Below are positions 1-64,000 of a stretch of DNA of 64,000 nt, piece after piece. The translations under genes and the position numbers were made by a program. Position 1 is the stretch's first letter; each line of letters starts with the position of its first letter. Source of the stretch: Tetrapyrgos nigripes (lineage: Eukaryota; Basidiomycota; Agaricomycetes; Agaricales; Campanellaceae); contig JAACJM010000130.1 of NCBI GenBank assembly GCA_013368315.1, positions 62,001-126,000 of the forward strand, given 5' to 3'. The notes beneath the pieces were generated by a model. The model did no database searches. It had not been told where the DNA came from and saw only the letters and a program-made list of their open reading frames with translations.

Positions 1-3000
1 GTTAGGAGAAACACCTACCAGAGGCTTCGAGCTGCTTAGCTCCGGAAATTGAAACTGTTTCACCGAGAGTTCGTCCTCTGGTCTGGTTTTGGGTCTGTCT
101 CTTCGCCTTCTGTGTTCTTGATCGACATGCATGATGCGTTTGTGCAACTCATGCGAGATGGCTGATATGAGTTCCTTTCTGCTCTGGTTAGGCTGATTGC
201 GTAGGTGTCGTGCAAAGATCTACGACAGGACTGAGCTCAGACTAGTTGAAGAGTCAAAAAATCTCACCTGAGCAAGGGAAGACTCGTGGTATCCGTCATC
301 TAACACCTCCTCGACTTCACCTGCTGAATATGCAGAGAGACATATTGCCTCTGCGTCTAACTCATTCTTTTCCTCGTGACACCATCCCGAGCAATACTCT
401 TCCACGGGGCTCTCAGCAAAGTATGCTGATTCCTCCTCAGGCTCCTCCTGCTTCTGAACCCTTTCAGCTATTGGGAGAGGCTTGTCTAACCACGGTCTAG
501 CATTAGACCCATCACTGTTTTCTTCCGAATCCATGAATTTGGGCTTGAAGCGATGTGGATACATAGCGTTTCTGCGTAGAGCTGACGGTGAAAGATGAGG
601 TCAAGAATGAGTTACAGCTTGAAGTATACATGCAAGATACGAAAAACGTACCTTTATCGAGGTCCCAGCTCTCGTCTCTCTTCCCCTGATTTTCTGAGAT
701 CCAAGGAACGTAGACCTGGTTGCAATGGGAGTGCCTCATGTTGAATAAGTTGCCTGAGCGAGAAGAATCTATGACAGACTGCAACAAAAAAGTTAGTGAA
801 GGTGTATAGGATATGTAGGTGTAAGAGAGACTTAACGACGAATTGAGCCTTGGCTGGAAGACGGTTGATAAGAAACTCCTGCAATATGTCACTGTCAATG
901 CAGTAATCCAGTTTTTGGTCTTCGTGGTCCAGGACAGCATCGGTTGGTACGATGTCTACAAGTGACTGGAAGTGCATAAAGACCCGAGAAATTATGACAG
1001 GTCAACCTACATTTGATATTTCTCATAAAAAGATTTTCTGTAGAAGAGGCACCTTCAGGGGAAGCCGGCGGTGATGGAGAGTCACGGTAGGGACTCATGC
1101 TCTCATCCAAATTGAAGATGGGTTCTCCCCGTCTAATGGAAGCGGTATTGGCATTACCTTGTATGACACGACCCGTGTAGAAGAAGAAGAAGCGGTCGCC
1201 TGTCTTTGCAGCGCCAGTGAGATTTCTTATCTCTCTCAGCTACAAGGCAAGTATAATCATATTGACTAGTCAGTCCTTGGCTCGGTCATGAGCTCATTCT
1301 GGACACACACCAGATTAGCCTTGTTAGGATAGTATTTTTCTTGGGTGTCATAATCGTCCATGAGACAGACAATGTTATCTGGATGATAATCATACAACTC
1401 TATGATCACACAAGGGGGTGAGTAATAAGGACAAGGAGTAGGACAGGAGCGTACCAATAAGGACCTTCCTCAGCGTTTGCACGTCACTGGGTTCACGAGC
1501 GGCAGAATAATCGGCGTCCAGATGGCCATATCTGATCCCAATGAGCAATGCACGCTTTGTTCCCGGGATTAAATTGGCATGTGGATAGGCACGAATGATC
1601 TTGGTGGGTGTTATGAGAGCGAAAAGGCAATCTCGCCCAACAGTCTTGATTGACCCAAAAACCTGAGCTATCATTCCAGTATCGTGGTCAATAAGAGACC
1701 ACTGGGAGTCATTGCCAGCGATATCCCCGCGTTCGTCGCCTTGGTATGGGCCAGAACAATAACCAAGGTCATGACACCGCCGTGCAATGACATCTGCCTG
1801 CCCATATGGGACAAATACCCCTCGCTTTACTTTCAGGTCACGAATGTCTAGAACGAGTGCAACGGAAGCGAGATAGGCCTTGAAGCGAAGTACCACCAGC
1901 AACCTGTTTCCCTCTGATAAGTTTCCATAGACAAAACTGGATGTATGAATCCGATCAGCATCTGTATAACCTGTCATTATAGGCAGATTTGACCAAGACC
2001 AATACCCATCTCTTCCAGAGCCTGAAAACACGTCTTCCATAATAATGTCACGGCTTTCGACCCTCACTAGAAGCCCGAAAGCCGTAGACTTCACCGGGGG
2101 AGTCTTAGCCAGCGTGACTAAAACGCCTGATCTAATGATATCGATTTCGAGGCGGAAACATGCCAGATTTTTGTGATCGGACCAGACCTTTCTGACTGCA
2201 ACCAACAGCAACCGGCCGTCACTGAGGGTCACGAGCGTTCCATCTCGGAATAAGTTGGTAGTATTTGCTGCAAGCCGGCCTTCCCAATACCAGAAACTGC
2301 CAATCTGGTGATCAGGATTGGTGCGGGAGTCGACTCTAATGCCAGTATCGACGTCAAGAAACATATTGCCCCCGTAAGACCCCAAAGTGACTGCAAACGA
2401 TTCTCGTGTTGCTTTGCTCTGAAATACCCTGGTGCAGACACGGGTGGTTGCTCCTTCATTACCGTTGTCTACACGCGGTACAGACAACCGTAACGAGATA
2501 TTTGGTGGTATGCCATCGTAAGCATGTTCTCCAACGGGCACGAAAGACTGGGCTTCTGCTGAAAGTACTGACTCCGAAGAGGATATATCAGAGTTATAGG
2601 ATGGCCACACGCGGAAGTCTCGAGCTGAGGTTTGGATCTCCTTCACATACACCTCCTCCATCTTTTCTACTGGTAGAAATAGGGTATTCGTTCGAATGAG
2701 CCAATCTGGCCGCCATCTCGTATACTCTTGGTCGCTCAACTTCAGAAGGTAGATCCCTAAAAAGTCGTCAAATCCCAGCTGGCAATCCAGATAAGCGAGA
2801 TACACTTTGAGAGAGCCGCGATGAATCCACGTTTCGAGGACGGGTTCCAGTGGGAGGTGGATACGCAGGCCGTGGTTGGTCATAGAGTATGGAAAGCTTT
2901 TGGCACTGGCAAGGGAAGATCTAACGTCACCAGAGCGTCCAAAGTCAGATGGTGAAGTGGCCAAGAGTCCCCTGTTCTCATCGCCACGAGCAGAAGACCA

Positions 3001-3744
3001 GGCAAAGATACTCTGGTCATCAGAGTATTTAATGATCTCCTCTTGTAGACGCATGAAAGCCCTTGCACCGCCCTCCCCGTATAAAGGCGGTATGTTGACC
3101 CCAAAAATCCCCATAAGAGAATAAGCACGGTCCTCCTCTCTGGTAGTCTCGCGCTCTGCGGCCCAAGACATCTTTGCCGCTATGCTAGCCTTCCCAAGAT
3201 CACCATCCCTGAGAACATCCAAAGATATACGCGTAATGCCCTGGATGACGTCCCTCAAAGTGTACTTCGTCCCCACGTCTTTCCAACTGACATCGAAGAA
3301 AACCAAGTCCGACGGCGCCAGCAGCTCCTGGAGAGTCCATCCACGGGTAAACCACCGACATCTACGGAACGACGCATCTCCACGAAGAGGATGACCATCC
3401 CTCGACAAGTCGTAATCCGATAAGTATGCATAGCATACAAAGGACTCTTGGTAGTATCGGAACATGGAGTTGATAGCTTCAGAAAGCTCGGCGCTGCTCT
3501 CCTTGTTGATACAGCAGGTATCTATCCAGACCCATTCCAGACCGTCATGACGGGTACGCTCGCATGTCCTCTCAAGCTTCTTCCATCCTCTTTTTTTCTT
3601 TGCGTCTTCTCGAAGGACAAGGCTGTAAAGATCCTGGAATGTGATTTCCTCCTCTTCCCAAGTATGTGAGAGTATAGCGTATTTCGGGATCCGCGACCCG
3701 TAAAACTCCGCAAGCTCAAGCGTATGTGTGTTAAGCAAACGCAT
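1..3744 (-). CDS. HET-domain protein fused to a catalytically dead metacaspase-like domain (3' end at or beyond window edge)
   Basis: The protein starts at 3744 (MRLLNTHTLELAEF). The HET domain shows YAILSHTW (residues 22-29), WVWIDTCCINK (71-81) and RGWTLQELLAP (134-144). A TTREEDRAYSLMGIFGVN segment (DUF8212-like) follows at about 200-217, then a divergent middle. From about residue 728 the sequence becomes caspase-like: KRALLIGIRYGHLD. After a GT-AG intron (1400-1454) comes DNIVCLMDDYD. A second intron (1240-1310) leads to TGDRFFFFYTGRV; later exons (955 to about 835, 778 to about 655, 564-220, 205-1) give IVPTDAVLD, VIDSSRSGN and finally QFPELSSSKPL. That order matches type I metacaspases. 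The usual SGHG histidine is Arg in YTGRV (about 1170), and the usual DSCHSG cysteine is Ser in DSSRSG (about 755). HET domains mediate fungal incompatibility and cell death; metacaspases are Arg/Lys-specific cysteine proteases. A regulatory, non-proteolytic role is inferred. Exon borders in the 3' half are approximate. Confidence 0.8.
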
Positions 3745-4099
3745 TGTGACCGGACTTTACAACGATGCGTTATGAATGACGCCCAAATATCTAAAAGTAG
3801 CCCAAAAAGGAAGCGTCCTTTAAGACCTAAGCGGGCAGAACCAAAACCAACTACGCACCTTCGTAAGGGATCCAGAGGTCTATTATTTGACTAGGAGATT
3901 CTCGCAAGCAAGGATTCCAAATGCTGTTCTTGGGCAAGTTTGGGCGCCAAAAACATACTGGCATCATCAAGCAGCGAGTTGCCTTTTTTGGTACCTCTAC
4001 CTCCCATCCTGAAAATCCATGCGGTCTTCTCTTGCTACAGCTCGGCCTTCTCGAGGATTATTGAGATTCTCGTTTGCGGTATGTACAAAATACAAATAT
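3745..4099. other. Intergenic: upstream of the HET gene, downstream of the F-box gene
   Basis: No ORF with family similarity is visible. The stretch should contain the promoter of the HET-pseudometacaspase gene (reading left) and the terminator of the F-box gene (also reading left). No distinctive motif was recognised. Confidence 0.4.
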
Positions 4100-5748
4100 T
4101 CAGTAATAACTTCGCCATTTAACGTTTAGGCCACGTTTGGTCAATAGAGAGCTAATGTACCCTTCTGAGCGTATACACGGTGAGGTGAGGCTCACTCTGC
4201 GAATCTGATTTGGCAATATAGCCTTCAGATTGTTAGCCATTGGGACCAAATCCTCCTCTCGCCAATCACAATGGTAGGATACATAAACCTCCTCCAGCTT
4301 CCAAACAACATCTCGACGAACGATGGTCACTGATAATAATTCAGAGCGATGCGATGCTTTGCGAAAGGGAAAGTTGGCGAAAAGCTTTGAGACTCCTGGG
4401 ATGGCGGTGAGCCAGCAACTGGACAGCTTCCCTGGCTCCTCGTGTTCTAGTATGACTTCAATCTTTTCAAGTAAAGGGTGTCGGCGAATGAATTCTTGTA
4501 TCTCGATGGATTGGAAGAGAAGCCATCCAGATACAACCTTGAGACCGGGATAGGTCAAACGCGTCCAACCAAACCATTCCAAAGACTCCCGGTTGTGAAG
4601 ATTACGCTCGAGTTTTTGGACACGTAATCCTTGCTTTAGCAAAGGTTCCAGATATCTCGGTGTATGACTATGGTGATCACAGGCGTTGAGTGAGAGGAGC
4701 AATAGTCTGGACAGTGGAACGGTGAGAAGGCTTCCAGGGTTGCGAAATGGTTGAAAACCATATATCTTGGTATATACGAGAAGCAATTCGGAAGAGGGAT
4801 GATTGTTTACTGCCTCCAGTAACTTCATGGTATCTTGGCTCTGATTCCGAGAGCAGATATCTGGTAGGAATACCCTCTTCAACTGGGTACACATGTGAAT
4901 AATGTCCAGCACCAAAACAAGGAAAGAGCGAAGGAGATCTGAAGATGGGCGTGGTTGCGCATGGGAAGTGCTCGTAAAGCTTACGCGTCTATGTAGTAGC
5001 AGTCGTCAATATCAGACTTCGATCAGAATACTGAGGGGAAGGAAACCTACTTGATGGTACTGGCAGCGTCTGCACGACAATGAAATTTCTGGCTGAGCTC
5101 TGTGATCATAGTCGGAGTGACCGTGACGTCTTCAAGAAACGAGAATTGAATCCTCCGAAAAAGAAACTCGTTGCATACGTTCCGAAGACGATGACAGGCC
5201 ATGGAAAGATGATAAATTGAAGGCTGCCTCTTCGCAAGTTCAGAACGTTTGCTTTTCAGGCGTTCGGACGGCACTCGGATTGTCACTACTCCATGCTGGA
5301 CTGTCTGCTCTGCTATCAACAGGAGGAGCTCGTCTGGAAGACCCAGTAAGAATGACTTCTACAGTGCAGGTTAAGGCGACGGCTCTAAGTGATATATCAT
5401 GACAAGACTCACGGTAGCCTTGGAGACTTTCTTCGTCCAGGCAGTAGTTGACTTGCGAGACGCCTGTGAAGCTGTGCAGATCGGACTAGGAGAAGACTTT
5501 GGAGACGAATTGAATTTCGACGTGCTTTGAAGCTAGAAAACCCGATCATTAGAACAGGTACTGAAAGATAAAACACTGCAATTCACCGTAGAAGTTCCTG
5601 CTACTGCATGATTCCTAGCAACCGCTCTCTGGTCTCGTGTCTCCTTCAGGGTATCGTTTGTTTTCACTGACGAACTTGTTCGAGTTCTTTGACCTTCGAT
5701 CAGCGGAATCCGCTTAGAAGGTCGAGAAAGGCTATGATTGTCGCCCAT
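4100..5748 (-). CDS. F-box protein, four exons
   Basis: Exons (minus strand, high to low) are 5748-5587, 5532-5413, 5358-5051 and 4988-4100, joined by GT-AG introns of 54-62 nt. Exon 1 is Ser/Thr/Arg-rich, starting MGDNHSLSRPSKRIPL. Exon 3 carries the F-box core LGLPDELLLLIAEQTVQHG, followed by LSMACHRLRNVCNEFLFRRI, typical of Agaricomycete F-box-like proteins. Exon 4 has weakly leucine-rich repeats but no clear LRR consensus (for example LLLLSLNACDHHSHTPRYL). F-box proteins link substrates to SCF ubiquitin ligases through Skp1; the substrate is unknown. The start at 5748 is the first Met of the exon. The splice model comes from reading frames and splice consensus only. Confidence 0.65.
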
Positions 5749-6404
5749 ACTGTCCTAGGAGCTGGTAGACGTTGCGAGTAAAGAGAAGGATGCAGCTTGA
5801 ATCATCCAAGCGCGGTAGAGAAGCCCTCAGCTATACAATGCAGAAGGCTGTGTTCGACAGCTGTCATCTTCGAGGCCACATCACGCATATTGTCAAGAAA
5901 GACTGAGACTTGGGAGTTGAATGAAAATCGTGAGGAAGTCATGGAACTTTGGAAGTCAAGGTCAAAACAAAGGGCAGTCGAACTTACGCGAGTTAGGTTG
6001 GACGCGACTTGGCTTCAACCATCAGCCTGTAGCAAACCTGGCCAGCCTGTTCTGCGTGAATATTGGTCTCTAAACGGCGAGTATTTGCTCATTCTTACTA
6101 TCAGAGAGCTTATCTACAACAAATCTGACTTCCAACCTGCAGATCAAGAAACCGAAATTTGTGGTCTTTGAAAGTTGTCCTCGTGAGTCAAGCCCTCGAT
6201 GCATATCTCTCTCGCTAGCTTTGGAAATTGATCTCAGGACCAGGCCTGCTCAAGGACTACCTAATAAACGTGACCAAAATCGAATACTGTTGTAGCAAAG
6301 AGTTGTGGTAGTAGTCAATATTCCTCATGGGTATGTTCCAACATGTCCTGAACAGACAATGAACAAACATTGACGGAGAGCTGAATATCCCAAATCTAGC
6401 AGAG
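5749..6404. other. Intergenic between divergent F-box genes; no supported gene
   Basis: This is the shared upstream region of the F-box genes at 4100-5748 (minus) and 6405-7970 (plus). An open frame at 5797-6174 (plus, MNHPSAVEKPSAIQ...) has no recognisable motif. It could hold an upstream exon of the next gene, because that gene's first codons follow an acceptor-like TAGCAG (about 6388-6393), but no donor was settled. Confidence 0.35.
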
Positions 6405-7970
6405 GTGACACCAGCAAGCCGGCTTCCTGTAGAAATCCTGATGGAAATTTTCGAATGGCATTGTACGCAGCACAGTCTGTCCGTCACGGTGTTTCGCAAT
6501 GAAAAGACGGAACGGTATGATGATTACAGGGTATTCACTCCAGCATTGGACATATCCCAGACCTGTGCTCTATGGCGAAACATCGCAATCTCAATGCCCG
6601 CTCTATGGTCAAACATGGTCGTTGACTTGAACTGCGGGAGGGACCTGCTTGTTGACGTTGTTGCCCTCTATCTCTCTCGCTCTTCACCTGCTCTCCTCGA
6701 GCTCTGGATCAGAGCCCAGGATGGGTTGTACTACGCGGACTACATGAAAGAATCTGGTCAATCGATATTTGCGGCTTTGGTGAAGGATAGCCATCGATGG
6801 AAAATTGTAGATTTCGACATGAGCATTCTTGCGTTTCGTGACTTTCACCATTCGATGACGGGCACCGGTTGTGTTAACCTCGAAGAACTTCGGTTTCCTA
6901 GCAATACGGACGTTGATTCTCTAGAAGAGGAGGTCGACCTTTTCTGTCGTATACTGGGAAGGACCCCCATACTGCAGTCGGCGCAGTTCCGTGGACCATG
7001 GGCAGAGCGTTTCATCGAAGAAGACCAGCTCCCTTTCGAGGTATTACTTGATCTCGATATCAAAGGCTGGGCAGTCAATCTGACCCAGCTTCGAGACCTT
7101 CTGGATTGTTGTGAAAATCTCGAAAACCTCTACGTCATCCCAGATTACGACCTCATACCTATAATTCCTCCTCCCCAACTCAACCACATCTCTCATTGCC
7201 CAAATCTTGTGGAATTGCTCGTAGATGTTGGTCACAGATTGGGAAGTGACAGCGCTTGTAGAGGTATAATTGCTGCTGCATACTTCTTCCGAATTCTCCG
7301 AGCCCCTTCGCTTGGGATCCTCTCGATTGAGGGCAAAAACGACAACAATGAAGAACAATCTGTATGTTTTAACAGTCTCAAGGGTTTCCTTCAAGTCTCC
7401 AAGTGTCAGCTCGAAACACTAGACTTGATAGGAGACTTGCTTGACACTGACATGGTACTGGAGCTTTTGGAGCTGCTGCCAGCTCTTGAAGAATTGGAGA
7501 TCTCTGAAGGTCGCGACCGGTTCAGGCTTTTGAAGGCCCTGCAGGTTTCGCAGGCACAAGCGGTCAATCAGGCCCCAACTAGGAAGTGTCTTTTGCCCAA
7601 GCTCGCTACCATCTCTTTCGCGATCACTTTGGAGTATGAAGATTTGGGTACAGGAGGCCAGCCAGTTCCATTTTCACTAGCTAGATCGGACCCAGGGGAC
7701 GAGGAGAAGGTGCCAACTGGTATGGATGGCGGAGGATTCACGGAGGATGCTCCCGACGACCAGATTTATGCCATGCTGTGTTCTCGGAGGAACAGCCCAG
7801 ACGCCAGTGTCCGTAACTTGGACCATTTCAAGTTCTCTGTTCGGCGAGGAATGGCTCCCAGTACCCAGTCTGTGGTTCAATGGCTTGATGGATTTCGTAG
7901 GACCACAGAGCCTCGATTGCGCGCTCTGGCTCGGGAAGGCCTGCAGTTGGAGTTGGATATACAAATGTGA
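6405..7970 (+). CDS. F-box protein with LRR-like C-terminal region
   Basis: The 521-residue open frame has an F-box at its N-terminus (SRLPVEILMEIFEWHC, about residues 5-20). ALDISQTCALWRNIAISMPA follows, the usual Agaricomycete F-box-like continuation (buried Trp, then a 'LWSNMVVDLNC' strand). The rest is a series of Leu-rich segments such as LLELLPALEELEISEGRD, likely a degenerate LRR solenoid for substrate binding. The end is RALAREGLQLELDIQM. The frame is intact without introns. An acceptor-like TAGCAG just upstream, conserved in the paralogue at 8626, suggests a small extra 5' exon, so the true start may lie upstream of 6405. It is a tandem paralogue of the broken gene at 8626-10219. Likely an SCF adaptor; target unknown. 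Confidence 0.75.
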   Translation: MTPASRLPVEILMEIFEWHCTQHSLSVTVFRNEKTERYDDYRVFTPALDISQTCALWRNIAISMPALWSNMVVDLNCGRDLLVDVVALYLSRSSPALLELWIRAQDGLYYADYMKESGQSIFAALVKDSHRWKIVDFDMSILAFRDFHHSMTGTGCVNLEELRFPSNTDVDSLEEEVDLFCRILGRTPILQSAQFRGPWAERFIEEDQLPFEVLLDLDIKGWAVNLTQLRDLLDCCENLENLYVIPDYDLIPIIPPPQLNHISHCPNLVELLVDVGHRLGSDSACRGIIAAAYFFRILRAPSLGILSIEGKNDNNEEQSVCFNSLKGFLQVSKCQLETLDLIGDLLDTDMVLELLELLPALEELEISEGRDRFRLLKALQVSQAQAVNQAPTRKCLLPKLATISFAITLEYEDLGTGGQPVPFSLARSDPGDEEKVPTGMDGGGFTEDAPDDQIYAMLCSRRNSPDASVRNLDHFKFSVRRGMAPSTQSVVQWLDGFRRTTEPRLRALAREGLQLELDIQM

Positions 7971-8625
7971 TTGTTGGAGGTCATAGGCTTTTCACTGGCG
8001 CTGTTCGCAACGTTTTGACGAGAATGGGATGCACGGTACAACTAAATATCATTCGGAATTTGAGGCTCAAATGTACATAGCTTGCAGAACCACATAGTGT
8101 AGTCAATAAGATTTTCTTGATATAAAAAAGAATTGGGATCAGATAGAAACGAAACTGAAACAGAGTTTGAGCGTACTAGTAACGATTCTTTGGTTTTCGT
8201 ACATGGTGGTAGTATTCTCGTACTAGATGCGGAGATGCAGAGAAACTAGTAGAGAATGCCTAGTAGTATTGCTAGAGACGCTATAGGAAAGATACGGAAG
8301 GCAGATCAAGTCCAACTGAAGTCTGAGGTCATGGTTGGGTCATGGTAATCAGGTCCAAGCTTCAGGTCCAGTGACGCGTCGTCTGAGTTCACCGTAAGTA
8401 TACGCGACTTGACTAAGAACCACCATCTGTCTCCGTATCAGCTACCTTCTCTGTTTGATTTTCTTTCAACATCTTCAGATTTATTCCATGTGCTTCTAAA
8501 CCGAACCTACCGGGACCCCCTGATCACTGCAAAAGGCGCGAGGATCGAATCACCTAAAAACTCCCTTTAGGTATTTTGCACATTACGCGTTCATATTATC
8601 CTGAAGCTAAACCTATGTAGCAGAG
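7971..8625. other. Intergenic between tandem F-box paralogues
   Basis: Non-coding stretch with terminator/promoter sequence. No repeat or RNA gene was recognised. Stop codons occur in all frames, with no motif-bearing peptide. Confidence 0.4.
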
Positions 8626-10219
8626 ATGTGTCGACTTCCAGTAGAAATCCTGACCGAAAATTTTAAATGGCGATGCGGAAGGTCTCATCTCACAATTGGA
8701 GGAGAGTTGAACGAAGGAACGGACAGATTCGAGCAAAGTGTGAAAACGCCAACGCTAGATATTGCCCAGACCTGTTCACTTTGGCACAACATCGTCTTGT
8801 CAAGGCCCTCGCTCTGGACACGGATTGAGGTCGACTTGAACTGCGATCGGCAATCTGAGTCTCTCGTTGACTTGGTCACCCTCTATCTCTCTCGTTCGTC
8901 TCCTCGCGAGCTCACCCTCACAATCGAGGCCTGGGAAAACGACGGCAATGCAGACAGTTTGACTGAAACCGGTCTTTCAATGCTTTTGGCGTTGGTGAAA
9001 GAAAAACATCGTTGGAAAGCCGTCGAGTTTTCCTTGAGCATCAGTGTATTTGATGGTCTCAATTTCGCTGGGGAATGCCGTCGCTCCTGTGATTGTCTTG
9101 AGGAACTCACTTTACCGGACGAGATGGATGCAATGGACAACGATCGGACCAGGACGAAGTTTGCAATAGATGCCTTCCATGAAATGCTTTACCATACCCC
9201 GGAACTCCATACACTGAAGATCAAAGGCCAATTTTCCGAACACCTCATCGGTACCGGGGTGTTTGATGTTCGAACTTTCATCCTTGACATCAGAGGCAAC
9301 GAATTGGATTTGGATAACGTCTTTACACTTCTTGCCATGTATCGTTTTCTTGGGAGTCTCGACATCTTACCGGACTTTGACCACGAACCTGAAATTCCCC
9401 TCCCTCCCGCTCTTCCCAACGGTGTTTCAGTCATAGATTCTCCACTCCAGCATCTAAGTATCACAGTCCGTGATGACAGCGACAGCGAATGCCGCGGTCT
9501 CATTGCATCTGCGTACTTATTCCAGTATCTTCGAGCTCGGGAGCTGAAGGATCTCTGGATAAGGGGCACGAACTTGAAGGACCCGGCTGATTCAGAGGAA
9601 CGAGACATCTGTTTCAACAGTCTCACAAAATTTCTTCGAGCTCCGAGTGCCAGCTGCAAAGATTGATTTTTTTTTGGGGGGGGGGGGGCTTGTTTGATAT
9701 AGAGATGATAGTGCAGCTGCTCGACCTGCTACCGACGCTGGAAGAACTGTATATTTCCGAAGCTAATGGAATGTTCAACCTTTTCGAAGCCTTGACCTTG
9801 CCAAATCAGGAGGAGACTCTCCGGACAGGAAGGATCAGGGTCAAGAACTTGAAGAGCCGTCTACCCAAGCTTTCACGACTCTCTTTGGCCGTTGTCCTAG
9901 AGCGCGAAAATTTGGATCATACAAATGAACGATTGAGTTGGAAAACACGGACATGGTGCAGGACTTGGATGAAAGCAGCGTCAACGATGGATCACTTAAT
10001 TATAAGGCTGACGCTCCAGACGCAATCTACACCGTGTTGTGTTCTAGGATTGGCGCCAATGCCCAAAAGCTGGAGAGTTTCACGTTCACCGTACAACGAG
10101 GACCGGTCCCAAGCACAGAGTCCGTCGTCAAATGGCTTGATGGGTTTTGTACCACAGAACCTCGACTGCGAGCTCTGGCTGAAGGTGGTTTGAAGTTGGA
10201 GTTGGATGTAGACGTGTAA
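8626..10219 (+). pseudogene. F-box paralogue broken at a T9-G13 homopolymer and by a second frameshift
   Basis: Part 1 (8626-9666) encodes CRLPVEILTENFKWRCG and LDIAQTCSLWHNIVLS, closely parallel to the gene at 6405. It ends at a stop right before a run of nine T and thirteen G (9667-9688). Homology resumes in another frame as LFDIEMIVQLLDLLPTLEEL, matching DTDMVLELLELLPALEEL of the paralogue. A second frame change near 9940 is needed to reach VVKWLDGFCTTEPRLRALAE, which matches the paralogue's C-terminus. The three blocks lie in three reading frames over collinear homology. The T/G run may be a real lesion or an assembly/sequencing artefact at a homopolymer; the second shift argues for real decay, but both could be technical. 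An acceptor-like TAGCAG precedes the ATG. Confidence 0.75.
9667..9688. repeat. T9-G13 homopolymer pair
   Basis: Nine consecutive T (9667-9675) are followed by thirteen G (9676-9688), exactly where the F-box paralogue loses frame. Such a run is prone to polymerase slippage and to miscalled length. Confidence 0.9.
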
Positions 10220-10470
10220 GACTCTTCGGCCCTCGGGAATGGCATGTAGATGGCATAGACAGTATACAGTGGAAAGCTTAATGTACCTCAATAACAATAC
10301 AATTACTACTACGAGTATGTGTGGATTTCGGTTGGAAAGCCTTACATATGCTCATCAGTTTTGTGATCGTCTTCCAGAGTGAGTGGGAAACTTACTGGCT
10401 CCTTCTCCAATGTCGGCTTCTCCACATTGACATTGTCGACAACGGTCTGAGGGGGCAATCGCAGCTTCTC

Positions 10471-11771
10471 TCAACGATATCTCTGCCTCGTCCCAAAAAC
10501 GAGGCTCATGATGCACAGCACATCTCTCGATACCGCCAATAACAGTTGACGACTCGAGTTCTGGCTAGAACCAGACGGCTCGTTAGACAACGAATCGTCT
10601 GAAAACTGGAGGATAGGTCCGTCCATGTCTATTGCGGCGGCTCTGACAACGTCAAGGATAGGGTCGTGTGATCGAGTATAACGCATGCGATGAACATAAG
10701 AGCACTGGAAGTCTGGGCCAAAAATAAATTCTCCTTCGATCTGGCTGATATCGCCTCCAGCTTTCCAAACTGACATACGAGCTTTGACTGCGTTGGCGAG
10801 TAACATGCCTATCCCGCTAATAGCACCGTGCCGGATGTACTCGGATCGAGGGCCAGCTTCTGTGGTTTGTAGGTAGACTGCATGAGTGCGGTCCGTGTAT
10901 ACTGAGAAGGGGGTGCGGAAGATTCCTGGGATCGCGTTGAGCATGGATAACGGTATGACTAAAAAGTAACACTCACTTCTGTTACGATTTGATCATAGAA
11001 TAAGACCCATTGCTGATAATGACCAGATATACACCGTTTTGAGCTAGAACTTCAGGCGAAACGTTGCGTGATATGGAAAACATGTAGTCCTGGCATAAGG
11101 GATACCTGGCGAGGGTAAGCTATGAGGGAAAAGCGGTGAAATGTGAAGGGGAACAATTACAGAAAATGGCGTATGAAGCATACAATAGTCTTCCTGTTGC
11201 TGAAGAGAGAACCGAAAGGAACAACCAGGTCGGTCTCAGATCTGACACATAGAGAAGCAGCATACTGAACGGTGGAGACTGTTGGGAGAGTGGTTTCGTC
11301 GAGAATGGAATTTAGGTCAGACGCAGAGACAGAAGACCAGGAGCTGAATCTAGAGATGGGTGGACGGGTTGAACGAAAGGAAGAACGTGGGTTTCCATGG
11401 GTAGGGGCGAGGTCAGAGGAATGCACGCGTGTCTGTGTGAGGTGGTTGGGTATATGGTACATAGGAAGTACAAGACGGGAGAGAAAGAGGAGTAGACTGA
11501 GATTTTTATGGATCAAGTCGAGATACTCCTTAGGTATGGCACGGAAATCAATGAACATCCTGAAGGTGATCGCAAATTTTGCGAACTCCGTAGGCGTCTG
11601 TAGGGGGGCTGTCAGGAACCAATTGATAGTACGGGCACATTGACCCAGATTGTGTGGCATTGGATCGATTGACGATGGCTGTGCAACATCTTTACAAATC
11701 TTCTCACAACTGTCGCATGTCTCTGTCGCCATAAAATTGATGTTTTCGGCTGAAAAGCTCACTGAAAGCAT
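10471..11771 (-). CDS. PRX-like (AhpC/TSA antioxidant family) protein, multi-exon; N-terminus unresolved
   Basis: The C-terminal exon (10944-10471) has FRTPFSVYTDRTHAVYLQ, then GDISQIEGEFIFGPDF and YVHRMRYTRSHDPILDVVRA. These are hallmarks of the peroxiredoxin-like 2/AhpC-TSA antioxidant family common in basidiomycetes. Upstream exons give VPFGSLFSNRKTIVCFIRHF. An intron (about 11106-11160) joins this to LYPLCQDYMFSISRNVSPEV and then LVIISNGSYSMIK. Together they form a thioredoxin-fold protein. The redox loop normally reads CPxC; here it is YPLC, so the first Cys of the CxxC is lost while the second remains. Residues before about 11400 (containing CDSCEKICKD and a low-complexity Ser/Arg segment) do not belong to the known fold. 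They may be a separate gene or a mis-joined exon, so the start at 11771 is uncertain. Confidence 0.65.
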
Positions 11772-12046
11772 ACTGTCGTACCCTTATGACGCAGTCAGTC
11801 TGGCCGGCGCTGTAACGCCCGGCGCTCTCGTGCATTTACACGTTTCACACGACTTGAAGATCTCCATCACCATCCTCAAAGAACAGCTTCTGCATATCCT
11901 CGCAAAACTTGTCCCAATACGCCTAGAGTACAGTGTTGGAAGCAGTGCTTAGTGTTGTAGGACATATCTCAAGGTGCGTTCTATCCTTGATTGCTGTTAT
12001 GACTTGAAGAAGCTCAAGTTCCTCTCGTTAGCCGTAGCTGCTATCG

Positions 12047-14449
12047 ATGCGTCTACTCAATGTATTTTCTTACGAGCTGAAAGAGTTCTTTGGTTCAAAC
12101 ATACCTGAATACGCCATTCTGTCACACACATGGGAGGAGGAAGAAATCTTGTTCGCCGATCTACGCGACTCTACAGCACGAGAAGCTGCTACTCGCAAAA
12201 AAGGCTGGCAGAAAGTCTCGGGAACGTGCAGGCGCGCTAGAGACGATGGTCTGGATTGGGTCTGGATTGATACATGCTGTATCAACAAGGAAGGCAGCGC
12301 CGAGCTTTCTGAAGCTCTCAACTCGATGTTCAGATACTATCTCGACTCCTTCGTCTGTTACGCGTACCTGTCGGATTATCGCATCATGGTCGCTGGTTAT
12401 CCCAATACAAAGACCGGAAATGCGACGTTTGAGAGTTGTCGGTGGTTTACGAGGGGATGGACTTTGCAGGAGCTTCTTGCACCAGCTGATATAGTCTTTT
12501 TTGACGCTGAATGGAAGGACATGGGGTCGCGGTTAGGTCTGAGGGATGCCATCAGTAAAGTGACAGGCATTCCTACTACCGTTCTCAAGGATGGGGATAT
12601 TGAGGACATCAGTATAGCGGCAAAGATGTCGTGGGCTGCGGACCGCCAGACTACTCGAGAGGAAGACCGTGCCTATTCTCTTATGGGCCTCTTTGGCGTC
12701 AATATGCCACCCCTTTACGGAGAAGGAGGCCCCAGTGCGTTCCTGCGTCTCCAGGAGGAAATTATCAAATTTTCCAACGACCAAAGCATCTTTGCTTGGA
12801 GTACTCCTTCCGTTACCAGCGCAGAGGATGAACGTCGAGGACTTCTCGCGAAATCTCCTTCCGAGTTCAAGGCTTGCGGCGACATTCGTGTATTGCAGGA
12901 CAGCCTCGACCTCCCTTATTCTCTGACCAATAACGGCATGCACATATACCTTCCCTTGGAACGTGCTTTTGACTTTCCAGATCCCGGCGTCGAGATATCC
13001 ATTGCCTATCTGCGTTGTGGCCGCTTTAATGAGGATGGACGTTTGGCGATTTTGCTTCGCAAGTTGAAGGATCAGCAATACGAGAGGTGGCATCCAGATT
13101 GGCTTCTCAGGCTACCTCAGCATAGATTGGCTTCTTTGACAATCGAAGAGATTTACGTAAAAGAGGTTCACCGGCCTCTACTCATGAGACCTCGTCGACA
13201 TCCCTTTGACTCCTCTATGAACTCCTTTGAATACGCTACACGGCCCGTGGACAACGTCGTCTCTGTCTTTTCACACACCACATCCATAGATCCAAAAAAC
13301 ATCCGTCCAGTTGCAGACGAGGTTCCTACTACAGGGGCTCACATACTGCAATACAAACTCGATCGTTCCGACTCTGACGAAGAGCCAATCACTGTCTCTG
13401 TCTGGTTCGCTCGAAAGTCTATATTGGATTCATTCTCCTTGACTCCATTGCATGACGAGCATGACCGAATTGTTTTACCTTTCAACGAAGACGAGTGGCT
13501 TTTGGTTACCCTTCGGAAAGAGTATGTTTTAAGAGAAGGCAACAGAGCTCGCTGTCGTTTGGAGTTTGATATCATCCTCACACGTGAAGGACAAGGACTG
13601 GGCTACGCTTCATCGGAAGAATTGCTCCAGTCTGATGTTGATCCACCGTCGTTGAGCCTGGCAACTCCTGACCAGACTCAAGTTTTGGTTTTTACTGAGC
13701 TACCGCCCCCAGAAGGACCTTATGTCGCGACTGCGTTCAAAGTCGAGAATCCAGAAGAACTATGGTCATCTATCGAGAATCCTAACGACAACGTCGACAT
13801 GGAATGGGAGTACATAGGTTCTTTTACCTCTTCCAAAGTTGCAATTTCCACTTTGACCAGCGGATGGTACGTGGTCATGTCATGTATATGACCAGTTGGT
13901 TTTACTGACCCGACCCGGCTTTCCAGCTCGTTGCTATGGCTTCAGTACTCTTTGCTCAGTGACCTCACAAGCTTCAATCTAGCACCTCTTTCTGTGCTGA
14001 GGGACCGCCAGTGGGAACACGAAACAAGTCCTGAGCTTCGTGATTCGCGACCTGGGCTGTCTGTCGTTCTAGAGATCCGCAATGGTCTTGTACGCTGGTG
14101 GAATGTACTGCCTTTCAACGAGGACCCAAGAAATCCTACTAGGGACAAAGTCGCCGTTACGTCAATGATTAGAAAATACCTCTCGCACACTGGCAACCCT
14201 CAGAGCCAGATTGAAGTCCCAGGCATCAACGAATTGGCAAATTTTTCAAATCCAGACGCAGGGATGTACATATACTTAGGTGAAGGTCGTGTGAACGCGA
14301 CTTGGGTACAACTCGAATACACTTGCACGAAGAACGCGCAGTTTATGGATCAAAATTTGCTTCGGATTATGATTGGTTTCGACCATGCCCAATTACGATA
14401 TGATGAGGGTTTTATCAATGACTTAGGGGAAGGGATAGCCATGATGTAG
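12047..14449 (+). CDS. HET-domain protein (two exons)
   Basis: Exon 1 runs 12047-13866 and exon 2 13927-14449, joined by a 60-nt GT-AG intron (13867-13926). The HET domain shows YAILSHTWEEEEILF, WVWIDTCCINKEGSAELSEA and CRWFTRGWTLQELLAPADI, then a DUF8212-like block TTREEDRAYSLMGLFGVNMP and PLYGEGGPSAFLRLQEEI. The long C-terminal region (residue 260 to the end) is shared with the other two HET proteins here, for example EDEWLLVTLRKEY, and has no recognised catalytic motif. Unlike the gene at 1-3744 it has no caspase-like tail. HET proteins act in heterokaryon incompatibility and other cell-death responses. The ATG sits in a context (GATGCGTCTACT) also seen in the paralogue at 18132, which supports the start. 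Confidence 0.85.
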
Positions 14450-14724
14450 TTCTGGAGACGTATCTCGGCATTTCGCATGATTGTTCATGCATGAAGGATG
14501 GATAGTACAACCGGCGTCACTGTACAGTGTAGTCGATGATTGCCAAATTTGGAAGTTCGAACATGACCATACAGTCCATCTCCAATTCGGTGTAACATGA
14601 TATGTACACGTATTTCTGGAGATAGTTATTATTGTAGTGGTGCGTCTAGCCAATATGCAACAAGATCCACTCTTAGATCTGCTAATATTTATATTCTGCG
14701 TTTATCTCACCCCCTTCAAGATCT

Positions 14725-16482
14725 TCAAGACCGCAACTTCCTTTGTTGTCGCTTTAAGGACGCCTCTTTGCATTTCTCTCTATGTCCCGCCTTCCAGTGA
14801 GCCTTCTGACAGTCCGTAGAGCAATAACTCGTCTCCTGGCAACTCGCACAACTTTTACTTTTCCCTCCCCAAGCCTCCAACCTCTTTTCCCAATCCTCGT
14901 TCCTTCCCCTTTTACCCCTAGCCTCTCTCCCCTTCTTTAACTCTGCCTTCTCCAAACAATTAGGATTATCACACCCATAGTATTCCAAACAATCCCATTT
15001 TCCAGAAATGTTGAGATTAGACCATTTATATCGACGCTCGATGCTATCAGGCAGGAAGATATATTCCTCGATGAGATTTTTCCATGCAGGAGATGAAGCA
15101 GATTTGATTAGTTGGGTTTGCATTTCCGGAGTGGCGCGTTTGAGAGAGTGGGAAAGGAAGTGGAAAAGAACGGCTGTATTCCAGGTTTCGCGTCTGCCAG
15201 CAGTGCTGAAGGGTGCGACACCGTGGTGTTTGTACATTTGGAAGAGGGCTTTAGCGAAGACTGGGTGTCTCTGAAGTGAAAAGAATGGAATATTGAGAAG
15301 TTGGGTTTTGGAATAAGATAGGTAACATACCACAATGTTTTTGCCTTCATCCGACCATTCCATCTTGGATGTTAAAGCGCGGGTGATAGAAAGCATTGAG
15401 GTCTTCGTCTGGTTCTCCCAAGCAGAAGCTGGCAGTTCCTGCAGAGTGGTCTCGCAAAGTTTGACACAAGAGCTGTTCACCTGCATTAATTACACGAGCA
15501 ATCAGTCCAAGCATTGCAAAAGAAAAGGCAAGTGCACACACCCAATCGCCATAAAGCGAGCCCAGTCCGCCAGCATGGCTAAACTTGACCATTGCGTCCT
15601 TGTTCCAGTAAATGGGTCGAATGGAATCCGTCAAAGGGTCTCCGAGCACATCCTTCCACGTACTAGCGGTCGACCAATTCACAAGTCTGTGTAAAGCTTT
15701 TTCAGCCCAACGCTGCCTCTCTGGCTGGCCCTTGGTGTCCGTCAAGATGAAAGCAACGTGCAGGTCGACAAAAAACCAGGCCATAGCGTACACAGCAAGA
15801 TCCTTTCCTGCGTTGTCCGAGATAGCCTGAACGACTTCACGGTCGTCATCGTCGGCCTCTTCGTCCTTTTCCAAATGTTTTGCCATTTTCCTGTGAAGGG
15901 TACGATATGGACCGATGTCGAGCTCTTCATCGAGTAGGAAATTTTCGAAGGAAAGACCACCAACGGCCATCAAAGCCCATAGACGAGGAAGATCAAGTTG
16001 GAGGTATAAGCCGATTTTATGGAGGGTGAGAGTCATCTCGAATACCGTCGGGAAGTCGCAGTACTTGATAGCATCTGCTGTCCGGTCTTGAGTTACTCGG
16101 AAGTCGTAGTAGACGCGAATGAGATATCGTAAACGACGGAAAATGGCTGGTAGCTTGTGGAACTCATCTCTGCGGTCCCCCTCCACGATCCTCAACGCGT
16201 TTTCATAGCACCAACACGCGCCGGTCTCTATCGGAGGCGTCTTGCGAGTAGCTGGCCCTCTTTCTGTGAATGGGCTATCTCCGGCATTCATCAAGTCTGC
16301 ATCTTCTCCCCTAGCCTCGCAAATTCTAGCCTTTGCTCCACGTTTTCCTTCAAGCTTCCACCATTTTTGGGTCGTAGGTTTGCAGCACGTTCCAGCTGCG
16401 GTTGGATGCTTCGGCCAAGGTCACTGAGTTTCCTGAGAGCCTCCCAGTCACTTTCAGTAAATTGCAAGTCTGCTAAGGACAT
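14725..16482 (-). CDS. MYND zinc-finger protein
   Basis: Exons on the minus strand give a helical N-terminal body (from about 16294, [20 protein letters not shown] onward, [38 protein letters not shown]). Two introns lie near 15480-15545 and 15275-15330. The C-terminus is a MYND finger: [18 protein letters not shown], then [20 protein letters not shown] and [10 protein letters not shown], with the seven Cys and one His in the expected order. MYND fingers bind proline-rich partners; in fungi such proteins are many and mostly uncharacterised. The first exon from 16482 ([19 protein letters not shown]) needs a frame change near 16290 to join the main body, so the start is either there, through an unrecognised short intron, or downstream. 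Confidence 0.75.
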
Positions 16483-16984
16483 GAGACAGAGGAGAGAGAC
16501 GCGTGAAGGAGCGTGTCACTGTCACTGTCAGTGATTCGCGACCAGTTTAAATTTCTCACCCATCAAAATCTGTTCAGTCAATTCCAGGAAAAACGTAATT
16601 CTTGCTTTCTCAGCTAGAGCCTACCAATGTTATGAAAAATTCTACACATGAGTGATATCCTAAAGTAATCCTCTAGAACACTTCCAGTGCCAATCACCCA
16701 ACAAGCCGTATCTACGTCTCGTCGTGCGGCGGCGGACCATTATTGTTATTAGTAGCCCTGCCTTGGATGGATGTTACTCTCATTCTCCGAGTTGATATAT
16801 CTGGGTCATCAAGTCAAATCAAATCCTGCATGGAAAGAGAAAGAAACACTGCACATATGGAACGATTCAACGACCCAATCTGCACATATGGAACGACCCA
16901 ATCTGCACATATCCCGGGAAGCCTACACGTCGAGCTTGAAGGATCTACACGTAAACAGACGTATCAGTTTGGTAGTTCCGTTAA
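16483..16984. other. Intergenic with short tandem repeat
   Basis: No gene seen. The stretch from 16851 to about 16914 contains three imperfect copies of a unit built on CACATATGGAACGACCCAATCTG. The region is the likely upstream part of the MYND gene. Confidence 0.45.
16851..16914. repeat. Three imperfect tandem units (GCACATATGGAACGA...CCCAATCT)
   Basis: The string GCACATATGGAACGA recurs at 16851 and about 16879, followed each time by a CCCAATCTGCACATAT-like segment. The third copy is partial. Confidence 0.7.
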
Positions 16985-17350
16985 CAAGTGAAACAGCTAA
17001 CCCACCTTGATTCATGAAATCCCTAACCTGAGCCCACGTCAACAACCCCGCATGCGCATGAGCAAAAAATCTCTGCTGTGCTTGATTGGTTGGGCCATCG
17101 GGTCTGGCGTCGGGAGAGGCGTTGGGGTCGAATGACGTATATTGCAGGTTTCGGAGGGTGTTTTGGTTGGGGACGTTGATTCGGGAATGGGGATCGATGG
17201 CTGGTTTTGGCGAAGGTGAATGAATGATGGGACGAATAAGAAGACGAAGGCAAGAACTCACTGTGCACCGCAAACACGAATACGCTCCTGTCAGGATTGG
17301 TCTCGACATTGTTCTGGCCATCCACGTCAATCTGCAACGAAAAGTCATTT
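16925..17350 (-). CDS. Possible small gene, unknown function
   Basis: Two open segments on the minus strand can be joined by a plausible GT-AG intron (about 17203-17264). The upstream one reads IDVDGQNNVETNPDRSVFVF and follows a good acceptor (GTTGCAG, near 17338). The downstream one reads RINVPNQNTLRNLQYTSFDP and then GLLTWAQVRDFMNQGGL. No family was recognised. Neither a start codon exon nor a stop is securely placed. It may be a gene fragment. Confidence 0.3.
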
Positions 17351-17402
17351 ACCGAACTATCTGTTGCACTACTTCAAGATGACAAAAGAAAACCGGCTTT
17401 GA

Positions 17403-18131
17403 AGATACCATAGGATTACACCTTACTGAAAGGTTACAAGTCCTATTTATAGGACGAGTCTTATTGTGAGCTCAAATGGCCACATTTTTCGTATCCCGGG
17501 AAATATACCCTATTCCGTCAGCTCGGCAGACTCGGCACCAAGCTTCTCCGCAAATTCTCCGTCACCTTTCGCCGAGCAACGGACCAGTGACCAGTGACCA
17601 GTGCCCAGTCCGTGGCCCACATCTACCTCTTAGTCTATTGCATTTTGTGCAATGGGATGAGGACTCGTACCTGCCGCTGTATACAGTGGCCCGCACCGGC
17701 ATATTGTGCGATACTGCTGGCAGCTCTACAGCTTTTTCAGCGTTAAAAAGACGTTTACAGCTTTCCCCTTGGAGTTCTTCACCTACACGGTCTACCATCC
17801 TCTCAAAGCTGCAACCACAGGCATCCAAGAGTCTGCTCTCTTCCTCACATCTATAGGTTGCACTAGGTTGCAGTTATCTCTAGGTGTGTAACAGAGCTTC
17901 CCTGCGGCTTTATCATACTCAGCTTCCCTCTCAAATCTGTTCATCAGTCCCTACACTGATCCTCGCGACGGCTATCGCTTTAAGGCCTCTAAAGGCTATC
18001 CTCTTTCGATATCGCCCTCAACTACTCTGCTCGTAATCAGTGCTAGAACCATCCATTTAAGGTGTGTATCGCGTTTCATCGGCTACTCTTCTGGCGCTCA
18101 CCTCTTACAGCTCGATTCGTCATACCTATCT
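17403..18131. other. Intergenic / 5' region of HET gene 3
   Basis: Pyrimidine-rich stretch with no motif-bearing ORF. At 17581-17611 a short CCAGTGA unit repeats three times. The last 200 bases probably contain the promoter and leader of the HET gene at 18132. Confidence 0.4.
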
Positions 18132-20510
18132 ATGCGTCTACTGAATACATCCACCTACGAGTTGGAAGAGTTCGTTGGCTCCTTTATCCCCGAATACGCT
18201 ATTCTCTCGCATACATGGGAAGACGAAGAGGTATTGTTCTCGGACTTACGGGACGAGTTCACTCGGAAAGCTGCTGAATTGAAGAATGGATGGCAGAAGG
18301 TTCTGGGAACATGCAGGCAGGCTAGAATCGACGGGCTGGAATGGGTCTGGATAGATACCTGTTGCATCGACAAGGAGAGCAGTGCTGAGCTGTCCGAAGC
18401 CATCAATTCCATGTTCAGATATTACGGCGATTCTTTCGTGTGCTACGCATACTTGTCCGATTATCGCATCACGGTCGCTGGTTATCCCGATGCGAGAAAT
18501 GGCAACGCGACGTTTGAGAGGTGTCGATGGTTTACGAGGGGATGGACCTTGCAGGAGCTCCTTGCACCTGCTGACATGGTCTTCTTTGACGCAGAATGGA
18601 AGGACATGGGAACGCGCTTGGGCCTGAGGGATGCCATCAGCAAAGTGACGGGTATTTATACCATCGTTCTCGTAGATGGCGATCTCCAACGCATCAGTAT
18701 AGCGGCGAAGATGTCTTGGGCTGCCGACCGCCAGACTACTCGGGAGGAGGACCGTGCATATTCTCTTATGGGACTCTTTGGCGTAAATATGCCACTACTG
18801 TATGGCGAAGGAGAGGATAGGGCATTCATGCGTCTGCAGGAGGAGATTATTAAATACTCCAATGACTTAAGCATCTTTGCTTGGAGTGCACTTCTCAGCG
18901 ATGAAGGCACCTGGGACTCATTGCCTCAATATAGAGGACTTCTTGCAAGATGCCCTTCCGAGTTCAAAGACTCTGGCGATGTAGTCACCATGAGACCAGT
19001 CATACACAGCAAGATCCCCTACTCTTTGACCAATAAAGGCCTGCATATCCAACTTCCCTTGGAACCTGTCCCTGAAGACCTAGGCAGAGTTCCGAAAGAT
19101 GTATTCATTGCCCATCTCAACTGCGAAAAGACCGGAGCGGAACGCCTAGGAATTTATTTGCGAAAAATACCTAATTTGGAGAATACGTATGAGAGGTGGC
19201 ATCCGCATTGGTTGCTAAAGCTATACTGGAAGCCTTCGCATTGGATTATCCGTATGAAGGAGATATATGTGCAAGATTTTCGCCCATCATATCTTGGCTG
19301 CAGACGGCGCAATTTGCGATCCTCTGCCCGTCTGAGCATCGGATGGTCTCCCGCCAAAGACGAGCTCGTCTCACTCTCTTCGAAGACAGCGTGCATTGAT
19401 CTTAAATCTGTACAAGAATGGGAGGAATATTCATCCTCTCCTAGTGACAGTCGATCTCATGCAAGATATTATGAAATTTATTATCACCCCAATACCAACA
19501 GCAATCCCGTCAAAATCAATATCTCTTTCGTTTACAACTTTTACCCTGGCCATGTCTTTCTCAGGGTAGACAATCAAACCAAAGGCCTTCACAGACGGGG
19601 TCTTGGAGGTGCTCCTCCTAACGACCAAGTGATCATGCCCATAAATGAAAGCGAATCTTTGTTGATTACCGCTCGAAGAGAACGGCACCCAAAAGACATG
19701 GACACTATTCTCCAAGCTCGTCACCGCTTGGCTTTCGATACTATATCAAACTCCCTGCCGCAGCCAGATGCTTCAAATCTTCCCTCCGCGGAAGTGCCAG
19801 TACAGCATTCTGTCCCAACCAAAATGTCTTCCCTTGAACGACAGAATAGGACTACCTTGGCACTATCATTACAGTCAGAATTTTGGGGTATAGGATGTAT
19901 CTCCTTGTATTTCCAAGATGAGGCAGGCACGTTCAACCGAAAATGGGGGGAAGAAACCGAGCTTGGCCTAGTAGGTGACGAGCAATTCCATCGTGAAACC
20001 AGAATACAAGATGGCAGCAAACCGTAAGTTGCCAACTCATTAATGGTGGTATTTACTGGTTTTCTTATAGAGTTATTTCACAACCACAGGTCACTGATGA
20101 TCCTTCGTATTTTCCCAGACAAATTGGGAGACGACTACCCTGACTACTTGTTCGAACGGAGAATGACCAAACAACTTCTATTGATATTCGAAATCCGTGA
20201 TTTTCGAGTGTGCTGGTATAAAGCTGTTCCGGTTGAGAACATCGACCATAGCCGATTCCAGGAATTCGATCACCAGGCCGCCATGTACAAGGCGATGGCT
20301 ATGGAACTTTTGCAAAACCGCTCACCAAATGAAGTTACATTCATAGCAGAGTCTGACGATTCGTATGTCGAAATGGAGGCTATCGATGCTCTGCGGGTAC
20401 GGATTTCTGTGAACAAACCCATAAAAATGATTGCGCACGATGTGCTTTGGGTTCAAATCGGTCTTGGGCTGGCAGTGGGTTTGCCACCTGCTAATGACCT
20501 TCTCCATTGA
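18132..20510 (+). CDS. HET-domain protein (two exons)
   Basis: Exon 1 runs 18132-20023 and exon 2 20090-20510 with a 66-nt intron (20024-20089). HET motifs are YAILSHTWEDEEVLFSDL, WVWIDTCCIDKESSAELSEA and RWFTRGWTLQELLAPADMV; the DUF8212-like block reads TTREEDRAYSLMGLFGVNMP. It is more similar to the gene at 12047 than to the one at 1-3744 through the first 250 residues (both read ITVAGYP/IMVAGYP and KDMGxRLGLRDAISKVTG). The C-terminal half is strongly diverged, ending WVQIGLGLAVGLPPANDLLH. A conserved recognition core with a variable C-terminus fits a non-self-recognition role, which is inference. Confidence 0.85.
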
Positions 20511-21280
20511 TCCCTTTGGACAAGGCATGCGCAGGCCTGGGAGGTGAAAAGGGAGATTATATATTTCTTTTCAGTACTTTCTGCAAAAAATAATGTGAGT
20601 TATGGACTTGACTTACATCGTTATTGCTGCCTTTGAGTGCTTGCCGTCTTCCGCTGTACAGTGTAACACAATGAGGATGAATATAGCGTTGCAGGTACTG
20701 TACTTGTATTGTATCTAACGCGTATACGCATACGTGTTCATCGTTCATCAGAATTGATATGAGGCTGGTTGTGAGAAGGAAAATAGTAGTGATTCGTGAA
20801 GGTTGAAAGGGTGTTAGACGGAAAGCAAACCTTACACCTACTCCCGGGCCACCATCGCTATACACGGCTACGTGTACACCTCAGCGGGAAAAAAAACCAA
20901 ACCTCTGTATGTATCTCGATTCTCTTTCCTCCATCTTTATCTCTCTTAGGTCTCCTCCCCGCCTCAGCCTCCCTCTCAATTTCATCCTTATCCCCACCTT
21001 ATCCGAGTCTCAATTCCACTATGCGCGCCACCCACCCTCTTCATCTTCTTCATACTTAAAGCTTAATTTCTTGCCATCCCATCCTTCCTCTTTATCATCC
21101 TAGAATAGAGTAAATGTGAACGAGAACGAGACCTGATCAAGTCAGACTAGTATAATCGTGGAAGTACTAGTGGTCGACACTGACGACAACTACGACGAGT
21201 GCGACCAGGGGAAGAGGAAGTCTATATAGTACTCCTCAAACCTCCCGTAACCATAATATCGATATCACAGTGAAAGCATA
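20511..21280. other. Intergenic between convergent genes
   Basis: No supported coding sequence. The 20557-20865 minus open frame lacks any motif. The region around 20900-21110 is C/T-rich on the plus strand. Confidence 0.4.
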
Positions 21281-22230
21281 TTAACAACTTGGACCCGATG
21301 AGCTGCACGCACTAGGACCTGATGTCACAACTCCTGTCGCATTCGTTAATGCTGCGTTCATCATCGTTGTGTTACCATACGTCACTCCTTTCGTCCTGCT
21401 GCTCGAAAGGTCACGCAGGGGGACTGGTAGTCCATCCCATAGCTGAATGCTTCCGTAGTAGACGAGACTAGTAACAATCAGATCCACCAACTTGTAGTTG
21501 TCAGCTTCTGGGTTAAAGGACAATGACAACATAGCCCTTGCTTTAGATGTTCCCTGGTTGAAGATGGCTATTTGCCTCGAGTTGAATTGATCAATGAGCT
21601 AGGGAGGCGATGATAAGAGAACGATCACTTCATACGAGAAGGAAGAGGTCCCAACAAGTCACAAGCTTACCCTAAATTCCTTGCCTTCTTGGATACATTC
21701 CCACTGATAGACTTTCTCGTCGAACGGATTCATAAATTCGAGTTTACTTCACTGAAGTGAGCCATCATCATCAATGAACACTAAGTACTACCGACTCACC
21801 TCTTTCCATCACTCCATTCCAACTTGCCAACTTTCACCCACGCCCCCGTTCCCACCTGGTCCCCACCACCTCTCAAACACAAAAGATCCCCTCTCAATAC
21901 ATGCATTCCTTCCACTCTTCCCACCTCAATTTTCTTTTTCTGCCCATCATAGTCTGTCCCATCCAGAATCCTCTCAACACATCCCTTGAACGACTCTTTA
22001 TGCGGTCTCGAGTGGCAATGCTTCCCAGCCAAAGCTTTTTTGAGCCCCGTATGATCAGGAACTCGAAGGATATAGACTGTTCTCCCGGATGAGTCGAGGA
22101 TTCGGGTGTTGAAGAGATCTTCTGCTGATAGTAGATTGTTATTTCCAGAGTGCCGGGGTCTGGAAGAGGCAGGCGCAGAGACAAAGGTGTAGGTGTAGGT
22201 GGAAGTGTTCGAGTTCTTCATGCTCATCAT
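21281..22230 (-). CDS. DUF6593-like protein, three exons
   Basis: Minus-strand exons are about 22230-21799, 21748-21671 and 21599-21281, joined by GT-AG introns. Exon 1 reads LFNTRILDSSGRTVYILRVP; exon 2 MNPFDEKVYQWECIQEGKEF; exon 3 LIDQFNSRQIAIFNQGTSKA, then LVDLIVTSLVYYG. The pattern (a strand pair 'Y+W....ELRLVD....IA.F' followed by 'LVDLIVTSL') resembles DUF6593, a small beta-rich domain frequent in Agaricomycetes with no known function. The Met at 22230 is chosen over 22320 because the intervening residues look like leader sequence. The C-terminus is Ser/Thr/Ala-rich. Confidence 0.55.
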
Positions 22231-22320
22231 ACTTGTGCAAATAGAGTCAGTCAAATATGGCAATGTGCGAATACGTACGTACGTACCACCGAAAGCAAGA
22301 TGGATTTTTGCGAGAGCCAT

Positions 22321-23565
22321 CGCCTACATACATATATATCTTCATCCAAAACCCGCTTCCTGATATCCATCCCGCATGTCTATTGCCACTGTGCCACCAG
22401 CTTCAGTAAACCATCATAGTGTTACTGAACACTTTAGACGCTATGTAGATTTGGAGTCAACGTTGGAGTCGAAGCTTGAATGTACATAGTACGCCCCACA
22501 AGCCTCAAGCTTGATATGATGCATACGTTGCAAAGATATCTGACATTCCATTTCTTCGCCGTATGGTACTGGTTCGAGATGAATGAGATTACCACGGTCT
22601 TCCAAGTCCTATGTATCTTGAAGTTCTGCTGGCCCATCTACGGAAGACAAGCACTTATAGGTACATCACAGCTTAAAGCCTAGGCCCCACTTTGTCACTG
22701 TCGGTGACGATAACCCTACTAGTGCGCATTGCAATTAGCCACATACATCTCTGTATCAATGCCACTGACGTTGTGGCCCGGAAACGTACGAAAAGCTGTG
22801 CGAACTCAAGATTCAGTGGGACGAGACAAAATTGTCAATGTAGTCATTAGCCAGCTACTCCTCCACGTTGAATGGTGTGCGCAGTACTCTATATATGTAC
22901 GTGTAACGGTTCTATTCTCATACAACTAAAGACTAGCTTATATTATCCACTGATCCAAAATTCCACATCGACCATTGATTGGAGCTCGTTCATCTCGTAC
23001 CTCAGTGCACGCATTGCTTACGAGGGCCTAATTTGGGCCTAATCGTCATAGCGACCAGAAAAGGAGTAAGCTGACCGGTACCATGCGCTATGATTACTTA
23101 CCTCTTAGACAAAGAAAGCTACGAGCGGCACACTTGATAGCCGTTGGAAGAAATCGAGTCAAAAACGGCAGGCCAATGCAAATCTAGCTCTGCAACTTGC
23201 AAGGTTGTCGAGAAGCTAGGCATTGGGAAAGGACGGTAACATACTTATGGAAAGAGTCTTGATGCAGTGGTAGCTGAGCTGAGTGGGGGACGAGGTGATT
23301 ACGAGTTACGAGGCCTTTAGGCTTAACTTAAACAAGCTTTACGACCCATGCCTTTGTCATGGAGGCTCGCTTCGCTCGCTCCACTCCTCCGGCATGAGTC
23401 GACAGCTTGTAGCGCCTCCATTCCACTGTAAAAAGAAATTCATCATTGAACAACAAAATAAAATTGGTTTCATGTTCAGAGCTCAATCAAAGTACAAAGC
23501 ATAGTAGTTATGGTGATGTCAATAGTACACTTCTATAAACTATGTTATGAGTCTTACAGTCTCTA
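22321..23565. other. Non-coding stretch, with a GC-rich hairpin near 23365-23385 that may belong to the Helitron 3' end
   Basis: No gene was recognised. GGCTCGCTTCGCTCGCTCC (about 23367-23385) can fold back on itself. It lies about 180 bases past the end of the Helitron helicase frame, where a Helitron 3' hairpin would be expected. A clear CTRR terminus was not fixed. Confidence 0.35.
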
Positions 23566-25155
23566 TTATCTGCAATGCATAGTCAGTGTCAGTTCATTTA
23601 TGTGCAGTGTCCAGCAATACTTACCTTCTCCAAATAGTACCTTTACTTGCTGACTTGAAGTGCACCTTAATAGGGCCACATACAACTGGCCATGAGTAAA
23701 AACTGATATCCATAAGTCTAACCCCACATGATCCACAGATTGCCCTTGAGATTTGTTGATAGACATTGCAAAGGCAAGGCAAACTGGAAACTGACGACGC
23801 CTCAGTGTAAATGGGAGATCCAGGTTCCCAGGTTCAATATTCAGGCAAGGTATGAAAATCTTTTTGCCAGTGTGATCCCCACCAATGATCCTTGCCTCTA
23901 AGACATGCATGTTTGCTGCAGTGAGCACAGCTCTGGTGCCATTGCAAACTCCATTTGATGGATCCAAATTCCGCAAGATCATAATTGGAGCACCAACTTT
24001 CAGTTGGAGATTTGACAGTGGAAGACCTGAACCTTTGATTGAGTTCAGATATTCTATTGGATAATTGAAATCACCCTCTGAAAATGCAGAATCAGCACTG
24101 GGATATGTTAATTCATCTCCTCGAAGCATATTGAGGCATTGTTGGTTTAGCTCATCTACACTATCATTTCTAGCTGAAAGTATGGTCTGCTTGAGAAACC
24201 AATCATCAGATTCCATAGAAGCTGGATTGATGGTTTGTAGGCCTGTATAGATTGCTGCCACTAATGACTCAGGTGTATCTCCACATTTCATCCCTGGATC
24301 CAGTTGAACTTCAAAGTTAGAATCAAGACAATGATTGCAGCCATGCCCAATATCAAGAAGCCATTTTGCATATTGTCTGTCCTCTTCAGAGCTACTGTCC
24401 AACCTCTTATTGTGTTTCAGGTGGAGAATTTGGATATCCTTCCAAATATATGACCTTTGGATACACTGGCCAATAATCTGTTCAGCTGTGTCTTTCTTGA
24501 CTACTGGAAGAATTTGCTGAAAATCACCACCAAAAACAACAGTGATGCCTCCAAATAGCTTTTCTGGCTCTGACCGTATATCCCGCAAAGTGAGGTCTAC
24601 AGCTTCCTGACAAAAGCAATCCTGCATGGGCACCTCATCCCAGATAATCAGATCAACTTCGCGAAAAAGCTTTCCCAAAAGGCTCTGCTTTTTCACTGAA
24701 CATAATTTCCCCTCATAGATTTTGATTGGTATCTTAAATGTTGAGTGTGCTGTGCAACCACCAATCAAAAGTAATGCTGCAATGCCTGATGAGGCAACAC
24801 AAAGGACAATCTTCCTCTCTGCATGAAGGGCATAACACAGAGTATTGTAACGGAATGTCTTTCCAGTCCCAGCTGGGCCATGCAGAAAGAATAATTTGGG
24901 ATCATTATCGATCACTGACTTCTGGATCTCCTCAAAAGCAGCAGATTGCTCTGCATTCAACTTGCTGATATTTTCTTGAGCCTTTTGTCTCTCTTCCTCA
25001 GGATCATATGCTAACTGCTCTGCAATTAACCGGTTTCCTTCAAGCTGTTCCCACTGCTCATAGTTTGGTTGAGGCATGGAAGAAAATTTTGAGTCTCTCA
25101 GTCCTCATTTATGCCTCCATGAAATAAAACCTTATCAATAAGATAAAGACCATAG
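23566..25155 (-). pseudogene. Helitron helicase (Pif1-like) fragment
   Basis: The 503-residue frame starts MPQPNYEQWEQLEGNRLIAE and has Walker A GPAGTGKTFRYNTL, Walker B-like LIIWDEVPMQD, GGDFQQILPV (motif III-like) and a C-terminal SINKSQGQSVDHVGLDLW. This is the superfamily 1 Pif1-type helicase of Helitrons, which unwinds donor DNA during rolling-circle transposition. The upstream part YGLYLIDKVLFHGGINED is in another frame, so at least one frameshift separates it from the helicase core. The ATPase motifs themselves look intact. Confidence 0.85.
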
Positions 25156-25989
25156 TGTAGCAGGGACTCGTGTCCTTCTCGTAGACTATCCTTTTCTTTC
25201 TTCTTTTCCTCTTGATCTCTTTATTCTATAATTCTCACTCCTGATTTGCTCCAACCCCGAACTTTGTACTTCTACCAACCCCTATACGTATCCCTTCAAC
25301 TTCTCTCGATCGACTTCTTTCCCAACATCCTATCTACACCCGAAGCGTCCGTCCTGTCCCTCGCACCGCACCTTGAGCAAGTGTGTAGGGTCTGGGGCCC
25401 CCTTCCTGCGTTGTATATACGTCTGACAGTTTACCGATGCCGACAGTGGACGTAGTGATGTTGGTAGAGTAGATCATCTTGTCATCATTGACATGGGCAC
25501 TTTAGTTACTCATGGTCCGGACTTCAAAGATTCCGACTCTTCTTCTCTTCTTCTTCTTCACACATCGATTAATGCTTACTCGCTTCCCAACTCATACCTT
25601 ACGATTTCCTACATCGTCGACTTCTACTCTCTAAAACTCTATCATTCTCTTCTTCTTCTCCTTTTAGTTATATTTGTAGTACACCAGGCACCGGGATGCA
25701 TAGTATATAGCTACGATGTGTAGATAGTAATCTATCTCTCTCTCTGCCTATATTCCGAGCCCCACACCTTAACTCTGAGCCCAAACTTGATCCCGAGCCT
25801 TTCTACTTGTTACTTGAGCCTAAATCTCTTCTGAACTTCACTTGAGCCCACTTTTCCCTTTCCATTCACGTGACACTCAGCCAACATGCTTCGTCTGTCA
25901 CATGCTCGTTCCTCTCTTCTCTTACTCTCCATCACCAACACTCGACTGTTTACTCCCGTGTCCTCCGTTGGACGCACAACTCCCCTATA
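25156..25989. mobile_element. Solo-LTR-like insertion inside the Helitron
   Basis: The Helitron coding sequence is interrupted between NPNEKDIYNY and YGLYLIDKVL. The insert starts TGTAGCAGGG and ends CCCCTATA, resembling a TGTAG...CTACA LTR with one changed base. It is flanked by ATAG on both sides (25152-25155 and 25990-25993). It carries no meaningful ORF. A solo LTR is the best reading; a MITE of another class is possible. Confidence 0.5.
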
Positions 25990-27517
25990 ATAGTTATAAA
26001 TATCTTTTTCATTAGGATTGGCCACTATGCTCCTGCTAATGAGTAGGTGTCAGATGTCATCACAAATGTATACCTTGAACTCTTCCCAAAGCACTTCAGG
26101 CTGCAATGGAGCACAATCTTTAAGGATAGTTGCAAACAGTGATCTTAACTGTGAACCTGTTTGAACCACGTTTGCTTGCTCTAGGCATTGCCGCCATTCA
26201 CCATCATCTTCTAAAAGCCCTTGTGCCAAGCAAGCCTCTCAGAAGGTTGACCATACTTTTCTTTTGTTGTAGCCTGGCCTGTCTGGATCAGGCTCATTGG
26301 TGTCAGTTGTATGCAAATCTTCAAAAGACACAGCCCCAGTGACCACTGTTAGCAATAGTCACAAGTAGAAGTGTTCACCTGCAGAGGGATGGACAAAATA
26401 CATTGGCCCTATTGCAAAACCTTTCTGTCTAGCTTTCTACTTCTTTGTTGTCTTCACCCATACAAACTTTTGTGAAAAGTTCTGATAGAGGGTGCTTCAT
26501 GCAATAGTTGTTGCCTGGTCTGGATGCTCCTCTGCAGTCTTCTTCTCATCTGCATTTGCTTCAAACCATCCCATAAGTGTTGTCTTCTGCTTCTGAGCCT
26601 GGTTGAGAATATCATGAGCTCCTTGCTCTTCATGAAAAACAACCATCTGCTCTCTCTCTGTGTGAAGAGACAACTGAACCACATTAGGTATTCTTCCATG
26701 CATCTCATAATGCATCAATCTCCAGATGGCTTCTGCACAGGAAATGTAGCGGGCTTCTGCATATTGCTTGATCTCATCTATTGCCTCTCCAAATGACATA
26801 GTGTTCTTGTCATGTCCTTTATAGATATACTTGTGAATGTACTTGAATGCCTTGACAGACATGCAACACTCCAGATTTCCATGGCATTTAAGCTGGATTA
26901 ATATCCAGGCATTGTAAGGCACCACCCATTGATTGTCTACTTTAACATCCTGACCATTGACCTTTTTCATGATGTAGCGGCCATTGTCAGGTTGTGCATA
27001 AGTAGTGTACCCATCTTCAGAGAGTGCTGTTTCACTAACAAAAGGTTTAGGAAATCCCTTGATACATTTGCCATGCTTCATATAGGGTGCATCCAGATTG
27101 TGGACACCACAGGGCCCATGTATCATACAGCTTGTCACTAACTCAAATAGAGTGGGATTTGTGTCTTTATCTGGCAGCTGAGCAGAGATAACTTTGTCAA
27201 TCATATTGTCAATCATATGAGGGTCACGGATTCTTGCTTCAGGTGACAGAAATATTAGAATATGTCCATGTGGCAGTCCTCTCTTCTGGAATTCAATGGT
27301 ATATACATAACCAACACATTTGCCCAGAATCCCTTTCTCTCGTATATCTTTCAGAACCATTCTCAATTTCTCCAAATCTGGCCTGGTTCCAATGCACTTT
27401 TGATTTCCCCACAATTTGGATTTGCTGTGATTGTAAGGAAAAAGTCTGGTTTTGAAAAATGCCATGCCAAAGCAAATGAATCCTGATAAAGTTGGAACAT
27501 ATGCCAGGAACTCCCTA
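25990..27517 (-). pseudogene. Helitron Rep (HUH nuclease) fragment
   Basis: The main open segment (27465-26497) carries YTIEFQKRGLPHGHILIFL with the HUH motif (HGH). Further on are YNAWILIQLKCHGNLECCMS and KYIHKYIYKGHD, which includes the two-tyrosine region of Helitron Rep. After a frame change, LRSLFATILKDCAPLQPEVL and LWEEFKVYICDDI continue the family pattern. The N-terminal piece HMFQLYQDSFALAWHFSKPD lies in a different frame. Rep nicks and joins single-stranded DNA in rolling-circle transposition. This copy is broken by frameshifts and inserts. Confidence 0.8.
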
Positions 27518-27941
27518 TGTCAAGAACATTGTCACTTAGCAATAACCACCCAAGTCACACAATGAACCAATAGATTGACGAGTTACAAATGAGACGATGT
27601 AGAGAGAGAAAGAGAGAGAGAGATAGAGAAATCATAGAGACAAGTAGAAGGTGAGTAGCTGACTATACTCGACACTGCACTGTACTGAGAGCGGAGTGGA
27701 GACGAAGTGAACAGACTAAGGAACTAACTACAAGTTCTTTGGTATATATGTCAAGGAAGTGAATTGAGAATAAGTGAATAAGTGGGAATGTCCATGGAGA
27801 TAGGAATCGGAGGAGATAAATGATGAACATATCAGGTCAAGTGATGGTAACTGTAGACAGAGAAGATGATGGTGGTGAAGATGAGAGGAATGAATAGTAG
27901 TCTGTGGAGATAAGAAATGAATAGATCGGCGATTCATGACA
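27518..27941 (-). repeat. 3' LTR of the outer gypsy element
   Basis: 424 bp, TG...CA. It contains a GA-rich microsatellite (about 27599-27631) that is shorter in the other LTR. It is preceded in element orientation by a purine tract. Confidence 0.88.
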
Positions 27942-28380
27942 CTACCCCCCTCTTATGACGAGCTTGTGCGTCGTTGGACTTGTTGTCTGAGATTGTTGGA
28001 TCCCAAAGTCCCTGTTCCCATGCGTTGTTGAGTCTTTTGTTGATCTCCTTAAAATTCGCCTCCTGCAAATCACTGCTCCCATACCCCTTGTCGTGTGTGT
28101 TTCTTTCCCATAGCGCCACGGGGGTGTGATGTCCCCAGGAGCCCCAACTGTCAGAGTCCCAGCTGTCATTGTCATGGGGGTTACCCCATCCATTGCCCAA
28201 CATGTTGTCTGCGTTCCACCAATCGTCGTAAAACCAATCGTTTGGGTTGTAGTTCCATGCCATACAGAAGAAGAGATCAACTCCATTGCTGTGAGGGTCA
28301 TATGGGATTTTAGTGCCAGAGCAGGCAAGTGAGGTTTCGGGTGTGAATGAGAAGGTGGATGATGTGGTGGAGGTGAACAT
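27934..28380 (-). CDS. Extra ORF between pol and 3' LTR of the outer element; Trp/Asp/Asn-rich, unknown function
   Basis: The frame (start MFTSTTSSTFSFTPETS at 28380, first Met in frame 28401) encodes about 150 residues. It contains CSGTKIPYDPHSNGVDLFF, then a striking Trp-rich acidic stretch (AWNYNPNDWFYDDWWNAD, DSWDSDSWGSWGHH), ending NDAQARHKRGVVS inside the purine tract/LTR border. There is no signal peptide or transmembrane segment, so it is not an env-like protein. The nested element has an ORF of similar composition at the same position. Unlike pol of this element, it has no stop, which hints at selection or youth. Confidence 0.5.
   Translation of the reverse strand: MFTSTTSSTFSFTPETSLACSGTKIPYDPHSNGVDLFFCMAWNYNPNDWFYDDWWNADNMLGNGWGNPHDNDSWDSDSWGSWGHHTPVALWERNTHDKGYGSSDLQEANFKEINKRLNNAWEQGLWDPTISDNKSNDAQARHKRGVVS
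27942..27955 (-). promoter_or_regulatory. Polypurine tract of the outer element
   Basis: On the minus strand the sequence just before the 3' LTR reads CATAAGAGGGGGGTAG. The nested element has AAAGAGGGGGTAA at the same place. This fits the primer for plus-strand DNA synthesis. Confidence 0.65.
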
Positions 28381-28473
28381 GTTTGTAGAGTTTATCCTCA
28401 AGCGTAGCTTTCTTTTAAGGCCTTTTCATCCAGACTGGTCCCTTGCCTTTATAATGTTGACAGTGGACGCCGT

Positions 28474-31400
28474 CTATCTGTGTCGGTACGCCCGTGGATG
28501 TTTCTGATGGAATTCCTCAATCATGTCCATTACATTTGACAGATTTGGCGTGGGGACCCAAGAATTCTCAGAGTCAGGGTAGTCCAACCACTTGATGAGA
28601 TACTGCATTCCTTTCTTGTTCCTGGTGGGTTTGGAGTCTAGTATTCTTTCTACATCGTATTCTTCATCTGCATCCAGCAACTCCACGGGTGGTTCAGGGT
28701 AATTTGGTCCATGAGCGTCTGTTTCAACGTATGGTGACAACAATGATGCATGAAAGACGGGATGTATTTGCCAGGTCTTTGGTAATTTCAATTTGTAGTT
28801 AACCTGACCAATTATTTCAATGACTTCGAACGGACCATGATGATGATCGGATAACTTAGCTTTCAGTCTCGTCGTTTTTAGGTTTTTCCCATCGAGTAAT
28901 ACCTTGTCCCCAACCTTGTATCCTGTCCACAGTATAGAATGATTTCTGTGCTGGTCTTTCATCGTTTCTGTCGCTGAAGTTAGACTGGCTTTGAGTTTGT
29001 CTCTGAGTCGATTGAGATTTTTGAGTCATTCTTCGACTGTCGGTAGCTTGGATGTTGGGTTAAATGTAGGGAAGAATCGTGGTTGATATCCGTGTAGGAG
29101 TTTGAATGGCGATTTTCCAGTTGCTGAGTGAACTCTAGTGTTGTGGCTGAACTCTGCATAAGGTATATAGTCCACCCAGTCTTCTTGTCGATAGTTACAG
29201 AAAATCTGTAAGAACTGTTCTAGTTCTTGATTGTATTGTTCGGATTCTCTGTCAGTCTGTGGGTGATAAGCTGTGCTGAGTGCTGATGTTATTCCTAGTT
29301 TTTCGTGGACCACAGCCATGACTTTACTGGCGAACTGCGGTCCTTGATTGGAGATCATTTTATCCCACAGCCTGTATTGTCACCATGTGTGATTAAGCAG
29401 GAGGCTGACTGTACTGTCGCTGTTAATTGTTTTTGTACATGGCGATATAATGACGGTTTTTGTTGACCTGTCGACCACGACATGTACTGCATTGAATCCT
29501 TTACATTCTGGAAGATCCATGATGAAGTCAGTAGTGATAGTTCCGAAAGGAGGTTCTGGAATTTCGGTGGGTACCAAGGGGACTTGAGTTGGATGATTAT
29601 TCAGTTTCGTGGTGCAATTTCACAATGTCTTGTTGGAGGTTGTCGTTGGCTGGGACATAGATTTTACCCCAGAACAATATAATGCCATCCTCGTAGTTCC
29701 ATTCCTGTAGGTTTTTCACCAGAGACCGTGGTCTGTTTTGTAGAATGACGTCGAGGGCACTCACTATTTCAAGGTCCCTTTTGGGGGACTCCTTAATTCT
29801 TCGATGTAGTTCTATGTCTCCTACAGCTGTTACAGTCCCTTGTCTGGTTGCTCGAATTCGGAAAAATTTAGGATCGAGAAGGACCCTATTGGTATTGTCG
29901 TTTTCTACTCCGACTTGGTGATCTGATCATCTGGACAATGGATCAGCTTTGTTAAGGCTTCCAGGTTTATGGAGGAGGGAGAACTCAAATCGTGTGAGGA
30001 ATAATGCCCAACATGCTTGTCGTCGGCTGAGCTTCTGAGCTGTCTGGAAGTACTTTAGGTTTTGGTGATCAGTTAGGATTTCAATGGAATGTGGGGCTCC
30101 TTCCAGATAGTGTCACCATGCTTCTAATGCCTGTATGATTGCAAGCAATTCCTTATCGTGGATGTCATAGTTTCGTTCTGTCTCGGAGAGGGACTTGGAG
30201 ATATAGGCCACTGGGTGCCATTGGTCTTCATCTCTGGTTTGCATGAGTATGCCTCCTGTTGCATATTCTGATGCGTCAACTTCCACCCGATACGGTTTGG
30301 TATGATCGGGCATCAATAGGACCAGTTTAGATGTAAAGCCTGCTTTGAGAGAATGGAAGGATTTCTCTGTTTCCGTTCCCCAACTCCACTGATTATCCTT
30401 TCTTGTTAGGTTGAATAGTGGTTGTGCAATTTTCGAGAAATCTTTGATGAATCGTCTGTAGAAGTTTCCGAATCCTAGGAATGCTTGTACTTCCTTTACC
30501 GTCTTTGGTGTTGGCCATTCGATTACTCCTGCTACTTTAGCAGGATCCATTGCTAAGGTGTCATGGGAAACGATAAGGCCCAAGAAGTCGACCTTATCTG
30601 TTTCGAATGTGCATTTCTTGGGTTTCGCGTATAAGTCATTATCCTGTAAACGTTGCAGCACCTTTTGTATGAGTTCACGATGTTCTGCTAAATTGTGGGT
30701 GAATATGAGAATGTCATCCATATAAATAACGACCTTCTCTTGATCGATGAGATCCTTAAAAATAGTATTCATCATTGCTTGGAAGGTGGCTGGTGAATTC
30801 ATCAGCCCAAAGAACATGACTGTTGGTTTGAAGAGCCCTCAATTGGTCTTGAAGGTGGCTTTCCACTCATCTCCTTCCTTGATCCGGATGTTGTTGTATC
30901 CCCATCGTAGATCGATCTTAGTGAATATGTGTGCGTTCTTGAGTTTGTCAATCAATTCTGGGATCAGAGGTAAGGGTACGCATTCTTTACGGTACCCTTG
31001 TTGAGTTCTCTGTAGTCTTGTACTGGTCGTAGTTTCCTGTCCTTTTTCTTGACGAAGAAGAAAGGACTGGCCATGGGGGATTTTGACGGTTTAATATACC
31101 CTTTTTCGAGATTTTCGTTTAGAAAGGAGTCCAACTCGGTTTGCTCGTTTGGTGAAAGGGGATATGTTTTACATGTTCGTGGTTGAAAATTCTCCTGTAG
31201 TTCGATTGCATGGTCCCAACTACTTCGTTTGGGTAGGTGTTCTGAGGTTTTCTTGTCGAATACTGATAAGTAATTGTGATATTGCTTGGGTATTCGTTCT
31301 TCTAGCGATGTCGGTTGATCTGTTGTCATTTTGTTTTCAACAGTTTGTTGTGCTTTTGTAAAAACTGCTTGGATACTCAGCTTGGTCTCCAATAATTCTT

Positions 31401-32240
31401 CGTTTTGATTCTTTGGGGTGTCAATGTATTCCATGGCAAGTTGACTCCATTGGTGTGGGATGTCCCACTGTCCAGTTGTATCTTCTGAGGGTAATAGTGC
31501 CCCCAATTCAATCTGGTTTGAGTGGGTATTTTGAGATCGTGATCTTGACGTTACCTTTGGCTGTGCCACTGGTTTATAGTGTCCTATAGGTTCTTTGTAT
31601 GAGACTTGGTAGTCTTGGTGGTACGTTCTAGGATCGACTATTTCAGGTTGCCTTGGTTTAGCAGGATGTGTATTCGACTTAGCTTTGATTTTCACTGGGG
31701 GTTTTTCCAGTACACAGGTGTTAGCGCAGCGTGTCAGGTTAATCTCTGGGATCATCCAATTGATCTCTGGGTTGTGATGTTCTAACCAATTGGTACCTAG
31801 AATGATATTGTGATCGCCGATGTCCGTAATATAGAATTCAGCAGTTTTTTCATGATATGACCTTTGATTTTGGGCATAGATCCGTAATTTTTGGATGGTA
31901 TAGTGTGTTACCCATCCCATTACATTTTCGGATCCGTTCACGTTTTGTACTGGGAAAGGTTTTTCTATGGGAATTTGATTCAGGTGATGTTTTTGAGCGA
32001 AGGTATTGTTGATGATAATTCCTTCCGCTCCACTGTCTAGCAGAGCCGTTGTGTCGATTTTTCATCCAGTTATTTTACCGATTAGTTCCATTTTCAATTC
32101 TATCGAGGGAATCTGTTGATTTCGAGTGATCGCTGTGATTCTTAGCTCAGATGGGAATTGTGGCTTACGAAAGGGTATAAGGCTTGTGTATTGCCTGTTT
32201 TTTACTGGTATATATGTCCATACTCCTCCTGAGGTATTTA
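28474..32240 (-). pseudogene. pol of the outer gypsy element (protease, RT, RNase H, integrase, chromodomain), broken by stops
   Basis: In order on the minus strand: protease site LLDSGAEGIIINNTF (about 32030), RT with VVIYMDDILIF (about 30720, catalytic YMDD intact), RNase H EVDASEYATGGILMQT, integrase core ISNQGPQFASKVMAV and STAYHPQTDRESEQYNQELE, and chromodomain VERILDSKPTRNKKGMQYLI with KWLDYPDSENSWVP. In-frame TGA stops sit at 29026, 29380, about 29927, 30113, 30839 and 32062. In each case the sister copies read Arg, mostly CGA. An H2C2 zinc-finger segment is missing around 29600, a deletion in the integrase N-terminus. The element cannot encode a full polyprotein. Confidence 0.88.
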
Positions 32241-32246
32241 AAAATC
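32238..32246 (-). promoter_or_regulatory. -1 gag-pol recoding site, outer element
   Basis: The minus strand reads GAT TTT TAA. A -1 slip of the Phe codon in the T-run bypasses the stop into the pol frame (TTT TTA AAT ACC). The same arrangement occurs at 35891 and 51588. Confidence 0.65.
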
Positions 32247-33226
32247 CGTTTGTGTTATGAGATCCTTTAGGTATCCTGCTGCCTTCTCCTTCTCTTCTCC
32301 GGATAGTGACCTGATTTTGGTGGTAAATTCCGAGATTTCTTTCATTGTAATGTTTGTCTCGGAAGACGAGGGTTCCGTGGTGGCTGTAGTTGTTCTGATC
32401 GAAGGTCTCCAGGTCGTGTTATTGGGATTTGTTGTGGTGGACCTAGGAAACATAGGGCAGTTCCATGTGGTGTGTCCCTTTTCATGACAGCCAAAACATC
32501 GTCCTTCTTTTTTCATCTTTTCTCTTTCTTTGTTTGTCAGCTTAGGTGGATATTTAGTATTCGAAGATGCACCTGGGGTATTACTTTGGAAGGCATTTAC
32601 TTCCATACTTCTCATTCGACTTCCTCCCGTGCTTTGTGATCCCTTGGTCTGCTGCCCTCCTTCTCCTCGTTGTTTATTCCATAAGACTTTTTCTGTTTGT
32701 CTTTCCACCCAAATCATGTGTTGTTTGACCGTGACCTTCTGTAGCGCCGTGAGGTTCTTGGGTTGCGATGGTAGATAGGAAATTCGGTCTACCAATCCTC
32801 TTGGAAGTCCTTTTTGGTAGTGCTTCATTAATGCCTTGTCGTTGTAACCAGTATCTTTAGCATATAGTTTGAATTGGGAGTTGTACTTATCTATATCTGC
32901 TAAGACTCCCTCCATCCTTATGGTTTCTATCTTTGTTTGTGCTTGAGATTCCCGAGATGCTGGTTTAAAGTCTCACAGGAATTCTCGTTTCACTTATCGC
33001 AGGGTTGCAGATCCCAATAACGACAAGTCTTCATCTTCACTAGTCGATTCTTCGTCACTGTCACTATAGTCATCGTCTTCTGTGTAGATCTTCGCCATCA
33101 TGTCGTGAGCCCATTGTCCTGCTTCTTCTCCTGTGAAGAGGGTGAGAAATAGTGCTATTTTCTCGTTTTCTGTAGGATAGACTCTATCATTGAGCTGAAG
33201 ATAGTTGTTAAACTCAGCTAACCAAT
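32238..33226 (-). pseudogene. gag of the outer element, 3' part
   Basis: It continues from the insertion point with WLAEFNNYLQLNDRVYPTEN. After a TGA at 32973 follows TIRMEGVLADIDKYNSQFKL. The zinc knuckle is CFGCHEKGHTTWNCPMFP (CX2CX4HX4C) near 32480. The frame ends AGYLKDLITQTDF with a TAA at 32238, right after the TTTTT slip site. Gag forms the virus-like particle and packages RNA. The first residues of the open frame at 33254 come from the neighbouring LTR and are not gag. Confidence 0.85.
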
Positions 33227-33726
33227 TGTCACGAATCGCTCCCCGCCTGTTCATTTCCTTTCTATTCTTTTCCCTTTACTATTTACTTCTCACTCTAACC
33301 CCATAAACATCAACCATTTCTCATCATCGTCTATAGTTACCATCTCTTTAGATCTATGACTCACACTCTTATCTCCTCCGATTCCAATCTCCATGGACAT
33401 TCTCACTGTCAATCACTCCGCATGATCCAGTACTTTCATCTATCCATATTTGACTTATTATTCTCTCGCCCTTGACATGTCCACATGATGCTGTCTATTA
33501 TTACTTGCTTTTTCCCATCTGTTCATATTTTACTTATATACTTGTGATTCTTGTAACTTATCCCTTAGTTCGTTCACTTCGTCTCCACTCCGTACTTTTA
33601 CTACGCAGTGTAGAGCCTAGTCAGCTTACCTTCTCTCTATCTCTCTTGATCAATCTATCCTCTTGTGACCGACTTTTCTATATTGTGTGACTTGGGTGGT
33701 TATCGAGTGTAACGACAACCTTGACA
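33227..33726 (+). repeat. 5' LTR of the inner element
   Basis: 500 bp. U3 probably extends to about 33566, because the self-primer sequence AGTTCGTTCA (33567-33576), if it marks the RNA 5' end as in Tf1, starts R there. Confidence 0.92.
33567..33576 (+). promoter_or_regulatory. Candidate self-primer (RNA 5' end) of the inner element
   Basis: AGTTCGTTCA is the exact reverse complement of TGAACGAACT at 33729-33738, three bases past the LTR. This is the geometry used by Tf1, where the mRNA 5' end folds back to prime minus-strand DNA synthesis. Confidence 0.6.
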
Positions 33727-33728
33727 CT

Positions 33729-33738
33729 TGAACGAACT
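33729..33738 (+). promoter_or_regulatory. Primer-binding site of the inner element (self-priming type)
   Basis: TGAACGAACT directly after the LTR. It does not start with TGG as tRNA-primed sites do, and instead pairs with the LTR sequence at 33567-33576 (10 of 10). Confidence 0.6.
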
Positions 33739-34387
33739 CCCATACACCCACCTCACAAATCCTTCCATTTTGACCTTCCTATTATCCTATCCCTCCCCTA
33801 CGGTGCTGCAGAAGCCCAGCAACTCTACCCTGTGTGAGGAGCCTCACAGGTTGGCAGGCGTGAACTACTCAAGGAGCAGTTACACGAGGTCATCCCCTGT
33901 CTACACAGTCTCGAGATGTAATACCAGACTCGCTAAACCCGAGTAAGGTGGTCGACCGGTTCTGTAATTGAAATCCAAAGAATCCTTTTCACTCTGTCTA
34001 CCCCACGCCCCCGAATTCGTATCGAACCTCCTGAAACCCCTCGTGACTACGAACGGATTCCATTTCCCCTCCCTCGCTACCTCTTATACTCCGAATACGC
34101 GGTCTCCCACGGAAGAAAACTACGAACGGATCCTTGGAGTCTCGACCGACACTTCGTTTGTACAAGACGTTGGGTGTGGAAACTTACCTCAGGTGACGTA
34201 GTCCTCTCAACGTTCTCTTACATAACAGTAAAAGAGGACTTCAATACAGGAGAAACAGTGGTTCAAATCAAAGGACCTCTATTCCTCAGAGAAAACATCG
34301 ACTACTCTCCATTAGCACCTCCTCCCGAGTACGGTCTAGCATCTTCCTTTATCCTAGGACCCAACTACCTTTCGTAAAAATCAGTGT
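33739..34387 (+). other. Leader of the inner element
   Basis: Untranslated leader between PBS and gag ATG with several short out-of-frame ORFs. Related sequence precedes gag in the third copy (about 53.9-54.4 kb, minus strand). Confidence 0.55.
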
Positions 34388-35899
34388 ATGACTGAGCGAC
34401 GATCCGCATCTGCAGATCCGAAACTCCGTTGTGCCAATCGACCACACGTATTCCATCCCGCATCGAACCAAGACGCCTGCTATATCCCCGAGAACGGCGA
34501 CGATCCTTGGATTCCGTGCATTACACAGCCTTGCCTGAACAGATACAACACTCAACGACTTACTGACGTAGAACTCCCGAGTTGGTTACACATTATAACC
34601 CAGCTCCAAGAACTTGCGATTCAAAAGGCACATCGAAAACCTAGAACCAGATCAGGCCAAGGAACCTCTACACCTACTAACCAACCTTCCGAACCCGACT
34701 CAGTACCAGAAACCCCTTCCAACAACCCAACAGAACCAAACGACCCCACTCCCCCACCTTCTTCGCCCACCATTCCATCTGCCGAAGGACCATCTGTAGC
34801 CCCTCGTCGTCCTCCTACACCTCCTTCTCCAGATCCATCGGACCCGAACGACTCAGTTATGGCTGATACACCTCCTATCGGGTCAAACGGAACCTCCGAG
34901 CGAGGAAGGAAACCAGACCCCTTCAATGGAGAACGTAGCGAGGCGAAACGATGGCTGGCCCTGTTCAATAACTATCTACGCATGAATAAGGGAAAGTACC
35001 CGACCGAGGAAAGCCAAGTTTCACTATTCCTATCATTCTTCACGGGGAAAAAGGAGGAGATTGGGCGAACGCAAAGATTAATAGAACGAGACGCAGATGA
35101 AGAGAATGAGAACTTGGCGAATACACCAGGTGAATGGAGATGGATAACCTTGAAGCAGATACGGGATAGATTCAAAAAGGACTTCAAAGCTCTTGCCTCG
35201 GAAGACGTGGCGAGAACGAAGATCAAGTTTGCTAGAATGAAGGGTACGGATATTAGCAGCTACAACAGCATCTTCGATACATACGGAGAAGAATCCGAGT
35301 TCGGAGACGCAGCGTTGTTAGAATTTTATCAGGATGGGTTACCACCCAAACTCCGAGAAGCAGTTGGAAGAACGTATCCGAAATGGAATGACTTCGAGGA
35401 GTATAAGGAAAGAGCTGTGGAACTTCATTTAGAGTGGCTGAAGGAACGAGAAAGACAGGGACGCTGGAAAACTACTTCAACATCGAAGAGTAGTCCAGGT
35501 CCGTCTCAGGGAAGAACGGTAGCAAGCGTCAATGCGCTTATGGGACCAGGTGCTAATTCGTCTTTCAATTTGCCACCTAAACTGACACCTGATGAAAGGG
35601 ACCGACTTCGAAAAGCAGGAGCATGCTTCGCATGTAGACAAACTGGACACATGAGCAACGAATGTCCAACATTCCCGAGGACGTTATCTCAGAACACTTC
35701 CCGAACCTTTCCCTCTCGTACTATTTGAACAGCCGAGATCGCATCTCCACCGCCGGTAACGGTGGCTCAGGCGTCTTCATCCAGAAACACGATCAAGGAC
35801 ATTTCCGACATGGTTAACAGGGTTAAAGGATTGGAAGGAGAAGAAAAGGAACAAGCAACCGTCTATTTGAAAGACGTCATGTCTAAATTGGATTTTTGA
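34388..35899 (+). CDS. gag of the inner element (one internal stop)
   Basis: Starts MTERRSASADPKLRCANRPH. A Pro/Thr/Ser-rich linker precedes the capsid-like core NGERSEAKRWLALFNNYLRM and ISSYNSIFDTYGEESEFGDA. The zinc knuckle CFACRQTGHMSNEC (CX2CX4HX4C) is near residue 420. A TGA at 35726-35728 (after FPSRTI) interrupts the frame; the third copy reads PPRAV at this place, so CGA has become TGA. The frame then continues to GLEGEEKEQATVYLKDVMSK and LDF with a TGA at 35897. Gag forms the particle shell; the last residues overlap the pol frame. Confidence 0.88.
35891..35899 (+). promoter_or_regulatory. -1 gag-pol recoding site, inner element
   Basis: GAT TTT TGA: the Phe codon can slip back one base within the five-T run and read TTG AAT CAC, entering the pol frame exactly at the gag stop. 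The surrounding 27 bases (35890-35916) are identical in the third copy (51570-51596). Confidence 0.7.
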
Positions 35900-38800
35900 A
35901 TCACTCCTCTGCTACGTCATCAGTAGGAGTAGAACAGTACACCAGACAGTTAAAGAACAATCGATATAGTGTGTTATACCCCTCTAGTGAGCGAGTCTTT
36001 CCTTCAGAAATAAGAATGTCAGCAATCACTCGTAACAGACAAATACCATCGATCACACTCAAAACTGAATTAATCGGCAAATTTACTGGCAGAAAAATCG
36101 ACGCAAACGCTCTAATAGACAGCGGTGCAGAAGGCATAATCATTAATGGCCAGTTCGCACAAAAACATCAACTCACCCTTCTTCCTATCAAAAACCCGTT
36201 TCCAGTTCGAAACGTCGACAGCTCCGAAAACACCATGGGATGGGTACGAGAATACACTATCCAGAAGCTTCGTATCTATTCCCGAGACGGCGTAGCATAT
36301 CACGAAGAAGAGGCCGAGTTCTATGTGACGGACATCGGAGATCATGATATAATCCTCGGTACCGACTGGTTGGAAGAACATAATCCAGATATAGACTGGT
36401 CGGACTCACGGGTAGACATGACTAGATGCCCAGAAACATGCATCATGGCAAAACCTCCCGTTCTCCATTTGAAAACTAAACCCTTGAAACCCACAGTCGC
36501 CGACCCAAGAACCCACCACAAGGATTACCAAGTCAGATGGTTAGAACCAGTTGGACGATTCAAACCGGTTGCCCAATTGAAGATTGCAGGGCGACGTTGT
36601 CAAATTCCTATCCGATCCTTCCACCGAAGTTCAGAAGAAACGGCAATTTTTACTGAAGATGACTACGGAAGAGATACGATCCCAGAACGATGGGAACAGG
36701 ATATAATGGAAGAGTTGTTGGGGAAAGAGGAAAAAATGGATGAAGAGGCGTCAGGGATACCAAACTTGAACATCCGCGCGGGTTTCACAAAAGCACAAGA
36801 ACTCGCAGAGGCAGCCCAGAACGTTCAGGTCAATGTACCTCTTAAAGATAAGATTCCTTTGCAATATCATCAGTTCCTACGAGTCTTTGACAAACAAATC
36901 TCAGAACGACTACCGAAACGTGGCGAATGGGATCACGCTATCGAGTTAAAACCGGACTTTGAACCGCGCCCTTGCAAAACATACCCGTTATCCCCAAATG
37001 AACAAAAGGAGCTCGATGAATTCATCAAGGAAAACTTGGAGAAAGGATACATAAGACCGTCGAAGTCTCCTATGGCAAGTCCCTTCTTCTTTGTAAAAAA
37101 TAAAGACGGAAAACTACGACCAGTACAGGACTACCGTGCCCTAAACAAAGGGACCGTCAAGAACGAATATCCCTTGCCGCTTATATCGGAACTTGTAGAC
37201 AAACTCAAAGGGGCACGAATATTTTCCAAAGTCGACCTCCGATGGGGGTATAACAACATACGCATCAAGAAGGGAGATGAATGGAAAGCGGCGTTTAAAA
37301 CCAACCGCGGCCTTTTCGAACCAACGGTGATGTTTTTCGGGCTTATGAACTCTCCAGCTACATTCCAAGCGATGATGAACACTCTATTCAGGGACCTGAT
37401 CGACTCCGGAAAAGTCGTAATCTATATGGACAATATTCTCATATTCACGGAGTCACTAGAAGAACATCGACGCATGGTGAAACAAGTATTGGCACGACTC
37501 CATGATAACGACTTATACACTAAACCGGAAAAATGCACTTTCGAAACCGATTCAGTGGAATTCCTTGGCCTCATCGTGTCACACAATACATTGGCGATGG
37601 ACCCAGTCAAAGTCGAGGGCGTAACTAAATGGCCAGTCCCACGTAACGTCAAAGACGTACAGTCATTCCTCGGCTTCGGAAACTTTTACCGCCGTTTCAT
37701 ACGTGACTTCTCAAAAATCGCACGACCACTGTTCGATCTCACGAAAAAGGAGCACCCATGGAGATGGTCTGAGGAAGCTCAAACAGCTTTCCAAACACTC
37801 AAAGATATGTTTACAACTTCACCAGTCCTTCTCATGCCCGATCACTCTAAACCATACCGAGTAGAAGTGGATGCATCAGATTACGCTACGGGAGGTATCC
37901 TGCAACAACAAGGATCGGATGGCAAATGGCATCCAGTAGCCTACCTGTCAAAAGCGTTATCCAAAACCGAACGGAATTACGACATTCACGACAAAGAACT
38001 GCTAGCGATCATACGCGGACTTGAAGCCTGGCGACATTACCTGGAAGGCGGACCACATACCATTGAAATCTTGACCGATCACGACAACCTCAGATACTTC
38101 ACCACTGCCCAAAAACTTAGCCGACGACAAGCAAGAATGGCCTTGTTTTTGACCAGATTCGATTTTACGCTCACGCACAAACCCGGGAATTTGAATCGAA
38201 GTGACCCACTCTCTCGGAGATCAGACCATAAAGAGGGGGTCGAAAACGACAACAAAGACAGGGTCTTACTGGACCCCAGATTCTTCAGAATTCGGGCGAC
38301 ACGGCCAGGAACGGTAACCGCAATAGGAGATGTAGAGTTGAAAAGACGGATCAAGGAATGCCCGGAAAAGGATGCCGAAGTCATAAGTGCGTTACAAACC
38401 ATCTTTAACAACGGACCACGCGCTTTGGCAAAAAATCTACAGGAATGGAACTACGAAGACGGAATCATCTTGTTCAGAGGGAAGATCTACATCCCAAACG
38501 ATCAACAACTCAGATGGGACATCGTTAAAATGCATCACGACAGCCTCACTGCCGGACACCCGGGACGATTCAAGACATACGAACTCGTCAGTAGAGAGTT
38601 CTGGTGGCCCGGTATGTCAGTATTTGTTCGTAATTATGTTGAAGGATGCGCTACCTGTCAGTTAACCAAGGCAAACAACCACCCGACGCATGTACCGTTA
38701 ATCCCGAACGAAATACCGGAACGACCTTTTGGTACCATTACAACCGACTTCATCACGGATCTGCCAGAATGTGATGGTTTCAATGCAATTCACGTCACAG

Positions 38801-40005
38801 TCGACCGTTCAACAAAAACAGTCGTCATTTCCCCATGCAGAAAAGACATCGATAGCGACGGAACAATTGACCTATTGTTCAACAACACCTGGCGGCGGTA
38901 TGGCTTGTGGGATAAAATGATATCTGACCGCGGACCTCAATTCGCAAGCCAAGTGATGAAAGGCATTTACGCTAAGTTAGGTATCACTTTGGCACTCAGT
39001 ACAGCTTACCATCCGCAGACAGATGGCGAGACAGAGAGGTTCAATCAAGAACTTGAACAATACCTTCGAACCTTCTGTAACTATCGTCAGGACGATTGGG
39101 TCAAATACCTACCTTACACCGAATTCTGTCACAATACCCGAGTCCACTCAGCCACTGGGAAATCGCCGTTCGAATTACTCCATGGATTTCTACCCTGACT
39201 ATTTCCTTCCATCAATCCAACTTCACACGTACCAAAAGTTGAAGAACGCCTCCAGAACTTGGATGCAGTTCGAGAAGAACTAAAAGCAAGTCTGGCGACA
39301 GCGGCCGAACTGATGAAAGAACAAAACAAGGACTACAGGAACGAAGGAATGAAGTTTAAAGTTGGGGATAAAGTGTTGTTAGACGGAAAGAATCTGAAGA
39401 CGACGAGACCGAAAGCTAAGTTGGCAAATCGTCGTCATGGACCATTCGAAATCACTGACGTTATCAGTGAAGTCAATTATCGACTCAAATTACCGAATGG
39501 CTGGCGCATTCACCCAGTGTTCCATGCTTCACTCCTATCGCCGTACAAAGAGACCGAAGCCCACGGAGTGAACTACCCGGGAGAACCTGCTGAGTTACTA
39601 CCCAAAGATAACGAATACGATGTGGAAGCAATTCTAGATTCAAAACCAACGAGAAACCGCCGGGGAGTACAATACCTTGTCAAATGGTTGGATTATGCTG
39701 ACTCGGAAAATTCATGGGAACCAGCGTCAGGATTGACGAAGGTGAAGGAGATGATTGAAACCTTCCATCAACAACATCCAGATGCATATCGACCCAAGAA
39801 CCTGATACGCCCTGGAACAACGGTGCGTTCACTAGGAATTGCCATGGAGGACATATGGCGAAGTACCCGTGTGCTTCAAGCGAAAGCACATCTCCGAGGA
39901 GAGACACTGTTACGGGCCGTTGGTATTTTATGCCCTCCTTCGCACCCCACTCGGCAATCGAATTCGGATTTCTGTCATCACTCATCGATTGCATTCCCTC
40001 GTTAA
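35896..40005 (+). CDS. pol of the inner element: protease, RT, RNase H, integrase, chromodomain (one stop, YMDD changed to YMDN)
   Basis: Domains in order: aspartic protease LIDSGAEGIIING (about residue 75); RT with [37 protein letters not shown] and VVIYMDNILIF, where AAT at 37432-37434 replaces the second catalytic Asp kept as YMDD in the other two copies; RNase H EVDASDYATGGIL and NYDIHDKELLAII; integrase zinc finger HHDSLTAGHPGRFKTYELVS; integrase core TTDFITDLPECDGFNA, ISDRGPQFASQVM, STAYHPQTDGETERFNQELE; chromodomain AILDSKPTRNRRGVQYLVKW. A TGA at 39196-39198 (LLHGFLP, sister copies read Arg next) splits integrase core from chromodomain in the same frame. Entry is by -1 shift from gag. 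The chromodomain targets integration to marked chromatin in chromoviruses. Confidence 0.92.
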
Positions 40006-40177
40006 CGGCGTCTACTGTCAAACCCACCTCCGGATAACTTGACCGTCCATTCAACATTGACTCCATACAGACAAACAACTATAAAATGACCCCTCTCCAC
40101 AACAAAGAAGGAACAGAACTCAACCACATCCTACCAGTTTCATCTTGCTCCCCTCACACTACACCTTCACCATAACG

Positions 40178-40690
40178 ATGTCAACCACTTCCTCCATCGA
40201 CACCATCGTGAACGACGCACTCCCAACCAACAGGGGACGTTGCACCTATGGAACCCGCTCCGGACGTCGATGCCGACTTTCAAAACAGCACGCAGGACCT
40301 CACAACGGGTGCCAACGCTGCATGTGGGAGGAGAGGATGGACCAGGACGGTGTAGACTGGGCAGAGGACATAAAGCCCGTTGTGTGGTGCAATGGACGTC
40401 GCTACGTGCGGAACACAGAGGAAATCTCGGATGGGGAGACGCCAGTATATGGGGGGCAAACAACATTGTACAGTGGGACACGAACGACAGTGGAGGGGGA
40501 TGGGGAACGGCGACCAACACAACAGAGTGGGGAGACTTCGACTGGAACGACCCTAGATGGGAGATTGGAAACTACACCATGGATTGGAACAAATATTGGC
40601 CGAGCCAGGGGATGTGGACAGACGACTCCGCAAGCAATGGGCGGAGCATTGGAAGACTAGCTTGTCGAGCTCCGGTGAAAGCTCGCCCTA
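40178..40690 (+). CDS. Extra ORF between pol and 3' LTR of the inner element; Cys/His cluster then Trp-rich region in a second frame
   Basis: A frame starting MSTTSSIDTIVNDALPTNRG (40178) contains a compact Cys/His cluster, RCTYGTRSGRRCRLSKQH and GCQRCMWEERMD, that could bind zinc. From about 40390 the more informative frame is a different one: NLGWGDASIWGANNIVQW and WGDFDWNDPRWEIGNYTMDW, acidic and rich in Trp like the ORF at this position in the outer element. This suggests either an ancestral single ORF now frameshifted or two overlapping ORFs. It has no signal peptide or transmembrane helix, so it is not env-like. Function unknown. Confidence 0.5.
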
Positions 40691-40702
40691 AAGAGGGGGT
40701 AA
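40690..40702 (+). promoter_or_regulatory. Polypurine tract of the inner element
   Basis: AAAGAGGGGGTAA sits immediately before the 3' LTR; a close match is found in the outer element. Confidence 0.7.
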
Positions 40703-40847
40703 TGTCACGAATCGCTCCCCGCCTATTCATTTCCTTTCTATTCTTTTCCCTTTACTATTTACTTCTCACTCTAACCCCATAAACATCAACCATTTCTCAT
40801 CATTGTCTATAGTTACCATCTCTTTAGATCTATGACTCACACTCTTA

Positions 40848-42475
40848 CAGTGGGTCAAAAAATTGTCCACATGTTTCGCATTTTTGGAAAGATTGCCAAT
40901 TTAAGCAATACTGAGTAGAGATATTAAAATGTGGTCAGTGATGGGCAGAAAGCCCTTGATAAACGCTACAATATTCTGTCTGTTTTGTCTTATTTGGCTT
41001 AAAACTCATGGAGATATGACTGATTTAAAATGGTATGTCATTTGGACAATTTTTTGACATGCAAGTGAAAATACAGAAAGTGCTAGCTCAGTACTTGGTA
41101 TGCCCTCCTTTGGCCTTCAACACAGCCTCAATCCTTCTAGGCATGCTCCTGATCAATTTCTGACAATCTTCTTCTGTGATTTCATCCCACTTTTCAGCTG
41201 CTCTGTCCCATATTTCCCAAACTCCAGAGGGTGCTGTGTCATATCCATTGAGCTTGTGTTTGAGGGTTGTCCAGAGGTGTTCAATGGGGTTCAGGTCAGG
41301 AGATTGAGCAGGCCAGCTCATGCAATGGATGTTGTTGTCTTCAAACCACTTGGTGGCCAGTTTTGACTTGTGTTTAGGATCATTGTCTTGCTGAAAAATG
41401 GCCACCTCTGGATCAACACCCAAAAATATCCATGCTCTCCAGAAGGTTGTTCTCCAAAATGTCCACATACTGCTCTGCATTCATCCTGCCCTCCACCTCT
41501 GCCATGTTTCCAACTCCTTCCCACCCCATACATCCCCACACCATGATATTTCCTCCTCCAAATTTGACTGTTTCCACCACATTTCTCTCTCCCAAGGATT
41601 CACCCTTCCTCCCCCACACATACTGCTGTCCATCTGACCCATATCGATTGATTTTAGTCTCATCTGACCAAATAACCCTTTTCCAGTCATCCACAGTCCA
41701 GTTTCTGTACTTCTGTGCAAAGTTTAAACGAGCCTTCCTGTGAGCTGCAGTGAGTTTGGGCTTCTTCTTCGTTTTAGATGTGTCCACATCATGCCTGAGA
41801 AGGGAATTTCGAATGGTTTGGGTGGAGACAGGTTGGTCAAGGAGGGGATTGATGTTTCTGGCCACTTCTGTAGCATTTTCAGCTTTGCCAGTGTTGATTT
41901 GTTGGATAGCAGCACGTTCATCAGTGGTAGACAGCTTTCTAGGACGCCCTGCTTGATGGTTCTCCTTGTCAGGATACATCTCTTTGGCCAGAGAAGCAAT
42001 CTTTGACTTGGATACCCCAGTTTTAGCAGAGATTTCCCTGGATGAAGCAGAAGTTTGGAGGAGAGAGAGGATATTGTCTTTCTGGGTGGATGTGATGGGT
42101 CTCATGATTTGATGAGGGCTATAGAACAACTGGATGCCCTTATATATGGTCCAGCTGGCAGCTATGATATCATTATGATGTAGCCATTGCATCATTGTAC
42201 AACTCCACTTATGATGTCATCTATGAGACATCACATAGTTACAATACTGATTTTGAAGTGGCAACTCAAAAAATTGTCCAAATGACATACCATTTTAAAT
42301 CAATCATATCTCCATGAGTTTTGAGCCAAATAGGACAAATAAAACAGATTATTGTAGCTCTTATCAAGGGCGTTCTGCCCATCACTGACCACATTTCAAT
42401 ATCTCTACTCAGTATTGCTTAAATTGGCAATCTTTCCAAAAATGCGAAACATGTGGACAATTTTTTGACCCACTG
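40848..42475 (-). mobile_element. Tc1-like DNA transposon in the 3' LTR
   Basis: 1628 bp with terminal inverted repeats of roughly 210 bp starting CAGTGGGTCAAAAAATTGTC. It is flanked by TA (40846-40847 and 42476-42477) and the interrupted LTR is otherwise intact. The repeats agree at the great majority of positions. It encodes one transposase on the minus strand. Confidence 0.93.
41088..42105 (-). pseudogene. Tc1-like transposase, one frameshift
   Basis: From MRPITSTQKDNILSLLQTSA (42105), an N-terminal paired-type helix-turn-helix region (SREISAKTGVSKSKIASLAK) and an AT-hook-like GRPRK come first. The catalytic core follows: VIWSDETKINRYGSDG (first Asp), FQQDNDPKHKSKLA (second Asp) and SPDLNPIEHLW (Glu), the DD34E pattern of Tc1. 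The two halves are joined in different frames near 41425, in a TTTTTGGGTG run between ESMDIFG and GVDPEVAIF. One extra or missing base there inactivates an otherwise complete protein; a base-calling error is possible. Confidence 0.88.
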
Positions 42476-42832
42476 TATCTCCTCCGATTCCAATCTCCAT
42501 GGACATTCTCACTGTCAATCACTCCACATGATCCAGTACTTTCATCTATCCATATTTGACTTATTATTCTCTCGCCCTTGACATGTCCACATGATGCCGT
42601 CTATTATTACTTGCTTTTTCCCATCTGTTCATATTTTACTTATATACTTGTGATTCTTGTAACTTATCCCTTAGTTCGTTCACTTCGTCTCCGCTCCATA
42701 CTTTTACTACGCAGTGTAGAGCCTAGTCAGCTTACCTTCTCTCTATCTCTCTTGATCAATCTATCCTCTTGTGACCGACTTTTCTATATTGTGTGACTTG
42801 GGTGGTTATCGAGTGTAACGACAACCTTGACA

Positions 42833-43955
42833 CCAATCCTTCGCCAGGTTTCGTTCTCCTGCGAATTTTTTCTGGTTTTGCCCCTCTTTCTTTTGTGGTT
42901 CTATTAGGAGAAATAGAGAGATTATCTTCGTTGGAGGGGGTGTCAGTAGGGGGTCTATTTGTTCCTCCTGCGGCAGCGGTAGCTGAGGTGGGTTCATTAT
43001 GTTCGGACATTGCTAGGGACGAGTAGAGAGTGTGGAAATCGATTGATTGTTGGGGATGAATAGATATAGGTTCTTGGTCAGTTGGAGATCTGTTAAAGGA
43101 GGTTCGTGGTTCGGGAGCAGTTTTGTTACTGGGGTCTGATTCTTCATGTTGAGAATGTAATATGGGTTCAGTTATTGGGGTTTGGGTTTCTGGAGTTGCT
43201 TCTGATTGAACATATTGTCCAGGTGGTAGTATGGGTCTGAAGCCGTACTCTAGTTCTGTTCGTGTGAGTACTCGATTGTGTATGGAGAATTGGTTTGGAC
43301 ACGGATTGTTTAGACAGATGTCCCACTGATTATTAGCTGAAAAATAACAGTCCTCTTGTCTTTGAAGATGATATGCGTGAGGTCGACGGATGCAGGTAAG
43401 GGGAATGTGAGGTGAGGAGGTACGACTGGGAGCTCGTGAGGCAACACGTGATTGTGATCGAGTTGCTCTAGGAATTCCGCTTCCAGAAATACACTAGTTG
43501 ATGTCCTCAGGTTCGGAAAACAGATGATTCCACTGATTCATAGATACGTCCTCCCAATAGAGTCCTTGTCGATAGCAGTAGTTTATTCTGGGGATTCGGG
43601 TTTGGAAATATTCTTTGTCTTCTATTCAGCAGTGTTCCAAGACGTCACTGTCTTTGTAGTCATCGTGGTTGAACCAACAAGGAATAGGGGCGTTTCCAAA
43701 TTGGACGAGATAACAAGTGTCTGCGATTGCCACGTAGCGCAGGGATGTGTTTTCAGGGGATATCTTTGTTCAAAGATATTCAAAGATGGTTACTTCACCT
43801 TTGAACCACATTCTCTTGTTTAGTTTAATCCAATGGTTATCGAATGCGACGGCGTGTTTTTGTACTGCGTCTTTAACCTGTTGTGAGTAGTCTTTGAAGC
43901 TGTTTGGGTCTGAATCCTCGATCCTGTAATGATATTCTGGTGGGGTCAGATCCAT
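42833..43955 (-). pseudogene. gag of the outer element, 5' part
   Basis: The minus strand contains RPHAYHLQRQEDCYFSANNQ and CLNNPCPNQF, collinear with RPHVF...ITQPCLNRYNTQ of the inner gag. A linker with MSEHNEPTSATAAAGGTNRP and FAGERNLAKDW follows; the last meets WLAEFNNYL across the CCAAT duplication. Several frame changes are needed. An upstream frame (43955-43770, MDLTPPEYHYRIEDSD) may be leader or a gag N-terminal extension. Confidence 0.7.
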
Positions 43956-44277
43956 AGATTGTTAAGGAATGGTTCGAGGTTGAGAGCCAGTGTGTATGGT
44001 TAAGGGTTTTAGGATTTCAATCACAGAGTTGGTTGACCACCCTACTCAAATCAGCGAGTCTGGTTTTATGTCTCGAAACTGTGTAGACGGGGGATGACTT
44101 CATGCAACAACTCCTTGAGCTTGTTCACGCCAGCTGACCTGTGAGGCTCCTCACACAGGGTAGAGATGATGGGCTTGGGGCACCGTAGGGGGAAAGATGG
44201 GAGAATAGTAAGGTTTTTAATACGACGGAAGGATTCGTTCTGAGTTGCGAGGTCTGTTTGTGAGGTGGGTGTAAGAG
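43956..44277 (-). other. Leader of the outer element
   Basis: Stretch between gag and PBS, mostly untranslated. It shares patches (CCTGTGTGAGGAGCCTCACA) with the inner leader near 33830. Confidence 0.6.
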
Positions 44278-44287
44278 AGTCTGTTCA
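44278..44287 (-). promoter_or_regulatory. Primer-binding site of the outer element (self-priming type)
   Basis: On the minus strand TGAACAGACT follows the LTR. It is the exact complement of AGTCTGTTCA in the LTR (44460-44469). Compared with the inner element both halves have changed together at two positions. Confidence 0.6.
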
Positions 44288-44289
44288 AG

Positions 44290-44693
44290 TGTCAAGAACG
44301 TTGTCACTTAGCAATAACCACCCAAATGAACCAATAGATTGACGAGTTACAAACGAGACAATGTAGAGAGATAGAGAAATCGTAGAGACAAGTAGAAGGT
44401 GAGTAGCTGACTATATGTACTCAACACTGCACTGTACTGAGAGCGGAGTGGAGACGAAGTGAACAGACTAAGGAACTAACTACAAGTTCTTTGGTATATA
44501 TGTCAAGGAAGTGAATTGAGAATAAGTGAATAAGTGGGAATGTCCATGGAGATAGGAATCGGAGGAGATAAATGATGAACATATCAGATCAAGTGATGGT
44601 AACCGTAGACAGAGAAGATGATGATGGTGAAGATGAGAGGAATGAATAGTAGTCCATGGAGATAAGAAATGAATAGATCGGCAATTCGTGACA
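44290..44693 (-). repeat. 5' LTR of the outer element
   Basis: 404 bp. It matches 27518-27941 apart from a microsatellite length difference, small indels and scattered substitutions. It ends TCGTGACA next to the CCCTA duplication. Confidence 0.88.
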
Positions 44694-46210
44694 CCCTATA
44701 TGTGTAGATGGCAAAATGTACTTCTGACCCACATTTTCCAAATCAACATCTCCATTGTTCATAGCATCCACCAATCCATTATAAACCTCTGATCTAAGTT
44801 TGGCTTGATTGAGATGCAAAAACCACAATCTAATTTGCTCAGTTTTGAGCCCAGGCATCAACAACAAATTGTTGAAAGAGAAGACCTGCTCTAAACATAT
44901 GATCTGACTCATCTAAAGATGTTCTCTTGTGTATACAATATGCATAATACTCCAACTGTGTCACATACATTTGCTTCCTCTTTCTTGATCCAGAGGTTGC
45001 TGCTTCTGGATCTTCCAAGTCCTCCTCCTGATCAACTGCACCTTCATCAACAGTGATATTATTTGCATCTAAGTACTCTTGTGATAGTTTGAGTTTTGGA
45101 TGCCAATCCAATTCTCCTCTTGGAAAGAGTAACACATAATGCAATGCCATATAGGCTGGATTGGTCTCATACAAACATTTCAGAGACCCTGCTTGTGTAT
45201 GCAAAATGATATCTCTGTGGTCTGTCACTTCTTCCCTTCCAGGTAAGAGAATAGCCACTTCATCAACTGTAGGTAAATTATGAGTTCTGGGATCCTGGCC
45301 AAAATTAAAGTGGAGTTTAATAGTGATATTCTGAATATTCTCTGGATTATTTGTGCAGCTCCCTAACACGCTGATATGCAGACTTGTATAGTGTCACAAA
45401 TCCATTGTGTTGATGCAGCATATCAGAAATTTCCTGCATGATGGTTGCACGCAATCCAGTCCCACGATTTGCATTGTTTTCCAATCACTGCTGAATTGCA
45501 TCCTGAGGAGCTACAATATATAACTGGGCATATACAGGATTTTGTCCTGTCTCTGGCAATAGAGAGCTCATTGAGTGCCAGAGCTCTCCTTTGATTTTGT
45601 AATAGCGTGCTCCAGACGTAGGCATTTCAGGATCATTTTGACTGTTTGTTTTGAGTCCAAGTGATACAAAAGCAAAAGCTGCATTATAGCTCTGGATATT
45701 GTCAACAAAATGCTTGGAGTCAGGGCTGGTCCCATCATATAGGTTTAGAAGCTCATTAGGAGGCTTCTGCAGCTTAGGAAGTGTTACTTTTCCATCAAGA
45801 CAACAGGAACCAAATTTCAGCTGATTCACAGTTGATTTTGCCAATTTCTCACACTTCCAATGAAGGGCCTTGCACTTGGAACATACTTCTGTAAATTCAC
45901 CCATGAAATACCGGTCATAATTCTCCTCTTCAATAATAGGACAAAGTGCCAGAGGTAGCTGATCAATTGAAATTTCAGGAATCTCTTCAAATTCCTGAGA
46001 AGGATCAACTGGTGGCTCAAATAGAGCAGGATCATTCATGTCACTGTCAGGCTCTGGCTGTTGTTGAGGTTCAGGCTGAAGTTGAGGAGGCATAAGAGGG
46101 CCATCCTATGGTTCAATGTGACCTGTTCCCATAGCCTGACCTCTGCCTCTGCCTCTTCCACATGGATGAACACAGCCACGGCCAGTTGGGAGTGGCTGAT
46201 GAGCAGGAAG
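44694..46210 (-). pseudogene. Helitron RepHel N-terminal region
   Basis: Frames on the minus strand give CSKCKALHWKCEKLAKSTVN and FGSCCLDGKVTLPKLQKPPN, then HFVDNIQSYNAAFAFVSLGL: the Cys-rich N-terminal block of fungal Helitron proteins. A second frame gives DRDIILH-like DHRDIILHTQAGSLKCLYE and LHYVLLFPRGELDW, a third FVVDAWAQN then QIRLWFLHLNQAKLRSEVYN and LPSTHIG. At least two frame changes occur. The reading continues at 27512 after the gypsy insertion. Confidence 0.8.
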
Positions 46211-48432
46211 ATTTGCCTAGTCAGTTTTGAATCTAAAAATTGCTTCAATGTCGTATTCGTTATCCTCTGGTAATAATTCTGCTGGTTCTCCTGGATAATT
46301 CACTCCATGAGCTTCAATCTCCTTGTATGGTGACAGCAGTGAAGTGTGGAACACTGGGTGAATTCGCCATGTGTTTGGCAGTTTGAGACAATAATTAACT
46401 TCGCCAATTACGTCAGTGATTTCGAATGGTCCATGACAACAGTTTGCCAACTTAGCTTTTGGGCTAGTTGTCTTCAAATTCTTTCCATCCAGTAGTACCT
46501 TATCTCCAACTTTGAACTTCACCCCTTCTTTTACATGATCCATGTTCTGTCTTTTCATCACCTCTGCAGCCGTCATTAAACTTGCTTTCAGTTCTTCACG
46601 GAACTCTTCTAAGTTTTGGAGGTGTTCTTCAACTTTTGGTACATGTGAAGAAGGGTTGACTGAAGGAAAGAGTCGAGGGAGGTATCCATGAAGTAATTCG
46701 AAAGGTGATTTTCCAGTGGCTGAGTGCACTTGGGTGTTGTGACAAAATTCGGTGTATGGCAAATATTTGACCCAATCATCTTGACGATAGTTGCAGAAGG
46801 TTCGTAGGTATTGTTTGAGTTCTTGATTGAACCTTTCTGTTTTGCCATCTGTTTGTGGGTGATAAGCCATACTAACTTAGCGTATATCCCTCTCATTACT
46901 TGGCTTGCAAATTGTGGACCTCGATCTGATATCATCTTGTCCCAAAGACCATACCATTGCCAGGTGTTATTGAACAATACATCAATAGTACCGTCACTAT
47001 CAATGTCTTTTCAGCAAGGGGAAATGACGACTGTCTTTGTTGATCAGTCCACTGTTACATGAATTGCGTTGAAGCCTTTACATTCTGGGAGATCTGTAAT
47101 GAAGTCAGTGGTGATAGTCCTGAAAGGTTGTTCTGGGATATCGTTTGGAATTAATGGTACGTGCAATGGACGGTTTTGTGCCTTGGTTGATTGGCAAGTA
47201 GCACATCCTTTGACGTAATCATGAACGAACACTAACATACCGGGCCACCAAAATTCTCTACTAACTAATTCATAGGTTTTGAATTGGCCTGGGTGTCCTG
47301 CAGTAAGACTGTCATGATACATTTTGACTATATCTCTTCACAGTTGTTGGTCATAGGGAATGTAGACTTTTCCTCAGAATAAAATAATCCCATTTTTGTA
47401 GTTCCATTCCTGTAAGTTTTTGACCAGTGAACACAGACCATTATTCAGGATAACTTCGAGAGCACTCACAACTTCAGTGTCCTTTTCTCGACATTCTCTA
47501 ATTCGTCTTCTCAACTCTATATCTCCTATTGAGAGTACTGCCCCAGGTCTCGTTGTGTGTATTCTGAAGAAGGTGGGGTCGAGCAGTATTCTTCCTTGTT
47601 GTCATCTTCGACCCCCTCTTTATGATCTGGCCTTTGAGAGAGAGGATCGCTTCAGTTAAGACTTCCAGGTTTATGAATGAGTGTGAAGTCGAATCTGGTA
47701 AGAAACAAAGCCATTCTTGCTTGTCGTCAGCTAAGTTTCTAAGAGGTAGTGAAGTATTCCAAGTTCTTGTGGTCCGTCAAGATTTCGATAGTATGCGGTG
47801 TGCCTTCAAGGTAATGTCACCAAGCTTCTAAAGCCTGTATGATCACCAATAATTCCTTATCATGAATATTGTAGTTTCGTTCAGTCTCAGATAAGGACTT
47901 CAATAGGTAAGCAACTGGGTGCCATTTGTTATCAGATCCTTTCTGTGATAGAATACCTCATGTAGCGTAATTGGAAGCATTGACCTCTACTCAATATGGT
48001 TTAGAATGATCAGGCATTAGAAGGACTGGTGAAGAAGTAAACACATCTTTAAGTGCTTGAAAGGCTCTTTCTGCATCAGTAGACCATTTCCAAGGTTCAT
48101 CCTTTTTTGTTAGATCAAAGAGTGGTCGAGCGACTTTAGAAAAGTCTTGTATAAATCGATGGTAGAAGTTTCTGAATTCAAGGAATGACTGGACATCCTT
48201 GACGGTTTGTGGGGTTGGCCATTCAGTAATGCCTTTGACCTTAACTGGATCCATTGCTAATGTATTGTGAGAGACAATAAGACCCAGAAATTCTACTGAA
48301 CTGGCTTCGAAGATGCACTTTTCTGGTTTAGCATATAGGTTGTTGTCCTGGAGTCATGAGAGCACTTGTTCGACCATTTGTTGATGTTCTTCTAAGGATT
48401 CCGTAAATATCAGGATATCATCCATATAGATA

Positions 48433-50069
48433 CAGTGGCCAAAAAAATTGTCCACATGTTTGGCACTTTTGGAAAGATTGCTGATTTAAGAGCTATTGAG
48501 CAGAAATCTCAAAACATGGCTGGTGGTAGCAAGAAAGCCTTTGATTAGAGCTACAATAATCTGTCTGTTTTGTCTTATTTGGCCACATATCTGTGGAGTT
48601 ATGATTGATTTAAAATTGTATGTCATTTGGACAATTTTTTGAGTTGCCACTTCAAAATCATTATTGCAATAACCTGATGTGTTATACATGATGTCATGGG
48701 TGGAGCTGTACAGTAATGTGATGTATACACCACAATGATGTCATAGCTGCCAGCTGGAGCATACATAGCAACATACAGATGCTCTACAGCTTCTATGAAA
48801 ATCATGGGGTCCCTCATATCAGCCCAGAAAGACAATCTCAACTCTCTCCTCCAAACTGCCCCTCCCTCTATCAAAATTTCAGCTCAGACTGAAGTATGAA
48901 AGCAGAGTGTTGCTTTTATAGGTAGAGAGACATGTTCTGATAAAGGAAACCATTGGATATAGCACTTTAGAAAGTTAATACCCAGCTGAAAAATGGCCAC
49001 CTCTGGATCAACTCCCATATTATTAATGCTTTCCAGGATTTTGTTACTTAAGATGGTCATATAGTGTTTGCAATCTATCTTCCCCTTCATCTGAACCATT
49101 TTTACTGCTTACTGTTGCCCCATACCCTACCCCATCATGTCATTTTCTCTCTCAAATGTCATCATTTCTGTCACATCTTGCTGTACCATGAATTTATCTC
49201 TCTTTTCTCACACATGCTGGGGCATATTTGCCCCAAAATAATTGGTTTTGGTCTTATCTGAGAAAATAACCCACTTCTAGCCTTCTACAGCCCGGTCTTT
49301 TTACATCTGTGCAAACTTCAAGTGAGCCTTGCTGCAAGTCACTGTAAGTTTGCACTTGTTCTGTGTTTTGGAGATCGCCACAAGACATTTTCAGGAATGT
49401 TTTGGCTGTTATAGGTTGGGACAGGTTGTCCAAGAAGAGCCTTGATGTTTCAGGCCACTTGTGTAGCAATCTGGCTTTACCAGAATGGATTTTTTTGCAA
49501 TCTAACCTCTTCACAAGTAGTAGAGAGCCTCCTAGGACACCCTGCTGTATTGTTCTCATTGTCTGTATTTGTCTTTTAAGCCACAAAAGCAACTCTTGGC
49601 TTCCATACTCCAGTCTGAGCTGCAATTTTTGCAGATGGAGAGGCAGTTAAGAGGAGAGAGTAGAGATTGTCTTTCTGGGCTGATATGAGGGACCCCATGA
49701 TTTTCATAGAGGCTGTAGAGCATCTGTATGTTGCTATGTATGCTCCAGCTGGCAGCTATGACATCATTGTAGTGTATACATTACATTACTGTACAGCTCC
49801 ACCCATGACATCATGTATAACACATCAGGTTATTGCAATAATGATTTTGAAGTGGCAACTCAAAAAATTGTCCAAATGACATACAGTTTTAAATCAATCA
49901 TAACTCCACAGATATTTGGCCAAATAATACAAAACAGACAGATTATTGTAGCTCTAATCAAAGGCTTTCTTGCTACCACCAGCCATGTTTTGAGATTTCT
50001 GCTCAATAGCTCTTAAATCACCAATCTTTCCAAAAGTGCCAAACATGTGGACAATTTTTTTGGCCACTG
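48433..50069 (-). mobile_element. Second Tc1-like element with very long inverted repeats
   Basis: 1637 bp, starting CAGTGGCCAAAAAAATTGTC, flanked by TA (48431-48432 and 50070-50071), inserted between the two halves of KVV-IYMDDIL in RT. Inverted repeats extend about 415 bp (48433 to about 48850 and about 49650 to 50069), nearly twice those of the copy at 40848. The middle holds only a decayed transposase. Confidence 0.9.
48884..49625 (-). pseudogene. Decayed Tc1-like transposase
   Basis: Recognisable fragments include ILESINNMGVDPEVAIFQ (compare GVDPEVAIFQQDND in the other copy) and an N-terminal piece with HKWPETSRLFLDNLSQPI. The catalytic Asp of FQQDND is lost, and frames change repeatedly. 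Confidence 0.7.
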
Positions 50070-51587
50070 TAACAACCTTCCCAGAATCAATAAGGTCCTT
50101 GAAAAGAGTATTCATCATTGCTTGGAACGTAGCAGGAGAGTTCATAAGGCTGAAGAACATCACCGTTGGTTCGAAAAGCCCTCTATTGGTCTTAAACGCC
50201 GCTTTCCATTCATCCCCTTCTTTTATCTGTACATTGTTATAACCTCATTGAAGATTGATTTTGGAGAAGACTCGTGCCCTCTTAAGTTTGTCCACTAATT
50301 CTGATATGAGTGGTAAAGGGTATTCTTTTTTTATTGTTCCTCGGTTTAATGCTCGATAATCCTGTACAGAGCGTAGCTTTCCGTCTTTTTTTTTGACGAA
50401 GAAAAAAGGACTTGCCATAGGAGACTGCAACGGTCTTATATATTCCTTCTTTAGGTTTTTGTCGATAAAGTCATCAAGTTCTTCTTGTTCAACAGGGGAA
50501 AGGGGATAAGTCTTGCACGGATGTGGTTTGAAGTCTGGTTTTAGTTCAATAGCATGATCCCATTTGCCACACTTTGGTAGTCGTTCTGAAGTTTTTTCAT
50601 CAAAGACTGGTAAAAATTGATGATATTGAGACAGAATCTTATCTGTGAGTGGCACATCTCTTTTCATGTCCTGAGCCACTTCTGCAAGCTCTTGAGCTTT
50701 GGTAAACCCAGCATGAATATTGATATCCAGCGTTTCAGGTAAGTCCAAGTCCAATACCAAGTGTTCCTCTTCTTTCCTTAACAAGCTTTCCATCACCTCT
50801 TGTTCCCACTGACTTGGAGTGTCCTTCCAACCATAATCATCTTTGGTAAAAATTACTGTAGGTCCTGGAATGTGATGAAGAGATTGAATGTGGATACGAC
50901 AACGTTGGCCTGTGACTTTTGGTTGTGCCATTGGTTTGAATCGTCCGATCAGTTCTAGCCATTTGACTTGGTAGTCCTTGTGATGAGTTCACGGGTTGGC
51001 AACAGTCAATTTGAGAGGTTTGGGTTTAGTGCATAGGTTCAGGACAGGGGGTTGTTCTAAGGTACATGTTTCAGGACATCTGACCATGTCGACTTTAGAG
51101 AACGACCAATTGACTTCCAGATTATGCTCTTCTAACCAGTCAGTACTGAGAATTATGTCGTGATCCCCGGTATCCGTAACATAAAATTCAGCCATTTCTT
51201 TGTGATATGACCTTTTGTCTTGAGAGTAGATACAAAGTTTCTGGACAGTGTAATGGTGTACCCATCCCATGGTATTTTCAGAACCATCAATGTTGCATAC
51301 TGGGAATGGATTTTCGATAGGAAGGAGGGTTAAATAATTTTCTCGTGCAAAATGGCTGTTGATAATTATGCCTTCTGCACCACTGTCTATTAGAGCGTCT
51401 GCATTGATTTTTCTGCTGGTAATTTTACCAATAAGTTCAGTTTTAAGTGTTATCAAAGGTACCTGTTGGTTACAAGTGACTGCTGACATTCTTAACTCTG
51501 AAGGAAAGGTACGCTCACAAGAGGAGTATAACACATATTGTCCGGCGTACTGTACAACTCCTTCTGACGACGTAGCAGAGGAGTGAT

Positions 51588-51596
51588 TCAAAAATC
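51588..51596 (-). promoter_or_regulatory. -1 gag-pol recoding site, third copy
   Basis: Minus strand GAT TTT TGA, same as the inner element, with pol entered one base back at TTG AAT CAC. Confidence 0.68.
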
Positions 51597-52217
51597 CATC
51601 ATCTTCGACATAGTATCTTTCAAATATACAGCAGCTTGTTCCTGTTCTTCTCCTTCCAGTCCTTTGATCCTACTAACCATATCTGAAATGTCCTTGATCA
51701 TGTTACGAGAGGAAGACAATGACGATGCTTGAGCTACTATTACAGGTGTTAAATTGGATGATGACAACAATGAGGTTGAAGTGGAAGTATTGGCTGTCCT
51801 AACAGCACGAGGAGGGAAGTTACGAGGGGTATTTTGAGACGTTGATGACCTCGGGGTATTGTTCAGAAATGTCAGATATTCATTGCTCATATGACCGGGT
51901 GACCGGGTTGCCTACATGCAAAGCATGCTCCTAGTTTATGAAGTTGGTCCCTTTCTTCAGGCATCAGCTTGGGTAAGGGAGTAAGAGGTGATTGAGCACC
52001 TGGTGCCATAAGCACGTTAACACTGGCTACTGTTCGTCCTTGAGAAGAACCTGAACTTGTCCTTGATGTAGAGGAAGGTTTCCAACGTCTCTCTTTCTCC
52101 CACTCGTTCAACCATTCTAAATGCAAGTCCATTGCCCTATCCCTATACTTGTCAAAGTCTTTCCACTTCAGACACATTTGCCCCACCGACTTCTGAAGAT
52201 CACTTGGGAGACCCACT

Positions 52218-52883
52218 TAGGGCTTCGCACCATCCAGTAATACTGGTACGGCTGTAAATTTTACTGGCTCAGTACTGGTATGGTATACCCGTCCTCGTAT
52301 TCGTACTGGTTCATCTAGAAGCCTGTACAGTACTGGACAGGTACGGGTATGGCAGTAATACTGGTTACGGGGTCATGCTGCTGCAGCTGGAAGAAATACT
52401 ACAAGCGACACACCTTTTACTGACTTCGTGTTGTTTTTAAGACTTGTAGAACTGAACTGGAGGTCAGAAACTAGTGTTATGCACATCACCATAGCTCTCT
52501 GAAAGATTTTCACTTGGCCTTTGTGACTCACTGACATCTGAACAACAGCTCATCAGCATCTTTTTCATCAGGATTTGCGCAGATCAAGCACAGATATACC
52601 CTTCGGGCTTGGATTTTCACCTCGCTTCGACCACTTCATGTACAAGAATGACGAAAACTTGGTGAAAAGGACTAAAATTTAAGGAAAAGTCATTGCCGGG
52701 GCTTGACCGACCTGTATACCGTACCAACCCGTATGACGGCTGTGAAGGAGAAGGTGATATACGGGTTATACCCGTACAGTACAGTCCCATATTTTTTCTC
52801 CAAATCTTGCTATACAGTACGGGGTTGTATTTCCATACGGTTCCCGTATAACCATATGGATACTGGTACGGTGCGAAGCCCTA
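52218..52883. mobile_element. hAT-type MITE in gag
   Basis: Inverted termini TAGGGCTTCGCACC at 52218 and GGTGCGAAGCCCTA at 52883. 8-bp duplication GACCCACT (52210-52217 and 52884-52891). 666 bp with no transposase frame. The subterminal regions are full of TACTGGTAC / GTACGGGTA motifs in both orientations, typical of transposase-binding subterminal repeats. Removing the insert restores the gag reading across YKVG-LPSDL. Confidence 0.85.
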
Positions 52884-53880
52884 GACCCACTTTATAAAAA
52901 TCTAAGAGAGCTATTTCTCCGTAGTCTGACTCTTCTCCATATGTATCAAAAATGCTGTTGTAACTACTAATGTCTGTTCCCTTCAACCTAGCATTTTTGA
53001 TTTTTGATTTTGCAACCTCATCAGCAGCAAGGGCTTTGAAATCCTTCTTAAACCTATCCTTTATCCCCTTCAATGTTGTCCATCATCTGTCTTCCAGTCT
53101 GACTCTTTCATTTTCCTCATCATCTTCTCATTCTGTGATATGTTGAGTTGCCCAATCTCCTCCTTTTTCTCCTGTAATGAATGAGAAAGATAGGGACACC
53201 TTGGAGTCCTCACTCAAGTGTTTGGCTTTGTTCTGATGTAGGTAGTTGTTGAACAAGGCTAACCATTGCTTTGCCTCATCATGCTCTCCAGTGAAGGCAT
53301 CAGGTTTCCTTCCTCGTTCAGAAGTACCATTAGAGTCATTCAGCACTACATCGGACATAGCTGGATTGTCTGGTTCCAATGGATCTGGGGAAGGGGAAGG
53401 AGCTGGATGACAAGGGGCTACTGATGGTCCTTCAGTAGACGGAATTGTAGGAGAAGAAGGGTCGTCTGGTTCTGATGGTTCAGGAGAGGGGTTCGCAGAG
53501 GGCAAGGGGTTAGGATTTGATGAAGGAACTGATGCAGAGGATGGATTGGGATGTGTAGAAGGAAGGGGATCTGGGTTCACTCGAGTGTTTGTAGGAGTCG
53601 ATGTTCCCTGGTCTTGTTCAGTTTCTGAGTTGATTATAGGATGAGCTTTTTGAATAGTGAGTTCTTGGTTGTGTGTTACAACTTTGCAATCGATATGAAG
53701 GGACACAGGGAGCGTTTGAGTGTTGTACCTGTTAATACAGGGCTGATTTTCACAAAATATGTAAGGATTTGAATTCTCTGGATTATAATGGCAGTTGAGA
53801 GTAGTCAGTTTGAAGAAGACATGTGGGTGATTTGTGCAAGGAAGGCTTGGATCTGCAGATGCGGTCCATCGACTTGTCAT

Positions 53881-54490
53881 ATACTTCTTCTACAATCTCT
53901 TAGGGCCTTCTTTTCTGCCCTTTAAATCAGAAGGATGGATTGAGGATGACAGAGGAGGGTGTGCTGTGTTCTTTGAAGAACAGAGGTCCCGTAATCCTAA
54001 CAACAGTCTCCTCAGTATTGAGGTCAAAGGTGACTGTTAGGATCACGTCACCTGGTTCCCATTTCCAAATCCAACATCTTGTACAAATGAAGTTTTGATT
54101 GTAACTCCTTGTATGTGGCTGTACCAGTTCTTGGTGTGTAGTAGATCGAGTGGAAGAGGGAGAGGAACTTGCTTGTATTCAGGCGAGCTTTCGGGAGGTT
54201 CAAAATGAATCTGAGAGAATGCGGTAGACAGAGTGAAGAAGGTGTATGGGGGAGGACAATGCTTGCAGTTACACAGAAGGGGATTGATGATGAGGGAGTC
54301 AAGAACAAATGGTTACAGCCAAATTGACACCAAGTCAACACAAAAGACACCTAGTCTCTTGTGAGCTACGACACCTAGTCATTAACCCGTGGATATAGGG
54401 ATGAAAGAAGAAAAGAATGATGATGAGAAGGGATAAGGAGTTTGTCCAGATGTTGAGTAGTGAGGTGGTGGAAGGAGAGTTCGTTCAAGT
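53881..54490 (-). other. Leader of the third gypsy copy
   Basis: Leader sequence with similarity to 33727-34387. The PBS region reads TGAACGAAACT on the minus strand (one base longer than in the inner element). Its LTR partner (54635-54644) reads AGTTTGTTCA, so pairing would need one bulged base. Confidence 0.55.
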
Positions 54491-54845
54491 GTCAAGGTTG
54501 TTGATACACTCAATAACAAACCACCCAAGTCACCAAAAACAAGATCAATTTGAGAAGAGAGAGATAGATAGAGAGGTATGAGTAAGCTGACTAGGTTCTA
54601 CACTGCATAGTAGTAGTATGGAGCGGCGACAAAGTGAACAAACTAAAGGACTAACTAGAATGTCTAATGGTTTATATAGAAGAGCAATGAATAGGTGATA
54701 GGAAAAAGATAGCAGAAACAGGAGAAACATAGGAGAAAGTGGAGAAATGTAGGAGAAAGATAGGATTGATAGAATGGAAGATTGATTGAGGAAGAGGGCA
54801 CAGGAGATGGATAAAGAGAAGGAAAAGAGAAGGAAAAATAAGACA
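54491..54845 (-). repeat. 5' LTR of the third gypsy copy (right border uncertain)
   Basis: The left border TGTCAAGGTTGTTGATACAC matches the LTR end of the inner element. The right border is placed at TAAGACA because the minus strand would then start TGTCTTATT. No second LTR or target duplication is available to confirm it. Confidence 0.5.
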
Positions 54846-55400
54846 GGGGAGTGGGGGGGGGGGGGGAGGGGGGAAGTGGCTGAAAGTACTGGTACTAGTA
54901 ATACCCCTGTTAGTATCTCCTAAAATACTTGTACACATTGCAAATGAAATAGTAAGATGAAACTCCCAAATTCTGCTGCTGGGGCCTTGCATTGATATGA
55001 TACACATATATATGTTATGTGAAGCTGAAAAAGGGTATTAGGTATCATAAGGGCCTACTGGCATACTGATGTGATTTACATATTGACATATTTACATCCC
55101 CAAACTCAAGCCCCAGGCCTTAGGACTTGTTTCTTGCTTAGAATTCAAGAAAATATTCAGAATACTGTTTTCTAATGCAAAAATTACCTCAGTTAACTCA
55201 TAATTGCATCTGATGAATATTCTTGGGCTGACTTCAGCACAGGGGACAAGACTATACCCCCCAAGAGGAATTCTTTTATACTTACTTTATAAATTAGTAC
55301 TTACATGTTTGCATGCACAGTGGCTTCAAGTAGTGCAGGGTATTGAAAATTCAACCTATGAGAATAGAGAATTTGCAGCAATCTTTGTGACAAAGGCTTT
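54846..55400. other. Non-coding; poly-G tract
   Basis: Contains a G-rich run (about 54850-54876). No gene was seen up to the degenerate end of the NLR-like gene. Confidence 0.45.
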
Positions 55401-55882
55401 TGCTTAAATCTTAAAAAATGAAAAAAGTTCAGGGGAAAATTTGCTGCAATCTTGTATTTATATACTACTTAGAACATACTGCTTCAGATTGCATGAAAGG
55501 GTATAAAATCAAGGAAATGGGTACCTAGGCATCATTTGAAACTGATTTCTCAAGCTCATCAAGTTTAGCCAGCTCTTCATCACACAGTTTCACACCAGCG
55601 TGTAACTCTCCATGAGAGGCAAAAGTATCTCTGGCCTCTACAAACTTCTTTCAGGCCTCTGAACATTGTTTCTGGTCTTGTAAAAGCAGACTAAACTCAT
55701 ACAGACAATATCCAATATCTCGTGAGAGATTTCCAATATCTTTGAATTTAGAAATGGCGACCTCCAGAGCTAATTTTGACTTCTGGTAGAGTCTCTGTGT
55801 TCTATAAGCCCTGCTAGTCTATATAAAGTGTCTGGAGCTAGATATTGATTTCCAATCTGTTCAAATTGACCTTTGGCTCTGT
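55400..55882 (-). pseudogene. Decayed 3' continuation of the NLR TPR array
   Basis: In another frame the minus strand continues the repeat with AAEILNRAKGQFEQIGNQYL and LYRLAGLIEHR, then drifts into sequence with frequent stops. It shows the array was once longer than the open frame ending at 55883. Confidence 0.5.
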
Positions 55883-58800
55883 TCAGAATTTCAGCAGCAT
55901 TCGATAGGTTTCTCCCAGACCTCGCAGACACCAAGCTACTCCTAGCTGATCTCCAATCTGTTCAAACTGTTCTTTGGCTCTGTTCAGCATCTCAGCAGAC
56001 TCATTGTAGTTGCCCTGCATTCGGCGAATATCTCCCAGACTTTGCAGACACTGAGCAGCTCCCAGCCAATCAACAATCTGTTCAAATTGATTTTTGGCTT
56101 TGATCAGCATCTCAACAGCCTCACTGGATTTATTCTGCATGGAGTGGATCTCTCCTAGTCTTTGCAGACACTGTGCAACTCCTAGCTGATGTCTAGTCTT
56201 TTCAAACTCATCTTGAGCTCTGTTAAGCATCTCAACAGCCTCTATGTATTTGTTTTGCATCCGGAGAATATCTCCCAGACCTTGCAGACACTGGGCTGCT
56301 CCTTCTTGAATTCCAATTTCTTCAAATTGAGCTTTGGCTCAGTTCAGTATCTCCGTAGCCTCACTATATTTGCTCTGCATGCGGTGGATCTGTCCCAGGC
56401 TTTGCAGACACTGGGCCACTCCCAGCCGACCTCCAACCCATTCAAAATGATCTTTGGCTCTGTTTACCATCTGCATAGCCTTTGTATATTTGCCCTGCAT
56501 GTAGTGGATGTCTCCAAGCCTTTGCAGACACTGGGACACTCCTAGCTGATATCCAGTCTATTCAAACTGATCTTTGGCTCTATTCAGTATCTCAGTAGCC
56601 TCACTGTAGTTGTTCTGCATGCGGTGGATGTCTCCTAGGTTTTGCATACACTGGGCAACCCCCTGCTGATTCCCAATCTGCTCAAAATAACTTTTAGCCA
56701 CAGCATACTTGTCAAAGGCTTCATGATATTTGGCTTGCACATAGTAAATATTTCCAAGCTCTCTAAGAACTTTTGCACTATATCTAATATTATGCCAATT
56801 GTTTCTCGTCATCCTGTCTGCCTCAGCCTTAGCCTTATGCCATCTTGCCATCCATATAAGCATATACAGCCTCTGAAGCTGTAACTGAAGTTTATCTTTT
56901 TCAGCAAGTTCAGAAGAATTGCTGAGAATGTTATTAAGGATATCAACTGTTGTTGGATAAAACTTGCTGAAATGATCAAGAATCTGTATAGCTTCAATAT
57001 GTAGCTTCTTGGGACAATACTTGATCTGTTCATTCAATATCTTCGTAATATTTGAGATATGAGGCTGAAGTTGATTCTGTCTCTCTTGTGGCTCACCAGA
57101 AATGCCATGGAGCAAAGAAGTATAGAAGGTTTCAATCAATGGAAGTTCACTTGTTATATCTGTGGTGGGATCCATGCAGATATATTCACGTATAGGTGCC
57201 AAAACCTTGATAGTTAGGCTTTGACTGTAGACCAGAGAATATTCAAGCAATGTATTGATAGACTGGTCCAACTGTTCAAACCCTGCTAACATTCCAGAAA
57301 GATTTGATACCCAATCAGGTATTCCATCTGGCAGAAAAGAGATAATTGCCAGAAGTTTAGCTTGAAGTGGGTTCAGCAGTCTTGTGGATAACTTGATTGA
57401 ATGATCAACACTTGTTAATCTCCCATCAGCTTTTCCTTGAGTCAGCATAGCTGTTTTGTTTTCCTGCCACATTCTTAGCAGTGATTCAAGTGGAACTGAT
57501 TTAGCCCTCTTAGCAATGAGAGTGATGGCAAGTGGAACACAATCAAGCTCTTTCAAGATCTGTTCAATAATATGATTCTCCTGTTCTAATTCTTTCTTTC
57601 CAGCAATTGTCAAGAAGACGTTTCTTGCAGATTCAAGTGCAAGAGGAAGAATTGAATCTGATCCAAGTGTTTTCCATTCAATGGAACCTGGTCCATTTAA
57701 TCCTCTCATCGTAAGAATCATGGAAATTTGATTGACTCCAGCCAGATTTTCAAGCAGGCTCTCAACATGAACTTGGTCATTGTTCCAAGGAGTTTCAAAA
57801 TTGTCCAGGATGAAAAGCACAGGCTCCATGTGGATCTTAAAATGCTCCTCCAATTTTTTGTGTTGGCTTTCTCTCTCTTTGACTTGAATCTCCAGTCTCT
57901 GAGTTAATCCTTGGAGAAGTGACCTTGCATCTGGCAGCACTTCACAAGGTAGGAAATATGAAGCCTGTCCATATTTTTCCTGGACTTCCTCAGCATTATT
58001 GATATGTAAAGCAATGGATGTCTTTCCAATGCCTCCTGCTCCAAGAATAGCAAGAAAAGCCTGATCACTGCCAATCATGCAGTTGGCTCCTTCAGCTACC
58101 AATTCATCTCGACCAAAGAAGATTTTTGATACAGCAGGGGTGGCTCTCTCAAGGTCACTTGAATAATACATTTAACCCTAAAATTACAAAGTGATTTTTG
58201 AAAAAGACTTACTCATAGGTAATAGTGGACTGGTCATGAATTTTGGCAATATTAGCCAATGATTTCTGCATCACCTCTTGTTCTTTCTTGAGATCTTGTT
58301 GTCCTTGTTTGAGCTCTTCAGCAGCATTCCAATTATTTGCACTGGCTTTCGTCTATTCATAAAGAGAAAACTATGGGAAATATGCTTTCATCCAATAAGA
58401 ATACTTACTGTAAACCTGATCATGCAACAATTGATAGCATCCTTGCATTCCTTGATAGTATTTCCATCTTTTGTTGCATGCAAAAAACTCTTGCCCCTGC
58501 TGCGCTGGCCAATCTTTTGCAGTTTTTTGGCCACATTTTCGAACTCACTGTGATTGCACTTCAGCAGCTATTACTTTATTCTAGAAAGCATCCTCATACC
58601 TTTTAATCTCTTCCACACTCTCCATCAATAATTCATCTTTGTTGTGAGTACCTTGTTTAATGATTTTAGTCATATCATTGAGAAACTTGGCACTGTTGTG
58701 TGGAATGCTGATACAATCTTTCTTATTCTGTCCCATGGTCTAACCAAGATTAAAGGTTCTGGTGGTACATGATAAAGACTATTAAGTAGGCAACTTACCT

Positions 58801-58975
58801 CAATAATTTCCACAATTCTATTAACCACCCCAGCTGCACCCTCCAGAGGCGCGAAACCTGCTGCCTTGGAGACACTTGCAACTGTAGACAAAACTTCCTT
58901 GACGTGGCTCAAGTCCAATCCAGAAGCAACTCCATCATCCTCTTTTGGTTTGGATTCTTTGCTGAACAAAGGCAT
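55883..58975 (-). pseudogene. NLR-like protein: MLKL/HeLo-like N-terminus, NB-ARC, TPR array with premature stops
   Basis: Exons 1-4 (58975 to about 58205) encode LSHVKEVLSTVASVSKAAGF, NKKDCISIPHNSAKFLNDMT, VAKKLQKIGQRSRGKSFLHA and WNAAEELKQGQQDLKKEQEV. This helical block resembles the MLKL N-terminal (HeLo-like) domain found on Agaricomycete NLRs, which can permeabilise membranes. The exon from 58171 has IFFGRDELVAEG, the P-loop AILGAGGIGKTSIAL, kinase-2-like VLFILDNFETPW and a GLxP-like LDCVPLAITLIAKRA, i.e. NB-ARC. From about 56750 come 40-residue TPR units (GVAQCLQSLGDIHRMQ, YSEATEMLNRAKDQFEQIG). A TAG at 56558 and a TGA at 56339 lie in frame within the array. The protein may end early, with about two repeats, and still work, or the gene may be dead. 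Confidence 0.75.
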
Positions 58976-60111
58976 ATTCAATGATGATACTATCAAATCA
59001 ACACCAGGTCAGCAAGCCGCGAAAAAGAAACATTTATTTCAAGAAAAGGAACATGCCTTGGACACAATAATGTGGCTGAGTTCTTGCGTTGCGAAAAGTG
59101 TCAAGGAGTGCGTGACTTGCATTTGATCTCCCTCTCCAAACCTTAAAATCTGAAGCCGGCATTGTGCCGAGTACTTCTTTCCATTGAGTTCGTGGTCATG
59201 GGATCTGCGCTTTGATCCCATCATTTTGAAAGTCTGTGTTTGATACTGTCATTTTTAGAAGAAACCAAGAAGAAACCCAAACCACAAAACAGACAGACTC
59301 GACATAGCGTACGCGCGAAGGCCAAGGTTCAATTTCGATTTTTGATTTCGGGTTTATCAAACTGGCCCGGGCATCGGGTATTATACAGTCTTTGTGTGAC
59401 ATGTCCCGTCATCCCGTCGACCACCTCTCCTCCGTATCTGGTATGTAAGCATGTATTATCATGTACGAGGGAAATGACAAATGTAGGCCAACGTTGCGCG
59501 TAGCATGATAACGACGCCCAAAATGTGAGGGAACGGCATACCGGCACGGTATGGGATTTGCCGACTGAATCGGGTACAGGTACGGCTCAGCATATCTGAA
59601 CCCGTCGCCAACTGTGACCCTTTGACAGGATACTTATTAGACGTGTCGGCGTATGGTGTAAATGGCCTATAATCATAATTACTATTTCAATCTTGATATT
59701 GCCAGCACCATACTGACACGAAATTCCGTCTACAGCCCTTTGTTTTCTCTCAAAATGCTTCTGCGTGTACAAATCCTGCAGGTTCTGCTTATGACCAGCT
59801 CCCCCTGTCGCAACCCTTGACCCATCATCACGGGTACAGCACACGCCTACCGTAGTAAGATGATGAGGCGCTACATTTGGGCGGGATTCAGAGACCACTT
59901 CTCTGTTACTTCTCGGCTTCTCAAATTGGATGAGAGATGGCTGCACATTCCAATGTCAGTGGACAGAATCTTTAGAACAAGTTTCCATTTAATTAGTTAT
60001 ATCAAATACTATCAGCAGATAAGTATTTTATGTCCGTAAAATTAAATTAAATTAATCAGAATCTTCCTCTTCTGAAGTTTCCCGAGAGGAAAGTGAGCGC
60101 AAGTTCATCTG
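58976..60111. other. Repeat-bearing intergenic region
   Basis: No gene was recognised; small minus-strand frames (for example 59224-59039) lack motifs. It contains the left copy of an inverted repeat (about 59305-59375). A stretch at 59534-59590 (CGGCACGGTATGGG, GGGTACAGGTACGGCTC) resembles the subterminal motifs of the hAT-type MITE at 52218. Confidence 0.4.
59305..59375 (-). repeat. Left copy of an inverted repeat pair (partner 60215-60290)
   Basis: The minus strand contains AATCGAAATTGAACCTTGGC within about 70 similar bases. The plus-strand partner at 60215-60290 has AGTCGAAATTGAACCTTGGC. Divergence is about 10-15 percent by eye. Confidence 0.75.
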
Positions 60112-60774
60112 TTGGCATCGGGCTACGCAACGGCAATGAGATTCAACATAGATGTTTATGCCGGCTTCGCCTTGGACGACGGGAGAGTGGGAGAGCGGGA
60201 GAGGGACTGTACAATGGCCGATGCCCGGTCCCGATTGATAACCCCGAAATCAAAAGTCGAAATTGAACCTTGGCCTTCCCGCGTGCGGTACTCGACAGCA
60301 GAGTGGACGAGCATGAGGATCATATTGTCAGAAGATGAGATTAGTTCCAACTTAGTGAGTGGAGCAATCGACTTCAGCGTTAAGCACAACAAGCAAGATG
60401 TGAGAAATTGCATCAAGGCGAATAAAATGACTGCGGGGTATGGCCGCGAGCGGCAAGGGCCGAACCTTCATTTTGAGCTCAGAAAACAGAAGCAAATCTC
60501 CAACTCATTCAATGGACTCAGCTCCTTACTAAAAGTACAGTTCGTATATATTGGAAACCATTACATGCACATACAAGCTGTGAACCTGAGGTGCGAGCGC
60601 CATCGAGCGAGTCGCCATGCCAAAGGCACAGGTTCTAAGGTTCATGTACATAGAACGCCAAAAGGTGATTCAGAGGAAGTCCCAACAGAACCAAGTGTTC
60701 ATGGATCCCCCTCCAAGTTGGAGAGCTTGAGGATCATCGCAGCCGCAAGATCTAGATTTGCAGTCTGCAAGTAA
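60112..60774 (+). other. Open frame without recognisable domain, overlapping repeats
   Basis: The 220-codon frame shows no family motif and includes the inverted-repeat copy (60215-60290) and a direct-repeat copy (60424-60467). Coding status is doubtful; it is more likely transposon-derived. Confidence 0.25.
60424..60467 (+). repeat. Direct repeat, first copy (second at about 60811-60853)
   Basis: Both copies contain AGCGGCAAGGGCCGAACCTT preceded by GGGGTATGGC. They are about 390 bases apart in the same orientation. Confidence 0.75.
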
Positions 60775-61872
60775 GTAGCTGCTCTGCAAGGCTGGCTATT
60801 GAATTTGAAGTATGACGATGGGGTATGGCTGCTAGCGGCAAGGGCCGAACCTTTACTGAACTACCATTAGACATAAACCTTTGTACGGTACGGTGAGGAA
60901 TAAGAGAGAGTTGATGCATAAGTAAAACCTACGCAAGAGGGGCTTTTGAGGGGTTAGACGTCAAGGTCAAGGTCAGAATACAAGGGATTGTGAGCCTTAA
61001 ACCATCACAAAGCTTCAATAATCCTTGACCTGCGTATTAGAAGCGGAGATTTAGCCAAGGTGTCAATGGTGATTTCGATGTGATTGTGGTGAGCCAACCA
61101 AGATGATACAAATCTCATCATGAAGCTAAGTCAATGATGGTGGCAAACACGTATCAAGAAGACTGGGATCCTGCGGTATAATCCAAACATTAAGGTTGCT
61201 CATGTCTCACTAAACATACATGAGAGCAACTGTGAGTCTTAAATTCGTTGCGTTGCACTGTTGTGTTCTTGTCTTCGTTCAAGTGGCAAACAGAGACGTC
61301 GTAATGGAGCTTAGCAAGCTTCCTCCGATTATGCATGCTGAAATTGACTTGCAGCATCATCGAGTTTGGAACTGGGAACACTTTTTATGACTGTAAGACA
61401 TATTGAGGATACTTATTTTGTGTGTATATGAGAAGTCATGGGTACTATCCTTTTGCACCTTAACGAACGCGTTGAGCTGTCTGCGTCTCCAACAAAAAGA
61501 CAAATAAAGGGGTCATCGACTTTGTGAATACCTCTAAAATAGGCAGCGTATCTCTGTCAGCCTTTAGCTTCATCCATGAAATTCCTTTCTATACATTCCT
61601 CATGGCCAATTTCACCTGTGCATACTTAGACTGGTATTATTAGTTCCAAATACTCTATCGTATACTTAGACAATGTGGCAGAACTCAACGCATTGCACTC
61701 AGCCTTCAGGCAAGTTGAAATAAGCTGTTTACAGCACTAGAACCCCTCCCATATCTGAAGGAAAGGGCTCCAAGCCCAGGGGGTGGCTGTGGCTGGTGTC
61801 TGACAAAGTTGTTCACAGGGCTTTGAAACAACGAAAGACGGCTTATTAGACACACAACTTCGTCTTTCAACC
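60775..61872. other. Intergenic, no gene recognised
   Basis: Contains the second direct-repeat copy (about 60811-60853). Small frames on both strands have no motif. The last part is the upstream region of the F-box gene at 61873. Confidence 0.4.
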
Positions 61873-63259
61873 ATGATGTCGTCTGAGGCTCCCCAGCAAG
61901 TCTTCACCCTTCTGGAAAAAAGAAAGGATTTCACTGAGACTGGACTGTGAGTGGCAGTCTCCTTCATATCTTTTCCCTCCTAATTCCATAGTTTTTCTCA
62001 GTCGTGAAGAGCAAAATGAAAACGAGAATGCAAACAGTGCTAGACGGGAAGATTTTACCGAGGCGTTGGGTGTAAAAGCAGGACATGGTGGTGTCAGGTG
62101 TGCCATCTACTCTCATCGTCATCTCCTTGACTACGTTTACATTTCTGTTTAAAACAGTGATCTGGTGGCAGACAGCGCTCAGCTCTCACCATCGATCCCG
62201 AACTCTCCAAACTCCCTTCTTCATTCCCCTCTGAAGATCACGGACCTTCCAGTGGAGCTCCTCACGATTATCGTCCATGAATGCTATGAGGAAGACGCCG
62301 AGTCCCTCGCAGATGTCTGCCACGTCTTCAGGGTGATTGCAGGATCTCGACTCCTCAAAGCCATTAGTTATTCTCAAAAAGTAGTTAATGGTACCCTCAC
62401 CTTGAGCAATCGACAACGTCTTCGTATAAAGGAGCCCCCCCGAGTCCCTTTCAAAGCCGTTCATTGGATCCTCGCTGTAGAGGGTGCTTTGACGAATGTC
62501 TCATCAGTCGCCTGTTGTCTTACCAATGAATACATAAGCGAACTACTCAAAATCTCCAGTATTCTTAAACAACTTTCCATATGTCAGGCTTTCTTTCTGT
62601 CATACGTGGAGACTGATCGCGCCTCCTCACCCTGCCACCTCGCTCCGAATCGCTCCCCTTTCCTAACCACAGTCCTCGAAGCCTTCCTTCTCGAGCTTCT
62701 TCGCAAGTCTCCGCAGAACCTCAGGATCTGTGCCGGATTCCAGCTCAACGAAAAAGCATCCACAGTTACGAGTCTGCCGCCCATGACCACGCTGACCAGA
62801 GCAAATATCGATGCTCCGTTCTTTTTCACCTCTTCTTTCCGTGACTGGACGATCTCCTCCTTGAACGCTTCCCAGATTAACCTTACTTTGGGCTACTATT
62901 TGTCCCTTTTGTCAGCTTTACCTTCACTTTTTCTTCCGTCTTTGGAGCGTTTTGGGATCATCAAAAGTCTAGTTGACGAAAGGATAACGCGTGCAAGTAG
63001 TGCTGTAACGGTCCGACTACGGCTGGCTCCGGCTCGGCTCCAAGCGGCTCCATCCATAACGGCTCTGGCTCGGCTCCAGAGTCATTTTTTGCCGGCTGGC
63101 TCCGGCTATAGCTGCAAGAGCTGCGTCATTTCGGACCAATTTCGGACTGGGACGACGTGGCTAGGTCATCGTGTCACCTTGGTTCGAAACGACTGCCTCC
63201 CTGTTCCGTCCGTCGCAGAAGCCACTCCCACTACTCTCTGCTTATTGTCTCGTTACTAA
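61873..63259 (+). CDS. F-box protein, three exons, 3' part altered by a GGCTC-rich repeat
   Basis: Exon 1 is 61873-61946 (MMSSEAPQQVFTLLEKRKDF), exon 2 62002-62097 (REEQNENENANSARREDFTE), exon 3 from 62158; introns of 55 and 60 nt have GT-AG ends. Exon 3 holds the F-box LKITDLPVELLTIIVHECYE followed by ESLADVCHVFRVIAGSRLLK. Leu-rich segments follow (for example YLSLLSALPSLFLPSLERFG). From about 62998 the sequence turns into CCGGCTCGGCTCC-type repeats and the frame to 63259 reads through this non-native stretch, so the C-terminus is probably replaced or lost. Likely an SCF adaptor of unknown target. Confidence 0.65.
62998..63120. repeat. GGCTC-rich repeat insertion at the 3' end of the F-box gene
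   Basis: About ten GGCTC/CGGCT units in 120 bases, beginning with TAGTGCTGTAACGG. This looks like the subterminal part of a hAT-type MITE. A matching right terminus was not found nearby, so it may be a fragment. Confidence 0.55.
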
Positions 63260-64000
63260 AAAGATCAAGAAAACCAACATGTAGGTCTTTTCATCTTTTC
63301 AAGTACATAGACAGCTTGGTTGATACACCCTCAGCTTTCCGCTCTACTAATGGCCCTCTCCAAATCATGATGATTATGAAGGCCACAGCTTTCGTTTCAA
63401 CTCTCGAATACAAGCACCATGGTCATATCTCTGCCAGTAATAGATGCTTAGCACCACCACAGGTCCGTTATATCTTCCTACTAACTACCCAGTTCTGATG
63501 CTTTGATAAATATAATCCAGGTTACTTCGCGATGCGTCACTTCCACCTTACCCATAGCCGGTACTGTCATCTCGCTATCAACGCTGATGAGCTGTGGGGT
63601 CCTGTGCCTGAGGAAGAGGGTCTGCAGACTCAGTCGTCGCATCATTGACACCCTGAGACATGGGTATGGAGACCTTGGGTAACGGAACGTGCGTTGTGGT
63701 TCTGCTGCTTTTACTGGTGCAGTTCGGTGAGCTTTATTTCATCAAAACTTTTTTTGACAGTTTCCGTCTTTCTTGGTCTGTCTTTCTCCTTATACGCTTC
63801 TCTATTTTTTCGCTTTCTTTTTACTTTTCTTTTTTTCCCTATTCAGTCACGATGCGACATACTGACCTCAACCACGTCTAACCTTTGCAGACATCTTCCC
63901 GGCCCCAAGCCTTTCAGCCTTCCTGAGGTGGTCAACCACAATTACAATCACAGCTCCACTCACCACCTCTAACGTCTGAAATTATCAACTTTGTTCCCGG
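63260..64000. other. Non-coding to the window end
   Basis: No domain was recognised. A hydrophobic frame at 63660-63881 is T/C-rich low-complexity sequence rather than a convincing membrane protein. Confidence 0.4.

Follow-up and report, generated by a model that had tools for sequence, protein, structure and literature searches.

Tetrapyrgos nigripes (Campanellaceae, Agaricales) carries a gene in which a HET domain is joined to a C-terminal relative of the type I metacaspases that has both members of the catalytic His-Cys dyad replaced. We put the chance at about even that this module acts as an integrated decoy for actions directed at metacaspases. The gene is the first in the window, by which we mean the whole stretch analysed, 64,000 nt in length (G000:C127:62001-126000, from an assembly of 98.5 Mb in 587 contigs). 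It lies on the minus strand, and its 8 exons encode 1131 residues (Table 1). The fusion is known from one genome and one assembly, and was not met in the open-licence literature searched.

The fusion gene and its HET half

The first exon is a single open frame, running from HET into the first metacaspase strand (RALLIG) without an intervening stop. All seven introns are GT..AG and measure 48-71 bases each; a first splice choice for intron 3 was dropped on account of stops, and the acceptor 10 bases downstream was used instead. The product is identical over its full length to the public T. nigripes protein D9758_012897, whose precomputed domains are PF06985 and PF26640 alone, the metacaspase part being absent from the list. 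With one frame and no stop between the two parts, the initial annotation was right to place a HET and a metacaspase-like domain in a single gene.

Table 1. Positions of the fusion gene's parts and of the two unfused HET paralogues (window positions unless stated otherwise)
Feature	Position	Strand	Remarks
Exon 1	1455..3744	-	HET, paralogue-shared region, middle region, first metacaspase strand RALLIG
Pfam HET stretch in exon 1	residues 22-112 = window 3681-3409	-	
Region common to HET paralogues (exon 1)	to residue ~453	-	
Middle region (exon 1)	residues ~454-728	-	
Exon 2	1311..1399	-	metacaspase p20, CLMDD block
Exon 3	1011..1239	-	p20, GDRFFFFYTGR, most of 52-residue loop without acidic EEDxxEE
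Arg817 codon	1168..1170	-	catalytic His position
Exon 4	837..955	-	p20, YIVPTD to LINRLPAKAQFV
Exon 5	652..778	-	p20, DSSRSG motif and NQVYVPWIS block
Ser915 codon	761..763	-	catalytic Cys position
Exon 6	268..581	-	shortened linker and p10-like start (SPVEEYCSGWC)
Exon 7	19..219	-	p10-like part (ISHELHK ... PELSSSKPL)
Last intron, start	1..18	-	
Last coding exon	G000:C127:61925-61951, outside window	-	DMNQRWDM, stop
Unfused HET paralogue a	12047..13891	+	614 residues, 53% identical to fusion residues 1-453
Unfused HET paralogue b	18132..20027	+	631 residues, 60% identical to fusion residues 1-373

The match to PF06985 scores 48 bits against a Pfam cut-off of 22.5 and spans profile positions 1-90 of 146. 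Two unfused paralogues in the window match the same profile at 44 and 48.7 bits; their C-termini differ, and the N-terminal half of the fusion, judged by its sequence, belongs to this local HET cluster. Searched against the genome, the C-terminal half of paralogue a gave 102 matches at E up to 1, one of them its own locus, and most of these fall on its first ~100 residues. Residues 365-729 of the fusion found their own locus alone, in a search insensitive enough to miss paralogue a as well (alignable to residue 453). NACHT and NB-ARC are absent from the fusion: Pfam gives HET alone, and the precomputed list adds PF26640 only. The structure model of the HET half and the middle region has pLDDT mostly below 50 (alignment of 27 rows, 2 of them HET relatives). 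For other HET domains, PMC12881547 and PMC10197012 report the triggering of cell death, with HET sufficient for death and related to TIR.

The window that holds the three HET genes also has, on its minus strand, an NLR-like frame with NB-ARC/STAND and TPR (56558-58171) and, near the HET cluster, the PIF1 helicase and Helitron_like_N frames of a Helitron-type element (23566-27465). Several retroelement polyprotein frames, Ty3/gypsy-like by eye from their translations, lie within 30113-53880. Elsewhere in the genome, a segment carrying a HET gene occurs in six near-identical copies (G000:C91, C179, C398, C434, C477 and C502; L002-L007, L047-L052). Relative to the C91 copy, four are 99.4-99.8% identical over ~9.9 kb and C477 is 99.7% identical over 4.4 kb. 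Contigs C91, C398, C434 and C502 all end at the same base, and TTAGGG/CCCTAA was not found in the last 400 bases of the five stretches tested. This segment is either a repeat that carries a HET gene and has spread recently, or a repeat at which the assembly breaks.

A metacaspase relative without its dyad

The HMM comparison suggested in the initial annotation found HET, as described above, and gave a negative result for the other half: Peptidase_C14 had no match in the whole protein up to E 1 or in the 236-residue p20 part up to E 10, and the module was not among the matches of a six-frame genome search. Peptidase_C14 was found in six of the seven relatives scanned, the exception being P0010. 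Because Pfam is negative, homology rests on a phmmer search of PDB (E 6e-8 to Metacaspase-1, 7qp0), on introns, on the tree and on the fold. All seven introns are common to the module and P0003, an intact T. nigripes metacaspase that is 43% identical to it over 306 columns, and structure prediction gives the module a caspase-hemoglobinase fold, in agreement with the structural match that had been anticipated. The module can accordingly be classed, on sequence and model, as a type I metacaspase (C14) relative. Among the public relatives, P0016, P0019, P0023, P0025, P0030 and P0071 bear the names "mitochondrial chaperone BCS1" or "SCF ubiquitin ligase complex subunit cdc4" with a caspase domain as their only listed domain, and are likely misnamed or fused gene models; P0033 (Tricholomella constricta) has, by eye, a second metacaspase-like stretch after the first in one predicted protein.

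The dyad was read from an alignment of 128 rows, made up of the module, P0002, 9 proteins and 117 further ones from a search with P0002 as query (120 of 216 matches listed). The His column holds H in 123 rows, Y in 3, R in 1 and C in 1; the Cys column holds C in 121, S in 4, and D, T and a gap in 1 each. The module has Arg817 for His and Ser915 for Cys. Both residues are absent from 3 of the 128 rows, namely the module, P0005 and P0010 (the latter two from Favolaschia claudopus), while P0008 and P0028 lack His alone and P0120 lacks Cys alone; the deviations in P0011, P0035 and P0077 seem to stem from faulty gene models or misalignment. The alignment agrees with a motif scan of the 128 rows, in which 124 show the His motif and 118 the Cys motif, and both confirm the double replacement first noticed in the exons. 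Applied to the genome's metacaspase loci, the Cys-motif scan left the motif unread in L010, L011, L013, L023, L027 and L031 and, on the minus strand of L019, picked up a single spurious match that has no Cys.

Further changes surround the dyad. The module reads DSSRSG where the family has DSCHS, the second motif His being gone too. The loop after the His position has 52 residues against 18 in P0003, with pLDDT below 50 at residues 826-865, and holds 6 scattered acidic residues but no counterpart of the EEDRREE of P0003. In active metacaspases, an acidic EEDxxEE-type stretch after His binds calcium. A review (PMC12914765) places calcium binding at conserved acidic residues near or within p20, and states that replacement of either His or Cys abolishes the activity of yeast Yca1. 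The proposal of a pseudoprotease is supported by the dyad replacement in the sequence, the predicted fold and the signs of continued constraint described below, and the module is best regarded as a pseudo-metacaspase, predicted to be inactive.

These comparisons show that the module descends from a metacaspase gene that had introns. Its position among metacaspases varies with the tree. A 57-row tree (15 named rows dropped, long ones among them; thinned at 75% identity) groups it with P0003 and with P0004 of Stygiomarasmius scandens (95/85); a 123-row tree, which leaves out 5 of the 128 rows, joins it to P0006/P0007 of Moniliophthora with 91% SH-aLRT, a placement flagged as unsafe, with long branches meeting. 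In the 128-row alignment, a Thr of the fusion occupies the column of the P0003 start Met, and the TKIIRAYP of the fusion is similar to the way other metacaspases begin, for example MKIGRYHP in P0002; a smaller alignment places these residues otherwise. The 128-row reading would be consistent with a joint at the former metacaspase start codon.

Queried against its own genome, the module matched at C127, C194 and C30 only. A search for further fusions with fusion residues 380-1131, run on the best 7993 candidates by word sharing, returned the protein itself and one metacaspase; with P0002 residues 30-215 and candidate lengths of 413-1314, PF06985 was present in none of the 120 matches listed of 216. 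A HET search around other metacaspases covered 30 loci that overlap in part, 28 of them 3.1-3.9 kb in length and the other two 8 and 6 kb, and found none; its sensitivity was low, since the same queries recovered the 8 control HET loci at no better than E 7e-5 to 0.9.

Constraint was assessed by conservation class in the family, at columns where P0003 and P0004 agree. The module keeps 43 of the 56 columns that are at least 95% conserved and 18 of the 53 that are less than 50% conserved (Fisher p 8e-6), with 23/43, 10/27 and 22/43 kept in the intermediate classes; the 13 columns changed in the top class include the dyad His and Cys. VYVPWIS and EYCSG are examples of blocks that are kept. Family-conserved positions are thus preferentially retained, as the idea of a conserved scaffold had implied, and part of this constraint may predate the fusion. 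In a neutral simulation starting from ~405 codons of P0003 (2000 runs, substitutions only, no indels), no run was still open by the time mean identity to the starting sequence had fallen to 65%, whereas 5 of the 2000 were open at 72% and ~8% at 89%; the observed identity to P0003 is 43%, part of it due to the short branch of P0003. Since neutral runs are rarely open at such divergence, most of the divergence of the module probably arose under a need to remain translatable. The end branch of the module is the longest in both trees, at 1.81 in the 123-row tree and 2.2 in the 57-row tree, where P0003 has 0.22 and P0004 0.36. Constraint combined with speed is what a recognition surface would show, but rapid evolution is also compatible with slow decay.

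Known systems and possible roles of the module

That the module serves as a sensor, adaptor or decoy, as the initial annotation proposed, we infer by analogy. Podospora anserina BH (het-B) combines HET, a HET-associated beta-rich domain and a C-terminal lectin fold; a BH chimera showed that recognition is determined by the C-terminal domain, and HET is regarded by the authors as the probable executor (PMC10890737). The fusion resembles BH, as portrayed there, in its N-terminal HET, further regions and distinct C-terminal module, in not being an NLR and in the presence of other HET genes nearby; it differs in having a pseudo-metacaspase where BH has a lectin fold. Because the C-terminal domain decides recognition in BH, we favor a sensor or decoy over the other options.

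In fungal NLRs, C-terminal enzyme copies, for instance of a CHK-2-like kinase, have been proposed as integrated decoys (PMC12258605). Like the examples given in that account, the fusion has a housekeeping-enzyme relative attached C-terminally to a death or immune protein and occurs in few genomes; unlike them, it is devoid of NACHT or NB-ARC, and the enzyme is a metacaspase with its dyad replaced. One mark of an integrated decoy, a host-protein copy fused to a death or immune receptor, is found here in the shared introns and the 57-row grouping with P0003, from which the 123-row tree differs. Fungal gasdermins are controlled by sensors with a CHAT or S8 protease, in some cases NLRs (PMC10197012, PMC12881547), and a CHAT idiomorph of Aspergillus fumigatus is tied to incompatibility (PMC11138114). 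With CHAT, too, a caspase-related domain lies physically within a fungal death receptor, but these papers describe gasdermin-controlling proteases, whereas the fusion bears a dyad-less metacaspase relative on a HET protein. The F. claudopus proteins P0005 and P0010 ("Metacaspase type II") are likewise Agaricales metacaspase relatives without either dyad residue, but Pfam finds no HET in them, and their dyad loss looks independent of the fusion because they are placed among Mycena rows, away from the module. With the His-less P0008 of the same species, which bears that annotation too, they make up an Agaricales pseudo-metacaspase group that looks independent as well.

As an integrated decoy, the module would act as bait: any agent that targets the intact metacaspases of the fungus would bind or cut it as well, and so switch on the HET cell-death domain. 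The HET end would be the executor, by analogy with other HET proteins, and the pseudo-metacaspase end the sensor, by analogy with the recognition domain of BH. The trigger would be handling of the module, either by an attacker or by an active metacaspase, and the 52-residue loop beside the dead site, with its low model confidence, might be an exposed spot for such handling. Against the decoy explanation counts the finding that incompatibility death in N. crassa is independent of metacaspases (Hutchison 2009, as cited in PMC2988816). A bolder version, in which a HET executioner guards the metacaspase pathway, using a captured dead metacaspase as bait and answering tampering or activation with HET-driven suicide, is tentative and in our judgment rather unlikely.

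To our knowledge, no HET domain has been reported in Trypanosoma brucei MCA4. This pseudo-metacaspase, processed by the true metacaspase MCA3, resembles the module in lacking the His-Cys dyad and differs in having Tyr-Ser in place of Arg-Ser (PMC6426788). By a similar principle, the module could be a regulatory clamp or adaptor that holds HET inactive or recruits an active metacaspase, and is released by true-metacaspase cleavage. The processing of MCA4, the retention of the VYVPWIS and EYCSG blocks and the presence of intact metacaspase paralogues speak for such a role, although the strong acceleration of the module is less expected of an internal clamp. Doubtful as it is, we consider it not much less likely than a decoy.

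It is improbable that the module is a functionless passenger, now decaying after capture of a metacaspase gene by a HET gene through loss of the interval. Occurrence in a single genome, the longest end branch in both trees, a repeat-rich neighborhood and the 13 changed columns agree with this possibility, but the frame is open across 8 exons with GT..AG introns throughout, conserved columns are preferentially kept, and no neutral run was open at 65% identity under a substitution-only model that is generous to a passenger. A sequence error, or a still-active enzyme with Ser915 as nucleophile, can be set aside almost entirely: the data come from a single assembly, but the dyad changes are accompanied by loss of the second motif His and the acidic loop, another 11 of the columns conserved to at least 95% have changed, and the dyad position offers no His that could activate Ser915. 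It is just as hard to believe in two genes, with HET ending early and the metacaspase part transcribed separately from an internal Met; an in-frame Met lies 38 residues upstream of residue 729, but the HET frame has no stop before the module and the public gene model is fused too.

HET domains are among the commonest in fungi, and only for a minority of them is it known what they sense. A dead metacaspase as C-terminal module suggests which pathway could supply the ligand of one HET receptor, in a form that can be tested. It also illustrates that a caspase fold within a fungal death protein can, when degenerate, escape a standard domain library; more such modules may therefore be hidden. If a HET executioner does guard the metacaspase pathway, the fusion would be the first case of an integrated decoy on a HET protein that lacks an NLR core, and the first direct molecular bridge from metacaspase biology to HET-based immunity.
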